Assembly (NCBI RefSeq): GCF_023195915.1
Contig: NZ_JALPRP010000001.1
Coordinates: forward strand, 1,798,001-1,862,000
Source: Methanoculleus sp. 7T
GTDB taxonomy: Archaea; Halobacteriota; Methanomicrobia; Methanomicrobiales; Methanoculleaceae
Length of the DNA: 64,000 nucleotides
Direction of reading: 5' to 3'
Below, one piece after another: positions 1 through 64,000 of this stretch; the first letter of the stretch is position 1; every line of letters starts with the position of its first letter. The translations under genes and the position numbers were made by a program. The notes below the pieces were generated by a model, which worked only from the letters and a program-made list of their open reading frames with translations, had not been told where the DNA came from and did no database searches.

Positions 1-19
1 CCCCCCTCCCGCAAACCGC

Positions 20-249
20 CTCTCCCCAGGCGCGATAAACGCCCGGGCGTGCAGGCGGGCGTTCGAGTACCGTCAGGTGCGCAGTAGGGCGCTCCCTCAG
101 GAGCGTCGTTCGAACACCGAAGGTGTGCAGGCTACTACGGTCCAGTGTCCGGGGATAAACCTGAGGACAGAACGGGGGAGGAACCGGGTCCGGCACCCCT
201 CTCACCGGGGCAGGGAAAGACCGGAACAGGGTTTCAACCGAGCCCCTTG
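20..249. repeat. Dispersed repeat A, copy 1
   Basis: This block is alignable to positions 31575-31757. Shared parts are a stem AACGCCCG (38-45) with CGGGCGTT (56-63), short hairpins of the form CACC-GAA-GGTG, and a nearly gap-free tail from about 138 to 249. This copy has an extra block around 75-120 that includes the hairpin CGCTCC-CTCA-GGAGCG. The stem is kept while its loop differs from copy 2, which suggests selection for structure. It ends just before the putative TATA box of the next gene. Its nature (REP-like element, 3' end of a transcript, or small RNA) is not known. Confidence 0.7.
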
Positions 250-282
250 ATCTTAAATATCCAAAAAGACCACAATTCTAGC

Positions 283-1068
283 ATGGAACTGACGGTCCTC
301 GCCAGCGGGAGCAAGGGAAACTGCACCTATCTGAGGGGGCAGCGGGGTGCACTGCTCATCGACGCCGGGCTCTCCGCCCGCGAGACCCTTCGCCGCCTCT
401 CGAACGCCGGCGGGGATGCATCGATCATCGAAGCGATCCTCGTCACGCACGAGCATATCGACCACATCAGGGGGGTCGACGTGCTGGCAAGGAGGCTCGG
501 CGTGCCCGTCTATGCCACCGGCGGCACGCTTGAGGAGTTTTGCAAGAAATGCGGCCCGACGTCGACGGAGGTCCGGCGGTGCAGATACGGCGAGCCGTTC
601 CTTGTCGGCGACTTCTCGGTCGAGCCCTTCGCCGCCTCCCATGACGCCAAAGAACCCTGCGGGTTCTCCGTCACCGAAGGCGACCTCCGCATCGGGTGCT
701 GCACCGACACCGGCACCGTCACCGACCCAATGTTCGAGCGGTTCGCATCCTGCGACGCCGTCCTCCTGGAGAGCAACCACTGTCCCGAGATGCTCGAAAA
801 CGGCCCCTACCCTGCATTCTTAAAGAGCCGGATACGGTCGAAGCACGGGCATCTCTCGAACCCGGACGCCGCCCGGTGCCTGCAGAGGCTCGCCGACCAC
901 ATCCACATGGCGATGCTCGCTCACCTAAGCGAGATCAACAACACACAAGAGAGAGCGCTCCTCTCCGCGTTTGAGGGGCTCGGGTTCTACTCCGACCAGG
1001 TCGCGGTCACCGTGGCGGAGCAGAACCCCGGGCCGGAGCACCCGGAGTCCTGCGGGTTCCGGCTCTGA
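283..1068 (+). CDS. MBL-fold metallohydrolase, YycJ/WalJ-like
   Basis: A 261-residue metallo-beta-lactamase-fold protein. The N-terminus LASGSKGNC and the metal-binding motif THEHIDH (residues 55-61) are typical of the YycJ/WalJ-like branch, whose members are cytoplasmic hydrolases and probable nucleases. Later His and Asp residues (CTDTG, ESNHC, HLSNPDA) fit the remaining metal ligands. The ATG at 283 is chosen because the family's conserved beta strand begins there; the frame stays open upstream to 145, but that part lies in repeat A. A TATA-like TTAAATAT at 253-260 would give an almost leaderless message. Substrate is unknown. Confidence 0.85.
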   Translation: MELTVLASGSKGNCTYLRGQRGALLIDAGLSARETLRRLSNAGGDASIIEAILVTHEHIDHIRGVDVLARRLGVPVYATGGTLEEFCKKCGPTSTEVRRCRYGEPFLVGDFSVEPFAASHDAKEPCGFSVTEGDLRIGCCTDTGTVTDPMFERFASCDAVLLESNHCPEMLENGPYPAFLKSRIRSKHGHLSNPDAARCLQRLADHIHMAMLAHLSEINNTQERALLSAFEGLGFYSDQVAVTVAEQNPGPEHPESCGFRL

Positions 1069-1145
1069 CCTCCCGTTGGGGGAATTCTCCTCGGTTCGGT
1101 GCGGATAGCGATGCGGCTTCACGCGAAGGGCGGCCAAACCCGGCC

Positions 1146-2396
1146 TTATATCTTCCGAAACGTGCAGACCATCCCGATCACGGCGCCTGCGGCGTCGACG
1201 ATCGGGTCTCCCGAGATGCAGACCGGCTGCTGTGAGCCGTCGTTTCTCATAAGGACCATCCCTTCGATGTGTTTCACGGTCCCGCCCCGCTCCAGCACCT
1301 CCGAGGAGAGGACCTCACGGGCATCGTTGCCCGTCCCGGCGGTCGAGAGCAGGGTCCATACCGATCTCCCGGTCAGGTCCCCTCCGGCGTAGCCGGTCAT
1401 GTGCTCGACCGCCCGGTTGGCGATGATGACCGTCCCGGCGGCATCGGTGGTGATCCTCCCTTCTTCGGGCTCGACTGCTTCCAAGGTGCCCTGCTCGACC
1501 GAGAGGTCCAGCCACTCCTCCGCAGCTCTCCGCTCGGTCATCTCGATGTAGTAGAGGAGGCGCTGGAGCTGCTGGTTTGCACGCTCAAGTTCGGCGGTCC
1601 GCTCGGCAACGAGGTCTTCCAAGTGCTCGCGGTGGCGGTGCAGTTCCTGCTCGGCTTCCTTCCGCTCCGTGATGTCCCTGATGACGGCCATCACGTGCGT
1701 CTCGTGCAGCGGCACGATGCGGGCTTCGTAGTGCCGCACCTCCCCGTCCTCAATGTGGGCAAACTCCAGCGGCGCGGCCGGGGCGTCGGTCCGGACGACC
1801 TGCTTGAGTGCGTCCCCAACCATCCGTGCGGCATCAGGAGGGAGCAGGTCCTGCACCCGCCGCCCGAGCAGCGTCCGGGGCACGAGCGGCACCTCCGCGA
1901 GCCTCCCGGCCCTGGAGTCGATGATCGTGCCGTCGGCGTTCAACCGGAGGAAGAGGTCGGGAAAAGCCTCGATCACCGCAGTCAGCTCCGATGTGGCCTG
2001 CCTGAGTTGTTCCTCGAGTAGGACCTCCTCGGTGACGTCCCGGACGGTAAGCAGGCTGCAGCCCCCTTCAACCGCCGTCCGCCGGACCTCGATATCGCGC
2101 ACCTTCCCGTCCCGGCAGACGACGCCGGCGACTACGGCGCCCCGGTCGCATCGGAGCAGTTCCTGCCACATCTCCTGCACTTTCCGGCGGTATACCGGGT
2201 TTGGGTGGGCCCGCTCGAACCAAACGGCGGCGGTCGGGACGTCCTCCACGAGATATCCGGTGATTCTGGTGAACGCCCGGTTTATGTATCGGCAGCGCTC
2301 CTCGCCGTCCACCAGAACGAACCCGTCCGGCGCTTCATGCAGGATCGAGAGGTAGGCCACCCCTTCGATCTCTCGAGTATTGTCGTTTCCCGTCAT
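1146..2396 (-). CDS. Multi-PAS sensory protein without kinase domain
   Basis: A 416-residue soluble protein with three PAS-type domains, roughly residues 10-125, 130-250 and 300-416. The first shows YINRAFTRITGY and the third IIANRAVEHMTGY, both typical PAS cores, and the second ends with a PAC-like DITERKEAEQEL. A coiled coil (about 240-290, HREHLEDLVAERTAELE) joins the second and third. No HisKA, HATPase, GGDEF or receiver domain is present, so any output must come from a partner. Methanogens commonly carry many such PAS proteins. The ligand and partner cannot be read from the sequence. Confidence 0.85.
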   Translation of the reverse strand: MTGNDNTREIEGVAYLSILHEAPDGFVLVDGEERCRYINRAFTRITGYLVEDVPTAAVWFERAHPNPVYRRKVQEMWQELLRCDRGAVVAGVVCRDGKVRDIEVRRTAVEGGCSLLTVRDVTEEVLLEEQLRQATSELTAVIEAFPDLFLRLNADGTIIDSRAGRLAEVPLVPRTLLGRRVQDLLPPDAARMVGDALKQVVRTDAPAAPLEFAHIEDGEVRHYEARIVPLHETHVMAVIRDITERKEAEQELHRHREHLEDLVAERTAELERANQQLQRLLYYIEMTERRAAEEWLDLSVEQGTLEAVEPEEGRITTDAAGTVIIANRAVEHMTGYAGGDLTGRSVWTLLSTAGTGNDAREVLSSEVLERGGTVKHIEGMVLMRNDGSQQPVCISGDPIVDAAGAVIGMVCTFRKI

Positions 2397-2672
2397 CGTA
2401 ACCGATTCTCCCCGGTATACCCGTGTCGTTCGGGCTGCGAGCGCCGTTTGTAGAGAATTTTACCTGCTGGTATAGATATACTCATCGTTATGTGTTTCCC
2501 CCATATTTTTGAGATAGATCATTTTCGAAACATATCCGTAGTCCTAAGGGAGATCAGCCGAGGATAAGAAGTTGCCTGCGATGCCCCCAACTGCGGGGCG
2601 GGTAGAGGCCGTGCATCGCCGCGGCACGAAGAAGAGAACATTCGGCGAAGGCCGGCGGCGTGAGACCCGCCG

Positions 2673-3851
2673 TCAGTCTTCTCTGATCTTCAGCACATGC
2701 ATGCAGTACTGGTCGACGCTCGTGAAGAAGGCGGATCTCGCCCGCTTTGCCCGGTCTTCGTTCCCCTCTATGTAGTCTCGGAGGATGTACTCAAGCGCCG
2801 TGATGTAGTGGTTTCGCCCGGACGAAGCCTTCTTTGCCGCTTCGAAACAGAGGTAACTCTCGGTCTTGTGGTTGCACATGACCTCGAACACGGCGTCCAG
2901 CATCAGGAGCAGGTGCCGGGGAAACTGCTTTAAGATCGCCAGTTTTCGGAAACTGGCATAGGACCGCGGTTGCGCTCCGAGGACCGCAAGTTTCAGCCCG
3001 AAGTAGAGCGGTTCGTGGTCGTCGGGATACTGCTGCATCATCTGTTTGACGATGGCGGCGGCACCGCTCCCGTTGCGCAATTCTATGCGGGTGTTGAACG
3101 CCTCCGTCAGGAAGTACTTGTTGTCGGTGAACCGTTCCGTGGCATGGGCGAGGAGGTGCTGGCGGCGTTCAAGATCCCCCTCGTACTTTGCCCGCACGAT
3201 CCCGATGCGGTAGAACTCGGGTTCGCTTGGGAACCAAGTAAACGCCAGATCCAGCATGAACCGGAAGATCAGGTTCAACTGGGTGTCTCTGCGGTCGAAG
3301 ACCGGAAGGCGGTTGAGCGGGGCGCGGGACCGGGAGAGGTTGAGCATCTCCTCGCGGGCGTGAAGTTCCATCTCGTTGGGGCGAAGACCCTGCTTCCTGT
3401 TCATCGCCAAGGATAGGGCGTAATAACTGTAGGCGATCGCGGCGTTGACCCGTCCGTCATAGTTCCTGTAGCGCGCCAGATACTCGATCGCCTGGTAATA
3501 GTTACCTGCATCGATCAGTTTGAGGCCTACGATCACATCGAGGGTTGCCCGCCCTTTCCTCCGCCGCTTGTTTCCCATGGCGTGCCGCAGGGTCTTCTCG
3601 AGGAGTTCCGCCGTAGGGGCTTCGTGCGTGGTGTTCAGGAGCGTGAAGGTGATTGCATCGATGAAGTCGTCGTAGGCCGTGTCGTCAAGATCGGGGAAGG
3701 TCTTGTCGAGCGTGGCGGCAACGTGTCCGAAGAAGACCGGCAGGTTCTCCTCTACTTGGGCGATGTTTTTCTCGACGTAGTCGTTCATGGTGGCCTGCAG
3801 CTGCTCAAGTCTCCTGCTCCGGAGCGCTTCGGGCTGCCACGCATCTTCCAT
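2673..3851 (-). CDS. Conserved hypothetical protein, helical repeats
   Basis: A 392-residue soluble protein that I do not recognise. It is rich in Leu, Ala, Arg and Tyr, with spaced helical segments such as YYQAIEYLARYRNYDGRVNAAIAYSYYALSL split over residues around 155-190, which resembles TPR-like helical hairpins. There is no signal peptide or membrane segment. Codon use matches its neighbours and the antisense frames are broken, which supports a real gene. It is monocistronic, separated by more than 200 bases from genes on both sides. A scaffold or regulatory role is a guess only. Confidence 0.75.
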   Translation of the reverse strand: MEDAWQPEALRSRRLEQLQATMNDYVEKNIAQVEENLPVFFGHVAATLDKTFPDLDDTAYDDFIDAITFTLLNTTHEAPTAELLEKTLRHAMGNKRRRKGRATLDVIVGLKLIDAGNYYQAIEYLARYRNYDGRVNAAIAYSYYALSLAMNRKQGLRPNEMELHAREEMLNLSRSRAPLNRLPVFDRRDTQLNLIFRFMLDLAFTWFPSEPEFYRIGIVRAKYEGDLERRQHLLAHATERFTDNKYFLTEAFNTRIELRNGSGAAAIVKQMMQQYPDDHEPLYFGLKLAVLGAQPRSYASFRKLAILKQFPRHLLLMLDAVFEVMCNHKTESYLCFEAAKKASSGRNHYITALEYILRDYIEGNEDRAKRARSAFFTSVDQYCMHVLKIRED

Positions 3852-4068
3852 ATAGCGTACAGATGATCGGTGAACGGATATTTGTTGTTATATGTTTCCC
3901 GTGGTCCGACCGGCCGGCCGTGGAATCAGGCGCCAATAATCGCCCCATGCGGGGTTCGGGGCTTTTGCATGGGAGTACCTTTCCCGGACCTTGAGTCGGA
4001 AACGTTCACGCACAGCATCCGGAAAACAGAAGGTTGATTCTTCTCGCCGGGAAATGCTTTAGGAGAAT

Positions 4069-5736
4069 ATGGGTATGCAATTTCTGGAGTTCGCCCAGAT
4101 CTGCGAGCGCCTGGAAGGGACTCCTGGACGCTTGGATATGATCGAGCAGGTCGGTGCCGTCCTGCCCCGGCTCGGCGATGATGAACTCCTGGTCTTCGTC
4201 CGCTTCATCATGGGGCGGGTCTTTCCCGACTGGAGCCCCCAAAAACTCGGCGTGGGCCCAAACCTCCTCTACGACGCCGTGGCCTACGTCGTCGGCACGA
4301 AGAGGGACGCGGTCCGCGAGGCGATCAACGCGACCGGCGATGCAGGTCTGGCCGTCGAACGGCTCCTCGCGAACAAAGAGCAGACGTCGTTCTTCATCCA
4401 GGAGATGGACCTTCTGGATGTCTACCAGGACTTCGAGCGGATGGCGGCCGCCGAAGGGCAGCGGTCGCAGCGGGAGAAACTCCGGGTGGCACAGAAACTC
4501 TTCGGCAACGCCCGCCCGCTGGAAGGGCGGTATCTCGCACGGCTCATGCTCGAAGAACTCCGGATAGGCATGGGTGAGGGGAACGTCCGCGACGCCGTGG
4601 CCCGGGCGTTCGATATCGACGTCCGCTTGGTCGAGCATGCCCACCAAGCGATGAACGACCTCGGGGAGGTGGCCCTCCTCGCTCGGCAGAACCCGGCCGC
4701 TCTCTCCAGCGTGACGATCGAGCCGTTCCGGCCGGTGAAGATGATGCTTGCCCAGGCGGGCACCATCGCCGGGCAGATCGAGGACCACGGCGAGGTGGCG
4801 GTCGAGTACAAGTACGACGGGAGCAGGTTCCAGTTCCATAAGAAGGACGGGGTCTGCCGGATCTACTCGCGAAAACTGGAGGAGGTCACGGGGAGCCTCC
4901 CCGACATCGTCCGGCAGCTTGAGGAGGCCACCGCCGACCACGACGTTATTCTGGACGGCGAAGCGGTCGCCGTCAGGGACGGCAGGCCCATGCCGTTTCA
5001 GTACGTGATCCGGCGGTTCCGCCGGAAGCACCAAGTCGACTCGATGATGGAGAAGATCGAACTTGTTCCGCGGGTCTTCGACATCCTCTACCTCGACGGC
5101 GAGACGCTGATGGACCGGCCCCTCGCCGAGCGCCGCCGGCTTCTTGAGGATGTGCTGAAGGTGCATATCGCCCCGCAGTTCCGGGCCGGCGACGTCGTGG
5201 GAGCCGAAGCGATCTACACCGAGGCCTTAAACCGCGGGCACGAGGGCGTGATGGTGAAGGTGCTCGACTCCCCCTACACCCCGGGCGTCCGGGGCCGCCT
5301 CTGGGTGAAGGTGAAACCCGGGGTGGAGACGCTCGACCTCGCTGTCGTCGGGGCCGAGTGGGGCGAAGGGCGGCGGGCGAAGATGTTCGGCTCCTTCCTG
5401 CTCGCGGTGCAGGACCAAGGCCGGCTCCTCACCGTGGGCAAGGTGGCGACCGGGATCACGGACGAGGTGCTGGCCGACCTCTACGCCCTCCTCAAAGACA
5501 ACGTGATCGCCCGCTCGGGAAAAGAGGTCACGCTTGAGCCTCAAGTGGTCTTTGAGGTGGGTTACTCCGAGATCCAGACGAGCCCCAACTACGAGAGCGG
5601 GTATGCGCTCCGCTTCCCGAGGTTTGTGCAGGTGCGTGAAGACAAAAGCGTGGATGAGGCCGAGACCCTTGATGCGCTCGTCGAACGCTACCGGCTGCAG
5701 AAGAACGGGCAGGGGTCCGGGACCCTCCCCGACTAA
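4069..5736 (+). CDS. lig: ATP-dependent DNA ligase
   Basis: A 555-residue ligase that seals nicks in DNA during replication and repair using ATP. It has an N-terminal DNA-binding domain (about 1-215), an adenylation domain with the nucleotidyl-lysine motif KYDGSR (Lys248), further motifs DGEAVA, EGVMVK and the C-terminal OB fold beginning near WVKVKPG. Length is normal for archaeal LigB/Lig1 enzymes. The start ATG at 4069 lies just after an AGGAGA site. Its stop overlaps by a few bases the stop of the convergent nre gene, another repair factor. Confidence 0.96.
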
Positions 5737-6875
5737 AAATCAAAGAGCGTCTTTTGCGTCAGGAGTTCCGGGACGAGCAGGCTGTGGAGGCGCCAGTGGG
5801 AGAACCCGATGAGGCGGGAGGCGGTCTCGATCCCCTCCTGCAGGGTGGCGCACGGGATCTTCTGGCCCTTCATGGCGTTCCGCGTCGCCTCCCTGACGAC
5901 CCAGGTGCCGAGGGGCGCCCAGTACTCGCCGGTGATGCTCCGGAGCACCAGCACCCGTGCCGAGCGTTGCACGCTCTCCAAGTACTCCGCGACCGCGAGG
6001 CGGGCCGAGTAATAGGCTCCCGCGAGCGGCGAGTAGTCTGATTTGGTGATCCCTTCGCCGTCCCGTGCGATCGTCTCGCTCTCCTCGGCCCAGAGCGACT
6101 GCTTCCCCCAGACCTCGATCATCTCAAACTTCCAGTCCCCGGGCACGAGGAGGCAGACGATGTGGTTGCCGTAGAGCGAGGCTGAGAAGACCTCTATCCC
6201 GCCGAGCGGCGAGTATCGCGCGATCTTCTTCTTGAGTTGCTTTGAGACCGTGTCGTCGACCGCCGTGATCGCCCATCGGGTGGGGACGATGTGCCGTTTC
6301 CGCCCGAGGAGGCCGGCGGTGAGGAGTTGGGTGATCCGGTAGACGTCGGTGCCGGAGGTGTGGAGGATATCGCAGGCCTCTGTGGCGGAGAGGTCGGTGT
6401 CGGACGTGGTCCGGTCCACCATCCGGTCCACCCGCGCGTTCTCGAGGACGTCCATATTCCGGATGGCGCCGGTGAGCCCGACGGGCGCGATCGTCCCGTC
6501 GAACCGGAGGTCGAAGGCGACGGGTTTCGTGAACCGCACCTCCACATCGAGCGGTTTGCTCGAGAGCGCGATCTCTTGGAGGTTCCCGGCAAGCCGCTCG
6601 GTCTCGGTGGTGCCGCGTATCGTCCGTGCCCGCAGTCCCACGATATCGTCGATCCCAAGCCCACGGGCGACCCAGTCCGGCGGGTGGTCGGCGTCGTCGA
6701 TCATCAGGGGACCCCCCGCCACCTTTGGGTAGCCGTAGCTCCCGACGAAGACTGACGGGGCCGACCCCTGGTAACTGTCGCTTGGCCTGACCGGGAGTTG
6801 GGCGTAGAACCTGCTCATGATCGGACAGCGCGGGAGCCCACAGAGTCCTTTTCCTTTACACTCGGCGCATCGCAT
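5733..6875 (-). CDS. nre: Nre family DNA repair protein
   Basis: A 380-residue archaeal Nre protein (NreA/NreB type). The N-terminus has a Cys-rich zinc motif ([15 protein letters not shown]), followed by the family signature [17 protein letters not shown]. The last residues QKTLFDF form a PCNA-interacting peptide, consistent with published work on haloarchaeal NreA acting with PCNA in repair of DNA damage. A GAGGATGAGAT site precedes the ATG. It follows the DUF2117 gene by 3 bases, so the two are probably cotranscribed, and it meets the DNA ligase gene tail to tail. Confidence 0.93.
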
Positions 6876-6878
6876 ATC

Positions 6879-7922
6879 TCATCCTCCGCGGCGGTCGACG
6901 ACGACCCGCACCCTTCCCTCAAGGGAGCGGAGCGTCTCTTCCACCCATTCGTCCCAGCAGGGCGTCTTGAGGTCCCGGGTGGCCGCAAGTTCCTGTCCGA
7001 GGTCGTCGTCCCGCCCGCGGACGACCTCGACCACCACCGACCCGGGCGCAAACCCCGGCTCCACGATGCCGTCGGCGTCCCCGTCGACCACCCCGAAGAC
7101 GGGGATGCCGGCATGGGAGCAGATGTGGCCGCAGACGGCGGTGGTGTCGTCGCCGACGGCGAGGACCCCGCAGACTCCTTCCCCGATCTCACGGTAGAGG
7201 GTGTGGCCGCAGTGGTCGACGACCGCGACCCTGCCCGCACGGGAGGTGCGTTCTCCCTGCCGGGGAGTAGCCGTCCGCACCGTCCCGCTCTTGCACCACG
7301 CCGTGTTGAGGTCCGCGAGGCCCGCCCGGAGGAGTTTTTCGAACCCGTGGGGTTTCGCCTCGAGCCCGGAGACGGCCCCGAGGGTCCCGTCCCGGCAGGA
7401 GAGGACGACCGTCTCCGCTGTAGCGGTCCCGATCACGGTCCCATCGACGAAGACCGCCTCTCCCGGGATGCACCCGCGGATCTCCCGCACCCCGTCCTTG
7501 CGGGCGACGGTGCTCGTCCCGTGAGCAAGGGCAAACCCGGTCAGCCGTGCGATCTCCTGCGCAAGGATTTCGTCGCTGTGGTTCCAGCAGTAGACGGTAC
7601 GGTCCGAACACTCTACATGGACGAGTCCCCGCCCGCCTCCCAGACGTCCGGCGACGATATCCCCGAATATCCGGCCCGATTCGGGCGTCTTCCCCCGGTT
7701 GACCAGAAAGGCCCGCCCGGAGAGGTCGTTGAGCACAACGCTCGGCCGCTCGTCCGTGCAGGCCACCGGGAGCCCCGACTCTTCGGCTGCGGTCCGGGCC
7801 ATCACCCCGGCGACGAGCACCTGCCTGGGCTGCAGGAGGCCGATCAGCCGTTCGACGTCGCCGGCATCGAAGGCCTCGGGGCCGTGCACCACCATGGCGG
7901 CATCCGCAGTCGGGGATTTCAT
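6879..7922 (-). CDS. DUF2117-like archaeal protein
   Basis: A 347-residue protein matching what I recall of the archaeal DUF2117 family, with an N-terminal MVVHGPEAFDAGDVERL and VLVAGVMARTAAEESGLPV near the start. Function of the family is not known. A Cys/His-rich stretch (GHICSHAG) and HGTSTVARKDG occur in the middle. There is no signal or membrane segment. It is the upstream partner of nre (3-base gap) and lies 31 bases downstream of the AIM24-like gene on the same strand, so all three may form one transcript. Confidence 0.75.
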   Translation of the reverse strand: MKSPTADAAMVVHGPEAFDAGDVERLIGLLQPRQVLVAGVMARTAAEESGLPVACTDERPSVVLNDLSGRAFLVNRGKTPESGRIFGDIVAGRLGGGRGLVHVECSDRTVYCWNHSDEILAQEIARLTGFALAHGTSTVARKDGVREIRGCIPGEAVFVDGTVIGTATAETVVLSCRDGTLGAVSGLEAKPHGFEKLLRAGLADLNTAWCKSGTVRTATPRQGERTSRAGRVAVVDHCGHTLYREIGEGVCGVLAVGDDTTAVCGHICSHAGIPVFGVVDGDADGIVEPGFAPGSVVVEVVRGRDDDLGQELAATRDLKTPCWDEWVEETLRSLEGRVRVVVDRRGG

Positions 7923-7953
7923 ACCGTAATTTTGGGCTTCGCGGACTATCAGG

Positions 7954-8643
7954 TTACCGTCCCGATGAGTTCTGGGTGGGGAGGTAGGGCGTCAGGGCGC
8001 TCGCGAGTTTTGCGACATCCATGGACTGCAGGACGACCCGCCCCGGACCGGTCAGCGTGGTCAGGAAGAGCCCCTCGCCGCCGAAGAAGACGGTCTTCAC
8101 ACCGCCGGCGAGCGCGATGCTGTAATCGACGGTGCTCTCGAACCCGACCACGAGACCGGTCTCCACCTTGACCACCTCGCCGGGCGCAAGCGTCATCTCC
8201 ATGATATCGCCGCAGCAGTGGAGGAACGCCGTCCCGCTGCCGGAGAGCCGCTGCAGGATGAATCCTTCCCCGCCGAAGGCCCCCGACCGGAGTTTCTTCG
8301 TGAACGCGATATCGAGGTTGATGCCCTGCTCCGAGCAGAGGAACGCATCCTTCTGGGCGATGAACTCGCCCCCTGCAAGGTTGAGCGTGAAGATCTTCCC
8401 CGGGACGTTCCCGGCGAAGGAGACGAACCCTTCCCCGCCGTTCGGGGTGAACTCGGTCATGAAGAGGCTCTCCCCGGTCATCATCCGTTTGAGCCCCCCT
8501 AAGAGCCCGCCCTTCATGTTGGTCGTCATCCGTATGTTCCCGCTCATGTTGACCATGGCGCCGGCCTCGGCGTAGGCGCTCTCTCCTTCTGCCAGGCGGA
8601 GGGTCACCATCTGCAGGTTGTCTCCGGTGATCTCGTAGTGCAT
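7954..8643 (-). CDS. AIM24 / TIGR00266 family protein
   Basis: A 229-residue all-beta protein of the AIM24/TIGR00266 family, widespread in bacteria and archaea but without a settled role. Typical segments are MHYEITGDNLQMV at the start, EAGAMVNMSGNI, and Gly-rich turns such as GGEGFILQRLSGSG and GGEGLFLTTLTGPG. The frame stays open upstream, but homologues start at this MHYEI, so the ATG at 8643 is used. Head-to-head with the HNH-like gene at 8767, and first of a probable three-gene unit with the DUF2117 gene and nre. Confidence 0.9.
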   Translation of the reverse strand: MHYEITGDNLQMVTLRLAEGESAYAEAGAMVNMSGNIRMTTNMKGGLLGGLKRMMTGESLFMTEFTPNGGEGFVSFAGNVPGKIFTLNLAGGEFIAQKDAFLCSEQGINLDIAFTKKLRSGAFGGEGFILQRLSGSGTAFLHCCGDIMEMTLAPGEVVKVETGLVVGFESTVDYSIALAGGVKTVFFGGEGLFLTTLTGPGRVVLQSMDVAKLASALTPYLPTQNSSGR

Positions 8644-8766
8644 GCCGGAAATTTCTTTTATTTTTGGGTAATAGGTCTTTTCTCTTTCTCCGCCGAAACC
8701 CGACGCCCGATTCCACCGTGCCGGTGGATGGCAAAGTTTATTAACCCTTACGGGATTCCTCTCCTG

Positions 8767-9063
8767 ATGACCATGGAGCGCGGGATACTGTCGGATGTGC
8801 GGCCGGGTGACGTGACCATCCCCGGGGCGTACATCACGGACGAGGTCATGCAGGCCGTCCTTGACCGGCAGTGCCACCGATGTGCCGGGTGCAACGCCCC
8901 GCTGGCCGCCGGTTCCACGCACTTCGACCTTCGGCAACCGGTGATCTGCGGCGGCGCCCACACCGTCGGGAACTTCGAAGCCCTCTGTCCTTTCTGCCAC
9001 CGGAACCTGATGCGCCGGATCCGGGAGCGCCTCGCCGGTATGAACGACCATAGAGATAAGTAG
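8767..9063 (+). CDS. Small HNH-like zinc protein
   Basis: A 98-residue protein with CHRCAGC near residue 36 and GGAHTVGNFEALCPFCH further on. The spacing of two CxxC pairs around a His and an Asn (GN-x-LCPFCHRNL) resembles HNH endonuclease zinc cores, but the first catalytic His is replaced by a less clear THFDL, so nuclease activity is uncertain. The start ATG at 8767 or 8773 is preferred over the upstream open frame, because the upstream part overlaps the divergent promoter region. Confidence 0.65.
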   Translation: MTMERGILSDVRPGDVTIPGAYITDEVMQAVLDRQCHRCAGCNAPLAAGSTHFDLRQPVICGGAHTVGNFEALCPFCHRNLMRRIRERLAGMNDHRDK

Positions 9064-9137
9064 TATACGGGGTCACACCGGCGACCATGACCTGCAGACG
9101 AAGAGTGTCAGAGACGGTCGCGTGGCGGTCGGAGACT

Positions 9138-9356
9138 ATGAGGACGGCGAGCGAAGCGGCGGCACGGTTCGGGCTGCCCTCTCACCGGAGGTGGCGCTCC
9201 GGCACGATGCAGATGCTCGATGCCGCCGTTACCCCGGGGACGGCAGCCAACGTCGCGGTCTCGTTGGCCGTGACGACGATCATTATCCCCCGGATCCCGA
9301 ACCGGGTCCTTGCGGCGGCCGCCGGGTTTGCCGCGGGCTCGGTCCTCGGGGGATAA
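9138..9356 (+). CDS. Possible small membrane protein
   Basis: An open frame of 72 codons from ATG 9138, preceded by GGAG at a short distance. The C-terminal half contains two hydrophobic stretches (VAVSLAVTTIIIP and VLAAAAGFAAGSVLGG) that could span the membrane. No family is recognised, and the Arg-rich N-terminus makes the true start uncertain. It fills the gap between the HNH-like gene and the convergent YgiQ-like gene. Confidence 0.35.
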   Translation: MRTASEAAARFGLPSHRRWRSGTMQMLDAAVTPGTAANVAVSLAVTTIIIPRIPNRVLAAAAGFAAGSVLGG

Positions 9357-9365
9357 CCCTGGGCC

Positions 9366-11177
9366 TTACGGCCTCCGGGCTCCCTTCTTCCGTCGCGCCG
9401 GGGCAAGACAGTTCCATGCGTTCCCGATGAGATCTTCTCGTCCGGCCGCGCGGAGCCCCTCGCAGACGAGCCCGTAGTTCTTTGGGTCCCGGTAGTGCAT
9501 GAGCGCCCGCTGGACCCTTTTTTCCCGGTCTCTCGGGACATAGACCTCCTTGAGGGTGAAGGGGTCGAGGCCGGTGTGATAGATGGTCGTCGAGATGCTC
9601 ATCGGCGTCGGCGTGAAGTCCTGCACCTGCTCGGTGTAGAGACCGGTGTCCCGAACGTACTCGGCGAGTTCGACCATATCCTCGATCCGGCACCCCGGGT
9701 GGCCGGACATGAAGTAGGGGACGAGATACTGCCGCTTCGATTTTCCTGCTTGGAGAGCCTCGAACCGCTCCCTGAAGGCTTCAAAGACCTCGCGAGACGG
9801 TTTTCCCATGCTGGCAGAGACCCGCGCCGAGACGTGCTCGGGAGCGACCTTGAGGTGCCCGGAGATGTGGTGCTCGCAGACCTCGGCGAGGTAGTCTCGG
9901 TCCTCCGGACCGATTAAGTCATACCTGATCCCCGACGCTATGAAGACCCGTTTCACCCCCGGAATCTCCCGCAGGCGTCTGAGCAGGCGGAGTTGTTCCT
10001 TGTGGCTCCGGTCGAGCGCGGGGCAGTCGATGCACCGGCGGTCGGGGCAGGTGCCGGCGTCGTCCCACCGGCCGCAGTGGATCCCGTACATGTTCGCGGT
10101 CGGCCCGCCGACGTCCTGGACCACGCCCGTAAACTCCGGCATCGCGGCCATCCGTTCCACCTCCCGAACGATGGAATCGATGCTCCGGCTCTGGATGATC
10201 CTCCCCTGATGGTGGGTGAGGGCGCAGAACGAGCAGGAGCCGAAACACCCCCGGTGGCTGACGACCGAGAACCTGACCGGTTCGAGGGCCGGGACCGGCT
10301 CGGTGTAGGAGGGGTGCGCCGCCCTCGCGTAGGGAAGTTCGTAGACCCGGTCGAGTTCTTCTCCGGAAAGCGGCATCGCCGGCGGGTTCTGGACGACGAC
10401 GGTCTTTGGGTGCGGTTGCGCCACCCTGCGGCCCCGCATGGGGTCCTGCTCCCGGTAGTGCTCTGCGAATGCCCGGGCGTAGGCGTAGCGGTCATCTCTC
10501 ACCTCTCCGTAGCTAGGGAGCACCACGTAGCCGGTGTGGTCCGTAGCCCGCCAGGTCTTCAGGTCGACCCGGTAGGCGGTGCCGGGGATGTCGGTGAGGG
10601 AGCCGGCCGCCTCACCGGCGGCGAGGCGGCGTGCGATCGCGACCACCTGGTGCTCGCCCATGCCGAAGACGAGGAGGTCGGCCGGAGCGTCGGCGAGGAT
10701 GGACTGCCGGACCGAGTCCGACCAGTAGTCGTAGTGGGCGAAGCGCCGGAGGCTCGCCTCGATCCCGCCGATGACGACCGGCGTTCCCGGGAAGAGGGCG
10801 TGGACCTTGTCGGTGTAGACGAGGGTCGCCCGGTCGGGCCGGAGAAGCCGTCCCCCGGGCGAGTAGACATCCGAACTCCGGCGCTTCAGGTTCGGGGTAA
10901 AGGCGTTCACCAGTGAATCGACGTTCCCGGCCGAGACCGAGAAGAAGAGCCCGGGCGTGCCGAGACGCCGGAAGTCGGCGTCGCTCCGCCAGTCGGGCTG
11001 GGCGATGACGCCGACCGAGAACCCGGCATCCCAGAGCACCCTGCCGATCAGCGCGGTCCCGAAAGAGGGGTGGTCGACGTAGGCGTCGCCGGTGATCAGG
11101 ATGATGTCGAACCGGTCGATACCGAGGCGCTCCGCTTCCTCCATCGTCATGGGGAGGAACGGCGGCTGGACGGTCAT
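9366..11177 (-). CDS. YgiQ family radical SAM protein
   Basis: A 603-residue member of the YgiQ family. It has the family N-terminus FLPMTMEEAERLGIDRFD, a B12-binding-like region with PSFGTALIGRVL, and the radical SAM iron-sulphur motif CFGSCSFC near the middle. Several later Cys residues (CGRWDDAGTCPDRRC) are typical of the family. Substrate is unknown. The C-terminus is basic (ARRKKGARRP). Its ATG overlaps the stop of the upstream PPC-domain gene by four bases, indicating translational coupling. Confidence 0.93.
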   Translation of the reverse strand: MTVQPPFLPMTMEEAERLGIDRFDIILITGDAYVDHPSFGTALIGRVLWDAGFSVGVIAQPDWRSDADFRRLGTPGLFFSVSAGNVDSLVNAFTPNLKRRSSDVYSPGGRLLRPDRATLVYTDKVHALFPGTPVVIGGIEASLRRFAHYDYWSDSVRQSILADAPADLLVFGMGEHQVVAIARRLAAGEAAGSLTDIPGTAYRVDLKTWRATDHTGYVVLPSYGEVRDDRYAYARAFAEHYREQDPMRGRRVAQPHPKTVVVQNPPAMPLSGEELDRVYELPYARAAHPSYTEPVPALEPVRFSVVSHRGCFGSCSFCALTHHQGRIIQSRSIDSIVREVERMAAMPEFTGVVQDVGGPTANMYGIHCGRWDDAGTCPDRRCIDCPALDRSHKEQLRLLRRLREIPGVKRVFIASGIRYDLIGPEDRDYLAEVCEHHISGHLKVAPEHVSARVSASMGKPSREVFEAFRERFEALQAGKSKRQYLVPYFMSGHPGCRIEDMVELAEYVRDTGLYTEQVQDFTPTPMSISTTIYHTGLDPFTLKEVYVPRDREKRVQRALMHYRDPKNYGLVCEGLRAAGREDLIGNAWNCLAPARRKKGARRP

Positions 11178-11623
11178 GGCAAGACCTTGTCGAAGACCGG
11201 CAGGTCGACCCCGGTCTTTTCATCCAGGGTCCGCTTCGCTACGATGCCGACGAACTCGGTGACGACCGCCTCGACGACGACGTAAACCTCCGCCTTCTCC
11301 CGGAGGCACCCGGCGAGCGACCGGATTCCTCTCCCCGCCGCCGTATGGATATGGATGGACGGCCCCTCTTCTCCCGGGTAGATGGTGGCGAATCCGAAGA
11401 CCTCCCATCCCCCGAGGGCCTCTTCACGCCTTGGGACCGGAGGAATGACCGGCTCCTTCGGCCCCGTCACGATCTTTGCCGACCGTACGGCGCCGAGGAA
11501 GTGGATCATGCCGCTTCTGATGTTCATCGCCGTCACGAAGCGCCGGATCTCCTTGATAAAATCCTCTCCGTCGTCAATCCTGACCGTAAAAACCCTGCCG
11601 ACCTGTCCTTCCGAGTATTGCAT
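11174..11623 (-). CDS. PPC (DUF296) domain protein
   Basis: A 149-residue single-domain PPC/DUF296 protein, related to the plant AT-hook-associated PPC domain; bacterial and archaeal forms are trimeric and of uncertain function. Seen features are MIHFLGAVRSAKI, the acidic GGWEVFGFATIYPGEEGP and the metal-like IHIHTAAGRG. The ATG at 11623 is used because it follows AGGAGAGG and matches the family start; the open frame continues upstream without support. It is translationally coupled to the YgiQ-like gene. Confidence 0.88.
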   Translation of the reverse strand: MQYSEGQVGRVFTVRIDDGEDFIKEIRRFVTAMNIRSGMIHFLGAVRSAKIVTGPKEPVIPPVPRREEALGGWEVFGFATIYPGEEGPSIHIHTAAGRGIRSLAGCLREKAEVYVVVEAVVTEFVGIVAKRTLDEKTGVDLPVFDKVLP

Positions 11624-11831
11624 GGACTTCCTCTCCTGATAGGTGGTGCCTCCTGATATTATAGTGCTTAACCCCTCGCCGCCGACCGCCGGGGGGAACG
11701 GGTATTTGTGCTCTTCCAAAGCGGGCGCGTCCGATGCCGTCAAATCGGAGCAAATGCCCCGCGGCAGGGTTCATATACCCGGGCCCGCAAACGAAGTTAG
11801 GTCTCTCCCCGCCGGGAGATATCATCGGTGC

Positions 11832-12950
11832 GTGGTTGCGGTGGTCTGGATCAGGGAACTCGATTACTTGCGGGGTTTTTCCGCCCTCGCCGTGATCGCC
11901 GTCCACGTCTCCATGAGCGCTACGCGGACCCCTGCTGCAGACCTGCTCTGCCTCTTAAACGTCTTCGTCTACATCATCGCCCACTTCGCCGTGCCCGTCT
12001 TCATCTTCATATCCGGGTGGGTGCTCGCACTCCGGTATGCTGGTGCGTACTCGGTCCCGGCCTACTACCGGCGCCGGGCACGGACAATCCTCCCCCCGTA
12101 CCTCTTCTTCACCGGCTTCTTCCTCCTCGTCTCGGTGGAGGGAGCGGTACATCTCGCAGGCGTGCCCGACCCGGGTACGGCGGCGGGCGCCCTCCTCATG
12201 GGGACCGCCGCCTACCACCTCTGGTTCTTCGTGCTGATCATCCAACTCTACCTCCTCTACCCGCTGATCGTCGGGGGTTACGACGCCTTCGACCGGGCCG
12301 GGGCGGCGCTCTATCTCCTCCTCGCCCTCCTCTTCGGCCAGGTCCTCTGGAACGTGGGCGCTCATGTTTTCGGGGCATTTGCGGGCGCAGAGTGGTATCC
12401 AGTGCTGATCCGCCTCTTCCCGTCGCACCTCTTCTACTTCGTGCTCGGCATCCACGCCGCCCGGCATACCGACCGGCTCCGGTCGGCACTCCGGTCCTTC
12501 TCCCCGGCATGGGTCCTCGCCGCGGCCGTTTCGGGCGCCCTGCTCCTCGGAGGCATATGGGTCGCGGCCGTGCTCCGCTACGGGAGTTTCTCCGGCGCAA
12601 CCCTCGCCGTCTTCTGCGTCTACCGTATCCTCGAGCCGCTCTACTACGTCCCCGTCATCGCCGTGCTCATCCTCGCCGCGGGACGGCTGGAGGCGGCCGG
12701 CGGGCGTCTGAGCGGTGCAGCCCGGTCGTTCGGCGAGCACTCGTTCGGGATATACCTTATTCACCCCCTTATCATCGCCGCCTGTGCGGCTGTCTGGGCC
12801 TCTCTCACCGGGCTTTCGTGGGCGGACTGGGCGACCTACCCGGTGCTCTTCGCGGCGACGGCGGCGTTGAGTTACGGTATCGTCCGGGTTGCCGCCCCCC
12901 TCCCATGCACCGGGCGCCTGTTGGGTTCGAGGCGTTCCGGCGGCACATGA
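11832..12950 (+). CDS. Acyltransferase 3 family membrane protein
   Basis: A protein of about 372 residues with some ten hydrophobic segments and the acyltransferase-3 signature RELDYLRGFSALAVIAVH at its N-terminus, including the conserved Arg and His. Family members O-acylate sugars or other surface compounds at the membrane. C-terminal HSFGIYLIHPLII is also typical. The start is a GTG at 11832 or 11841; GGGAG lies upstream at 11813-11818. Placed just before the surface-protein locus, it could modify surface glycans, which is inference. Confidence 0.88.
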   Translation: MVAVVWIRELDYLRGFSALAVIAVHVSMSATRTPAADLLCLLNVFVYIIAHFAVPVFIFISGWVLALRYAGAYSVPAYYRRRARTILPPYLFFTGFFLLVSVEGAVHLAGVPDPGTAAGALLMGTAAYHLWFFVLIIQLYLLYPLIVGGYDAFDRAGAALYLLLALLFGQVLWNVGAHVFGAFAGAEWYPVLIRLFPSHLFYFVLGIHAARHTDRLRSALRSFSPAWVLAAAVSGALLLGGIWVAAVLRYGSFSGATLAVFCVYRILEPLYYVPVIAVLILAAGRLEAAGGRLSGAARSFGEHSFGIYLIHPLIIAACAAVWASLTGLSWADWATYPVLFAATAALSYGIVRVAAPLPCTGRLLGSRRSGGT

Positions 12951-13249
12951 CCCTCGTCTCTCTCAAGTTTACCTACCGGAGAAAAAGGTTACGTTTTTAT
13001 TGGTGAACGACAGGCCCCGGTTTTTGCAACCGACCCCTCCGGCAGTCAGTGAGCCGGGATATTCGGTCGGTTCCGCCCCCTTCTAGTCGGGAGTTCTCGC
13101 GCCCCTATATCTCCTAAGATCTCCGATATCTCAGTAGAATAAGCAAAATCCGGTATTATCGGTTCGCAGTTTGATTGCGCTTCCTAAGCATCATCCGTTG
13201 TCCATCAGAACTACCCTCGTGCCCTTGCTTGTCTCCAATCAATAGAAAA
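12951..13249. other. Intergenic stretch without recognised gene
   Basis: I see no gene here. T-rich runs near 12990 and 13020 may end transcription of the acyltransferase gene. The AT content rises toward 13230, where the promoter of the surface-protein locus begins. Confidence 0.5.
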
Positions 13250-13258
13250 TTATATATA
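13250..13258 (+). promoter_or_regulatory. TATA box of surface-protein gene
   Basis: TTATATATA is a near-ideal archaeal TATA box. Initiation about 25 bases downstream would fall at about 13279, exactly at the first base of the closing stem of the structured leader. This predicts a long leader of about 180 nt for the gene at 13462. Confidence 0.75.
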
Positions 13259-13278
13259 CTATTGTAGGTATCTCTAGG

Positions 13279-13440
13279 TCACGGTAGTTGCCGAGGCCAG
13301 CCGGGTGGGGAGAGAGAACAGGATGCCGATGGGCGCCCGGCCGGCCGATGAGGCGAGACTTCGCCCCGGTAACCGGGGAAGAACAAGGTCCTGCTACCGT
13401 GCCAGGTGGCCCGTCCCGCAAACCACCGCCTGGAAGCCAC
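13279..13440 (+). promoter_or_regulatory. Structured 5' leader RNA element
   Basis: The predicted leader folds into a closed multi-branch structure. The ends pair perfectly over 8 bp: CACGGTAG (13280-13287) with CTACCGTG (13394-13401). Inside are GGCCAGCCGGG (13295-13305) with CCCGGCCGGCC (13336-13346, one mismatch), GGCGA/TCGCC (13352-13365) and CCCCGG/CCGGGG (13364-13378); the last two share bases and may alternate. A further hairpin, CCAGGTGG with CCACC-GCC-TGG, lies at 13403-13433, followed by the GGAGG ribosome site. I do not recognise a known riboswitch class. Confidence 0.65.
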
Positions 13441-13461
13441 ATCTAATGGAGGAATTGTAGA

Positions 13462-14520
13462 ATGAAAATCCGAGTACCGCTAGGTATCATTACCGCGGTT
13501 ATGATGGTACTGGCAGTCATGGTTCTGCCGGTTTCCGCGGCGACAACGCCGCAGAACGTTGAGACTTCGGCTATGATCGCAACGGGGGGAGGTAGCATTC
13601 CCATTGTGCTCTGCAAATGGGAAGCTGATACCACCGACTCCTGGGAAGATGGTGATCCGACACACGCCATCCCGGGAAGCCAGTTCCTGCCCCCTGCAAT
13701 ATATGAAGCCCAGAAGCCTATTCAATATTTCGCTGTCGTCTGGGATGACGAGGACAACGGCAATGTGAACGTGGTCGCCTGGGACGTCTTCCACCCGAAC
13801 GACACCTGGATCCCTGAAGAGATCAGGGGCACGTTCAAGTACCAGGTGATGGGCACGAAGATCACCGACAAGGCTCAGGCCGTGGCACTCTTCCAGAGGG
13901 CGACGAACGCCGGCCTGCTGACGATTGAAGACGGGTTCGACGCGAACACCATCCTCACCGAGTACCTCGAGAAGGGCACCGCCGCTCTCTGGGTCGGCAC
14001 CGCTGACCTTGATTACCAGCAGCCCGCCGGCAACTACCGGGTCGAGGCGAACGCCATCGACTTCAACAACAACTGGGCCGTGCCGCTGGTGAACACCTTC
14101 CTGTATGTGCCCGTCGCTGCCTTTGAGTTGGACTTCAACGCGGTCAACTACGGGTCCGTGAACGTCAACACGCACAAGTGGGTTGCAGGCAACACCATCT
14201 TCATCCAGGATGACAACCGGCCGACCATCCGGAACATCGGCAACACCCACCTCCAGGTCACCGTCGCGCAGGACGACATGGGCCTTGGGGAGAGCCTGAG
14301 CGGCTGGAACGTCCAGTGGGACGCCCGGCTGGGCAACGATGACGCCTACACGGAGGTCTACGAGCCCTACGAGCAAGTTACCCTGCCGAACCCGCTCGAA
14401 CTCTGCGACACCGATGAGCTCGACTTCTCCATCCAGGTCTTCAAGGGAACCACCGGCGAGAAGACCGGCACGATGACCCTCGGGGCCATTGTCTACCCCG
14501 AGAACACGGTTGCGGTGTAA
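13462..14520 (+). CDS. Secreted surface protein, S-layer candidate
   Basis: A 352-residue protein with a clear signal peptide (residues 1 to about 26, ending PVSA) and no other membrane segment. It contains motifs PGSQFLPP, TIRNIGN and AQDDMGL that recur in the protein encoded at 15892, so the two are paralogs. A strong promoter, structured leader and GGAGG ribosome site suggest high expression, and a 14-bp hairpin follows the gene. A role as a major cell-surface or S-layer protein is inferred; no named domain is recognised. Confidence 0.85.
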   Translation: MKIRVPLGIITAVMMVLAVMVLPVSAATTPQNVETSAMIATGGGSIPIVLCKWEADTTDSWEDGDPTHAIPGSQFLPPAIYEAQKPIQYFAVVWDDEDNGNVNVVAWDVFHPNDTWIPEEIRGTFKYQVMGTKITDKAQAVALFQRATNAGLLTIEDGFDANTILTEYLEKGTAALWVGTADLDYQQPAGNYRVEANAIDFNNNWAVPLVNTFLYVPVAAFELDFNAVNYGSVNVNTHKWVAGNTIFIQDDNRPTIRNIGNTHLQVTVAQDDMGLGESLSGWNVQWDARLGNDDAYTEVYEPYEQVTLPNPLELCDTDELDFSIQVFKGTTGEKTGTMTLGAIVYPENTVAV

Positions 14521-14553
14521 ATTCGCGTGCGGCAATAGGCTGTGACCATTCGA

Positions 14554-14590
14554 CTGGTTTTGTGCCGTATCCCGGCACAAAACCGGTTTT
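14554..14590 (+). terminator. Strong hairpin with T run after surface gene
   Basis: CTGGTTTTGTGCCG (14554-14567) pairs with CGGCACAAAACCGG (14573-14586) around a 5-base loop, with one G-T pair, and is followed by TTTT. It lies 34 bases after the stop at 14520 and 50 bases before the next start. It could end most transcripts, or protect the 3' end of the first message, so that the upstream gene is expressed more than its neighbours. Confidence 0.7.
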
Positions 14591-14639
14591 ATGATTGCCG
14601 GCACGTAGCCAACAACTGCACAGAAAACGAGGAGAGACG

Positions 14640-15833
14640 ATGAATCAGATAGCAAGGGTGACGATGGTCGTCGCCGTCGTCTTGGCGGCGGCGATCGTCT
14701 GTCAGCCCGTGAGTGCTGCAGGCATAGCCGTCGGACCTTCCAGCCAGGCTGTTGAGAACATGCTGCGGGGAGGGTCCTTTGAGCGGTCGTTGACGATCTT
14801 TAATCCGTCTGAGATGGGCTTTGATGTGGTCCTGAAGACCGAAGGGTCCGCGAAGGACTGGGTCAAGTTCTCTTCCATCGATCGCAACGAAGAGCTCCAG
14901 AAGGTCTACGTCCCGAAGAAGGGCCAGACCCCTGTCTTGATGAAGGTGACGGTCCCCGAAGATGCCGCGAACGGCCGTTACACGACGAAGATCGTCGTTG
15001 AGACGATTCCGGGCGAAGAGGTCCCCGGCTCGGTGGGGATGGTCCTCCAGGCGACATCCGCTCTGGAGATCACGGTCACCGATGTCGAGCGCGTCTCCGG
15101 TGAGGTCACGAGCGTCGTGGTGAGGGATACCGAGGTGGACATCCCGCTGGGCGTCGAGGTCGGTTTCAAGAACACGGGGAACGTTGTCGTGACCCCTGAG
15201 ATCACCGCCGTCATATCCCGGGACGGGTCGGTCGTCGCGACCGTCTCCAAGGCCGAGACGCCGGTGCGGCCCGGCGCTACGGAGCCGATCGTGGTGCACT
15301 GGCCCAACGAGGGATTCGCGGCCGGGACCTACCAGGCGAACGTTACGGTCTCGCTCCGCGGCGAGGTGCTCGCCGACGAGGGTCGAACCTTTGCGATCCT
15401 GCCGTTAGGGTCCCTTACCCGGCAGGGCGAATTGACCGATCTCGGCTACGACGGGGCGCTCACCGTCGGCAAACCGATCAAGATCACCGGCGTCTTCAAG
15501 AATTCGGGGTCGATCGCGACGAGGGCCAAACTCTCGGGCGAGGTCTACCGGGGCGGCAACCTGATCGACGTGGTATCGGGCGATGAGATGACCATTCTGG
15601 TCTTCTCCGAGAATCCCCTGACCGCGTACTACACCCCGAAGGAGCCGGGGGAGTACACGATGAAGACCTGTGCCGTCTTCGAGGGCAAGACGACCGATGC
15701 AAAGGACGTGGTCTTTACCGTCCAGCCGGATTCGTCGGGCCTGAATCTGCCGCTCTCCCCGGTCCCGGTTGCTGCAGCGCTCGCATTCATCTGTCTCTTC
15801 GTAACGGGAAGACGATGCCGCGAAAAACGGTGA
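14640..15833 (+). CDS. Ig-like surface protein with C-terminal anchor
   Basis: A 397-residue protein with a signal peptide (about 1-26), beta-rich Ig-like repeats resembling the NEW/COG1470 type (VEVGFKNTGNVVVTPEITA, ITGVFKNSGSIATRAKL), and one C-terminal membrane helix (LSPVPVAAALAFICLFV) followed by a basic tail. The topology is therefore an exposed ectodomain tethered at the membrane. A GAGGAG site precedes the ATG at 14640. Because it sits between two paralogous secreted proteins, it may anchor or assemble them; that is inference. Confidence 0.85.
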   Translation: MNQIARVTMVVAVVLAAAIVCQPVSAAGIAVGPSSQAVENMLRGGSFERSLTIFNPSEMGFDVVLKTEGSAKDWVKFSSIDRNEELQKVYVPKKGQTPVLMKVTVPEDAANGRYTTKIVVETIPGEEVPGSVGMVLQATSALEITVTDVERVSGEVTSVVVRDTEVDIPLGVEVGFKNTGNVVVTPEITAVISRDGSVVATVSKAETPVRPGATEPIVVHWPNEGFAAGTYQANVTVSLRGEVLADEGRTFAILPLGSLTRQGELTDLGYDGALTVGKPIKITGVFKNSGSIATRAKLSGEVYRGGNLIDVVSGDEMTILVFSENPLTAYYTPKEPGEYTMKTCAVFEGKTTDAKDVVFTVQPDSSGLNLPLSPVPVAAALAFICLFVTGRRCREKR

Positions 15834-15891
15834 CCGGTTTCTGCCCGTGCGTCCTGCACGGATAGGGTCACCTGATGAAGAGAGGCAGTAG

Positions 15892-17457
15892 ATGATGAAG
15901 ATTATGGACAGGATCGCGATCTTCTTCGTGATCCTCCTTGTTTCGGCCTCCGCCGTGCCGGCGTTCGCGGGTTCGCTCGGGGACGCACCCGATGCTCCTT
16001 CCATAGAGGGCGCCTTGGGAGCGGAGGCCGGTGCCGGAGCGGCCGACAACGATAGCCGGCTCCCGGACGAGCCTCTTCTGGAACCGGTTAGCCCCGGCGA
16101 GGATTCAGGCGGGCTCGGTGAAGATACGCCGGCCCCGGACGGTCCGCCCGACGGCGATGCGGTTGCTACGCCTTCTCCGGAGGTTGAGGACGCCCCCGCC
16201 GAAACGACCGGCCCGAGCGGGATGACGGCCGCGGCCACGGCTACGCCTACTCCGGGATTCAACGAGTCCGAAGGGGACGGCGTGCCGGAGGGTCCGGGCG
16301 TGGGCCTGCCTGGGGTTGAGAACGCTACAACGACGCCGCAACCGGTGGAGACGCCTGTCCCGACCGTGGATGAGCCTGAGGTCACCCCTGAACCCACGGC
16401 TTCTCCTGAAGAGACCCCCACGCCTGTCGATCCGACCCCTAAAGCAACCAACGAGTCGAGTTCAGGCGATGTACCACCTGTTAACGCCACGACTCCGGCC
16501 CCGACGAGTTCTCCGAATCCAACTCCGTCGACAGGCTCGGATGTGGTGAAGAACGAATCCGAATCTTCGGGTTCGTCGCCCGAGAACGAGACGGCCGGGG
16601 AGACCCCGTCCCGTGCGGCCGTGCTCTGCATCTGGGAGCAGCTCGATCCCGCCGGCGGCTCGCTCGACGATGACCCGGTTCAGCCGGGAAGCCAGTTCCT
16701 GCCGCCCTGCGCCTACGGCGCAACAAAGACCGTTGAGATCCGTGCGGTCGTCACCGGCGGCGGCGCGACGCCGCACTCCATCGTGGCCGACGTGACGTCG
16801 CCCGACGGTTCGGCCTTCTCTCGGGTCAACCTGACCCGGCAGGGTTCCGCGACCGACACGCTCGAGGCGGCCTCCATAGCCGGGCTGGTCGTCTACGCTC
16901 ACGGGTCGAGCCTCAACGAGGCGGTGCGTGCCCTGGAGGAGTCCCGTGCGGCGGTCTACGTGGGTGAACTCGAACTTCCGTTCAGCCAGATGCCCGGTGA
17001 CTATCGGGTCTCGGTGCAGGTCCTGCCCGAAGGTATGGACCCGGCCGATCAGCCGCTTGCCGGTATCTTTACGTACCTGCCGACGGCGTCGTTCGAGATC
17101 GATTTTGTGACGGTGGACTACGGCACCGTCGAACCGGGGAACGACGCATGGGTCGAGGGTGACGCCGACTTCGGGACAGCACAGAGACCGACGGTGCGCA
17201 ACACCGGCAACGTGCCGATCCGCATCGCGGTCAGCCAGGATGACATGGGGCTTGATGTCTCTATCGCATACACGGCAAAACTCGGCAACAACGGCACTCC
17301 GGTCACCTTCGGGCCGATGGAAGAGGTAACGCTCCCCGGCGTCCTGCCGGTGAACGAAGCGGCGCCGCTCTCGCTCGCCCTCAAGATATCGGGCGGCGAG
17401 GGTACGCCGAACGGGAGACTTCTGGTCAGTTGCGTCCCCCACGCGGCGGAGCACTGA
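15892..17457 (+). CDS. Secreted surface protein with Thr/Pro/Glu-rich stalk
   Basis: A 521-residue protein. It has a signal peptide (about 1-27), then a low-complexity Pro/Thr/Glu/Ser stretch (about 30-240) that is probably extended and O-glycosylated, and a C-terminal domain homologous to the protein at 13462: PGSQFLPP, TVRNTGN, SQDDMGL and the preceding VLCIWE all recur. The family domain thus exists once nearly alone and once on a stalk. Two ATGs, 15892 and 15895, are possible; AGAGG lies upstream. T-rich sequence just after the stop may terminate transcription. Confidence 0.85.
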   Translation: MMKIMDRIAIFFVILLVSASAVPAFAGSLGDAPDAPSIEGALGAEAGAGAADNDSRLPDEPLLEPVSPGEDSGGLGEDTPAPDGPPDGDAVATPSPEVEDAPAETTGPSGMTAAATATPTPGFNESEGDGVPEGPGVGLPGVENATTTPQPVETPVPTVDEPEVTPEPTASPEETPTPVDPTPKATNESSSGDVPPVNATTPAPTSSPNPTPSTGSDVVKNESESSGSSPENETAGETPSRAAVLCIWEQLDPAGGSLDDDPVQPGSQFLPPCAYGATKTVEIRAVVTGGGATPHSIVADVTSPDGSAFSRVNLTRQGSATDTLEAASIAGLVVYAHGSSLNEAVRALEESRAAVYVGELELPFSQMPGDYRVSVQVLPEGMDPADQPLAGIFTYLPTASFEIDFVTVDYGTVEPGNDAWVEGDADFGTAQRPTVRNTGNVPIRIAVSQDDMGLDVSIAYTAKLGNNGTPVTFGPMEEVTLPGVLPVNEAAPLSLALKISGGEGTPNGRLLVSCVPHAAEH

Positions 17458-17962
17458 CCCGCTCACCTTTTTTGGCCGAGACAGAGAGGCCCGGTATCCC
17501 AAGCCGCCTTCCTCCTATCCGCCCGGCACCGCCGGCTCCGGCGAAGATCGTCGACGACCTTGGGCTGATCGGTCTTCAAGACAACCCCGGCGCAAACCCG
17601 CCGGAGGTGCTCGGGGTGGTTGGGTGAGGAGCGGAGGCTGTTCTGTTGTCCGGTCCTCCGAGGTGCCCCCACTGTGCTGGGACTGAAGCGCCTTCTGTTC
17701 AGTTGGAACTCTGCAGTAATGCCCGCCGCCCATATACCTCGGGCAGCGGAGCCGGAATGAAATGGATGGATACTATGCAAAAAGCGCGCAGGGACGGCGG
17801 GTGCAAACTCTTATAAGAATGCAAGGAACCGGGCGTCTCGACTCGGAGGCGGCGAGGATGGCCCCCTAGCGGGGGCGTTGAATTCCCGGATTTATGAGTT
17901 TATTTTGAGGGCTATTGCCCCGGAAAACAAATCCCTAAAATCGTCGGTTTCCCGAAAAACAG
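17458..17962. other. Intergenic stretch, no gene called
   Basis: A T6 run at about 17467-17473 probably ends the surface-protein transcript. An open frame on the minus strand (17463-17780) has no recognisable family and a composition unlike neighbours. A TATA-like CTTATAAG occurs at 17811-17818 and a GC hairpin (GGCCCCCTAGCGGGGGC) near 17858-17875, which could mark a small RNA, but nothing identifies one. Confidence 0.4.
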
Positions 17963-18036
17963 TGGGCTCGCTGAGATTCGAACTCAGGACCTCCGCCATG
18001 TCAAGGCGACGTCATAACCAGCTAGACCACGAGCCC
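17963..18036 (-). tRNA. tRNA-Val (GAC)
   Basis: The minus strand folds as a 74-nt tRNA. Acceptor GGGCTCG pairs with CGAGCCC, the T arm is CTGAG-TTCGAAT-CTCAG, and the anticodon loop TTGACAT gives anticodon GAC for valine. No intron is present and CCA is not encoded. Confidence 0.95.
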
Positions 18037-18163
18037 GTGTCTGCTCAATAAGATTGGTGTTCTGGGTATAAAACTATTCGCTTCCGGCACAAGCCGGTCT
18101 CTCTCGCGCCCGCCCCGCCGGGGGCCGGCACGCGGTTATAAAGGGGGTGATGGCCGGGACCGA

Positions 18164-19747
18164 TCAGATCTCGGCGTGCTTTGCCGTGTGGATGCCGTCG
18201 ATCTTCCGGATCTCGTCCATCGCATCGGCCGGCACCGAGGAGTCGACGGTGAGGACCATCAGCGCCTCTTCGCCCGGCTTGTGCCGTCCGACCTGCATCC
18301 CGGCGATGTTCACATTCGCGCGGCCGAGGATCGTCGCGGCCTTGCCGATGACGCCCGGCTTGTCGGTGTGGCGCGAGATGACCACGTGGCCGGTCGGGGT
18401 CAGGTCGGTCGCGTATCCGCCGATGTTCACGATCCGGACCCGGTTCGGGGCGGAGACGTTGCCGCTCACCGACTCGGTCATCTTGTCGGTCTTTGCGGTG
18501 ATGCTGATGAGGTTCCGGAACCCCTGTGCCTCTTCGGTGGTGGTCTCGCTCACCCGGATGCCGCGCTCCTTCGCGACGAACTCCGCGTTCACGATGTTGA
18601 CCGGCACCTGCAGGATCGGGTCCAGCAGGCCCTTTAAGATGACGCGGGTGATGAACTTCGTGTTCGGCACCTGGGCGATCTCGCCGCCGTAGGTGACGTC
18701 GATCGACTCAAGGCGTCCCTCGGTGAGCTGAATGAGGAGGCTCCCCATCTTCTGCGCAAGCATCGCGTAGGGCTCGATCAGCGCCTGCTGCTCCGCAGGC
18801 ACCATCGGCGCGTTCACCACGTACTTCGCCGGGCCGCCCGAAAGGACGCTGATGCACTGGTTCGCAACCGAGATGGCGACGTTCTTCTGCGCCTCGACCG
18901 TGCTCGCTCCGAGGTGCGGCGTCACGATCACGCGGTCCAGCCCCATGAGCGGAGAGTCGGTCGGCGGTTCCGACTCGAAGACGTCCACCGCAGCGCCGGC
19001 AATCTTGCCGCTTGCAATCCCGTCCGCGAGCGCCTGCTCGTCGATGATCCCGCCGCGGGCGCAGTTGATCAACCGCACGCCGTCCTTCATGGTGGCGATG
19101 CTTTTCGCGTTGACTATGTGGCGCGTCTCCTTGATCAGCGGCGTGTGGACCGTGATGACGTCCGCCCTCCGGAAGAGGTCTTCGAGCGTGACCAGTTCGA
19201 CACCGATCTTCGCCGCCCGCTCCTTGCTGATGAAGGGGTCGTAGGCGATGCACTTCATCTCCATGGCCCTTGCGCGCTTTGCGACCTCGTTCCCGATACG
19301 CCCAAGCCCCACGATGCCGAGGACCTTGTCGTTCAACTCGACACCCATGAACTTGGAGCGCTTCCACTCGCCCTTCTTGAGCGAGGCGTTCGCCTGGGGG
19401 ATATTGCGCGCGAGCGAGAGCATCATCGCCATCGTGTGCTCCGTGGCCGCCAGGGTGTTTCCTTCCGGAGCGTTGGCGACGATGATGCCTCTGCGTGTCG
19501 CCGCTTCGGTATCGATATTGTCGACCCCTGCGCCGGCACGACCGATGAACTTCAGTTTCGCTCCCGCGTCGATGACACGCGCCGTCACCTCGGTGCCCGA
19601 GCGCACCAGCAGGGCATCGTAGTCTCCGATAGTAGCAACAAGCTGATCCTCGGTCAGCCCGGTATTGACATCCACATCGCAGAATTCTTTCAGGATGTCA
19701 ATCCCTTCCTCTGCCAGCGGGTCGCTGACCAGCACTCTATATTTCAC
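18164..19747 (-). CDS. serA: D-3-phosphoglycerate dehydrogenase
   Basis: A 527-residue enzyme that oxidises 3-phosphoglycerate with NAD+, the first step of serine synthesis. The substrate domain (RSGTEVTARVID, GRAGAGVDNID), the NAD-binding fold (LGIVGLGRIGNEVAKRA) and the catalytic His region (TPHLGAST) are all present. The long C-terminal part holds the intervening domain and an ACT domain (HVVISRHTDKPGVIGKAATILG), as in the long bacterial and archaeal form. It is divergent from ppsA, with about 80 bases between them. Confidence 0.97.
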   Translation of the reverse strand: MKYRVLVSDPLAEEGIDILKEFCDVDVNTGLTEDQLVATIGDYDALLVRSGTEVTARVIDAGAKLKFIGRAGAGVDNIDTEAATRRGIIVANAPEGNTLAATEHTMAMMLSLARNIPQANASLKKGEWKRSKFMGVELNDKVLGIVGLGRIGNEVAKRARAMEMKCIAYDPFISKERAAKIGVELVTLEDLFRRADVITVHTPLIKETRHIVNAKSIATMKDGVRLINCARGGIIDEQALADGIASGKIAGAAVDVFESEPPTDSPLMGLDRVIVTPHLGASTVEAQKNVAISVANQCISVLSGGPAKYVVNAPMVPAEQQALIEPYAMLAQKMGSLLIQLTEGRLESIDVTYGGEIAQVPNTKFITRVILKGLLDPILQVPVNIVNAEFVAKERGIRVSETTTEEAQGFRNLISITAKTDKMTESVSGNVSAPNRVRIVNIGGYATDLTPTGHVVISRHTDKPGVIGKAATILGRANVNIAGMQVGRHKPGEEALMVLTVDSSVPADAMDEIRKIDGIHTAKHAEI

Positions 19748-19827
19748 AGTTCAACCCATATCTGATTCGACATCATGTGTATTGATGCTTTTTCTTCCGA
19801 AATCTTTTATGGAATGGTGAGAAGTAT

Positions 19828-22137
19828 ATGTGTGGTGCGAGCATGAAGGAAATGCCCAACGTTCTGTGGCTCGAAGAAATAAAAAAGGAAGATATCACCT
19901 CCGTAGGTGGAAAGGGAGCATCTCTCGGGGAGATGACCTCCATCGGCCTTCCCGTGCCGAAGGCGTTTGTGGTGACTGCCCAGGCATTCCGCAGGTTTCT
20001 GGTCGAGACCGGGATCGAAGACGCGCTCTTCCGCAAACTGGAGCGCCTGGATGTTGAAGACAACGGAGCGCTGGAATCGGTCTCCAAGGAAGTGCAGGAC
20101 CTCGTCCTGAGCGTCGATATCCCCGATCGGATCAAGGAGGACGTCACCGACGCATACGCCCGGATGGGGTCGAACGGAACGGTCGTCGCCGTCCGGTCGA
20201 GCGCCACCGCCGAAGACCTGCCTGAGGCCAGTTTCGCCGGCCAGCAGGAGACTTTTCTCAATATTCTCGGTGACGTTGATCTGCTCGATGCGCTCCAGCG
20301 GTGCTGGGCCTCGCTCTACGGCGCGCGCGCCATCTATTACCGGGCGAAGCAGGGGTTCGACGACCGGAGCGTGAACATCGCCGTCGTCGTGCAGCAACTC
20401 ATCGGGTCGGAGAAGTCCGGCGTCATGTTCACCTCCCACCCGGTCACCGGCGAGCCCCTGACGATCGTCGAGGGCTCTTGGGGGCTTGGCGAAGCCGTCG
20501 TCTCGGGGAGCGTCTCCCCCGACAACTATGTCTTTGACCTGCGCTCCGAGCGGGTCGTCGACCGCATGATCGCCGAGAAGGAGATCATGATTGTGCCTGA
20601 GGGCGAGCACGGGACGAAGGTCGTCAAACTCTCTCCCGAACAGCGCACCGCCCCGGTCCTCTCGGACGCCGAAGTGGCGCGCCTCGCCACGCTCGGCAAG
20701 ATCGCGGAGGAGCACTACGGCGTCCCGCAGGACATCGAGTGGGCGATCGTCGGAAACGACGTCTTCATCCTCCAGTCGCGTCCCATCACGACCATCAGGC
20801 GGCCGGAGATCCCCCGCCCCGGAACTGCACCGGCACCGGAGCCCAAGGGCGCGCTCGGTGTGGTGCTGCTGGAAGGCCAGGGCGCTTCCCCCGGGATAGC
20901 GAGCGGCCGTGTCGTGATCGTGCGCGACGTAAAGGATACCAGCACCATCAAGGACGGGGATATCCTGGTCACGAAGATGACCAACCCGGACATGGTGCCG
21001 GCGATGCGGCGGGTCAAGGCCATCGTCACCGACGAGGGCGGGATGACCTGCCATGCGGCCATCGTAAGCCGGGAACTCGGGACGCCCGCGGTCGTCGGGA
21101 CCAAGAAAGCGACGAAACTGCTCAAGGACGGGCAGGTCATCACCGTCGACGGTGAGAAGGGCACCATCTACGAGGGAGCGGTCGAGGCCCCTGCGCCTGC
21201 GGCACCGGCGGCACTCGCGCCGGCGGCGGCTCCCGCCCCGGTCATCACCGGCACCCTCGTCAAGGTGAACGTCTCTCTCCCCGAGGCCGCAAAGCGGGCC
21301 GCCGCCACCGGGGCCGACGGGGTCGGCCTCCTCCGGATCGAGCACCTGATCCTCGGCCTGAACAAGACCCCGGGCTGGTACGTTGAGCACGGCAAGGAGG
21401 AGGAGTTCATCGGCGAGCTCTACAGCGGCATCAAGACGGTCCTCGACGCATTCCCCGGGAAGCCCGTCTGGGTCCGGACGCTCGACGCCCCGACCGACGA
21501 GTTCCGGAACATGGAAGGCGGGGGAGATGAGCCGGTCGAGCACAACCCGATGCTCGGCTGGCGCGGTATCCGCCGTGACCTCCGGAGTCCCGAACAGTTC
21601 CGGATGCAGGTGGAGGCTTTTAAGCGGCTCTGGGCGGCAGGCTACAGCAACCTCGGCGTGATGTTCCCGCTCGTCAACCACCCCGACGAGTTCGTCCTGG
21701 CCCGGGCGATGATGAAGAAATGGGGGGTCGATGTCGAGAACGTGACCCTCGGCGTCATGGTCGAGGTCCCGAGCAGCGCCATCCTCATCGAGGACTTCAT
21801 CAAGGCCGGGATCAGGTTCGCCTCGTTCGGGACGAACGACCTCATCCAGTACACGCTTGCCATCGACCGGAACAACGAACATGTCGCCGATATGTACGAG
21901 CCCGAGCACCCTGCCGTGCTCCGTCTGATCGATCACGCGATCAAAGCCTGCCGTGAGCACGGCGTCGAGTGCTCGATCTGCGGCCAGGCCGGCTCCGACC
22001 CCAAGATGGTCGCATGGCTCGTCGAGCACGGGATTACCAGCGTCTCGGCGAACATCGATGCGGTCCCGCGCATCCGCGAGGCCGTGGCCCGGAAAGAGCG
22101 GCAGATCCTTTTAGATGCGGCGAGAAGAAATGCGTGA
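19828..22137 (+). CDS. ppsA: Phosphoenolpyruvate synthase
   Basis: A 769-residue enzyme that makes phosphoenolpyruvate from pyruvate and ATP, the entry to gluconeogenesis in methanogens. It shows the ATP-grasp domain (VGGKGASLGEM, VRSSATAEDLPEASFAGQQET), the phosphohistidine domain with catalytic His409 (GGMTCHAAIVSRELG), and the C-terminal PEP-binding barrel (TNDLIQYTLAIDRN, CSICGQAGS). A Pro/Ala-rich linker follows the His domain. ATG 19828 is preceded by GGTGAG, though ATG 19843 is also possible. The end overlaps or abuts mfnA. Confidence 0.97.
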   Translation: MCGASMKEMPNVLWLEEIKKEDITSVGGKGASLGEMTSIGLPVPKAFVVTAQAFRRFLVETGIEDALFRKLERLDVEDNGALESVSKEVQDLVLSVDIPDRIKEDVTDAYARMGSNGTVVAVRSSATAEDLPEASFAGQQETFLNILGDVDLLDALQRCWASLYGARAIYYRAKQGFDDRSVNIAVVVQQLIGSEKSGVMFTSHPVTGEPLTIVEGSWGLGEAVVSGSVSPDNYVFDLRSERVVDRMIAEKEIMIVPEGEHGTKVVKLSPEQRTAPVLSDAEVARLATLGKIAEEHYGVPQDIEWAIVGNDVFILQSRPITTIRRPEIPRPGTAPAPEPKGALGVVLLEGQGASPGIASGRVVIVRDVKDTSTIKDGDILVTKMTNPDMVPAMRRVKAIVTDEGGMTCHAAIVSRELGTPAVVGTKKATKLLKDGQVITVDGEKGTIYEGAVEAPAPAAPAALAPAAAPAPVITGTLVKVNVSLPEAAKRAAATGADGVGLLRIEHLILGLNKTPGWYVEHGKEEEFIGELYSGIKTVLDAFPGKPVWVRTLDAPTDEFRNMEGGGDEPVEHNPMLGWRGIRRDLRSPEQFRMQVEAFKRLWAAGYSNLGVMFPLVNHPDEFVLARAMMKKWGVDVENVTLGVMVEVPSSAILIEDFIKAGIRFASFGTNDLIQYTLAIDRNNEHVADMYEPEHPAVLRLIDHAIKACREHGVECSICGQAGSDPKMVAWLVEHGITSVSANIDAVPRIREAVARKERQILLDAARRNA

Positions 22138-23227
22138 GCATGGATGCCCTGAGGAGGACCTCTTCTCCTTCCTCTCGTCGAAGCGGCGGGAGGACCTCGG
22201 GTACCGGAATATCTTAAGTTCGATGTGCACGTCGCCCCATCCGGTCGCGGAGCGGGTGCACGCGATGTTTCTTGAGACCAACCTCGGAGACCCCGGGCTC
22301 TTCCCCGGGACGGCTGCGCTTGAGGAGTTGCTCGTCCAGAGGCTCGGCGCACTGATGCACCACCCCGAGGCGGGGGGGTATGCGACCTCCGGCGGGACGG
22401 AGTCCAATATCCAAGCGCTCCGGATCGCAAAGAAGCAGAAGCCGGTGAAGTCTCCGAACGTGGTGGTCCCGGCGTCGGGCCACTTCTCGTTCCAGAAGGC
22501 CTGCGATATCCTCGGGCTCGAGTTGCGGGCGCTGCCGCTCGACGCTGAATTCCGGGCTGATGCCGAGGCGCTCGACGGCCTTGTAGACAAGAACACGGTC
22601 GCCCTCGTCGGGATCGTCGGGACGACGGAGTACGGGGTGGTCGATCCCATCGCCCGCCTCTCCGATGTGGCCCTTGACCGGGACGTCTTCTTCCACGTCG
22701 ACGCCGCTTTCGGAGGGATGGTGGTGCCGTTCCTCGACCGGCCGGTCCCGTTCGACTTCCGGCTCCCCGGCGTCGACTCCATCTCCGTCGACCCCCACAA
22801 GATGGGGATGAGCACCATCCCGGCAGGGTGCCTCCTTGTCAGGGACCCCGATTACTTCTCGTGCCTCAACGTCGATACCCCATACCTGACCGTGAAGCGG
22901 GAGTGCACCCTCGCGGGCACGCGGCCCGGTGCATCGGTGGCCGCCGCGTTCGCGGTTCTCGAATACCTGGGGATGGACGGCATGCGTGCGGTGGTCGTCG
23001 GGTGCATGGAGAACACTCGAAGGCTGATCGAGGGGATGGAGACCCTCGGCTATCCGAGGGCCGTGACCCCCGATGTCAACGTGGCGACGTTCTCCTGCGA
23101 CCGTGCGCCCGCCGGCTGGCGGGTATCGAGGACCCGAGCCGGACATATGCGGATCGTCTGTATGCCTCACGTCAACCGCGACGTCATCGAGGCGTTTCTC
23201 GGAGATATGAGTGATTTGGATGCTTGA
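22130..23227 (+). CDS. mfnA: L-tyrosine/L-aspartate decarboxylase
   Basis: A 365-residue PLP enzyme of the MfnA family, which makes tyramine from tyrosine for methanofuran synthesis; archaeal members can also decarboxylate aspartate to beta-alanine. Typical segments are LETNLGDPGLFPGT, TSGGTESNIQALR and the PLP lysine in SVDPHKMGMST (Lys224). The start could instead be ATG 22115, which would overlap ppsA by 23 bases; ATG 22130 overlaps by 8. Downstream it overlaps hpt by a few bases, so the region is a tight operon. Confidence 0.94.
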   Translation: MREHGCPEEDLFSFLSSKRREDLGYRNILSSMCTSPHPVAERVHAMFLETNLGDPGLFPGTAALEELLVQRLGALMHHPEAGGYATSGGTESNIQALRIAKKQKPVKSPNVVVPASGHFSFQKACDILGLELRALPLDAEFRADAEALDGLVDKNTVALVGIVGTTEYGVVDPIARLSDVALDRDVFFHVDAAFGGMVVPFLDRPVPFDFRLPGVDSISVDPHKMGMSTIPAGCLLVRDPDYFSCLNVDTPYLTVKRECTLAGTRPGASVAAAFAVLEYLGMDGMRAVVVGCMENTRRLIEGMETLGYPRAVTPDVNVATFSCDRAPAGWRVSRTRAGHMRIVCMPHVNRDVIEAFLGDMSDLDA

Positions 23228-23771
23228 ACGGCTGATACGTTCTCTGGAAGCCTCCCCGGTCATGAAGCGCGGGGAGTACAACTACTTCATCCACCCGATA
23301 ACCGACGGGGTGCCGCTCGTTGAGCCCGCGCTCCTCCGCGAGGTCGGGTGTGCTATGGTGCGGAACCTCGACCTCGAGGGCGTCGACAAGATCGTCGTCT
23401 GCGAGGCGATGGGTATCCACATCGGCGTCGCTTTCTCGATGATGACCGACATCCCGCTCGTGGTCGTCAGGAAACGCTCCTACAGCCTGCCCGGGGAGGT
23501 CGCTGTGCACCAGACCACGGGTTACTCGAAGGGGGAACTCTACTTAAACGGCGTCGAGGCGGGCGACCGGGTCGTGATCATCGACGACGTCTGCAGCACC
23601 GGAGGGACGCTCCGCGCCCTCATCAGTGCGCTCGAACGGGTGGGCGCCGAGATCGCCGACATCTGCGTGGTCATCTCGCGCGGCGACGCGGAGATCGGCC
23701 GGCCGCTCAAGACCCTGGTCAAGATCGAGGTCTCAGAGGACCGGGTGCGTGTCGTTGATACCTGTCTCTGA
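23220..23771 (+). CDS. hpt: Hypoxanthine/guanine phosphoribosyltransferase
   Basis: A 183-residue archaeal HPRT-type enzyme that salvages purine bases with PRPP. The PRPP loop VVIIDDVCSTGGT and the family start MLERLIRSLEASPVMKRGEY with FIHPITDGVPL are clear. ATG 23220 matches homologues; a GTG at 23211 in the same frame is closer to the GGAGAT site at 23201. It overlaps the end of mfnA upstream and the start of dph2 downstream. Confidence 0.93.
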   Translation: MLERLIRSLEASPVMKRGEYNYFIHPITDGVPLVEPALLREVGCAMVRNLDLEGVDKIVVCEAMGIHIGVAFSMMTDIPLVVVRKRSYSLPGEVAVHQTTGYSKGELYLNGVEAGDRVVIIDDVCSTGGTLRALISALERVGAEIADICVVISRGDAEIGRPLKTLVKIEVSEDRVRVVDTCL

Positions 23772-24702
23772 CCTTATCCTTCGGCTCCGGGAGCGCGGCG
23801 CGCAACGCGTCGCCCTCCAGTTTCCTGCAGGGCTTGCGCGGCAGGCCCCGCAGGTGGCCGCCGCTCTCCGCGATGCGGGACTAGAGGTGATCGTCAGCGG
23901 CGACCCCTGCTACGGGGCCTGCGACCTCGCGCTCGATACCCTCGCATACGCCGACGTCCTGGTCCACTTCGGCCACGCGCCGGTCGAGGAGCGCCCGGAC
24001 GTCATCTACGAGCCGGTTCGGTTCGACTTCGACGTGGACGTGCTCTCCCGGGCCTTGCCAATGCTTCGGGCCCGCCGTATCGGTCTCGTCACCACGGTCC
24101 AGCACGTCCATCTGGTCGGCGCGATGGCCGCGTACCTCGGTGAGCACGGCATCGAGGCGGTCGTCGTTCCCGGCGACGGCCGGACACCGCTCCCCGGGCA
24201 GGTGCTCGGGTGCAACTTCGCCGCCGCGCGGGCGACGGGGGCGGACGAGATCCTCTTCGTCGGGACCGGGGTCTTCCATCCCATCGGCATCCAACTCGCC
24301 ACCAAGGCGCGGGTGGTTGCGCTCGACCCCGTCACCGGCGAGGCGCAAGAGGTGGACGCATCCCGTCTGGTCCGCCGGCGAGCGGCGGTGATGGCGAAGG
24401 CGCAGGACGCCGCGAATTTTGGGATCATCGTCAGCACAAAGAGCGGGCAGCACCGGATCGGCCTTGCCAAGCGGCTCGTTGCTCTCTCTGACCGAGCGGT
24501 GCTCGTGATGATGCGCGAGGTCTCTCCCGGCGAGATGCTCGACCTCGGGTTTGCGGCGTACGTGAACACCGCCTGCCCCCGCCTCGCGTACGACGACCAG
24601 ATCAGGTTCCCGGTCCCGGTGCTGACGCCGCCGGAGTTCGAGATCCTCTGCGGCGCCCGGGCCTGGGACGATTACACTATCGACGAGTACCTCGCTCCAT
24701 GA
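23749..24702 (+). CDS. dph2: Diphthamide synthase Dph2
   Basis: A 317-residue archaeal Dph2, a non-canonical radical SAM enzyme that starts diphthamide formation on elongation factor 2. The three cluster cysteines are visible as Cys54 (GDPCYGACD), Cys155 (GCNFAAA) and Cys276 (NTACPRLAYDD). The start is not ATG: GTG 23749 follows AGAGGA by 8 bases, and TTG 23755 is an alternative. It overlaps hpt by 23 bases and the next gene by 4 bases. Confidence 0.92.
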   Translation: MSLIPVSDLILRLRERGAQRVALQFPAGLARQAPQVAAALRDAGLEVIVSGDPCYGACDLALDTLAYADVLVHFGHAPVEERPDVIYEPVRFDFDVDVLSRALPMLRARRIGLVTTVQHVHLVGAMAAYLGEHGIEAVVVPGDGRTPLPGQVLGCNFAAARATGADEILFVGTGVFHPIGIQLATKARVVALDPVTGEAQEVDASRLVRRRAAVMAKAQDAANFGIIVSTKSGQHRIGLAKRLVALSDRAVLVMMREVSPGEMLDLGFAAYVNTACPRLAYDDQIRFPVPVLTPPEFEILCGARAWDDYTIDEYLAP

Positions 24703-25310
24703 ACCTCCGGCACCTTGAGATGCGGCTCGAACGCCTGCAGGGCTTTGAGCGGCCGACGGCCCGCCTCGAACAGTACCAGACCCCGGCGCCGGTGGCTGCC
24801 CGCCTCCTCCATCATGCCGCCATGCAGGGGGCGATCGAGGGACGGCGGGTCTGCGACCTCGGGTGTGGGACCGGGATCCTCGCCTGCGGCGCGGCCCTCC
24901 TCGGCGCCTCGGCCGTGACCGGCGTGGATATCGACCCGGCCGCGATCGAGGTCGCCAGGCGGAACGCCGCGATGCTCGGGGTCACGGTGGACTTCATCGT
25001 CGCCGACATCCGGAGCCCAGACGTCGACTGGGCCGGGCTTGCGTGCGACACCGTCGTGATGAACCCGCCGTTCGGGGCGCAGAAGGCGCACGCCGACCGG
25101 CCGTTCATCGACCGGGCGCTCGAACTCGGGGATGTGGTCTACGGCATCTTCAACGAGGGCTCGACCCCGTTCGTGGCCGCCTACACCGAGGGCCGGGCGA
25201 CGATCGAGGAGGTGATCCGGTGCGCGTTCCCGCTCAAGCGGACGTTTGCCCACCACCGCAAGGAGCGAGTGGATATTACGGTAGAGGTCGTACGCTTAAG
25301 GCGGATCTGA
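24699..25310 (+). CDS. METTL5-like nucleic acid methyltransferase
   Basis: A 203-residue class I SAM methyltransferase. Motif I is VCDLGCGTGILACGAALLGA and the catalytic motif is NPPFGAQ, the pattern of the archaeal METTL5-like group of adenine-N6 methyltransferases acting on rRNA or other nucleic acid. The order of motifs and length agree with that group. The 4-base overlap with dph2 suggests coupling to a translation-factor modification gene, consistent with an RNA target, though the target itself is inferred. Confidence 0.88.
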   Translation: MNLRHLEMRLERLQGFERPTARLEQYQTPAPVAARLLHHAAMQGAIEGRRVCDLGCGTGILACGAALLGASAVTGVDIDPAAIEVARRNAAMLGVTVDFIVADIRSPDVDWAGLACDTVVMNPPFGAQKAHADRPFIDRALELGDVVYGIFNEGSTPFVAAYTEGRATIEEVIRCAFPLKRTFAHHRKERVDITVEVVRLRRI

Positions 25311-25314
25311 CACC

Positions 25315-26484
25315 GTGACCTCCGATACAAAGTCCGTCTGGGGGCTCTCCGCCGCCCACCTGGTGACCGACCTCTACTCGCCGGTCCTCCCTGCGATTCT
25401 GCCCCTCCTCATCGCAGAGCAGGGCTACTCCTTCTTCCTCGCGGGGCTGATCGTCACCGTCTACAACCTCACGTCCTCGATGATGCAGCCGCTCGTCGGC
25501 TGGCTCTTCGATACCAAGGGGATAGCGGTCCATATCAGCATCACCGTTCTCATCAGCGCGACGTTCATATCGATCATCGGTCTGCTCGACAACTACTTCC
25601 TCGTCCTCGCTTCCGTTGCCGTAGCGGCGCTGGGGCATGCCTTCTTCCACCCGAGCGCGCTCGGGACCGTCAGCCGTCTGACCCGGGACGCGAGCCGGGG
25701 ACGGATCACCTCCTACTTCGTCATCGGCGGCAACCTAGGCTACGCCATCGGCCCCATCTGCGCCGGTGTCGCGGTCGGCCTCATGGGCCTTCAGGGGCTT
25801 GTCATCCTCGCCGTCCCGGGCATAGCGATGGCGGCGGTCCTCCGCCGTGTCCTGCCCGCCCCGGAGCGCCTCAGAGCCCCGTCAGCCCCTTCCCGGAACG
25901 AGCGGCCGGCGTACCGGGCGATCACCCTCCTGGTCGCGGCCTCGGGCCTCAGGGCATGGGCGATATTCGGCTCGGTCGCCTTCCTCCCGACCATCCTCAC
26001 CCTGCGGGGCATCGACCTCGTGACCGCGAACCTGCTCGTCTCGGGCATGCTCATCGCCGGGGTCGCGGGGCAACTCGTCGGGGGTGTGCTCTCCGACCGC
26101 TACGGCCGCAAAGAGTATACGCTCATCGGGCTCCTGACCGCCATCCCGCCGTTCGTCATCTTCCTCACGACCGGCGGCATCGTCTCCTTGGTCGCGATGA
26201 TCGTCTTCGGGTTCATCCTCTGGTCGACCTTCGCCGTCACGGTCGCCATGGCCCACGAGATAGCGCCGGGGAACGTCGGGCTCGTCTCCGGGCTGATGCT
26301 CGGGCTCGCGGTCGGCGTGGGCGGGATGGGGGTCGCGGTCACAGGGTGGATCGCAGACATGACCTCGCTCTCGCTCGGCCTTGCGACGATCCCGGTTGCG
26401 ATCGCCCTTGCCGTCCCGCTCTTCCTGGCGGTCCCCTATCCGTGGAAAGTCTTCTCGCGGAACCGGTCCCCCTCCCGGGGATAA
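25315..26484 (+). CDS. MFS transporter, fosmidomycin-resistance-like
   Basis: A 389-residue membrane protein with about twelve hydrophobic helices. The N-terminus (AHLVTDLYSPVLPAILPLL) and FHPSALGTVSRL are typical of the Fsr-like branch of the major facilitator superfamily. SDRYGRKEYTLIG is the loop motif between helices. The start is a GTG at 25315, four bases after the stop of the methyltransferase gene, so it is probably the last gene of the ppsA unit. Substrate is unknown. Confidence 0.9.
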   Translation: MTSDTKSVWGLSAAHLVTDLYSPVLPAILPLLIAEQGYSFFLAGLIVTVYNLTSSMMQPLVGWLFDTKGIAVHISITVLISATFISIIGLLDNYFLVLASVAVAALGHAFFHPSALGTVSRLTRDASRGRITSYFVIGGNLGYAIGPICAGVAVGLMGLQGLVILAVPGIAMAAVLRRVLPAPERLRAPSAPSRNERPAYRAITLLVAASGLRAWAIFGSVAFLPTILTLRGIDLVTANLLVSGMLIAGVAGQLVGGVLSDRYGRKEYTLIGLLTAIPPFVIFLTTGGIVSLVAMIVFGFILWSTFAVTVAMAHEIAPGNVGLVSGLMLGLAVGVGGMGVAVTGWIADMTSLSLGLATIPVAIALAVPLFLAVPYPWKVFSRNRSPSRG

Positions 26485-26529
26485 TCCGGCCCCAACCCCT
26501 TAAGTAGAGGGAGTGCAGATGCATGCCCG

Positions 26530-28179
26530 ATGGTCACCCGGTTCCAGCGCTACCGACAGATAGCGGACGTGCTGGTCAAGTACGGTTTTGGGATCCTCGT
26601 CGAGGAGGTCTTCCCCGGAGCCGGGCGGCTACGGGCGCTCCGGAAACCCCCGGAGGAGAAACGGTCGGTATACGAACGGATCCGGCTTGCCATCGAGGAA
26701 CTGGGGCCCACCTACATAAAGTTCGGCCAGATCATGAGCACCCGCCGAGAACTCCTCCCGCCCGAACTCATCGAGGAACTCCAGAGGCTGCAGGACCGGG
26801 TCGCCCCCCTCCCGTTTGAGGAGATTCGCCCGGTGATCCGGGAATACTGCCCGAACCTCGAGGAGTGTTTCGATATCATCGAGGAGGAGCCTGTCGCGGC
26901 GGCCTCACTCTCGCAGGTGCACCGTGCGGTGGCAAAGGACGGCCGGGTTCTCGCCCTCAAGGTGCAACGCCCCGGAATCGCCGACCTCATCGAGACCGAT
27001 CTTATGATCCTGCGGTCGCTTGCAAAGCGAGCGGAGTCGATGTTCCCGGACCTGCGGGTCTACAACCTGAGCGGGATGGTGGATGAGTTCTCGGTCCAGA
27101 TCCGGCGCGAACTGGACTTCTCCCAAGACGGGATGAACGCGGAGCGCCTCCGGAGGAACATGCGCGATATCCCGTGCGTGCTCATACCCCGCATCTACTG
27201 GCGCATCTCCGGTCCCCGCCTGCTTACCATGGACTATATCGAGGGGGTGCGGATCGACGACGTGGAGGCCATCCGGGTGTTCGGCCTCTTCCCGGAAGAG
27301 GTCGCCGACGTCGGGTTCCGCGCTTACGTCCAACAGATCTTCGTCGACGGTTTCTTTCATGGGGACCCCCATCCGGGTAACCTTCTGGTGACGAGCCGGG
27401 GGGATGTCGCCTTTCTCGATTACGGCATCGTCGGCGTCCTCCGCCCCGAGAGGCGTCGCGCTTTCGTCGACCTCCTCCTCGCCATGACCCGGACCGACGT
27501 CACCGGGGTGCTCACGGCGCTCGGAAAACTCGATGTGCATATCAGCCCGGAGGTTCTCGACTCCGTGAAGGACGACCTCTATCTGGTCCTGCTGGACTAC
27601 CGGGAGATGCGGCTTGGGCGGGTGAACTTTGCGATGGCGATCCGGGGCTTGACCGACACCCTCCGCAGGTACCACATCAGGGTCCCGTCCACCCTGATGC
27701 TGATGATGAAGGTGATCGTTATGGTAATGGATATCGGCACCCTGCTCGACCCCTCGTTCAACTTCGACCAGAGGATCCGGCCGTATCTGATCGAGATTAC
27801 CGCACAGCAGCGGTTCTCCCCCGAGAACCTGGCAAATGCGGTGCGGTCTCTTGCGGGCGCGGCGGAGGGCCTGCTTGCCATCCCCGAGAACGTGAATGAG
27901 ACCTTAAAGACCCTCTCGGAGGGGACCGTCACGATCGAACTGGAGGATGCCGACCTCGAGAGGATTGTCAGGGTCATCGACCGGACGAGCGACAAGGTCG
28001 TCGTCGGGCTGGTGGTCGCCGCTATCGTCGTGGGCTCGTCGCTGGTGCTCCGGGTGGCCAATCTCCCGATTCCGGGATACGTCTCGGCCCTTGCTACCGT
28101 AGGTTACGTCTTTGCGGTGCTTGTCGGGTTTTATGCGATCTACAGCGTCCTCAAGCACGGCCGCGCACTCAGGCGGTGA
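26530..28179 (+). CDS. ABC1/UbiB family atypical kinase
   Basis: A 549-residue member of the AarF/UbiB/ABC1 family. The KxGQ motif (YIKFGQIMSTR), the Ala-rich loop AAASLSQVHRA, VLALKVQRPGI with the ATP lysine, and HGDPHPGNLL with FLDYGIVG are all present. Two C-terminal hydrophobic helices (about 490-545) would anchor it to the membrane. In bacteria the family serves ubiquinone synthesis; methanogens lack ubiquinone, so the role here is probably linked to other isoprenoid lipids and is not established. Confidence 0.92.
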   Translation: MVTRFQRYRQIADVLVKYGFGILVEEVFPGAGRLRALRKPPEEKRSVYERIRLAIEELGPTYIKFGQIMSTRRELLPPELIEELQRLQDRVAPLPFEEIRPVIREYCPNLEECFDIIEEEPVAAASLSQVHRAVAKDGRVLALKVQRPGIADLIETDLMILRSLAKRAESMFPDLRVYNLSGMVDEFSVQIRRELDFSQDGMNAERLRRNMRDIPCVLIPRIYWRISGPRLLTMDYIEGVRIDDVEAIRVFGLFPEEVADVGFRAYVQQIFVDGFFHGDPHPGNLLVTSRGDVAFLDYGIVGVLRPERRRAFVDLLLAMTRTDVTGVLTALGKLDVHISPEVLDSVKDDLYLVLLDYREMRLGRVNFAMAIRGLTDTLRRYHIRVPSTLMLMMKVIVMVMDIGTLLDPSFNFDQRIRPYLIEITAQQRFSPENLANAVRSLAGAAEGLLAIPENVNETLKTLSEGTVTIELEDADLERIVRVIDRTSDKVVVGLVVAAIVVGSSLVLRVANLPIPGYVSALATVGYVFAVLVGFYAIYSVLKHGRALRR

Positions 28180-28269
28180 GGCCCCGCCCTCCTCCTTCGT
28201 GCGTGGCTTCGCCTAGCCCCGGACAGCGGCGAGGGACTATGACCGCTGACGGAAGGCCTAAAAAGAGTT

Positions 28270-28551
28270 TTATTCGGATTGCTTCTCGAAGAACAGCCTG
28301 CAGTGGCAGGACCCCTGCTCCTCGATCTCTTTCTTGTGGTAGAGGCAGGGGCAGATGATGATCCGGTCCTTTTCAGGATCCCCGCTCCGGAGCCTGCAGG
28401 GACAGTATGCCGCCCCGAACCGCTCTTTGTTCCGGGCGAGCCCGCGAAGGACGGCCGAGAGTTGCTTCTCGTCGACGTTCAGCACGTAGCCTTTCTCCTT
28501 TGCGTACTGTTTTGCCTTGGTACGCGCCTCTTCGATCCCATCTTCGGTCAT
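28270..28551 (-). CDS. Ferredoxin-thioredoxin reductase catalytic chain
   Basis: A 93-residue protein with the full catalytic pattern of FTR beta subunits: Cys50-Pro-Cys52, Cys67-Pro-Cys69 and Cys82-His-Cys84. These ligate a 4Fe-4S cluster beside the redox disulphide that reduces thioredoxin with electrons from ferredoxin. The variable FTR alpha subunit is not nearby, as is usual in archaea. It ends just after the ubiB-like gene on the other strand and starts 10 bases downstream of purQ. Confidence 0.93.
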   Translation of the reverse strand: MTEDGIEEARTKAKQYAKEKGYVLNVDEKQLSAVLRGLARNKERFGAAYCPCRLRSGDPEKDRIIICPCLYHKKEIEEQGSCHCRLFFEKQSE

Positions 28552-28561
28552 GACAGAGCTC

Positions 28562-29278
28562 CTACTGTTTGGGTTCCCGACGCCCGTGCTCTTCGATATA
28601 GGCGATCATCGAGTTAAAGATTTTGACCCCGTCCTCCGATCCGAGCGCGCGTTCGCTCGCCCGCTCGGGGTGCGGCATCATCGCGAGCACGTTTCCGGCC
28701 TCCGAGAGGACGCCGGTGATGTTCTCGGCCGACCCGTTCGGGTTGCTCTCCGGGGTCGTGTTGCCGTGCTCGTCGCAGAACCGGAACGCGACCTGCCCTT
28801 TACGGTTCAGCCGTGCGACCACATCGTCAGGAGCGACATACCGCCCCTCCTTGTGAGCGATCGGCACCCTGATCACCTCGCCCTCCCGGTAGAGCGATGT
28901 GAACGGCGACGTGGTGTTCTCGACGCGGAGGTAGACGTGCCGCGAGATGAACTTCGGGTAGGCGTTCAGCGTGAAGGTGCCCGGGACCAGTCCGGCCTCG
29001 GAACTTATCTGCGCGCCGTTGCAGATCCCAAGGACCAGTCCTCCTGCCTTCGCATGCCTGATGATATCGGCCATGATCGGGGTCCGGGCGGCGATGGCTC
29101 CGGCCCGGAGGTAGTCCCCGTACGAGAACCCGCCCGGGAGCACCACGGCGTCGTAGGGCCGGCGAAGGCCCTCCTTGTACCAGACAAGGTCCGTGTCGAC
29201 CCCGCAGACGTCGGCAAGAACGTGGTGGGTGTCCCGGTCGCAGTTGCTGCCGCCGAACTGTATCACAGCGAATCTCAT
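28562..29278 (-). CDS. purQ: FGAM synthase, glutaminase subunit
   Basis: A 238-residue glutamine amidotransferase that feeds ammonia to formylglycinamidine ribonucleotide synthase in purine synthesis. The N-terminus VIQFGGSNCDRD, the nucleophile Cys in LGICNGAQ and the final HPERASE region are diagnostic for PurQ. It follows purS by 3 bases. The purL subunit is not in this window. Confidence 0.96.
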   Translation of the reverse strand: MRFAVIQFGGSNCDRDTHHVLADVCGVDTDLVWYKEGLRRPYDAVVLPGGFSYGDYLRAGAIAARTPIMADIIRHAKAGGLVLGICNGAQISSEAGLVPGTFTLNAYPKFISRHVYLRVENTTSPFTSLYREGEVIRVPIAHKEGRYVAPDDVVARLNRKGQVAFRFCDEHGNTTPESNPNGSAENITGVLSEAGNVLAMMPHPERASERALGSEDGVKIFNSMIAYIEEHGRREPKQ

Positions 29279-29281
29279 ACC

Positions 29282-29524
29282 TTACTCGACCTCAATCGTG
29301 TAGCGGTGGATGACGGGGTTCGCGAGGAGCCGCTCGCACATCTGCCGGGCCGTCTCCCGTGCCGCCGCCGCGTCGTCTGCGTCGAGCGTGATCCGGAAGA
29401 GGCGCGCCGTGCTCAGGTCCTCGGTCGGGAACCCCAGGTTCGCAAGGGCGTGCCGGATGGCACGCGCTTCGGGGTTCAGCATTCCCTCTTTGAGGGCGAT
29501 GGTGATGGTTACGTCAAACTTCAT
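29282..29524 (-). CDS. purS: FGAM synthase subunit PurS
   Basis: An 80-residue PurS, the small dimeric subunit that bridges PurQ and PurL. The pattern FDVTITIALKEGMLNPEARAI, then the LANLGFPTEDLS segment, matches the family, and its length is usual. It overlaps the end of purC by 4 bases and is followed by purQ. Confidence 0.94.
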   Translation of the reverse strand: MKFDVTITIALKEGMLNPEARAIRHALANLGFPTEDLSTARLFRITLDADDAAAARETARQMCERLLANPVIHRYTIEVE

Positions 29525-30246
29525 GCAGTTCCTCCTTTGGCCGGAGAGAGTATTCGTTTCGCAACGCCGGCGTAGGTCTCCATGACATCTCCCTTGTTGA
29601 AACGGTAGACGTCCTTGTCGAGAGACGCCCCGGTCTCCTTATCCCAGAGCCGCATCGAGTCCATGCTGATCTCGTCGCCGACGACGATCTCGCCGTTGTA
29701 GCGGCCGAACTCGAGTTTGAAGTCGACCAGCGTGATGCCGCGCGCATCAAGGTACTCGGAGAGCACTTCGTTCACCGCGAGTGCCATGGCCTTGATCTCG
29801 TCGAGTTCCTCGGGCGTGGCAATCCCCAGAGCGTAGATCAGGTCGTCGTTCAGCATCGGGTCGTGGTGGGCGTCGCTCTTGTAATCGATGACGATCACCG
29901 GCGGATCGAGCGGTTCTCCTTCCCGGAACGGGTAGTTGCGCACGATGGACCCTGCCGCGACGTTCCTGACGATCACCTCAAGCGGGATCATCGTGAGGTT
30001 CCGCACCGCAATGACGGCGGGCTCGAGGCTTGCGAGGTAATGGGTCGCAATACCGCTCTCCTCCAGATACCTGAAGAAGAATGACGATACTTCCGCGTTA
30101 TATCTCCCCTTGCCGCCCAGGGTATCTTTCTTCCCGCCGTCGAACGCCGTGATGTCGTCCCGGAACTTCATGATATACACTTCCGGGTCGTCGGTGCGAT
30201 AGACGGACTTCGCCTTCCCTGCGTAGAGGAGGTCAACCTGTTTCAT
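29521..30246 (-). CDS. purC: SAICAR synthase
   Basis: A 241-residue phosphoribosylaminoimidazole-succinocarboxamide synthase. Diagnostic segments are LLYAGKAKSVY, FRDDITAFDG, EVIVRNVAAGS and LVDFKLEFG. ATG 30246 follows AGGAGAT and is the family start; the frame extends further upstream without support. Order purC-purS-purQ on the minus strand forms a compact purine operon, with 4-base and 3-base junctions. Confidence 0.96.
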   Translation of the reverse strand: MKQVDLLYAGKAKSVYRTDDPEVYIMKFRDDITAFDGGKKDTLGGKGRYNAEVSSFFFRYLEESGIATHYLASLEPAVIAVRNLTMIPLEVIVRNVAAGSIVRNYPFREGEPLDPPVIVIDYKSDAHHDPMLNDDLIYALGIATPEELDEIKAMALAVNEVLSEYLDARGITLVDFKLEFGRYNGEIVVGDEISMDSMRLWDKETGASLDKDVYRFNKGDVMETYAGVAKRILSPAKGGTA

Positions 30247-30289
30247 GGCCAAATCTCCTGATATGTGTTGATCGGGATTTATGATGAGG

Positions 30290-31285
30290 TTATGCACCCT
30301 CGCCCTGTTCGGATGCCGCGAGCCGATCTGCAAGCCGCCGGATCAGCGGCTCGAGAAGGGGAGAATACCAGCCTTTCTCGATGTACTGCGGGTAGATGCA
30401 GAGCCGCTCCCGCAGTTCGGCGTCTCCGGCCACCCGCCGGAGTTCCTCGATCTGCGGCCAAGGGCGCTCGGGGTTGACGTAGTCGATGGTGAGCGGGGAG
30501 ACCCCGCCGAGGTCGTCTACGCCGCACCCGACCAGATGAGCGGCATCCGCAAGGTTCGGCGGTATCTGCACCGCTACGTCTCTTGGGAGCACCTCCCGCG
30601 CGAGGGTTATCGTCGCGCAGAGTTCGCTCGTGCCGGGCCCCGGCGCGCCTTCCATCGGCGTCCCGGGTTTTGGGCAGAAGTTCTGCACGATCACTTCTTG
30701 AATGTGGCCGAACCGCCGGTGGAGGTCCCGGATGACCCGGAACGACTCCTCGCGGTCCTCCATCGTCTCGCCGATCCCGACCAAGATGCCGGTCGTGAAC
30801 GGTATCGAGAGTCTCCCGGCGTTCTCGATCATATCGATCCTGACGCTTGGGTCCTTTCCCGGAGATTCCCGGTGTGCGGGGATATCCGCGGTCGTCTCAA
30901 GCATCAGCCCCATGCTCGCGTTCACGGTTCGGAGCCGGTCGAGTTCCTCATAGGAGAGGATGCCGGCGTTGGTATGCGGCAGGAGCCCCCGTTCGATGGC
31001 CGCAAGAGAGAGGTCGTAGACATAGTCGAGGATGTCCGCATACCCGATCCGACCGAGCAGGGCGGAAAAACCCGGCACCGCGCCCGGACGCTCGCCGAAG
31101 GTGAAGAGCGCCTCAGTGCAGCCGAGATTTGCACCCTGTTCTATGGTGCGGAGCGCTTCGGCGGGAGGCATGATGCACCCCTCCCGTACCGGAGTCCAGA
31201 AACAGCAGTAGCCGCAACGGTTCGCGCAGACCGTCGTCAAAGGGAGGAACGCGTTCCTTGAGTAGGTGATCACGCGGCGGTGCAT
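30290..31285 (-). CDS. cofG: FO synthase subunit 1 (CofG)
   Basis: A 331-residue radical SAM enzyme that, with CofH, makes the deazaflavin chromophore FO of coenzyme F420. The cluster cysteines are Cys20, Cys24 and Cys27 (TVCANRCGYC). FGERPG, TNAGILS and QNFCPKPGTPM are typical CofG segments. The ATG at 31285 is chosen because it begins the conserved ITYSRNAFLPLT region. CofH is not in the window. It lies just upstream of the purine genes on the same strand, 43 bases from purC. Confidence 0.95.
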   Translation of the reverse strand: MHRRVITYSRNAFLPLTTVCANRCGYCCFWTPVREGCIMPPAEALRTIEQGANLGCTEALFTFGERPGAVPGFSALLGRIGYADILDYVYDLSLAAIERGLLPHTNAGILSYEELDRLRTVNASMGLMLETTADIPAHRESPGKDPSVRIDMIENAGRLSIPFTTGILVGIGETMEDREESFRVIRDLHRRFGHIQEVIVQNFCPKPGTPMEGAPGPGTSELCATITLAREVLPRDVAVQIPPNLADAAHLVGCGVDDLGGVSPLTIDYVNPERPWPQIEELRRVAGDAELRERLCIYPQYIEKGWYSPLLEPLIRRLADRLAASEQGEGA

Positions 31286-31574
31286 GGGTATATGTCGACA
31301 CCTCCCCACTTTGAACTTTCGGGGGAGGGTTTGTTGGCGGGCCTTGTTGAAACCCTCCCAGTTGGCTCTCGATAGTCGCACTCATGGGGCACTCCGGCAC
31401 ACGGCTCTCCACGGCTTTGTTGAAACCCATCTGTTGTTCGTTCCGGGGTCGCCATCCCGGGTAAAGCCCATCCCCCCGGTATAATACGCCCGGGCACTGT
31501 CTCCAGGGCGGTAGGGGTTACGGAGAGAGGTTCTTGGGTAGTGCCTCCGGGGGGGTCTCCCCCTCCCCGCGAGC
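31286..31574. other. Upstream region of cofG with a short direct repeat
   Basis: No gene is supported here. Two near-identical 16-base words, GGCCTTGTTGAAACCC at 31338-31353 and GGCTTTGTTGAAACCC at 31418-31433, are 80 bases apart. A possible promoter word GGTATAATACG occurs at about 31480-31490. The end merges into repeat A copy 2. Confidence 0.5.
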
Positions 31575-31757
31575 CGCCACCCCCATGGCGATAAACGCCC
31601 GGTGGCACAGCGGGCGTTCGAGCACCGAAGGTGCGCTGGCCACCACGGTCCAGTGTCCGGGGATGAACCTGAGGACAGAACGGAGGACAAGCCGGGTCCG
31701 GCACCACCCTCATCGGGGCGGGGAAAGACCTGTATAGGGGTTCAACTGAGCCCTTTG
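31575..31757. repeat. Dispersed repeat A, copy 2
   Basis: This block aligns with positions 20-249. The stem AACGCCCG (31594-31601) with CGGGCGTT (31611-31618) is identical to that in copy 1, while the loop differs. Next come GCACC-GAA-GGTGC and the long conserved tail containing GTCCAGTGTCCGGGGAT and CTGAGGACAGAAC. Compared with copy 1 it lacks a block of about 45 bases. It ends 52 bases before the cofC start. Confidence 0.7.
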
Positions 31758-31809
31758 GCGCACATCCGTAACGATGCCTTTTTGATGCTGTCCCGACAAC
31801 CGTTTCACA

Positions 31810-32457
31810 ATGTACTTTCACGCGCTCATCCCCTTTAAGCCCGTAAACCCCAAGACGCGCCTCTCCTGCATCCTCAGCCAGGAGGAGCGGGAGGCGTTCG
31901 CCCGAGCGATGCTTGAAGACGTGATCGCCTCGGTGCTGAAGTCAGGGTGCAGCGCCACTCTGCTCTGCACGCATCCCTTCAAACACGAGAACGCGCTCAT
32001 CGCCGTCAGGAAGGAATCGTTGAACGAAGCGATCAACTGGGCGCTCGGGCAGTTCCATTGCCCGGCGCTCATCATCATGGCCGACCTCCCTCTGGTGACC
32101 GCCGGGGATATCCAGCGGCTGATCCGCACCGAGAAGGATATGGCTATCGTGCCCGGCCGGGGCGGCGGGACGAACGTCATATTCCTGAAGAAGCCGCGGT
32201 GCTTCCATGCCGACTTCTACGGGGCAAGTTTCCTCGACCACCTGCGGGTCGCGGAAGAGTGCGGCTTCTCCGTCGAGGTGATCGACTCATTTCGGATGTC
32301 CACCGATATCGATGAGAAGGAGGACCTTGTTGAGATCCTCATTCACGGAAAAGGGAGAAAGAGCAGGGAATATCTGGAGCGTTCAGGGTTTACGCTTGCC
32401 ATCGACGAGAAGGGACGGGTCGGCGTGCAGCGCGACGCCCATGAAGAGGCACTCTGA
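31810..32457 (+). CDS. cofC: 2-phospho-L-lactate guanylyltransferase
   Basis: A 215-residue nucleotidyltransferase of the CofC family, which activates 2-phospholactate with GTP in F420 synthesis. Typical segments are LIPFKPVNPKTRLS, ADLPLVTAGDI and the diagnostic PGRGGGTNVIFL, with DIDEKEDL near the end. The last 75 bases overlap the 3' end of cofE on the other strand, so the two F420 genes converge and share sequence. Confidence 0.94.
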   Translation: MYFHALIPFKPVNPKTRLSCILSQEEREAFARAMLEDVIASVLKSGCSATLLCTHPFKHENALIAVRKESLNEAINWALGQFHCPALIIMADLPLVTAGDIQRLIRTEKDMAIVPGRGGGTNVIFLKKPRCFHADFYGASFLDHLRVAEECGFSVEVIDSFRMSTDIDEKEDLVEILIHGKGRKSREYLERSGFTLAIDEKGRVGVQRDAHEEAL

Positions 32458-33189
32458 AGCGTCGATGGTGGCGACCCCGGCGTAGTCGCCGACGGGAAGC
32501 CCGCTTCCCCGCACCACGACTGCGGGGACGCACTCGTTTGCCTCTCCCATCACCAGTTCGGCCGCCGACGCGATGCAGTCAGCCACCGCCCGCTTGGTGA
32601 CCTCAAGCTCGCGGCCGAATAGGTCCTCTTTTCCCCGCTCGTCAAGCACCGACGGGATGCCCGAGCACCCGATGGCGACCCCGCTACATCCAAGGCGCAT
32701 CGCGTGCGTCCGGGAGTCGGCGACGATGACGCCGACGTCCACCCCCGCCTGCTCCGCGATCCCGGTGCGTATCCGCGCGGCTGATGCGTCCGGGTCCGCC
32801 GGCAGGAGGACGACGGAGCCGGACGGTGCGTTGGAAGCGTCGATACCTGCGTTCGGAAGGAGCGTCCCGTTCTTCATGCAGAGCAGGAACCCGGGGATGC
32901 CCCCGACAACCCGGTCGCTCTCGCGGAGGATCACCTCGACGAGCCGGGGGTCCATCCGGTAGTCTTCGGCGAGCCGGAGCGCCTCGGCCGACGGCTCGAT
33001 ATCGGCCAGTCTCGTGACCCGGCCTTCGGCGGTGGCCACGGCCGACTCCGCGACGACCACGACGTCCCCGTCCCGGAGTTCCCGGCACTCCGAGCGCCCG
33101 GCGGCGGCGAGGATGTGGGCCGCCATATCGTCGCCGGTCCGGACCAAGGGGGTCGCGAGGCCGCAGACGGTGTACGATAGCGTCGTCAT
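32383..33189 (-). CDS. cofE: Coenzyme F420-0:L-glutamate ligase
   Basis: A 268-residue enzyme that adds glutamates to F420-0 with GTP. Family marks are VVVAESAVATAEGRV, VILRESDRVVGGIPGFLLC, the metal site VIVADSRTHAMRLGCSGVAIG split across residues about 155-175, and ELEVTKRAVADCIAS. Its ATG overlaps the stop of folP by 4 bases. Its 3' end overlaps cofC by 75 bases. Confidence 0.95.
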   Translation of the reverse strand: MTTLSYTVCGLATPLVRTGDDMAAHILAAAGRSECRELRDGDVVVVAESAVATAEGRVTRLADIEPSAEALRLAEDYRMDPRLVEVILRESDRVVGGIPGFLLCMKNGTLLPNAGIDASNAPSGSVVLLPADPDASAARIRTGIAEQAGVDVGVIVADSRTHAMRLGCSGVAIGCSGIPSVLDERGKEDLFGRELEVTKRAVADCIASAAELVMGEANECVPAVVVRGSGLPVGDYAGVATIDASECLFMGVALHADPSLLVDGKRKP

Positions 33190-33980
33190 ACTTGCCTCAT
33201 CTTCTCGTAGACCTTGAGCAGGTCGGCGGTTTCGGCGACGTCGTGGCTCCGCACGACGGCCGCCCCTTGCCCGACCAGACTCATGGTGAGCGCGAGCGTT
33301 CCCGCAAGCCGCTCTTCGGGCTCTTTTCCCAGAACATCGCCGATGAACGTCTTTCTGGAGATCGCGGCGAGCACCGGGCGGCCGAAGGCGGAGAACGACC
33401 TAAAGTTCCGGCAGAGCTCCCAGTCGTCTTCGTTCGTCCGCTCCGGAATCCATCTTCCGACCGCGGGGTCGAGGACGTACTCGTCGATCTCGAGCCGCGC
33501 ACACCGCGTCACGACCGCTTCGAGTGCGGCGAGGGTTGCGGCAAGGCCTACGGCGTCGCCCGGCTCCTTGAAACTTGCCATAACAAACGCCGGCAGCCCG
33601 GAATCGGCGACAGCCCGAGCGTAGCGCTCGTCGGCAAGGCCGGAGATGTCGTTCACGGCATGGATGTCGTGGCGGAGGCAGACCTCGAGCACCTCCGCAT
33701 ATCGGGTATCCACCGAGACGGTGATCCCGGTCCCGTCGAGTTCGGAGAGCGCCGCGTCCACCCGCTCCGCCTCCTCGGCGACGGTGATGGGCTGCGAGCC
33801 CGGGGCCGTGCTCCGCGCCCCGAGGTCGATCATATCGGCGCCCGCGTCTTGCATGGCAATGGCGCGGTCGTATATCCTTCCGGTCGGGGTGTAGGAGCCC
33901 CGGTAGAACGACTCGGGGCTGCAGTTGATGACGCCCATCAGGCGGACCGGAGCGTCGCCGCCGATCCGGAGACGGTTCAC
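33186..33980 (-). CDS. folP: Dihydropteroate synthase-like protein
   Basis: A protein of about 264 residues with a TIM-barrel dihydropteroate synthase pattern: [25 protein letters not shown] and [12 protein letters not shown]. In methanogens this family is tied to tetrahydromethanopterin synthesis. The start is uncertain: GTG 33980 overlaps the folD stop as GTGA, while ATG 34001 would add seven residues and overlap more. It is third of four overlapping genes, after glyA and folD and before cofE. Confidence 0.88.
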
Positions 33981-34828
33981 CGTGCAGTGTTGTTGCAGCA
34001 TGTCCTCAACTTGGCCGCCTTGAAGGTGTTCTCCATCAGCGTTGCGATCGTCATGGGGCCGACGCCGCCCGGGACCGGGGTTATTGCTCCCGCCCGTTCT
34101 TTCACCGTCTCGAAGTCGACGTCGCCGCAGAGTTTGCCCTGCTCGTCGTAGTTGATGCCGACGTCGATGACCGTCGCTCCTTCCTTGACCATCTCCGGTT
34201 TGACAAACTTCAGTCTCCCAACCGCGCTGACAAGGATGTCGGCTCTCCTCATCTCGTCCTCGAGGTCTCGCGTCTTTGAGTGACAGATGGTGACGGTCGC
34301 ATCGGCGTTGAGGAGCAGGGCGGCCATGGGCCTGCCCACATCGATGCTCCGGCCGACGACGACCGCACGCTGTCCTCGAGTGGGGATCCCGTACTCCTCG
34401 AGGATCGTCATGATCCCCTGCGGAGTGCAGGGAGCGAAGACCGGGGTTCCGGAGAGAAGCCTTCCGAGGTTGTAGGGGTGGAACCCGTCCACATCCTTCC
34501 CGGGCGCGACCGCATCGATGACGCAGGTGGTGTCCACCTGGGACGGGAGCGGCAACTGGACCAGGATACCGTTGATGTCGGGGTCGTTGTTGAGGCGATT
34601 GACCGCCTCGAGCACCCGCTCCGTGGAGGCGTCCCCCGGGAGTTCGATGCCGATGGACCCGATCCCGATGCGCTCGCACGCCCGGTGCTTCATCCGGACG
34701 TAGAGTTTCGATGCGGGGTCGTCGCCCACGATGACGGTCGCGAGGCGCGGGTAGAGCCCGGACTCTTCTATCTTCTCCTTGAGGAGTTCAAGCCTCTTCT
34801 CCGAGACTTTTCTGCCGTCGAGTATCAT
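33977..34828 (-). CDS. folD: Methylene-THF dehydrogenase/cyclohydrolase
   Basis: A 283-residue FolD, a bifunctional enzyme interconverting methylene-, methenyl- and formyl-tetrahydrofolate with NADP. The active-site segment [14 protein letters not shown] has the catalytic Lys, and [25 protein letters not shown] and [18 protein letters not shown] are diagnostic. It overlaps glyA by four bases. Its presence indicates that the organism uses folate C1 units in addition to methanopterin. Confidence 0.96.
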
Positions 34829-36096
34829 GCTACTTCAGGGTAGAGGGGATACTTGCTCGCCAGAGCAATAACCTCTTCTCTCACTTCGGTGATGGCCTTC
34901 TTCGAGGTCTTGTCTCTCGCGATATCCTTGATGACCCGGGCGATCCAGTGTCCGATCTGTTTCATCTCCTCTTCTTTCATACCGCGGGAGGTGACTGCCG
35001 GCGTGCCGATTCTAAGGCCGCTCGTCACGAAGGGGCTGAGCTGTTCGCGGGGGATGGTGTTCTTGTTCACGGTGATGCCCGCCTCGCCGAGCGCGACCTC
35101 GGCCGCAAGGCCGGTGAGGTGCTCGCTGTTCGTGGAGACGCCGGTCAGGTCGAGCAGGATGAGGTGGTTGTCGGTGCCGCCGGAGACGAGGTCGAGCCCC
35201 TCCTCACCGAGGACTTTGGCCATCGTGCGTGCGTTTTTGACGACCTGTCCGCAGTAGTCCTTGTATGAGGGGGTCAGCGCCTCCTTGAAGCAGACCGCCT
35301 TTGCGGCGATGGTGTGCATCAGGGGACCGCCCTGCATCCCTGGGAAGATGGACTTGTCGATGGCGGGGGCGTCCTCTTTGCTGCACATGATGGCGCCGCC
35401 GCGGGGGCCGCGCAGGGTCTTGTGGGTGGTCGTCGTCACGATATCGACGACGCCGACCGGGGAGTTGTGGTATCCGGTCGCGCAGAGCCCGGCGATGTGG
35501 GCGATGTCGGCCATGCACCGCGCACCGACGGTGTCTGCGACCTCCTGGAACGCCTTAAAATCGATCTCGCGCGGGTAGGCGCTTGCGCCGCAGACGATGA
35601 TCTGGGGCTTGACGATCTGCGCCATCTCCTCGATGGCTGCGTAGTCGAGCGTCTCCGTCTCGGGGTCGACGCCGTAGTGGAAGATGGAGTACCAGCGCCC
35701 GGTGATGTTGACCGGCGAGCCGTGGGAGAGGTGGCCGCCCTGGGTGAGGCTCTGGCTCATGATCCTGTCTTTGTAATTGAGGTAGGCGAAATATACCGCC
35801 TGGTTTGCCTGACTCCCCGAGTGCGGCTGGACGTTTGCGTGTTCCGCTCCGAAGAGTTTACACAGCCGGTCGCGCGCCAGGTTCTCCACGACGTCATGGA
35901 ACTCGCAACCCCCGTAGTAACGCTTGCCGGGATACCCCTCCGCGTACTTATTGGTCATTATAGAACCCATCGCCTCGAGAACTGCAATGCTTACGACGTT
36001 CTCGGAGGCAATCAATTCCAACCCATTGATCTGACGCAGACGCTCCTTCTCGATGAGACCTGCGACTTCTGGATCGAAGTTTGCCAGATTAGACAT
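34825..36096 (-). CDS. glyA: Serine hydroxymethyltransferase
   Basis: A 423-residue PLP enzyme that converts serine to glycine and passes the C1 unit to a pterin. Clear segments are [37 protein letters not shown] and the PLP lysine in [17 protein letters not shown] 36096 begins the family start ([15 protein letters not shown]); the upstream open frame is not supported. It leads the four-gene chain glyA-folD-folP-cofE. Confidence 0.96.
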
Positions 36097-36262
36097 GCAG
36101 AAAAAGGTTGCTCCGGTGAGGTAATATTCTTTCTTTTGCATGATTTGTGCAGGCCGCTTCCCTCTTCGCCGCACGCCGGATAAAATGTAATAATTCTTCT
36201 TTCGGGAAATCCATAGTAATATTATTACGTAATTATTATCAAGGATTAATTTGAGGGAGATA

Positions 36263-36895
36263 ATGGCGCAGAAGGATGCAAGGATACGATTTCTTGAGCG
36301 AGAACTTGCGGAACGCGAGAAGGAGATGGAGACTATGAAAGAGTACGATCAGCCGACGGCACCGCCGACGGTATCTGAGGCGGATGATGAGCGCCTGCGC
36401 GATCTGGAGCGGAAAGTGCGGGAGCTCGAAGCCCTGGTGAAGGGCCTGATGGAAGAGGTTCTGGATGTCAAGTCCATAACCATGAACCTCTCCAAGGGGT
36501 TGGAGGAGCGCAAAGTAAAGCCGGCAGCGGCTCCGGCGGAGAGGAAGGTCGGGTCCACGCTTCAGGCGGAGCCCCGCATCAGCGCCGAACCGCGCCCGGC
36601 GCGTGCCGCCGAGCCTCAGAGCCCTGCGCGCCCGGTGGTGCGGCAGTCGGCCAAGCCCGCTCCGGACGAGAGGGATATGGATCTCATCATGCAGAACGAC
36701 GGGACGTTGAAGCCTGAACCGAGAAAGTCCTCGGAGTACATCGTCGCCAGCACCAAGTTCGGGAACGCCCCGGCGAAGGGTCGGGGGAGAGGCGGCAAGT
36801 CGTCCGACCGGACGCTCTTCGTGGAGCAGAAGAAGCGTCAGGTCGACGATGTCATCCAGGCCGAAGAGGACGATACGCTCGACCTCGACAGATAG
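36263..36895 (+). CDS. Coiled-coil protein upstream of smc
   Basis: A 210-residue protein with no recognised family. Residues about 5-75 are strongly predicted coiled coil ([36 protein letters not shown]), followed by a Pro/Ala-rich linker and a conserved-looking tail with [13 protein letters not shown], a Gly/Arg patch, and an acidic end. GAGGGAGAT precedes the ATG. The stop is 17 bases before the smc start, so it is probably cotranscribed with smc and scpA. A role with condensin is inferred from position. Confidence 0.8.
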
Positions 36896-36912
36896 CCTAG
36901 GGAGCTTGATCC

Positions 36913-39900
36913 TTGTACATCACGCACCTTGAGATCGACAACTTCAAGTCTTTCGGTAGAAAGACGAAAATTCCTTTTTTTGAAGGATTCACTGTCATCT
37001 CAGGCCCGAACGGTTCCGGAAAGAGCAACATCATCGATAGCATCCTCTTCGTCCTGGCCCTCTCCGGGGCGCGGGGGCTGCGAGCCGAGAAGTTGACCGA
37101 CTTGATCAACGTCAACACCGGGAAGAATACCGCCGAGGTGACGGTCACGTTCTCGGACGGGACGACGATCCGCCGCCGGATCAAGCGGACGCCGACCGGG
37201 TATTACAGTTACAATTACTTAAACAACCGCCTCTGCAAGCAGGGCGACGTCATCGAGTTCCTTGCGAAGGTCGGGATCAAACCTGAAGGCTACAACGTCG
37301 TGATGCAGGGCGACATCACCCGCATCATGGAGATGAGCGACGGGGAGCGCCGGAAGATCATCGATGAGATTGCGGGTGTCGCCGAGTTCGATCATAAGCG
37401 CGAGCAGGCGCTCTCGGAGCTTGAGGTGGTGCGGGAGCGGATCGAGCGCGAGGAGATCCTCTTGAACGAACTCGTTGCGCGGCTGGATGCGCTCCAGCAT
37501 GAGCGCGAGCAGGCGATGGAGTACCGGCGGTGGCAGGGGGAGTTGGAACACCTCGGGCGGTGCCGGGGGGCGGCGCTCGTCCGGCAGAAGGAGCAGGAGA
37601 TCGGCACCCTACACGACCTGATGCTGGACCAGCAGGCGGCGCTCGGGCGCACCGCCGGCGAGGCTGAAGCTCTCAAGGCACGCATCGAGGAGGCGCGCGG
37701 GCGTCAGCATGCGGTCGACGAAGAGATCAGCCGGAAGAGCGGCCCCGAGTACCTCGAGCTCGTCGGACGCCTCGAAGAGGCGCGAGGCGGGATCAAACTC
37801 GCCGAAAAGACCATCGAACGCTTGAAAGCCGACCGGGACGAGAACCTCGAGGCGGTCCAGCGGATCTACATGGACAGCAAGCGCGCCGAGGCCCGGGCCG
37901 AGGAGTGCGCGGGGCAGATCCGCAACCTCTCGATCGACCGTGCGAACCTCGCGATGGAACTCTCGACACAGCGCGAGCAGATGAAGGCGGTCGAGGAGCG
38001 GATAGCCAGCGAGAGCAAAGAGGTCGAAGGGGTCAAGGACCAACTCTTTGCGAGGATGCAGGACCTTGAGAGCCAGAAGGAACTCCGGGCGAACATCCTT
38101 CGGGAGCAGGATATCTTCATTGAGAAGAGCCGGATGCGGACGTCGGAGCGTGAGCGCTTGGAGGTGCGCCTCCGCCAGATCGAGGAGGAACTCACGAACA
38201 AGCAGGCGCAGGTCACGGATTACTCGTCCTGCATGGCCGACTGCGAGGCGCAGAAGCGCGAGATCGAGCGCAACCTCTCCGAGGCCGAGAGCACGCTCTT
38301 TGCGCGGCGGTCGGCTCTTGACCGGCTGAAGAAGGAGATCCGGGAGAACGAGCAGGAACTGATGCGCTATGAGGCGCAGCAGCAGGCGCAGGGCGATGCC
38401 GGCGGGAGGGCGATGGATGTCGTCCTCGGTATGGACGGCGTCCACGGCACCGTTGCGCAGCTCGGGCGGGCGCCGCCGGAGTACGCAACCGCGCTCGACA
38501 CGGCGGCCCTGGGCCGGCTCCGCTGGGTGGTCGTGGATACCGACGCGGTGGCGGCCGATGCGATCCGCTACTTAAAGGAGAACCGTCTTGGGCGGGTCAC
38601 CTTCCTGCCGCTCAACAAACTCCGCCCCCCGGTCCTCTCGCCGCTGGAGGCTGACCCGGGTATCGTCGGCTATGCGGTCGACCTCCTCGAGTTCGACCCG
38701 GCGTTCGAGCGTGCTTTCCGGGTCGTCTTCGGCGCGACGGTGGTGGTGGATACCCTTGAGCGGGCGCGGCGGATGATGGGCCGGTATAAGATGGTCACCC
38801 TAGACGGAGACTTCGTCGAGAAGAGCGGCGCCATGACCGGCGGTGCGCAGACGAAGAAGGTCCGTGGGTTCGGGGTGGCGGTCGACGATGAGATCATGCG
38901 CGTCCGCGCGACGCTCGCCGGCCTCGAGGCTGAGGCGGTGGAGATCGAGGCTTCCATCGGCCGTCTTGCCGCGGTTGCGGAGGCGAAGCGCGCCGAGCGG
39001 AGCGCGGTCGAGGAACAGCTTGCGCGTTACCGCATGCTCACGGAGGAGTTCCAGAAGCGCACCGAGGTGCTCACCGGGGAGAAGCAGACCCTGGAAGCGA
39101 CCCTGCGGGAGATGCTCGATAGCGCGAAGACCGGCGGCGAAGAACTTGCGCGGCTCGAGGCCGACCTCGAACGGACCGCCGGCGAGATCACGCGGCTCTC
39201 GGCCGAGGTCGACGACCTCAAGAAGAAACTCGACGACACCGAGGTTCCCGCTCTCACCGAGCAGTATGAGCGGTATCGGAAGTCGGTCGAGGAGATCGAG
39301 CGCAGGCTCCGGAACAAGGATGCCGATATCACCGACGCCAAACGCGAGCGGCAGCACTTCGCCAACCGCACGGAGGAACTCGCCGCGGAGCGGGACCGTC
39401 TGACTGCGAAGAACCAGGAGATCGATGCCGAGATTACCGCGGCCGAAGAGCAGATCGAGAACCAGCGCCGCCTGATTGTCCAGCTCGAAGCGCGCCAGAA
39501 GGAGTTCTCCGACGAACTCGCCGGCCTGCATGAGGCGCGTGACCGGGTCCTCGACGAGATCAGGTCGTTGGACCGGCAGGCCCTCGAACTCTCGGGTGCG
39601 ATGGAGCGCACCCGGATGCAGATCGATGCTCTTGTAGAGCGGGAGCAGTCGCTACTTGCGGAGCTTGCGGCGCTCCGGGATCAGGCCGGCGATGTGGAGA
39701 CCGACCTTGACCTCCCGGCCATCGATGCCGGGATCGCGGAGGCCGAGCGGGCGCTCAAGAAGATCGGTGCGGTGAACATGCTCGCGATCGAGGAGTGCGA
39801 CCGGGTTAGCACGCGTGTCGAGGAGCGGACTGCAAAGAAGGAGGTGCTCTCGCGGGAGCGGACGATGCTCCTTGAGCGGATCGAGAAGTATGAGAAGATG

Positions 39901-40356
39901 AAGTACGACGCCTTCATGACCGCGTTCCGGGCGATCGATGCGAACTTCCAGAAGATCTTCGCGCGGCTGACCGAGGGGAGCGGGAGGCTGGTCCTCGATA
40001 ATGAGGAGGACCCGTTCGCCGGCGGTATGACGTTTGCGGTCCAACCGCGGGACAAGAAGGTCCATCTCCTCTCCGCGCTCTCGGGGGGCGAGAAGTCGCT
40101 GACTACGCTTGCGTTCATCTTCTCCATTCAGCAGTATATGCCGGCACCGTTCTATGCGCTCGATGAGGTGGATATGTTCCTCGACGGGAGCAACGTCGGC
40201 CGGATTGCCGCCATGATCAGCGAACTCTCGGGGAACGCACAGTCGATCATCGTCTCGCTCCGGAAGCCGATGATCGAGCGCGCCGACCGCATCGTGGGCG
40301 TGACGATCCGCCCGGATAAGAGCACGTACGTGACCGGTGTGCAGAACAATGGATGA
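36913..40356 (+). CDS. smc: Chromosome segregation protein SMC
   Basis: A 1147-residue SMC ATPase that organises the chromosome. Walker A is GPNGSGKSN (residues 31-39), the ABC signature LSGGEKSLTTLA is near residue 1057 and Walker B (FYALDEVDMFLD) near 1080. Two long coiled coils surround a hinge at about 500-660 with the Gly-rich GAMTGGAQTKKVRGFG just after it. The start is TTG at 36913, eight bases after GGGAG, beginning with YITHLEIDNFKSF. The end overlaps scpA. Confidence 0.97.
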   Translation: MYITHLEIDNFKSFGRKTKIPFFEGFTVISGPNGSGKSNIIDSILFVLALSGARGLRAEKLTDLINVNTGKNTAEVTVTFSDGTTIRRRIKRTPTGYYSYNYLNNRLCKQGDVIEFLAKVGIKPEGYNVVMQGDITRIMEMSDGERRKIIDEIAGVAEFDHKREQALSELEVVRERIEREEILLNELVARLDALQHEREQAMEYRRWQGELEHLGRCRGAALVRQKEQEIGTLHDLMLDQQAALGRTAGEAEALKARIEEARGRQHAVDEEISRKSGPEYLELVGRLEEARGGIKLAEKTIERLKADRDENLEAVQRIYMDSKRAEARAEECAGQIRNLSIDRANLAMELSTQREQMKAVEERIASESKEVEGVKDQLFARMQDLESQKELRANILREQDIFIEKSRMRTSERERLEVRLRQIEEELTNKQAQVTDYSSCMADCEAQKREIERNLSEAESTLFARRSALDRLKKEIRENEQELMRYEAQQQAQGDAGGRAMDVVLGMDGVHGTVAQLGRAPPEYATALDTAALGRLRWVVVDTDAVAADAIRYLKENRLGRVTFLPLNKLRPPVLSPLEADPGIVGYAVDLLEFDPAFERAFRVVFGATVVVDTLERARRMMGRYKMVTLDGDFVEKSGAMTGGAQTKKVRGFGVAVDDEIMRVRATLAGLEAEAVEIEASIGRLAAVAEAKRAERSAVEEQLARYRMLTEEFQKRTEVLTGEKQTLEATLREMLDSAKTGGEELARLEADLERTAGEITRLSAEVDDLKKKLDDTEVPALTEQYERYRKSVEEIERRLRNKDADITDAKRERQHFANRTEELAAERDRLTAKNQEIDAEITAAEEQIENQRRLIVQLEARQKEFSDELAGLHEARDRVLDEIRSLDRQALELSGAMERTRMQIDALVEREQSLLAELAALRDQAGDVETDLDLPAIDAGIAEAERALKKIGAVNMLAIEECDRVSTRVEERTAKKEVLSRERTMLLERIEKYEKMKYDAFMTAFRAIDANFQKIFARLTEGSGRLVLDNEEDPFAGGMTFAVQPRDKKVHLLSALSGGEKSLTTLAFIFSIQQYMPAPFYALDEVDMFLDGSNVGRIAAMISELSGNAQSIIVSLRKPMIERADRIVGVTIRPDKSTYVTGVQNNG

Positions 40357-41113
40357 AGAACCTGTCGAGATCCTCGTGGGTATGGCCGAGCGGGGCGAGG
40401 TCGACCCCTGGAACATCGATATCGTGGATGTGACGGATCGGTTCCTCGCTGAGCTCGACCGCAGGAAGGAACTGGACCTGCGGGTCTCGGGGAGGACGCT
40501 CTTCTATGCCGCGTGCCTGCTGCGCCTGAAGTCCGAGTACCTCGAGGGGTGGGAGGGCGACGGGGATGAAGAGTCGTCTCCTGATGAGGATGACGACCTC
40601 TTTGCAGACATCGACGCCGACTTTGAGTCCGGGGGAGGGGGTGAGCCGATCGACCGCCTGGAGCGGGAGATCCAGCGCAGGCTGGGGCGGAAGAACCTGC
40701 GCGAGCGCCCTCCGGTTACGCTCTACGAACTCATCAAGCAACTCAAGACTGCGGAGAAGGAGCAGCGCCGGAAGCAACGGAAGCGGGCGCCCACCCCCCG
40801 GGAGCCGGACCTCGACCTCGATGCCGGCGACGTGGTGGCGGTGGCGCACGACGAAGGCTACCAGAAGGCGGTCACGGTCGTGATGGAGACGTTCCGAAAG
40901 GCTGCACAGAAAGGGGATGTCCTGACGCTCGACGGCCTTTCCGGGGCGATGGGGCGGACCCGGCGCGAGGTCTATATTCCGCTGCTCTTCCTGATGCTGG
41001 AGGGAAAGCTTGCCCTCTGGCAGGACGAGTTCTTCGGCGAGGTATACGTCGGCGAGCATATTCCGGATGGCGGCCCCATGTCGCCGGATGCTCCCGACCC
41101 CGATGGGCCGTAG
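40349..41113 (+). CDS. scpA: Segregation and condensation protein A
   Basis: A 254-residue kleisin that bridges the SMC heads. EEPVEILVGMAERGEVDPWNID is the diagnostic N-terminus; an acidic middle (about 70-95) and a C-terminal winged helix follow (VLTLDGLSGAMGRTRREVYIPLLFLMLEG over about 195-225). The ATG lies inside the stop region of smc (overlap of 8 bases). No scpB is adjacent. Confidence 0.94.
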   Translation: MDEEPVEILVGMAERGEVDPWNIDIVDVTDRFLAELDRRKELDLRVSGRTLFYAACLLRLKSEYLEGWEGDGDEESSPDEDDDLFADIDADFESGGGGEPIDRLEREIQRRLGRKNLRERPPVTLYELIKQLKTAEKEQRRKQRKRAPTPREPDLDLDAGDVVAVAHDEGYQKAVTVVMETFRKAAQKGDVLTLDGLSGAMGRTRREVYIPLLFLMLEGKLALWQDEFFGEVYVGEHIPDGGPMSPDAPDPDGP

Positions 41114-41218
41114 GCTGGTGCTACGGAGCCTTTTATCCCACTATTCTCTCGTTTTTTGAGGCGTCCGGTCCGGCACGGGGCCCGGAGGGTTTGCGCGCGT
41201 GGCGGTATGACCCGCGCT

Positions 41219-41230
41219 TCGCTTATATAT
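41219..41230 (+). promoter_or_regulatory. TATA box P0 upstream of rRNA operon
   Basis: CTTATATATAG is a good TATA box about 83 bases before the first box of the regular array. It may be the outermost rRNA promoter. Confidence 0.5.
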
Positions 41231-41301
41231 AGATGGCTCTTCGAGGCGGTTGTCATGGGTCGATCCACGGAAGGGCTGCGATTCTGCGTGGGGTGCAGGG
41301 T

Positions 41302-41316
41302 AAACGTATAAATACC
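41302..41316 (+). promoter_or_regulatory. rRNA promoter P1
   Basis: The box is AAACGTATAAATACC. About 15 bases later ACGACAACAT follows, also found after P2, and is a likely initiation region. The spacer to P2 holds a hairpin of GTTGGGAAC (41342-41350) with GTTCCCAAC (41394-41402) and inner CCGTGC/GCACGG. Confidence 0.75.
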
Positions 41317-41447
41317 CCAGACGACAACATGTAATAGTCAAGTTGGGAACGAATCCCGTGCCTGATTCTGCATTGGATTGCAGATCGCACGGAGTTCCCA
41401 ACGAATATGGGGGTCCAAGTCAAGTGTTTGGATCCGACGAAGCAGGG

Positions 41448-41462
41448 AAATGTTTATATGGC
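41448..41462 (+). promoter_or_regulatory. rRNA promoter P2
   Basis: The box is AAATGTTTATATGG, about 146 bases after P1, followed by ACGACAACAT as after P1. Its spacer holds a 9-bp hairpin, GCCCCGAGA with TCTCGGGGC, near 41556-41577. Confidence 0.75.
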
Positions 41463-41592
41463 ATTGACGACAACATAGTAAGGCTGTGTTGTTGGGGCAT
41501 CAGACCGTGCAGCCCTCCTCGGGTGGTCTGGTCGATGCTCGTTCAACTGCTGTGAAGCCCCGAGAAATGTCTCGGGGCCGATACAGGTTGAC

Positions 41593-41606
41593 AATGTTTA
41601 TATATC
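41593..41606 (+). promoter_or_regulatory. rRNA promoter P3
   Basis: The box is AATGTTTATATATC, about 145 bases after P2. Its spacer holds CCGGGAAT paired with ATTCCCGG near 41673-41697. Confidence 0.75.
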
Positions 41607-41719
41607 TGGAGATTCAATGTGTATTCTCGCAAGATGTGTCGTCCCCGCCGGTGCGGGTGCGACACGATCGGACCGGGAATATGTAATGGATTCCCGGTTC
41701 GAGTCCCAAAGCGGGAAGT

Positions 41720-41733
41720 AATGTTTATATGTG
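41720..41733 (+). promoter_or_regulatory. rRNA promoter P4
   Basis: The box is AATGTTTATATGTG, about 127 bases after P3, followed by ACAAACATTAATTCCTGCAC, which is nearly the same after P5. Its spacer holds a hairpin GGAACG/CGTTCC near 41775-41795 and GGAGATTC/GAATCTCC near 41816-41837. Confidence 0.8.
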
Positions 41734-41860
41734 ATGAATCACAAACATTAATTCCTGCACGGGTGAAACAGGGCGGTCGGAACGCTTCGTTCCGGCCGGG
41801 TTCTGCAATCGGGCCGGAGATTCAATACGAATCTCCAGAACGGATCCTGAAGCAAGATGA

Positions 41861-41875
41861 AAACGTTTATATGTG
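41861..41875 (+). promoter_or_regulatory. rRNA promoter P5
   Basis: The box is AAACGTTTATATGTG, about 141 bases after P4, followed by ACAAACGTTAATTCCTGCAC. Its spacer holds TTCGAGT paired with ACTCGAA near 41962-41982. Confidence 0.8.
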
Positions 41876-41997
41876 AAGAACGACAAACGTTAATTCCTGC
41901 ACAGGTGACGTAACGCGGTCCGGTTCGGGCCGAATTCCCTGTATCAAAAAGGACATGAAGGTTCGAGTCCTCAAAACTCGAATCTGATGCAGGAAAC

Positions 41998-42012
41998 AAA
42001 TGTTTAAATACC
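41998..42012 (+). promoter_or_regulatory. rRNA promoter P6
   Basis: The box is AAATGTTTAAATACC, about 137 bases after P5 and 150 bases before 16S rRNA. After it lies GAATCAAC paired with GTTGATTC (about 42046-42080) enclosing CCGCC/GGCGG. Confidence 0.75.
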
Positions 42013-42106
42013 TAGAAAATAAACATTGTTTTCCTGTTGATGGAGAATCAACACGACCGCCCTCGAGGCGGGTTGATTCTGACGTTGGCATTGGCAATGC
42101 GGAAAT

Positions 42107-42136
42107 TTGTTCAGTAACCGCTAATTCCTCCCAAGT
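42107..42136 (+). other. 16S rRNA processing stem, 5' strand
   Basis: TTGTTCAG (42107-42114), AACCGCT (42116-42122) and CCCAAGT (42130-42136) pair with ACTTGGG (43635-43641), AGCGGTT (43645-43651) and CTGAACAA (43653-43660). The interrupted helix encloses all of 16S and is the expected site of bulge-helix-bulge cleavage by the archaeal splicing endonuclease. Confidence 0.85.
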
Positions 42137-42158
42137 TTAGTAGTGTGCATACTTCCAA

Positions 42159-43625
<1,467 letters not shown>

Positions 43626-43634
43626 AATGAAATT

Positions 43635-43660
43635 ACTTGGGGTAAGCGGTTGCTGAACAA
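43635..43660 (+). other. 16S rRNA processing stem, 3' strand
   Basis: This strand pairs with 42107-42136 as described there. It lies 10 bases after the mature 3' end and 33 bases before tRNA-Ala. Confidence 0.85.
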
Positions 43661-43692
43661 AACGTAAAATTGCCGATGTCAACCGGAAAATC

Positions 43693-43765
43693 GGGCTCAT
43701 AGCTCAGTTGGAAGAGCGCCGCCTTTGCGAGGCGGAGGCCGGGGGTTCAAATCCCCCTGAGTCCA
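43693..43765 (+). tRNA. tRNA-Ala (TGC)
   Basis: A 73-nt tRNA in the 16S-23S spacer. The acceptor is GGGCTCA with TGAGTCC, the anticodon loop TTTGCGA gives TGC, and the T arm is GGGGG-TTCAAAT-CCCCC. Ala-TGC in this spacer is the usual archaeal arrangement. Confidence 0.97.
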
Positions 43766-43837
43766 CTTCAGTGCACTCGGAGATGAGAGTCCCCGGGGAA
43801 GGGCTGAGGGTCTTTGACCTGAAGAGGCCGTGTAAAG

Positions 43838-43873
43838 GTGCGTAACTCTGGACGTTAAATGAGTTCAGCGGAA
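43838..43873 (+). other. 23S rRNA processing stem, 5' strand
   Basis: GTGCGTAACTCTGGA (43838-43852) and TGAGTTCAGCGGAA (43860-43873) pair perfectly or almost so with TCCAGAGTTGCGCAC (46805-46819) and TTCCGCTGAACTCA (46784-46797). Seven unpaired bases on each side separate the two helices, consistent with a bulge-helix-bulge type processing site for 23S. Confidence 0.88.
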
Positions 43874-43874
43874 C

Positions 43875-46783
<2,909 letters not shown>

Positions 46784-46819
46784 TTCCGCTGAACTCAGAC
46801 GAAATCCAGAGTTGCGCAC
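46784..46819 (+). other. 23S rRNA processing stem, 3' strand
   Basis: This strand pairs with 43838-43873 as described there. It is followed at 46857-46867 by a TATA-like CTTATATAGAT that could give a separate promoter for tRNA-Cys and 5S. Confidence 0.85.
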
Positions 46820-46901
46820 CAAAAACACCTCATGCCCAACCCCGAATAAGGGTGTAACCCTTATATAGATTGGGTGACTATATTATGAGGTAACACGGCT
46901 T

Positions 46902-46973
46902 GCCAAGGTGGCGGAGCGGCCACGCGGTTGACTGCAGATCAACTACACCCCGGTTCAAGTCCGGGCCTTGGCT
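46902..46973 (+). tRNA. tRNA-Cys (GCA)
   Basis: A 72-nt tRNA with acceptor GCCAAGG/CCTTGGC, anticodon loop CTGCAGA (anticodon GCA) and T arm CCCGG-TTCAAGT-CCGGG. It lies between 23S and 5S, only a few bases before 5S, whereas in several archaea tRNA-Cys follows 5S. Confidence 0.96.
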
Positions 46974-46975
46974 TT

Positions 46976-47102
46976 GGTAATAGCGGCCACAGCAGAGGGG
47001 AAACACCTGGACCCATTCCGAACCCAGAAGTTAAGCCCTCTCACGTGCTGTGTGGTACTGAGGTGCGCGAGCCCTCGGGAAGCACAATTCGCTGCTATTA
47101 CC
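46976..47102 (+). rRNA. 5S ribosomal RNA
   Basis: GGTAATAGC at the start pairs with GCTATTACC at the end. The internal CCATTCCGAACCCAGAAGTTAAG is the conserved loop B/C region of 5S rRNA. Ends may be off by one or two bases. Confidence 0.95.
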
Positions 47103-47357
47103 TTCCTTTACACTGAAAAACTGCTATTCTGATATCTTATTGTGCGAGCGTTTGCTGTTTCTGATTGTCTGTTCTCGCTAACGCGTTTGTAAATTATCTC
47201 TCAATCATACCGTAACTGCTCATGGTCGGTCCCGCGGCTATCGACGGGATATGTCTGTGGCCTCCGAGGTCATAATCGGTAAAGATTAAACGATTCTTCC
47301 GTCCGTACCGATGCCCCTGTGCCGGTTCTTTTGTTCTACCCGGGTCTTTGGGCCTCG

Positions 47358-47711
47358 CTAAAACCGTGTACTTAGGAGGGCGTCGAAGTACTCCAACGCG
47401 ACGGCACTTTTCTCGGGAGCGAACCAGACTTCTATCGTTCTTTCACCGATAAGGCAGTTGATCTCGACGATACCGAACTTGTGGATGATCCGCACCTCTC
47501 CTGCATCGGTCTCCCTGCGGTAAAGATCTTGGTTCTGGACAAAGGTGGCGACGTCCTCTTCGGTCACCTGCCGCGGCAGGTGATAGAGCATCTGTTGCCA
47601 GTGCGGGTATGGGGGTATCGGGTCGGCGTATGGGGTGGGCAATCTACATTCTCCTGTGCAGTTCCGAAGGCGGAGTGTACCGGGACTTCGATGATCGATA
47701 TGGTTGTCCAA
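47358..47711 (-). CDS. Hypothetical protein
   Basis: An open frame of 117 codons starting with TTG; an internal ATG (about 47591, LYHLPRQVTEEDVATF) is a possible alternative start. The C-terminal 75 residues look protein-like, with alternating strands (VRIIHKFGIVEINCLIG, IEVWFAPEKSAVALEYF). No family is recognised. It lies alone between the rRNA operon and the pilin cluster. Confidence 0.5.
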   Translation of the reverse strand: MDNHIDHRSPGTLRLRNCTGECRLPTPYADPIPPYPHWQQMLYHLPRQVTEEDVATFVQNQDLYRRETDAGEVRIIHKFGIVEINCLIGERTIEVWFAPEKSAVALEYFDALLSTRF

Positions 47712-48130
47712 GGGTTAACAAAATATCGGGACTCATAGTCTTGCCGATTACACGGAGCACATCCCAAAAGCCTAGCGACTGAAAACGTGGATTGGAGCCC
47801 CCTCATCTAAGTTAGTGGAGAACCGAGCCAACAGATGCTCTATTGTGAACGCGGCTTCCCACCGGGTATCGTGCATCGGGGGGACCGGGAGGGGGACACC
47901 CCCTTCCGGCAGAGGCTTTTTGGGATGACCTCCCCATCCGTCCATGCAGCGAAGCCTTTGATTATCGCGTGTCTCTGCACTTACACGTCGCGCGCTTCCG
48001 GTGCTCAAACTCCTCCTACCATCCGTCCGGTTGCCCTCCATGAGGGGGATAAACCTGGGTAAATGCCGTCCTCTGGATCGCGAGCGCGAACAGGGTCAAA
48101 TTTTCATGAAAAATGTGTCAACGTAAGTCG
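47712..48130. other. Intergenic stretch before pilin cluster 1
   Basis: No gene is supported. Part of it (about 47990-48010, read on the minus strand) contains GAGCACCGGAAGCGCGC, which recalls the hairpin words of repeat A without being a full copy. The sequence turns sharply AT-rich from about 48100. Confidence 0.4.
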
Positions 48131-48195
48131 ATCAAATAAATATAGTTAACAAATAGGTATTGTTAAATACATAATATTGATATGCTTATAGTAAC
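48131..48195 (+). promoter_or_regulatory. Promoter region of pilin cluster 1
   Basis: An AT-rich block holds three TATA-like words: AAATAAATATAG (about 48134-48145), TTAAATACATA (about 48162-48172) and GCTTATAG (about 48184-48191). Any could drive the pilin genes starting at 48264. I cannot say which one is used. Confidence 0.5.
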
Positions 48196-48263
48196 ACGGT
48201 GGGTTTGGCCCTGTGAAATTAATTCACCATCGTATTGTGGTCAGTTGGCCAGAGGAGTCAAGT

Positions 48264-49043
48264 ATGCATTTCCTGAAGAAGTTTACAAAGATGAATAGTG
48301 AAGATGCCGTCTCGCCGGTTATCGGCGTGATGCTGATGCTCGTCGTCACGATCATCATCGCAGCGGTTGTTTCAGCATTTTCCGGCGGCCTGATTGGTGG
48401 AACCGATCAGAAGGCCCCAATGCTTGCTATGGACATAAAGATCTCAAACACTGGTAGTTGGAGCGGGAGCGGGTTTACCGCAACGGTAACGAGCGTAAGT
48501 ACTCCGATACACACAAAGAACCTGAAGATCGTGACTTCATGGAAGACCGGCGGTGTCACTGGAGGCGCTACATCGCAACCTCTGGGCACCAGTGTACAGG
48601 TTCCGATGAAATCGGACTGGGGTGCGGGAGGAGAAACCCAGATCCTTGACAGCAATGCACCCTATGGGTATGGTCCCGGGGTGAATGGCACGGCCGGCGC
48701 CCAGAGTCATACCAACCCGTTTTCCCAGCCCGACCAGCAGTTCGGCAATTATACCCTTGTACAGGGGACCGGCTTGGTCGCATTACCCTACGGCAGTTAC
48801 CATGCGATGATTCCTGCGTCGCAAGATCAAGTCGATAGTGGTGGGTACGGAGTCAGCGACGATACCTCTTACAAGTATACCGTTGGCGGTGAATTTACGA
48901 GCGGCTCACTGGACGCAGCCCAGGCGGTGCTCGGGAAAGGATGGGAGAACCTGAGGGTCGGGGACATCGTGAACGTAAAGGTCGTCCACATCCCGACGGG
49001 TAAGGTAATTTTAGAGAAGAATATCGCGGTAACGGAGGGGTGA
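48264..49043 (+). CDS. Archaeal type IV pilin, long form L1
   Basis: A 259-residue pilin with the class III-type leader and hydrophobic helix EDAVSPVIGVMLMLVVT (about 12-28) and IIIAAVVSAFSGGL, the archaeal pilin N-terminal domain. The mature protein is processed by a prepilin peptidase and assembled outside the cell. It has SYHAMI, the APYGYG turn, QFGNYTL and the C-terminal GWENLRVGDIVNVKV with PTGK. AGAGGAG precedes the ATG. First of three long/short pairs in tandem; the short partner starts 8 bases later. Confidence 0.92.
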   Translation: MHFLKKFTKMNSEDAVSPVIGVMLMLVVTIIIAAVVSAFSGGLIGGTDQKAPMLAMDIKISNTGSWSGSGFTATVTSVSTPIHTKNLKIVTSWKTGGVTGGATSQPLGTSVQVPMKSDWGAGGETQILDSNAPYGYGPGVNGTAGAQSHTNPFSQPDQQFGNYTLVQGTGLVALPYGSYHAMIPASQDQVDSGGYGVSDDTSYKYTVGGEFTSGSLDAAQAVLGKGWENLRVGDIVNVKVVHIPTGKVILEKNIAVTEG

Positions 49044-49050
49044 AGGATTC

Positions 49051-49653
49051 ATGAGCAGATTCGCAGGTAAACGAATTACCGATAGCGCCGTCTCACCGGT
49101 GGTCGGCGTGATGCTGATGCTTGTCGTCACCATCATCATTGCGGCGGTTGTTTCGACGTTTGCAGGTAGTGCGGTGAACAGTCAGCAGAAGCTCCCGCAG
49201 GCAACCATCCAAGGGAAGTTCAGCATCGGCTCAGGCATGGAGATCACGCACATGGGCGGGGACGCGCTTGCCACGAGCGACCTGGTCTTTACCGTCAGGA
49301 ACAGCCCGGTCTTCGGTCAGAACCTTGAGCAGATCACGGCACAGGAGATTGACAAGTCGTTGATACAGGATGGCCGGGGTCGGCCGTTGGATTATGGGGG
49401 CGGCAGTACGAATGTCACCTCGTTTGTATCCGGTGATACTCTCTACATCAAGCCGGGGAATCTCGGGTGCTCGGTACTCCAGCCCCGGATATGGGCGGGG
49501 ACGCAACACGTAAATGCAGGACCTCTCGAGAAAGAATATTTCAAGGAACTCTGCTTCGATAACCCCCAGAGCGCCGGGAGAACCTTCTACCTTGACATCA
49601 GCGACAAGAAGGGGAACCTCATCTCCCGGTGCGAGGTAACGATCACCCCATAA
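49051..49653 (+). CDS. Archaeal type IV pilin, short form S1
   Basis: A 200-residue pilin with the same leader (DSAVSPVVGVMLMLVVT) but a different body: GSGMEITHMGGDALATSDLVF, a CSVLQP segment, and a C-terminal half with LCFDNPQSAGRTFYLDISD and CEVTITP. It belongs to the short class that always follows a long pilin in this window. It lies 7 bases after L1, so the two are likely translated together. Confidence 0.92.
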   Translation: MSRFAGKRITDSAVSPVVGVMLMLVVTIIIAAVVSTFAGSAVNSQQKLPQATIQGKFSIGSGMEITHMGGDALATSDLVFTVRNSPVFGQNLEQITAQEIDKSLIQDGRGRPLDYGGGSTNVTSFVSGDTLYIKPGNLGCSVLQPRIWAGTQHVNAGPLEKEYFKELCFDNPQSAGRTFYLDISDKKGNLISRCEVTITP

Positions 49654-49696
49654 AGCAGGTAGGAATGTGAGATGACAGGATTTGAGAGGGGTACAG

Positions 49697-50497
49697 GTGA
49701 ATAAAGAGATGGAGTGCCGAAACGATACCGCCGTGTCACCGGTAATCGGTGTCATGCTGATGTTGGTCGTCACCATCATCATTGCGGCGGTTGTGAGCGG
49801 GTTTGCCGGAGGGCTTGTCGGAGACGGCAGCAAGAATGCCCCTTCGCTCACCATGGACGTGAAGATTTCAAACACGGGGACGTGGGTAGGAAGCGGATTC
49901 TCTGCAACGGTTACCGGGGTGAGCGAATCGATCCCGACAAAGGACCTCAAGATCGTCACGTCCTGGAAGACGAAGATGAAGAACAATCTTGGGACTGCAA
50001 ATGAGGAACTGAGCCTGGTTTCGAACGGAACCATCATCACCGGCGGCAATACTTCAATCGGCGGTGCGGCGAACGTCAACGTGGTGGAGCCGCCAGGTTC
50101 GAGCACGTTCCGGAGTATTGCACCGTATGGGTTCGGATTTTCGACTGCCGGGCAGGCAGCCATCAGCAAGAGTTCGGAAAGGCCGTATATAATATCCGAA
50201 CGGCAGTTTGGTAACTATACCCTGACGCCGGGAGTGAGTTTGAGTGCAAAACCCTACGGAAGCAAGCAGGACGGAACAGGCGAGGGATCTACCTACGGGT
50301 ATGGCATCGGTCGCCCCTATGCTTACCCCTATGTCGATGATATCCCGGGCAACCCCAAGTATACCGATCCCATGCAGGCCGTGCTGGGATACGGCTGGGA
50401 GCAACTCCGCTCCGGCGACATTGTCACCGTGAAAGTGATCCATGTCCCCAGCGGAAAGACGATCATGACCAAGGATGTCGCGGTGACGGAGGGATAA
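49697..50497 (+). CDS. Archaeal type IV pilin, long form L2
   Basis: A 266-residue pilin similar to L1 throughout: AVSPVIGVMLMLVVT, SIPTKDLKIVTSWKT, IAPYGFG, QFGNYTL, QAVLGYGWEQLRSGDIVTVKV. The start is GTG 49697, six bases after a GAGGGG site; ATG 49709 is an alternative. It precedes S2 with 2 bases between them. Confidence 0.92.
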   Translation: MNKEMECRNDTAVSPVIGVMLMLVVTIIIAAVVSGFAGGLVGDGSKNAPSLTMDVKISNTGTWVGSGFSATVTGVSESIPTKDLKIVTSWKTKMKNNLGTANEELSLVSNGTIITGGNTSIGGAANVNVVEPPGSSTFRSIAPYGFGFSTAGQAAISKSSERPYIISERQFGNYTLTPGVSLSAKPYGSKQDGTGEGSTYGYGIGRPYAYPYVDDIPGNPKYTDPMQAVLGYGWEQLRSGDIVTVKVIHVPSGKTIMTKDVAVTEG

Positions 50498-50499
50498 TC

Positions 50500-51114
50500 A
50501 TGAGAACATCATTCCATGACGATGCCGTTTCGCCGGTCGTCGGTATCATGCTGATGCTGGTCGTGACCATCATCATCGCGGCAATCGTCTCCGGCTTTGC
50601 AGGAGGGCTTACCGGCGGTCAGTCCAAACCGCTACAGGCGAAGATCACGGGCACATTCAGCATATCGGACGGTATGACCATCACGCACGCGGGCGGCGAT
50701 TCCCTCGCGACCAAGGATCTGGTCTTCACGATACGTGACGGCCCGACATTCGGGGCAAACCTCGAACATACAACTGAGACGCTGGACATGTCGCGAATAA
50801 CTGTGACTACAGACAGAGGGACCGGTCCGATGAAGACAATCGACGGAGCATTCTATATGGTCTCGTTCAATCCTGGAGACTCGGCTACGATCAAGGCTGA
50901 GGATTGTACCTGTGACATCCTTCAGCCTGGTGTCGCCCCCGCTGACTTCGTGGACAAACACGCCGACGACGGTTACACCTATACCGGCACAAAAAATGCG
51001 GCATGGGCGCTCTGCATCAGGAATCAGGACAGCATAGGGAAGAGTTTCGTACTTGAGGTGAGCGACACGGCAGGTCATCTGATCTCAAAATCTGATGTGT
51101 TGATTGCCGCATAA
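50500..51114 (+). CDS. Archaeal type IV pilin, short form S2
   Basis: A 204-residue short pilin: DAVSPVVGIMLMLVVT leader, SDGMTITHAGGDSLATKDLVF, DCTCDILQPGVAP and LCIRNQDSIGKSFVLEVSD. GGAGGGATAATC precedes the ATG. The CTC pair of cysteines in this class could form a disulphide in the mature pilin. Confidence 0.92.
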   Translation: MRTSFHDDAVSPVVGIMLMLVVTIIIAAIVSGFAGGLTGGQSKPLQAKITGTFSISDGMTITHAGGDSLATKDLVFTIRDGPTFGANLEHTTETLDMSRITVTTDRGTGPMKTIDGAFYMVSFNPGDSATIKAEDCTCDILQPGVAPADFVDKHADDGYTYTGTKNAAWALCIRNQDSIGKSFVLEVSDTAGHLISKSDVLIAA

Positions 51115-51146
51115 CCGTTCATGTCAGGAAATCAGGAAGGATTACA

Positions 51147-52183
51147 ATGAAAAATGAAAGAAGAACCGGATCATATCCCCCCAAAAGAGCGGTACAGTCC
51201 TTGAATTGCGACGATGCCGTTTCGCCGGTAATCGGCGTGATGTTGATGCTTGTTGTGACCATCATCATCGCGGCGGTTGTGAGCGGGTTTGCCGGGGGGC
51301 TTATTGGTGAGGGTAGCCAGAAAGCCCCTTCGCTCACTATGGACGTGGCAATTGCCAACTCGGGCAGTTACCGTGGGAGCGAGTTTTCTGCAACCGTTCT
51401 TGGGGTGAGCGAACCGATCCCGACAAAAGACCTCAAGATTCTCACGTCATGGGAAACGACTGTGAAAACGAACACCTTTATCAAAAAAGCGGAGGTTTCC
51501 GGTAGACCAGAGACCGAGGAGCCTGGCTGCGGTTGCATCCTTAACCCTGATGACCATCCAATTGGAACCGTCTATCGTGGCGGCACTGAGATTCTTCCAG
51601 GCATTACAAATTCATACACCCGTAAAACCGCTCAGAGCGTCGCACCATACGGATTGGGACCCGGAGTGGGAAATTTGACCGAAAGTGATATGGTGGGGTA
51701 CTTCGGGACTGAGGGTCCAATGGTTCCTGTGAATAACTGGCATTTTTACACTGTAACTCATTTCGGCAACTACAGCCTGGAACAGGGTACTGTCATGGTG
51801 GCTGAAGCGGCAGGTCGATGCCCCCACTATCCTAGAGTGGGAGGTATGCCAAGTACCTATAGCGAGGGGGGCTATGGTCCTCTGACAAGGGAGAGAATCG
51901 CTGGCAAGTGGCAGTATACTCCTAATCAGTATCACTACAAATCCGACACCATGGTCTATACGGTATATACGGGCGATAAGACAACACCTGCGGAAATTGT
52001 TAAGGAGTATGACCCTACTCTCCCTCTCTGGGAACAAAATCGGCCGAATGTCGACGGCATGCAGGCCGTGCTCGGCTGCGGGTGGGAGAACCTGCGGGGG
52101 GGGACGTTGTGAATGTCAAGGTTATCCATACCCCGAGCGGAAAGACGATCTTCAACAAGGACGTCGTGGTGAAGGATTCTTAA
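51147..52183 (+). pseudogene. Long pilin L3, frameshifted at a G8 run
   Basis: The N-terminal part is a normal long pilin (DDAVSPVIGVMLMLVVT, EPIPTKDLKILTSWET, VAPYGLG, HFGNYSLEQGT, MQAVLGCGWENLRG), longer than L1 and L2 by an insert around residues 115-270. Frame is lost at eight Gs (52096-52103), giving a stop at 52110. With nine Gs the reading would go on as LRGGDVVNVKVIH and PSGKTI, ending at 52183, exactly as in L1 and L2. Without correction the product is 321 residues. It may be phase-variable, truncated, or a sequencing error. Confidence 0.85.
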
Positions 52184-52192
52184 GGTGTGACC

Positions 52193-52882
52193 ATGACGAG
52201 CAACTGTAACAACGATGCCATATCCCCGGTCGTCGGTATCATGCTGATGCTGGTCGTGACCATCATCATCGCGGCGATCGTCTCCGGCTTTGCCGGGGGA
52301 CTCACGAGTGGCCAGTCCAAGGCACCGCAGGCAAAGATCACGGCCACGTTCAGTGTATCCGACGGCATGACAATCAGTCACGCAGGGGGGGAGGCTATCC
52401 CTCTCAACGACCTTGTCTTCACCACCCGGAACGGGCCGGGTTTCGGGCCGAATGCGGAGAAAGTCACCACACAACTGTTGAATCCGACCCTTATCACTGA
52501 TATGGATGGGAAGGCGGTGTTTTCAACCGGCAGCGTCGGCGGCAAATCCTCCTTCAATCCCGGGGACACCCTCTTCATCTCCCCATACAATTGTACTTGC
52601 CCTCTTCTCCAACCCGGGGTGTCCGAAGCGTTAATTGAGGGGGCGGAGGGTACCCGGTGTATGCTACAAAAGGATTACGGTGCCACTAAGATTTGGTGGG
52701 ATTGGAAAAACTATCCAACAGCATACCTTCAGGACGTTCAGGACGAATATGAAAGTGACTGCATGGCCTTATGGTGGCTTTGTTTCCGGAACCCCGACAA
52801 CGTCGGCAAGGTCTTCATCCTCCAGGCTGGCGACAGGGCCGGGAACATCATCTCGACATGTGAGGTGAAGATCACAGCGTAA
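52193..52882 (+). CDS. Archaeal type IV pilin, short form S3
   Basis: A 229-residue short pilin: DAISPVVGIMLMLVVT leader, SDGMTISHAGGEAIPLNDLVF, NCTCPLLQPGVSEALIE, LCFRNPDNVGKVFILQAGD and CEVKITA. It has an insert of some 25 residues near 160 compared with S2. It starts 9 bases after the corrected end of L3. A strong hairpin and T run follow the gene. Confidence 0.9.
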   Translation: MTSNCNNDAISPVVGIMLMLVVTIIIAAIVSGFAGGLTSGQSKAPQAKITATFSVSDGMTISHAGGEAIPLNDLVFTTRNGPGFGPNAEKVTTQLLNPTLITDMDGKAVFSTGSVGGKSSFNPGDTLFISPYNCTCPLLQPGVSEALIEGAEGTRCMLQKDYGATKIWWDWKNYPTAYLQDVQDEYESDCMALWWLCFRNPDNVGKVFILQAGDRAGNIISTCEVKITA

Positions 52883-52901
52883 ACCCACGTTTACCGGTTG
52901 A

Positions 52902-52928
52902 GATGGGTGACACCCATCCACCCGTTTT
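52902..52928 (+). terminator. Hairpin terminator after pilin cluster 1
   Basis: GATGGGT (52902-52908) pairs with ACCCATC (52912-52918) around a GAC loop, and TTTTT follows at 52924-52928. It lies 20 bases after the stop of S3 and probably ends the pilin transcript. Confidence 0.75.
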
Positions 52929-53190
52929 TGTAAACTTTTGTCCGCAAGGGGGGTTGCAGGGATGGTACACACGTCGGGGAGACCGATGTCCGCCCTAACA
53001 AGGGGAGTTGCAAACTCTCTGCTAGGCCGGGCCGATGGATGATCCGCCGGAATCTAAGCGCTCGTGTGCCTGGATTGCGTGAATGCAGTGGACACGAGAG
53101 GGCCTTCGAGCCGGCGTCCCGGTGGGGATGTTTCGAGACGACTGTTGTGGCTCTAACGAACCTCCGATCGCGGAGACGCCACGGAAACTG
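52929..53190. ncRNA. Candidate structured RNA, unidentified
   Basis: No gene is supported here, but hairpins follow one another: ACGTCGG/CCGATGT around GGAGA (about 52973-52991), GAGTT/AACTC around GCA (about 53003-53015), and CTCGTGT/ACACGAG (about 53061-53098). No SRP, RNase P or riboswitch motif is visible and no promoter is clear. It could be a structured remnant or a regulator. Confidence 0.3.
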
Positions 53191-53266
53191 TTAGCTTGTG
53201 ATAGTTTTTAGGCAGAAAACTCCTGGAATCCTCTATAGTAGCAAGTCGTTCAAGCAGTGGTTCAGA

Positions 53267-54463
53267 ATGGTCCAAATACTGAGAATAAAATACGGTATCT
53301 TCTGCGTTTTCCTTTTGCTTCTGTTTATCCCAGCAGTTCAGGCTTATCCCGGAGACGCGGATACTTCGCAGGAGTATAACTCGAACATCTCGCATCAAGA
53401 GTTCGTACAACTGAAGATCGCAACCGCAAACACTACGGTGAACGTGTTTCACAGCAAGTACTGCAATACGTGCCACAAAGCATTGCCGTTGATTGAGAAT
53501 ATCTCCCAAAAATACCCGGACGTTCGGGTATACTACTACGATGTGTACAACTCATCGGAGAACCTGACCCTTTTCTTTGAATTCGGGATTCGCTATAACA
53601 TGCATTACGCTTCGTACCCGGTCCTCTTTGCCGGCGAAAGCGTTGTTCTTGAGGGATTGGGCCCGATAACTCGGAACACGGAAGAAGTCTTCCAATCACT
53701 GGATGCAGGGCTCATTCCCGATAGAGAATACGAGAAAAAATGGATGCCGGAATCCGGCCGTGATGATGACTCCGGGCTGTCAAATCCCGATTCAGGGATG
53801 AGGGTATTCCTTGTCGCGGTTGCGGGGCTTATCGACGGTATTAACCCTTGCGCATTTGCGGTGTTAGTCTTCCTTTTGTTATCGCTCATGGCATCGGATT
53901 CCAGAAAGAGCATGCTTCTATTGGGATTATCGTATACGTTTGCCGTTTTCCTCTTCTATACGCTGGCAGGGCTTGGAATAATGGGTTTCATCGGGTTTGC
54001 CGGATTATCCTACTATTTCTCACTATTTGCCGGAGTAGTGGCTATTACTGCCGGCTTGATAAGCGTTCTGAATGCGTTTTCAGATAGATTCCCGATTTCG
54101 CTCTCTATCCCCGAGTTTTCAAAAGGATGCATAGCCGGCTTTATAAAAAAAGCGTCCATCCCTGCGGCTTTCCTGCTGGGTATTATTGTAGGAGTTTTTG
54201 AACTCCCGTGCACCGGGGGAATATATCTTGCGATAATCAGTCTTTTATCGTCCGAGATGACATTTTATGAGGGCATTCCTTATCTTATACTGTATAATGC
54301 ATTCTTCGTTCTGCCGCTCCTGCTCATCACGGCGGCCGTTTATTTTGGACTCTCACCTGCTGTAGTAAACGAATTCAGGAAGAGCCACAAAATGGACCTA
54401 AAACTGATTCTCGGCGTGGTTCTTATACTCATTGGGGCGTTCGTCATAGGATGGCAGATCTAG
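53267..54463 (+). CDS. Thioredoxin-like/CcdA fusion membrane protein
   Basis: A 398-residue protein with a signal peptide (about 1-26), an extracytoplasmic thioredoxin-like domain with YCNTC (Cys65 and Cys68), and from about 185 a CcdA/DsbD-type membrane domain of six helices with its two cysteines in INPCAFAV and ELPCTGG. Such proteins carry thiol electrons across the membrane. It follows the pilin cluster on the same strand. ATG 53267 is chosen for the signal peptide. It is less GC-rich than its neighbours, a possible sign of transfer. Confidence 0.88.
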   Translation: MVQILRIKYGIFCVFLLLLFIPAVQAYPGDADTSQEYNSNISHQEFVQLKIATANTTVNVFHSKYCNTCHKALPLIENISQKYPDVRVYYYDVYNSSENLTLFFEFGIRYNMHYASYPVLFAGESVVLEGLGPITRNTEEVFQSLDAGLIPDREYEKKWMPESGRDDDSGLSNPDSGMRVFLVAVAGLIDGINPCAFAVLVFLLLSLMASDSRKSMLLLGLSYTFAVFLFYTLAGLGIMGFIGFAGLSYYFSLFAGVVAITAGLISVLNAFSDRFPISLSIPEFSKGCIAGFIKKASIPAAFLLGIIVGVFELPCTGGIYLAIISLLSSEMTFYEGIPYLILYNAFFVLPLLLITAAVYFGLSPAVVNEFRKSHKMDLKLILGVVLILIGAFVIGWQI

Positions 54464-54550
54464 ACAATTATCGGGTGGGATACATGCTCCCGCCGGAAGA
54501 GGGGGCTTTATCTCCCCGTCGACGTATTTTCTAACATGGGAGGTCTTGGG

Positions 54551-55336
54551 TTACGCCACCTCCCACCACATCACCACCACGTTGTTCGTCTCGACGAACG
54601 TGCCGTTTTCATCGGCATGCGGGAGAACCAACCCTCGGATGCGCTCCGCCACGCCCTCGCCGACCTCAATGAATCGGCCGATAAACGATGCCGTCGAACG
54701 GACTTTCTCTTCAACGGTCATTGTATTGGTGAACGAGAAATGCGTGACGTTGAGCAGTCTGCCCCACTCCCTGAGGATGACGTAGGCAAAATAGTCGCCG
54801 TCGGGTTCGAACTCGCCGCCGTATTCCCTGCCGGTAATCTGGGTGTAGACTTCTTTGACGAGGTTCCCTCTCCCGGCGGGCTGCACGATTGCACAGTATT
54901 TCTTGGAGGCGTTCTCCATCTTTTTCAGGTGTTCTTCAAGGTCCGGGATCATCCAGAGGAAGTGCGAACAGAAGACCAGGTCATACCGGTCCCGAAGCGC
55001 CTCGTCATCGGTACGTATCCAGTTTGTATGGATCACGTCGACGTTGCTGCAGGACTCCTCACGCAGGTTCTCCTCGAGATGAGCGATGTTCCGCAACGAA
55101 AGGTCGACAGCGGTGATCTTATTGACCCTCTTTGCGAGTGGGACGGTAACCGTCCCCGGTCCCGGCCCGATCTCAAGCACCTCCGAGGACCGAGCAAGGA
55201 AGCCGGAGAAGATCTCCGCGGTTTTCCTGCCGTACTCGTATTCACCTTCTTTAATCCTTTTTGAAAAGTCGGAGGCTTTTTTATTTTTTATCTCGGGATC
55301 AAAACGGAGTTTCGGACCTTTGAACCTCTCGCTCAA
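54551..55336 (-). CDS. Class I SAM-dependent methyltransferase
   Basis: A 261-residue methyltransferase. Motif I is VLEIGPGPGTVTVPLAKR, the acidic motif II is ITAVDLS, and the DLVFCSHFLWMIPDLEEHL segment is motif IV. There is no signal or membrane segment and no Asn-Pro-Pro motif, so the target is probably a small molecule or protein rather than nucleic acid. It is convergent with the thioredoxin-CcdA gene, with about 90 bases between. Confidence 0.88.
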   Translation of the reverse strand: MSERFKGPKLRFDPEIKNKKASDFSKRIKEGEYEYGRKTAEIFSGFLARSSEVLEIGPGPGTVTVPLAKRVNKITAVDLSLRNIAHLEENLREESCSNVDVIHTNWIRTDDEALRDRYDLVFCSHFLWMIPDLEEHLKKMENASKKYCAIVQPAGRGNLVKEVYTQITGREYGGEFEPDGDYFAYVILREWGRLLNVTHFSFTNTMTVEEKVRSTASFIGRFIEVGEGVAERIRGLVLPHADENGTFVETNNVVVMWWEVA

Positions 55337-55639
55337 GATGGCCTCTCTTGCCTCGCTTCAGTTTATCCGTATTTTAATTTGCGCGTTTCTCCTATCATGA
55401 TAGGATATTCTCTGGATGGAGAGATGTCTGTTAACCTATTATACTATACATTAGAACTGCGTTGAAAAATGTCGTGAACCATGTGCGGACAAGATGCGTG
55501 CCTGCTTGTGTTCGACTCTCTACTTGGCATACGGAACATACGGATACTCGGGGGTCAAAAGGAGCATTGTAAACTTACCAACGGTCAGCTTCCTCAATAG
55601 AGCACCGCTCGAAGAAGGGCGATCTTTCCCACTAGCCCA
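55337..55639. other. Intergenic stretch, promoter side of methyltransferase
   Basis: AT-rich sequence at 55370-55440 probably holds the promoter of the methyltransferase on the minus strand. No open frame is convincing. It runs into the pilin relic copy 1. Confidence 0.4.
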
Positions 55640-55870
55640 TCAGGAAGACGGATCCTACGAAGAATGGTAAGGGCGGGGGACCGGGGATGCGGTCCCCGTC
55701 CGGTTTCCGTGTGGCACCCCGCAGGGGAATCCGGCACGATTGCCCCGGCAGGGCACCTTCGAGGTTTTACCTTGACGAAAGAGTGTTTCAGGGTCTCTAT
55801 CCATGATGCACCGCTGTGAGGTGACATCGTACTACCAATGTAACTATAAATATTTAACTTTAGCCATATT
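55640..55870 (-). pseudogene. Pilin-locus relic B1, promoter and 3' flank only
   Basis: On the minus strand this carries a TATA region (about 55862-55841, TTAAATATTTATAG), then GCGGTGCATCATGGAT, and then directly CCCTGAAAC and the 3' flank seen after the live pilin at 57922 (CAAGGTAAAA, then a GC-rich hairpin near 55665-55700). Compared with relic B2 the entire coding sequence is missing. It thus looks like a pilin gene with its body deleted. The minus-strand frame at 55594-55827 is a product of this and not a gene. Confidence 0.6.
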
Positions 55871-56450
55871 TAAACATATTGTTGTTTACTTTTTGGGGCG
55901 GGCAACGGTAGCGGACGCGGGGCAGACTCCAAGAAACGCGGTTTGCCCACCGCAACATAGGGCGCCGCCGTCCCGCGACGCGGCCGGCCGCCTGTCGGGT
56001 ATCCCCGGCGTCGTCTCTAGATGTCCGTTTGACCGGGATGGTGGAGGACGGTCTTGACGGTGAACATGGAGGTAGCCGGGGAAGAATCCCGGCCTTCATC
56101 CTTTGGAGGAGGGCCTGGTTCGACTCAGGCCGATCCTTCTTCCCTGCGTCAGGGTCGTGTGGCGGGCGCTTGCGATTCCGCCGGTGGGCCTATAACAAGA
56201 CGCCGACGTTGCAAAAGAACGCCCGGGAGCAGGAACAGCATTCCCTCTCGCGGTTTGAAGCCAACAGCGGCGTGACCTGAATTTTGTTGGTAGAGCGACT
56301 CCGATGCTCTTTAAATATTACGGGATATTTCACCCCATACTTTATTGGTACGCTTGGTGGGTGGTATTCCATGACGGAAGTTATGAGCATTCTGCCAGTT
56401 CTCGGAGTAAACTGCATTCTATTGACTTTTGTGTAATATAAATGAAATTC
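55871..56450. other. Intergenic stretch before pilin cluster 2
   Basis: No gene is supported. Small open frames on both strands have no recognisable features. The composition falls from GC-rich to AT-rich after 56280, approaching the promoter of the pilin pair. Confidence 0.4.
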
Positions 56451-56456
56451 GATTAA

Positions 56457-56467
56457 CTTATATATAT
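56457..56467 (+). promoter_or_regulatory. TATA box of pilin cluster 2
   Basis: CTTATATATGA is a strong TATA box. Initiation would be near 56488, giving a leader of about 45 bases before ATG 56532. Confidence 0.7.
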
Positions 56468-56531
56468 GATAAACTGATTCCATTGCGTGATCTCCTGGGC
56501 TCTCGTTTGGGGGATACAGAGGTATGAACGC

Positions 56532-57329
56532 ATGAAGCGCAGAACAGATATGAGAGAAAGAGACGATGCAGTGTCACCCGTCATCGGCGTTATGCTGATG
56601 CTGGTGGTGACGATCATCATCGCAGCCGTCGTATCGACGTTCGCCGGGGGCCTAGCCTCGAACGCCGAGAAGGCGCCCGCGATCTCGATGAAGGTGAGCA
56701 TCGCGAACACCGGGTCGTACGTGGGTAGCCACTTCAACGCCGAAGTACTCTCGGTGAGCAAGCCCATACCGACAAAGGACTTAAAACTCGTCACCAGCTG
56801 GAAGACGACGGATAGGACTGACGGCAGCACCATAACCGGCGGCATGACATCCTACGCAGGTGAACGAAACGACAACATGGGCGTCAATTACGTATGGAAC
56901 GCAAAGAAGGCTCCGCTCGTGGACGGCGCACCGTTCGGCTACGGGACCGGAGTCTTTAACCAGAACTCCGGCATTCCGGATAAGCCCGACCAGCAATTCG
57001 GGAACTACACCCTTTCCGGCAGTACAACGATGAACGCCGTCCCGGCAGGGTTGAGCGGCGGCAGGATGGCCGGGGACATTGTGAATGTGCAGCCGGGGGA
57101 TATAGACGAACTCGGTGGATATGGAGTTGTAACCCCGTTCGAATATACCGACGGCTCCCGTAATCACGGCTTCACATCCAAGCCCGGCGAAAACGAGAAC
57201 AACGACCAGATCCAGGCCGTACTCGGCAAAGGCTGGGAGAACCTCCGCATGGGCGACGTCGTACACGTGAAGTTGATCCACATGCCCAGCGGGAAAGCTA
57301 TCTACGATGAGAAGGTGGTGGTCGAATGA
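56532..57329 (+). CDS. Archaeal type IV pilin, long form L4
   Basis: A 265-residue long pilin: DDAVSPVIGVMLMLVVT leader, KPIPTKDLKLVTSWKT, APFGYG, QFGNYTLSGS, IQAVLGKGWENLRMGDVVHVK and PSGKAI. ATG 56532 follows AGAGG by ten bases; ATG 56550 is an alternative. It overlaps S4 by 4 bases, the tightest of the four pairs. Confidence 0.92.
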   Translation: MKRRTDMRERDDAVSPVIGVMLMLVVTIIIAAVVSTFAGGLASNAEKAPAISMKVSIANTGSYVGSHFNAEVLSVSKPIPTKDLKLVTSWKTTDRTDGSTITGGMTSYAGERNDNMGVNYVWNAKKAPLVDGAPFGYGTGVFNQNSGIPDKPDQQFGNYTLSGSTTMNAVPAGLSGGRMAGDIVNVQPGDIDELGGYGVVTPFEYTDGSRNHGFTSKPGENENNDQIQAVLGKGWENLRMGDVVHVKLIHMPSGKAIYDEKVVVE

Positions 57330-57922
57330 CCCGGCGCCTGCAAGCGGACGATGCGGTATCTCCCGTCATCGGTGTCATGCTGATGCTCGTCGTCACGCTC
57401 ATCATAGCGGCGGTGGTCTCGGCCTTCGCAGCCGGTCTCGCAGACAACCAGAACGAGATCCCGCAGGCATCGATCACGGCCACGTTCAGCGTCTCAGACG
57501 GCATGGAGATCTACCACAGCGGCGGCGACGCACTCTCGCTCAGCAAGGTGCAGTTCGTCCTCCGTCACTCCGACATGTTCGGAGCCGATATGGCTTCCCG
57601 CAGTGCCTCAATCATCAATAAGACGCTCATGAACGGACAACCCGATGGCAAGGGAACACCTGTCATGAACATGCGCGGGGAGTACGGCATCCTTGCCCTT
57701 ACACCCGGAAACGCGCTGTACATTACCGAGGCAAACTGCAACGCGACGCTCCTCCAACCGGAAGTCGCCCCTGCTAGTTGGGATCCTAGCGACCGTAGAT
57801 ACAAATCCTTCTATCCCCTCTGCTTCCAGAACCCAAACAACATCGGGAAGACCTTCTACCTTGAGGCCACGGACCTCAAAGGAAACCTGATCTCCCGCTC
57901 GGAGGTTGTGATCAAACCCTGA
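57326..57922 (+). CDS. Archaeal type IV pilin, short form S4
   Basis: A 198-residue short pilin: DDAVSPVIGVMLMLVVT leader, SDGMEIYHSGGDALSLSKVQF, NCNATLLQPEVAPASWD, LCFQNPNNIGKTFYLEATD and EVVIKP at the end. The second cysteine of the CTC motif in S2 and S3 is lost here (CNA). The sequence from the last codons onward is repeated in the two relics. Confidence 0.92.
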   Translation: MTRRLQADDAVSPVIGVMLMLVVTLIIAAVVSAFAAGLADNQNEIPQASITATFSVSDGMEIYHSGGDALSLSKVQFVLRHSDMFGADMASRSASIINKTLMNGQPDGKGTPVMNMRGEYGILALTPGNALYITEANCNATLLQPEVAPASWDPSDRRYKSFYPLCFQNPNNIGKTFYLEATDLKGNLISRSEVVIKP

Positions 57923-58070
57923 AAAACCTTTTTGCCAAGGTAAAATTTCCGGGCACCCGCGATTCCATGGTTGAACGGAACCGCACCGGGGCAGCGTGCC
58001 TTGCCTGGGGAAGGTGCCGACGACAGAACGGGCGGGGGCGGCACCCCCGTTCCCGCCCCTTGCTGTTCTC
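57905..58070 (+). repeat. Pilin 3' flank element B3 (live copy)
   Basis: From GTGATCAAACCCTGA onward, including CCTTTTTGCCAAGGTAAAA and the GC hairpin (ACGGGCGGGGGC ... CCGTTCCCGCCCC, about 58026-58061), this matches sequence on the minus strand at 55650-55790 and 59600-59776. The hairpin is a likely terminator or 3'-end stabiliser of the pilin message. Confidence 0.65.
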
Positions 58071-58289
58071 CCGTACCGTTACACCTCTCTGTCTCAGGAT
58101 CAGGAGAGATTGATCACGCCACCGCTACGCGACGGCATGACCGGGATCGGCGGTGGTGAACATATACCCCGAGGTGTTTGACGATGGAGGAGGAACGAAT
58201 GCAAGGGGGCAGGACGCAAGCGACCTACAGAAAATTGAGACGTTATCCTAACCACGAACTATCCTCAAAAACAGTTGCCAGGTAATGCC
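58071..58289. other. Spacer before surface protein gene
   Basis: No gene is visible in this 219-base gap and no strong TATA box stands out; the word AGGTAATGCC before ATG 58290 may serve as a weak ribosome site. Confidence 0.35.
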
Positions 58290-59426
58290 ATGATACAGAA
58301 CCATCGCATTTCCAGCAGAACAACGACCCTCAGGCTCTTTTTGGGGCTTCTGTTCTGCACTATCTTATGTGCTCAGGTTGCGTCGGCTGCGGAGTACACA
58401 TTAAACAGTACAACCGGTGGCAAATTCTCAACCGGCATATCCTACGACGGGGAAGAGGACCTAGTACTCACCATCGAAGAAGACTCTGTCATCGCCGCCG
58501 GCGGGAATGCCGGCATCGAATCAGCAGCCCCGGTCACCATCCGGAGCCCAACCAATGCCCGGCTCACCATTGCCGTCGAGAACGGTAAGGATGCCTTTTA
58601 CGGCATCAAAGCGCCGTCCGTGACCGTCGAGAGCGGAACGGTCGACATAACCGTAACCAACGGCGGCAATAACAGAGCGGACAGTGCCGCATACGGCATC
58701 TATGCCGGATCGGGGAATGTAACCATCTTGGGCGGAACGATCACGACCCATGTTGCGACCACCTGCCACAAAAACAAGGGCATCTACGCCACACGGTATA
58801 TCGAGATCACCGGCGGCCGCATCGCCGCCACCGCGTACGGCGGCAGCAACACCTTCGGTCTTGACGGCGGTGATGTTCTCGCCGGAGACAGCAACGGTGG
58901 AATCGTCATCTCCGGTGGGTACATCTCTGTGGATTCAGGTGGAGCCGCCACCAGAAACTACGGCATCGACTCCAAGTATGGATCCGTGAAGATCTCGGGA
59001 AATCCGGTCATTTTCATTCACGAAGATGAGAACGGCGCGAGAGGCAACTTCGCCTACAACGAAGACGTGACAACCATCACCGGCGGCAACGCGGTTGTAT
59101 TCACCTCAAAAGGAGTAGGGAATTATCTTCTCCGGGAAAATGCAGTCCTCACGCAGGATATGGTTCTGTTGCCCGGAAAAATCTTTGAGATCCCTGCCGG
59201 CATGGCTCTTGGTCTCTCCGGTCCGCATTCTCTTACCCTGCCGGCGGCTTCGGGCCTTCTCTTCGGCGACGGCCATGGTGCCTTTACATATGCCGGAACC
59301 ACTCTTGCCGAAGGCGGTAGTGTTGTCTATGCCGGAGAAAAGTCGGCCGCGCAGGCATCACCGGCTCCGGTTGCAGGAGTTCTTGCAGGTCTTGGCGCGG
59401 TGATTTTGCTGAAGGGAAGGAGATAA
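58290..59426 (+). CDS. Secreted beta-helix surface protein
   Basis: A 378-residue protein with a signal peptide (about 1-34, ending QVASA), then repeats typical of a right-handed beta helix (VTILGGTITTH, ITGGRIAATAYGG, VISGGYISVDSGG), as in carbohydrate-binding domain proteins. The C-terminus SPAPVAGVLAGLGAVILL followed by KGRR is a sorting-type tail: hydrophobic helix and basic end. It is probably cell-surface bound. Next to a pilin pair, it could be an adhesin-like partner, which is inference. Confidence 0.82.
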   Translation: MIQNHRISSRTTTLRLFLGLLFCTILCAQVASAAEYTLNSTTGGKFSTGISYDGEEDLVLTIEEDSVIAAGGNAGIESAAPVTIRSPTNARLTIAVENGKDAFYGIKAPSVTVESGTVDITVTNGGNNRADSAAYGIYAGSGNVTILGGTITTHVATTCHKNKGIYATRYIEITGGRIAATAYGGSNTFGLDGGDVLAGDSNGGIVISGGYISVDSGGAATRNYGIDSKYGSVKISGNPVIFIHEDENGARGNFAYNEDVTTITGGNAVVFTSKGVGNYLLRENAVLTQDMVLLPGKIFEIPAGMALGLSGPHSLTLPAASGLLFGDGHGAFTYAGTTLAEGGSVVYAGEKSAAQASPAPVAGVLAGLGAVILLKGRR

Positions 59427-59600
59427 CTTCTTCGTCGTGTTTTGGGACAGCAAATGAGCAATCCGTTGGCTCTGCAGTTCGAACAACTATTTTTCGCTTA
59501 GAGAGCCGATCAAATCATATTTCGTCTGATTTGACGGCCCCCGGGAGCAAGGTCAAAGTGGACCGCCGGAGAGGCTCGCTCCTCCCCGGCCGCCCACCGA
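59427..59600. other. Spacer after surface protein gene
   Basis: No gene is visible. An AT-rich part lies around 59490-59530. Confidence 0.35.
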
Positions 59601-59930
59601 GAGCGCGGGTCCCACGAAGGAATGGTAAGGGCGGGATCGGGAGGTCGTCCCCGCCCGTTCTCTGGCATGGCACCGCCCGGGGCACCCGGGACGATTGTCG
59701 TCCGGTGCGTTTCCTTTCCTTTTCGTTCCACGGGCGCCCGGGGTTTTTTGCATTAATGAAAGAGAGGGTTGTTTCAGGGCTTGATTGCGACCTGCATCGG
59801 CATGACGTCGACGACGGGAGATACCGCTTTGGTGTTCCGGTTCATCGCTCCAGTCCCGTTGAATCCATGATGCACCGCTGTCGCGATGTCACCATACTAG
59901 TTGTATAAACTATAATTATTTAACTTTATC
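59601..59930 (-). pseudogene. Pilin-locus relic B2 with 23-codon remnant
   Basis: Read on the minus strand it has a TATA word (about 59925-59909, TTAAATAATTATAG), a leader, CTGGAGCG, and ATG at 59845. The 23 codons that follow run to TGA at 59774 and read AVSPVVDVMPM after a short start and end in VAIKP, that is, a pilin leader joined straight to a pilin C-terminus. The 3' flank with its GC hairpin follows. The body of a short pilin has been deleted. It is oriented opposite to the live pair at 56532-57922. Confidence 0.75.
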
Positions 59931-60082
59931 CATTTGTTGAGCTATTTTAGTTTACACCCGTCGGGGCGGAACAACCGCCGGGCTTGAGAGGAGCCGTGCT
60001 CGGCTTCGGCCCATGCCCCAAGGTAAGAGCGCTTCGTGCCGAGCAGGTCCTCAAGCCCGGGTATTTTCCCGCGAACTAACGG
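59931..60082. other. Spacer between relic B2 and hemerythrin gene
   Basis: No gene is visible. The T-rich part near 59940 may be upstream promoter sequence of relic B2. Confidence 0.3.
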
Positions 60083-60520
60083 TTACATCACCGCAAACTG
60101 TGCCGCTTTCCGTTTCTCCTGCTCAAATCCCTCACTGAGTTCGAACAAGTCGCCCGGGTCGAGGTGGCGCTCGGCCCGGGCGAAAACCTCCCCCTCCTCC
60201 GCAGCGAAGTGTGCCTCGACCTGTTCCGTCAGGGCTGCGAGCGCCGGCATCCATGCCTCATCCCTCTGCGGGATCGCCTCGAACCGGGCAAGCATACGGT
60301 GGATCTCGGCATGCTCCCGAAGCGACTGCCTGATCTCCTCGGGGACCACGCTCCGGAGCCGTGCGTAGAGCGTGGCCTCCTCTGCGTACATATGGCCGGG
60401 CAGTTCCCGGCGGAGCGTAATGCACCGGACGTCCCGCGTATCGGGATTGCTTGCAAGTTCGTCCAGAAGGCTCTTGATAAAGTCGTGGTCCTCCTTAATG
60501 AGTTCAAGAATCTGTGCCAT
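60083..60520 (-). CDS. Hemerythrin-like domain protein 1
   Basis: A 145-residue protein of the hemerythrin HHE type. His/Glu clusters for a di-iron site are visible: KEDHDFIKSLLDEL, GHMYAEEATLY, EHAEIHRML and VEAHFAAEEGEVF. Such proteins bind oxygen, iron or nitric oxide; in an anaerobe they may protect against oxygen. It is the last of three related genes in a row on this strand. Confidence 0.9.
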   Translation of the reverse strand: MAQILELIKEDHDFIKSLLDELASNPDTRDVRCITLRRELPGHMYAEEATLYARLRSVVPEEIRQSLREHAEIHRMLARFEAIPQRDEAWMPALAALTEQVEAHFAAEEGEVFARAERHLDPGDLFELSEGFEQEKRKAAQFAVM

Positions 60521-60639
60521 ACAGCGCCTCCATCCGGATGAGCAATGGGAGGTGTCGTACTTAACAATTTCGCCGAAATCTTCCGAAGTTCAGGTCTGGA
60601 AAAATCGGGAGCACTGGTGCGAAAAGCACCCGTGCGCCC

Positions 60640-61092
60640 TTAACGCGCCGCAACCGGCATCGCGCTTCTCTTCGCCTCCTCATACCGGCTGCCGAGGCTT
60701 GAAAGATCGCTGCTGCTCATCTTCTGCTGCATCTGCGGGAAGATCTCGTTCTCCTCCTCGCTGATGTGGTGCTTCACGTTCTCCTGAATCACCTTCAGTT
60801 TCGCCACCCAGACGTCCTCCTCAGACGTGGACGCGCTGTCGAGCTGGCTAAGCAGCGTCTTGACCGCACTGTGCTCTTGAATCGACTCAAGGATCGTGTC
60901 CCGCATATCCGCCTCTTCTTTGAGCCTCGGATACAGAGCCTGCTCCTCACCGATGAGGTGCGGCATAAGGTTTTCCTTCAGGGACTCATACTTCCGCTCC
61001 CGGTCGCTCACGCCCTTGCTCGCGAGTTCCGAGAACTGCGAGAGCACCATCTCATGCTCCTGTTTCAGGATCTCGATAACGTTCTGCGCCAT
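60640..61092 (-). CDS. Hemerythrin-like domain protein 2
   Basis: A 150-residue hemerythrin-type protein with KQEHEMVLSQF, PHLIGEEQALYPRL, IQEHSAVKTLL and VKHHISEEENEIFPQM. A TATA-like word (AAACTATATAC on the minus strand, about 61155-61145) upstream suggests its own promoter. Its end AKRSAMPVAAR resembles that of its neighbour. Confidence 0.9.
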   Translation of the reverse strand: MAQNVIEILKQEHEMVLSQFSELASKGVSDRERKYESLKENLMPHLIGEEQALYPRLKEEADMRDTILESIQEHSAVKTLLSQLDSASTSEEDVWVAKLKVIQENVKHHISEEENEIFPQMQQKMSSSDLSSLGSRYEEAKRSAMPVAAR

Positions 61093-61189
61093 TCAATCAC
61101 TTCCCCCTTTCTCGAAGGGGTGGTATCGGTGCAGGGCGGACGTATATAGTTTATGCCTCCCGGACCGATCTCGGGAGAATCTCTGAGGA

Positions 61190-61639
61190 TCACCTGAGCG
61201 GCCGCAGGTGTGCCTTCCCTTTCGCCTCTTCGAAACGGTCGCCGACGTGCAGGAGGAGAGCGTCGTCCATCTCCTGTCTGGCCGCCGGGAAGACGACCTT
61301 CTCCTCTCGGTCGACGTGGCTCCTCATCGCCTCACGGAGATCAGGCATCACGCGAACCCACCCCTCTTCGTCGGCCGGAGAGAGGCCGTTTAACCTGCCG
61401 ACGAGCGCGCGGACGGCCGCATGCTCCTCACGGGACGCCGCTACAAGGTCGTGCAACCCCCGCTCATCGAGCCTCGGATAGAAGACCCGTTCCTCACCGG
61501 CCATGTGCGGCAGGAGGTTGTTCTTCATCTGGTTGAACTTCTCCGCCCGGTCGCTGATGCCTCTCCGCTGCAACTCGTCGAGCTGGGAGAGCACCTTCGC
61601 ATGTTCTCGCCGTAAGAGGTCCAGAATGTTCTGCCCCAT
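61190..61639 (-). CDS. Hemerythrin-like domain protein 3
   Basis: A 149-residue paralog of the two genes before it: RREHAKVLSQLDELQRRGI, PHMAGEERVFYPRL, REEHAAVRAL and MRSHVDREEKVVFPA. ATG 61639 is chosen since homology with gene 2 begins there (MGQNILDLL against MAQNVIEIL). It is divergent from the permease gene, 110 bases away. Confidence 0.9.
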   Translation of the reverse strand: MGQNILDLLRREHAKVLSQLDELQRRGISDRAEKFNQMKNNLLPHMAGEERVFYPRLDERGLHDLVAASREEHAAVRALVGRLNGLSPADEEGWVRVMPDLREAMRSHVDREEKVVFPAARQEMDDALLLHVGDRFEEAKGKAHLRPLR

Positions 61640-61749
61640 ACGGATACCCCGGAGCAGGCATCCGATAAAAACGTATGGTCTCCCGATACGCCCGGGTGCG
61701 GCCGGACCCGCCGGATACCCATAAATGGTGCAGGTGCATAGGTACACGT

Positions 61750-63063
61750 ATGCCGGAAGAGGAATCCGACGCCCCGCGCACCGATACGAGCCTCAGCCGC
61801 GACCTCGGCCTCGCCGCAGTCACCCTCTCGGGCGTGGGGATCATCCTCGGCGCCGGAATCTACGCCCTGCTCGGGGAAGCGGCAGGCATGGCCGGCAACG
61901 CCGTCTGGCTGACGTTTGCCATCGCCGCCGTCATCGCCGCGTTCAGCGCCCTGAGTTATGCCGAACTCTCGTCGATGTATCCGCGTGCGAGCGCCGAGTA
62001 CGAATACGTCTCAAACGCGTTCGGGAGGAGGCTTGCGTTCGTTGTTGGGTGGCTGATCATCTTCTCCGGCATCTTCGGCGCCGCAACCGTCGCGCTCGGG
62101 TTCGCCGGTTACTTCTCAGATCTTGTCGGCTTCCCGGTCCTCCCCTCCGCGGTCCTGATCATCCTCCTCCTTGCCGGGATCCTCCTCTCCGGCATCAAGG
62201 AAACCGCCCGGGTCGCCATCGCCCTGACGCTCGTCGAGGCCGGGGGTATCGTCATGGTCATCCTGATCGGCCTCCCCTACATCGGGCAGGTGGACTACCT
62301 CGATATGCCGCAGGGAATCCCGGGCCTCCTGCAGGCGTCCGCCCTTGTCTTCTTTGCTTACATGGGGTTTGAAGAGATGGTCAAACTCTCCGAGGAGACC
62401 CGGAACCCGGAGCGGACCATCCCGCTCGCCCTCATGATCGCGCTTGCCGTCTCCATCCTCCTCTACGTCTTGGTATCTCTCGCCGCAGTCTCGGTCGTCG
62501 GCTGGGAGCAACTCGCCGCCTCGAAGGCCCCCTTCGCCGATGTCGCGTCCGTCGCCCTCGGTCCCGCAGCCTTCACCGTCATCTCGGTCATCGCCCTCTT
62601 CGCCACCGCCAACACCGCCCTCCTGATGATGATGGCATCGTCCCGGATCGCCTACGGCATGGCGTTCTCTCACTCGCTCCCGCCGTTCCTTGCCAGGGTG
62701 CATCCCCGAACCCGGACACCCTGGACGGCCATCGTCGCGGTCGCACTCGCCTCGATGGCGTTCCTCTTTGCAGGCAGGATCGACTTCGTCGCGAGCGTCA
62801 CCAACTTCACGCTCTTTGTGACGTTCATCGTCATCAACGCATCTGTGATCCTGCTCCGCTACCGTGCGCCCGACGCAGCGCGGCCCTTCCGAATCCCGGG
62901 CGCCGTCGGAGCCCTGCCGGTCATCCCGGTCGTCGGCATGGTCTCAAGTTTCTTTCTCCTCGTCCAACTCGACTCCTTGGTGCTGCTGGTCGGGGGCATC
63001 TTGGCCGCCGTCGGCGCCGTGCTCGCCTTGGTCGGGGAATGGCGGCCTCACGAGGCGGCGTGA
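61750..63063 (+). CDS. APC family amino acid permease
   Basis: A 437-residue membrane protein with about twelve helices. The N-terminal LGLAAVTLSGVGIILGAGIYALLGEAAG is the APC superfamily signature, and FFAYMGFEEMVKLSEETRNPERTIP is typical of helix 6 and the following loop. It is likely to move amino acids across the membrane; the substrate is not readable. ATG 61750 is preceded by AGGT and the frame upstream overlaps the divergent gene's promoter. Confidence 0.92.
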   Translation: MPEEESDAPRTDTSLSRDLGLAAVTLSGVGIILGAGIYALLGEAAGMAGNAVWLTFAIAAVIAAFSALSYAELSSMYPRASAEYEYVSNAFGRRLAFVVGWLIIFSGIFGAATVALGFAGYFSDLVGFPVLPSAVLIILLLAGILLSGIKETARVAIALTLVEAGGIVMVILIGLPYIGQVDYLDMPQGIPGLLQASALVFFAYMGFEEMVKLSEETRNPERTIPLALMIALAVSILLYVLVSLAAVSVVGWEQLAASKAPFADVASVALGPAAFTVISVIALFATANTALLMMMASSRIAYGMAFSHSLPPFLARVHPRTRTPWTAIVAVALASMAFLFAGRIDFVASVTNFTLFVTFIVINASVILLRYRAPDAARPFRIPGAVGALPVIPVVGMVSSFFLLVQLDSLVLLVGGILAAVGAVLALVGEWRPHEAA

Positions 63064-63162
63064 CAGTGGAAGGGGCATAACAATAGAGATTATGGGGTAA
63101 CTATGTCGCTCTAGAGTCCATGTCGGGAAACTCTATATTTATCCGTCCCCTCATCGGTAGGT

Positions 63163-64000
63163 ATGCCAGACCTGCTTTCTCTCCGACACGGCGGGGCGCT
63201 TCTTGCGACCCTCCTCGTTGCCGCCGTCCTCTGTGCCGGATGTACAACCGGCATTGAAAACAGGACGTCCTCTTCCGCCGAAACCCTCTCGGTCACAGGT
63301 TCGACGACCGTCCTCCCCATCGCCCAACTGACCGCCGAGGCCTTCATGGCCGAAAATCCGAGCGTTGATATCCGGATCGGCGGCGGCGGGTCCAGCGTCG
63401 GCATCCAAGCCGTCGGCGAGGGGACCGCAGATATCGGCATGGCTTCCCGCGACCTGAAAGATACCGAGAAGGAAGCCTACCCCGGTCTTGTGGGGCACGC
63501 GGTTGCCCTCGACGGCATCGCGGTCATCGTCAACCCGGAAAACAGCGTCGGGAGCCTCACAATGGACGAACTACGGGGCATCTACAACGGCACCTACACC
63601 AACTGGAACGAAGTCGGCGGTCCCGACATGGAGATCGTCGTCACCGGCCGGGACAGCGCTTCCGGGACACGCGAGTTCTTCTATGATGTCGTGATGAAGA
63701 AGGAAGACTTCGTCGAGACTCAACTCGAGAAGAACTCAAACGGTGCGGTGAAGCAGACGGTCGCCCAGACCCCCGGCGCCGTCGGTTACGTCGGGCTCGG
63801 CTACATCGACGAGTCGGTGAAGGCTCTCTCCATCGATGCCGGCAACGGTCCGGTTGAACCCACCGTTCGGAACACCGAGGACGGCGCCTACCCGATTGCC
63901 CGCGAACTCCTGATGTTCACCCGGGGCGAACCTACCGGGCTCGCGGCGGAGTACCTCTCCTTCATCTCCGGCCCCGAAGGGCGGCAGATCGTCAGAGACG
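63163..64000 (+). CDS. pstS: Phosphate-binding lipoprotein PstS, 3' truncated
   Basis: The first 279 residues of a phosphate ABC transporter binding protein. A signal peptide ends in a lipobox-like VLCAGC, then SVTGSTTVLPIAQLTAEAF, IGGGGSSVG and VVTGRDSASGTREFF are phosphate-contacting segments of PstS. The reading frame is open to the window edge, so the end and any pstCAB genes lie outside. ATG 63163 is just after TAGGT. Confidence 0.9.
   Translation, partial: MPDLLSLRHGGALLATLLVAAVLCAGCTTGIENRTSSSAETLSVTGSTTVLPIAQLTAEAFMAENPSVDIRIGGGGSSVGIQAVGEGTADIGMASRDLKDTEKEAYPGLVGHAVALDGIAVIVNPENSVGSLTMDELRGIYNGTYTNWNEVGGPDMEIVVTGRDSASGTREFFYDVVMKKEDFVETQLEKNSNGAVKQTVAQTPGAVGYVGLGYIDESVKALSIDAGNGPVEPTVRNTEDGAYPIARELLMFTRGEPTGLAAEYLSFISGPEGRQIVRD

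Follow-up and report, generated by a model that had tools for sequence, protein, structure and literature searches.

The gene 1 locus and its leader

In the window (the whole 64,000-nucleotide stretch of Methanoculleus sp. 7T DNA which was analysed), gene 1 lies behind a promoter and a long leader, the features of which are listed in Table 1. Genes 2 and 3 follow downstream on the same strand, and part of gene 3 is paralogous to gene 1. The three-gene cluster (13462-17457) encodes secreted or membrane-anchored proteins and is patchy within the genus; the C-terminal end of the gene 2 product is a transmembrane helix, and gene 3 encodes a linker rich in Pro, Thr and Glu together with a gene-1-like domain. 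There is a loose resemblance to bacterial WxL loci, with a weak, sub-threshold WxLIP match.

Table 1 Coordinates (positions in the window) of the promoter, leader and gene 1 features.
Feature	Position	Strand	Description
TATA box	13250..13258	+	TTATATATA; purine-rich BRE-like stretch directly upstream
P1, 5' strand	13280..13287	+	CACGGUAG; first base at about the predicted +1; in 7 distinct orthologues
P2, 5' strand	13288..13294	+	UUGCC followed by GA; non-bulged strand of candidate kink-turn
C-stem and P3, 5' strands	13295..13307	+	GGCC, A, then P3 strand GCCGGGUG; from fold and alignment
K1	13328..13333	+	GAUGGG; 3' side of P3 loop; complementary to 13410-13415 in 7/7 leaders
P3 and C-stem, 3' strands	13334..13346	+	P3 strand CGCCCGGC, C, then GGCC; from alignment
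Bulged strand of candidate kink-turn	13347..13356	+	GAU bulge, GA, P2 3' strand GGCGA
P4	13357..13390	+	GACUU/AGGUC (13357-13361 with 13386-13390); CCCCGG/CCGGGG (13364-13369 with 13373-13378)
P1, 3' strand	13394..13401	+	CUACCGUG; pairs with 13280-13287, 8 bp
P5 hairpin	13402..13433	+	CCAGGUGG/CCGCCUGG, loop CCCGUCCCGCAAACCA; K2 is CCCGUC at 13410-13415
Shine-Dalgarno site	13448..13452	+	GGAGG; 14 nt 3' of P5
Gene 1	13462..14520	+	352-aa secreted protein behind the leader; N-terminal hydrophobic signal; multi-domain beta fold
Gene 1/gene 2 intergenic hairpin	14552..14588	+	GGUUUUGUGCCG UAUC CCGGCACAAAACC; strong; followed by short U-rich stretch

A Pfam search with gene 1 and its operon partners returned no families above the cut-off. 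The AlphaFold model of the gene 1 product (mean pLDDT 80) was a multi-domain beta protein, and its top structural matches were surface adhesins and pilins, with low TM-scores of 0.2-0.3; the product, which has a signal-like N terminus, is read as secreted and beta-rich, with a fold which weakly resembles those of adhesins and pilins. Codon usage lent no support to the original prediction that this is a major, abundant surface protein: the codon adaptation of gene 1 was 0.564, ranking 15th of the 40 genes in the window, with mcrA far higher at 0.77. Members of the gene-1 family are patchily distributed: 7 of 35 Methanoculleus genomes carry one, as do one Methanofollis bin and a small number of further Methanomicrobiales, and distant relatives occur in other parts of the phylum. 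The hairpin between genes 1 and 2 was present at all 7 orthologous loci, where it showed compensatory sequence changes, and may be a terminator-like or a processing- or stability-like element.

The helices originally proposed for the leader were all located, namely the 8-bp P1, an 11-position helix (13295-13305 with 13336-13346, in the C-stem and P3) with one A.C mismatch, the small hairpins around 13352-13378 and a fifth hairpin before the GGAGG site. In the minimum-energy fold of 13279-13440, P1 and the last hairpin form, as does the greater part of the long arm. The small hairpins do share bases in this sequence, but the idea that they alternate was rejected, as the alternative GGCGA/UCGCC pairing in P4 was absent from the orthologue alignment as a conserved feature. 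Structural ensembles gave a mostly unpaired or mixed state for the GGAGG site, and its pairing probabilities were mixed across leaders with no common pattern; with no clear sequestration of the ribosome-binding site, classic site-masking is unsupported. The folding energy of 13279-13440 was -71.3 kcal/mol compared to -66.2 ± 4.2 kcal/mol for shuffled sequences (z = -1.22), and 24 of 200 shuffles were at least as stable. The stability of the leader is thus not above that of shuffled controls, and comparative evidence is needed.

Conservation of pairing and promoter spacing

Orthologous leaders were found in 8 genomes, giving 7 distinct sequences (six from Methanoculleus and one from Methanofollis). 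In a structure-guided alignment of these 7 leaders, which was hand-adjusted to the structure and is therefore biased in its favour, 330 of 342 cells held standard pairs (95-96% paired), and 11 of the 51 pairs showed two-sided or three-state changes, distributed among P2, the C-stem, P3, P4, P5 and the kissing pairs described below. A null in which each column was simulated independently on the gene-1 tree (2000 runs) gave 4.3 ± 1.6 changing pairs and a lower paired fraction, with each observed value reached in 1 of 2000 runs, and column shuffles reached the observed covariation in 1-3 of 500. A tool-made alignment agreed in direction, with 7 two-sided pairs where 2.8 were expected (reached in 3 of 500 column shuffles) and with two-sided pairs far above those of slid partners. 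The compensatory changes expected in homologous leaders if the structure is real were thus found, beyond both tree-aware and shuffled nulls, and the leader holds up as a structured mRNA element which covaries in relatives.

The signal came mostly from P3 and P4, with P5 marginal. The arm formed by the C-stem and P3 contained compensatory changes from C-G to U-A and from C-G to A-U as well as a three-state pair in P3, while one pair of P4 was found as A-U, G-C and G-U alongside further compensatory changes, and the joint null for the outer part of P4 gave 0/500. In P5, A-U was replaced by G-C in the leader of genome G005. For P1, P2, the C-stem and the kissing pairs, variation within the genus is too limited for covariation to support any of them individually.

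In all 7 orthologous leaders, TATATA starts 29 nt before the first base of P1. We also identified a more diverged group of four leaders in another family (f6), two per genome, upstream of tandem gene-1 copies. These have two overlapping TATATA registers and showed the same 29 nt from the second register (31 nt from the first), with spacer sequences wholly different from those of the 7 orthologous leaders. Archaeal start sites lie approximately 25 nt from the TATA centre. The constant 29-nt spacing suggests that P1 probably begins at the 5' end of the transcript, most likely at or beside +1, and backs the earlier proposal that the predicted start site and the first base of the closing helix coincide.

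That the pairing arose by chance in a G+C-rich spacer is hardly credible: the folding z of only -1.22 would be in keeping with it, but the compensatory changes, the fixed promoter-to-helix spacing and the conservation of 180 nt of otherwise non-coding sequence argue against it. It is also very unlikely that translation is coupled by an upstream open reading frame (AUG at 13329) terminating at the gene start, with the RNA fold being secondary. In 7/7 leaders this frame runs without a stop codon to a point no more than 6 nt from the gene start, but the peptide ends fall in all three frames, the AUG is ACG in G005, a second frame is nearly stop-free too, and substitutions track base pairing rather than codons. 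As the frames differ, the start is lost and a second frame is nearly open, base composition explains the stop-free frame 13329-13460, and a coding upstream frame was rejected as a conserved element.

Candidate kink-turn and loop-loop pairing

Two elements, a candidate kink-turn and a kissing interaction, are additions to the helices of the original prediction. The kissing interaction would join K1 in the P3 loop to K2 in the P5 loop. One K1/K2 pair varies, being U.G in five leaders, C-G in G005 and U-A in G029, and a fully conserved 6-bp loop match occurred in 0.2% of loop-column shuffles. The comparison of leader sequences therefore supports a 6-bp kiss between the two loops. Two of the f6 leaders contained another loop-loop match, GGGUG with CACCC, in corresponding places.

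By sequence, the internal loop that separates P2 from the C-stem carries a kink-turn signature (UUGCC-GA-GGCC / GGCC-GAU-GA-GGC in G000). Positions G1b, A2b and A1n were invariant in 7/7 leaders, and the bulge was GAU in 6 of 7 and GGU in G005. Position 2n was G in 4 leaders and A in 3, so that 3 of 7 leaders have A.A in place of the second G.A pair. Archaeal l7ae leaders also have a GAU bulge with tandem G.A pairs (PMC6298567). According to the rules given in the same study, G:C at 3b:3n disfavours folding by ions only and C:G at -1b:-1n favours folding, and all kink-turns tested there fold with L7Ae (PMC6298567). In our leaders 3b:3n was G:C in most and -1b:-1n was C:G. Judged by its sequence, the GAU/GA-GA internal loop is a candidate kink-turn, which may bend the arm and may be bound by L7Ae.

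The same genome encodes L7Ae. In its l7ae gene (L139, around 1350-1500) a hairpin containing GAUGA was seen by eye directly before the Shine-Dalgarno site, as is expected for L7Ae autoregulation. It is conceivable, if rather doubtful, that L7Ae binds the kink-turn ahead of gene 1, folds the arm and represses or stabilises the mRNA as on its own message. The canonical signature in 7 leaders, the presence of the L7Ae gene, the GAUGA element near the ribosome-binding site of its own leader and the existence of further archaeal mRNAs which are L7Ae targets (PMC5539422) all favour this, but the kink-turn here (13288-13356) is approximately 100 nt upstream of the Shine-Dalgarno site (13448-13452), which lies outside the structure, and the f6 leaders show no obvious copy of the motif. 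Archaeal l7ae leaders (Daume 2017, PMC5539422; Huang 2019, PMC6298567) are alike in having a kink-turn in the leader; however, theirs adjoins the Shine-Dalgarno site, whereas ours is far from it and belongs to a 155-nt multi-helix domain with a putatively sealed 5' end and kissing loops, on a gene for a secreted protein.

In SAM-I and lysine riboswitch aptamers, a kink-turn bends an arm and a loop pairs elsewhere in the RNA. The leader of gene 1 would be built alike, with a candidate kink-turn bending an arm whose loop pairs elsewhere. The SAM-I kink-turn is stabilised by tertiary contacts (PMC3651934). We consider it unlikely that the leader is a ligand-binding riboswitch in which the kink-turn and kissing loops form the aptamer and the ligand state sets translation. 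Besides these building blocks, conserved unpaired stretches (GGGGA and CCCGUCYCGYAAACCA) speak for a riboswitch; however, the leader precedes one structural surface-type gene only, not metabolic or transport genes, neither site masking nor a conserved alternative pairing was seen, and the arm sequence is strongly altered in f6. It also differs from the SAM-I and lysine aptamers in helix order and in having no Rfam sequence match, ligand, expression platform or metabolic gene, and while most riboswitches serve several genes, this leader serves only one gene family.

Distribution and proposed function

The f6 leaders keep P1, with a bulged A, followed directly by a hairpin in the position of P5 with its own covariation. 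An 11-mer at the P1 3' strand (CUACCGUGCCA) is common to the window and 3 of the 4 f6 leaders. The f6 interior is strongly diverged; in the second f6 copies (G066b and G046b), no consistent pairing was found for a kissing interaction or kink-turn. A single covariance model for both groups was rejected, as neither model recognised the other group, and the relation of f6 thus rests on P1, P5, the shared 11-mer, promoter spacing and gene homology. These suggest that the two types of leader are one lineage with a plastic interior. A distant gene-1 homologue of family f2 (L045, around 1300-1464) has an unrelated leader with a 5'-terminal helix and two further stable hairpins.

The R1 covariance model found no other strong copies in 232 genomes of Methanomicrobiales and 295 of the phylum, and a search of viral contigs and plasmids found nothing. 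Weak hits of R1 (L114, L115, L118 and L123) and R2 (L143, L144, L145 and L149) had many mismatched pairs or skipped helices and were attributed to chance; those inspected lay within the coding sequence of other genes or in unrelated contexts. Every copy of the leader precedes a member of the gene-1 family and, as no other strong copy was found, the RNA belongs to gene 1. Conserved pairing, occurrence with one gene family and position behind a promoter identify it as a cis-acting structured leader. The view that it falls into no known class agrees with Rfam, where the leader had no match above the gathering score, including to riboswitches and ribosomal-protein leaders (best sub-threshold E 4.6).

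We favour, with moderate confidence, the reading that in Methanoculleus and relatives the mRNA for a secreted surface-type protein begins with a hitherto undescribed 5' leader domain, which folds independently, acts in cis and would set the lifetime of the message or tune its translation. On the comparative evidence, P1 pairs what are probably the opening nucleotides of the transcript with a strand approximately 110 nt downstream, followed by the arm (P2, C-stem and P3), the side hairpin P4 and the 3' hairpin P5. The kink-turn would bend the arm, possibly with L7Ae, and the loops of P3 and P5 would meet. The sealed 5' end and compact fold would then block 5'-to-3' decay and fix the lifetime of the mRNA, while the ribosome-binding site, 14 nt further on, would stay accessible. 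The opposite end would be guarded by the hairpin after gene 1, which would also uncouple the level of gene 1 from those of genes 2 and 3; the conservation of this hairpin fits a message protected at both ends. Should there be a switching input (L7Ae level, temperature or a ligand), it would work through formation or disruption of the kink/kissing fold.

From these features we infer that the leader may control mRNA decay or ribosome loading, and that its sealed 5' end may protect from decay. In bacteria, 5'-terminal stem-loops stabilise mRNAs such as ompA. The leader of gene 1 is similar in that a helix is predicted to form from the first bases of the transcript, with the ribosome-binding site free downstream, but it is archaeal and far more elaborate, and its effect on decay is presumptive. 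We put forward only tentatively, as an improbable extension, that the 5'-sealed leader is the first example of a hitherto undescribed kind of RNA switch in archaea, with L7Ae or a small ligand setting the kink-turn/kissing fold and hence the amount of a cell-surface protein.

To our knowledge, few cis-acting structured leaders have been described in archaea, and almost none outside genes for the translation machinery, vitamins and metals. L7Ae pull-downs and decay assays can be aimed at the leader of gene 1 as a concrete target, and its constant TATA-to-helix spacing allows a direct test of 5' end sealing in the decay of archaeal mRNA. A covarying leader with a kink-turn and a kissing loop on a surface-protein gene would bring RNA-based control to the archaeal cell envelope.
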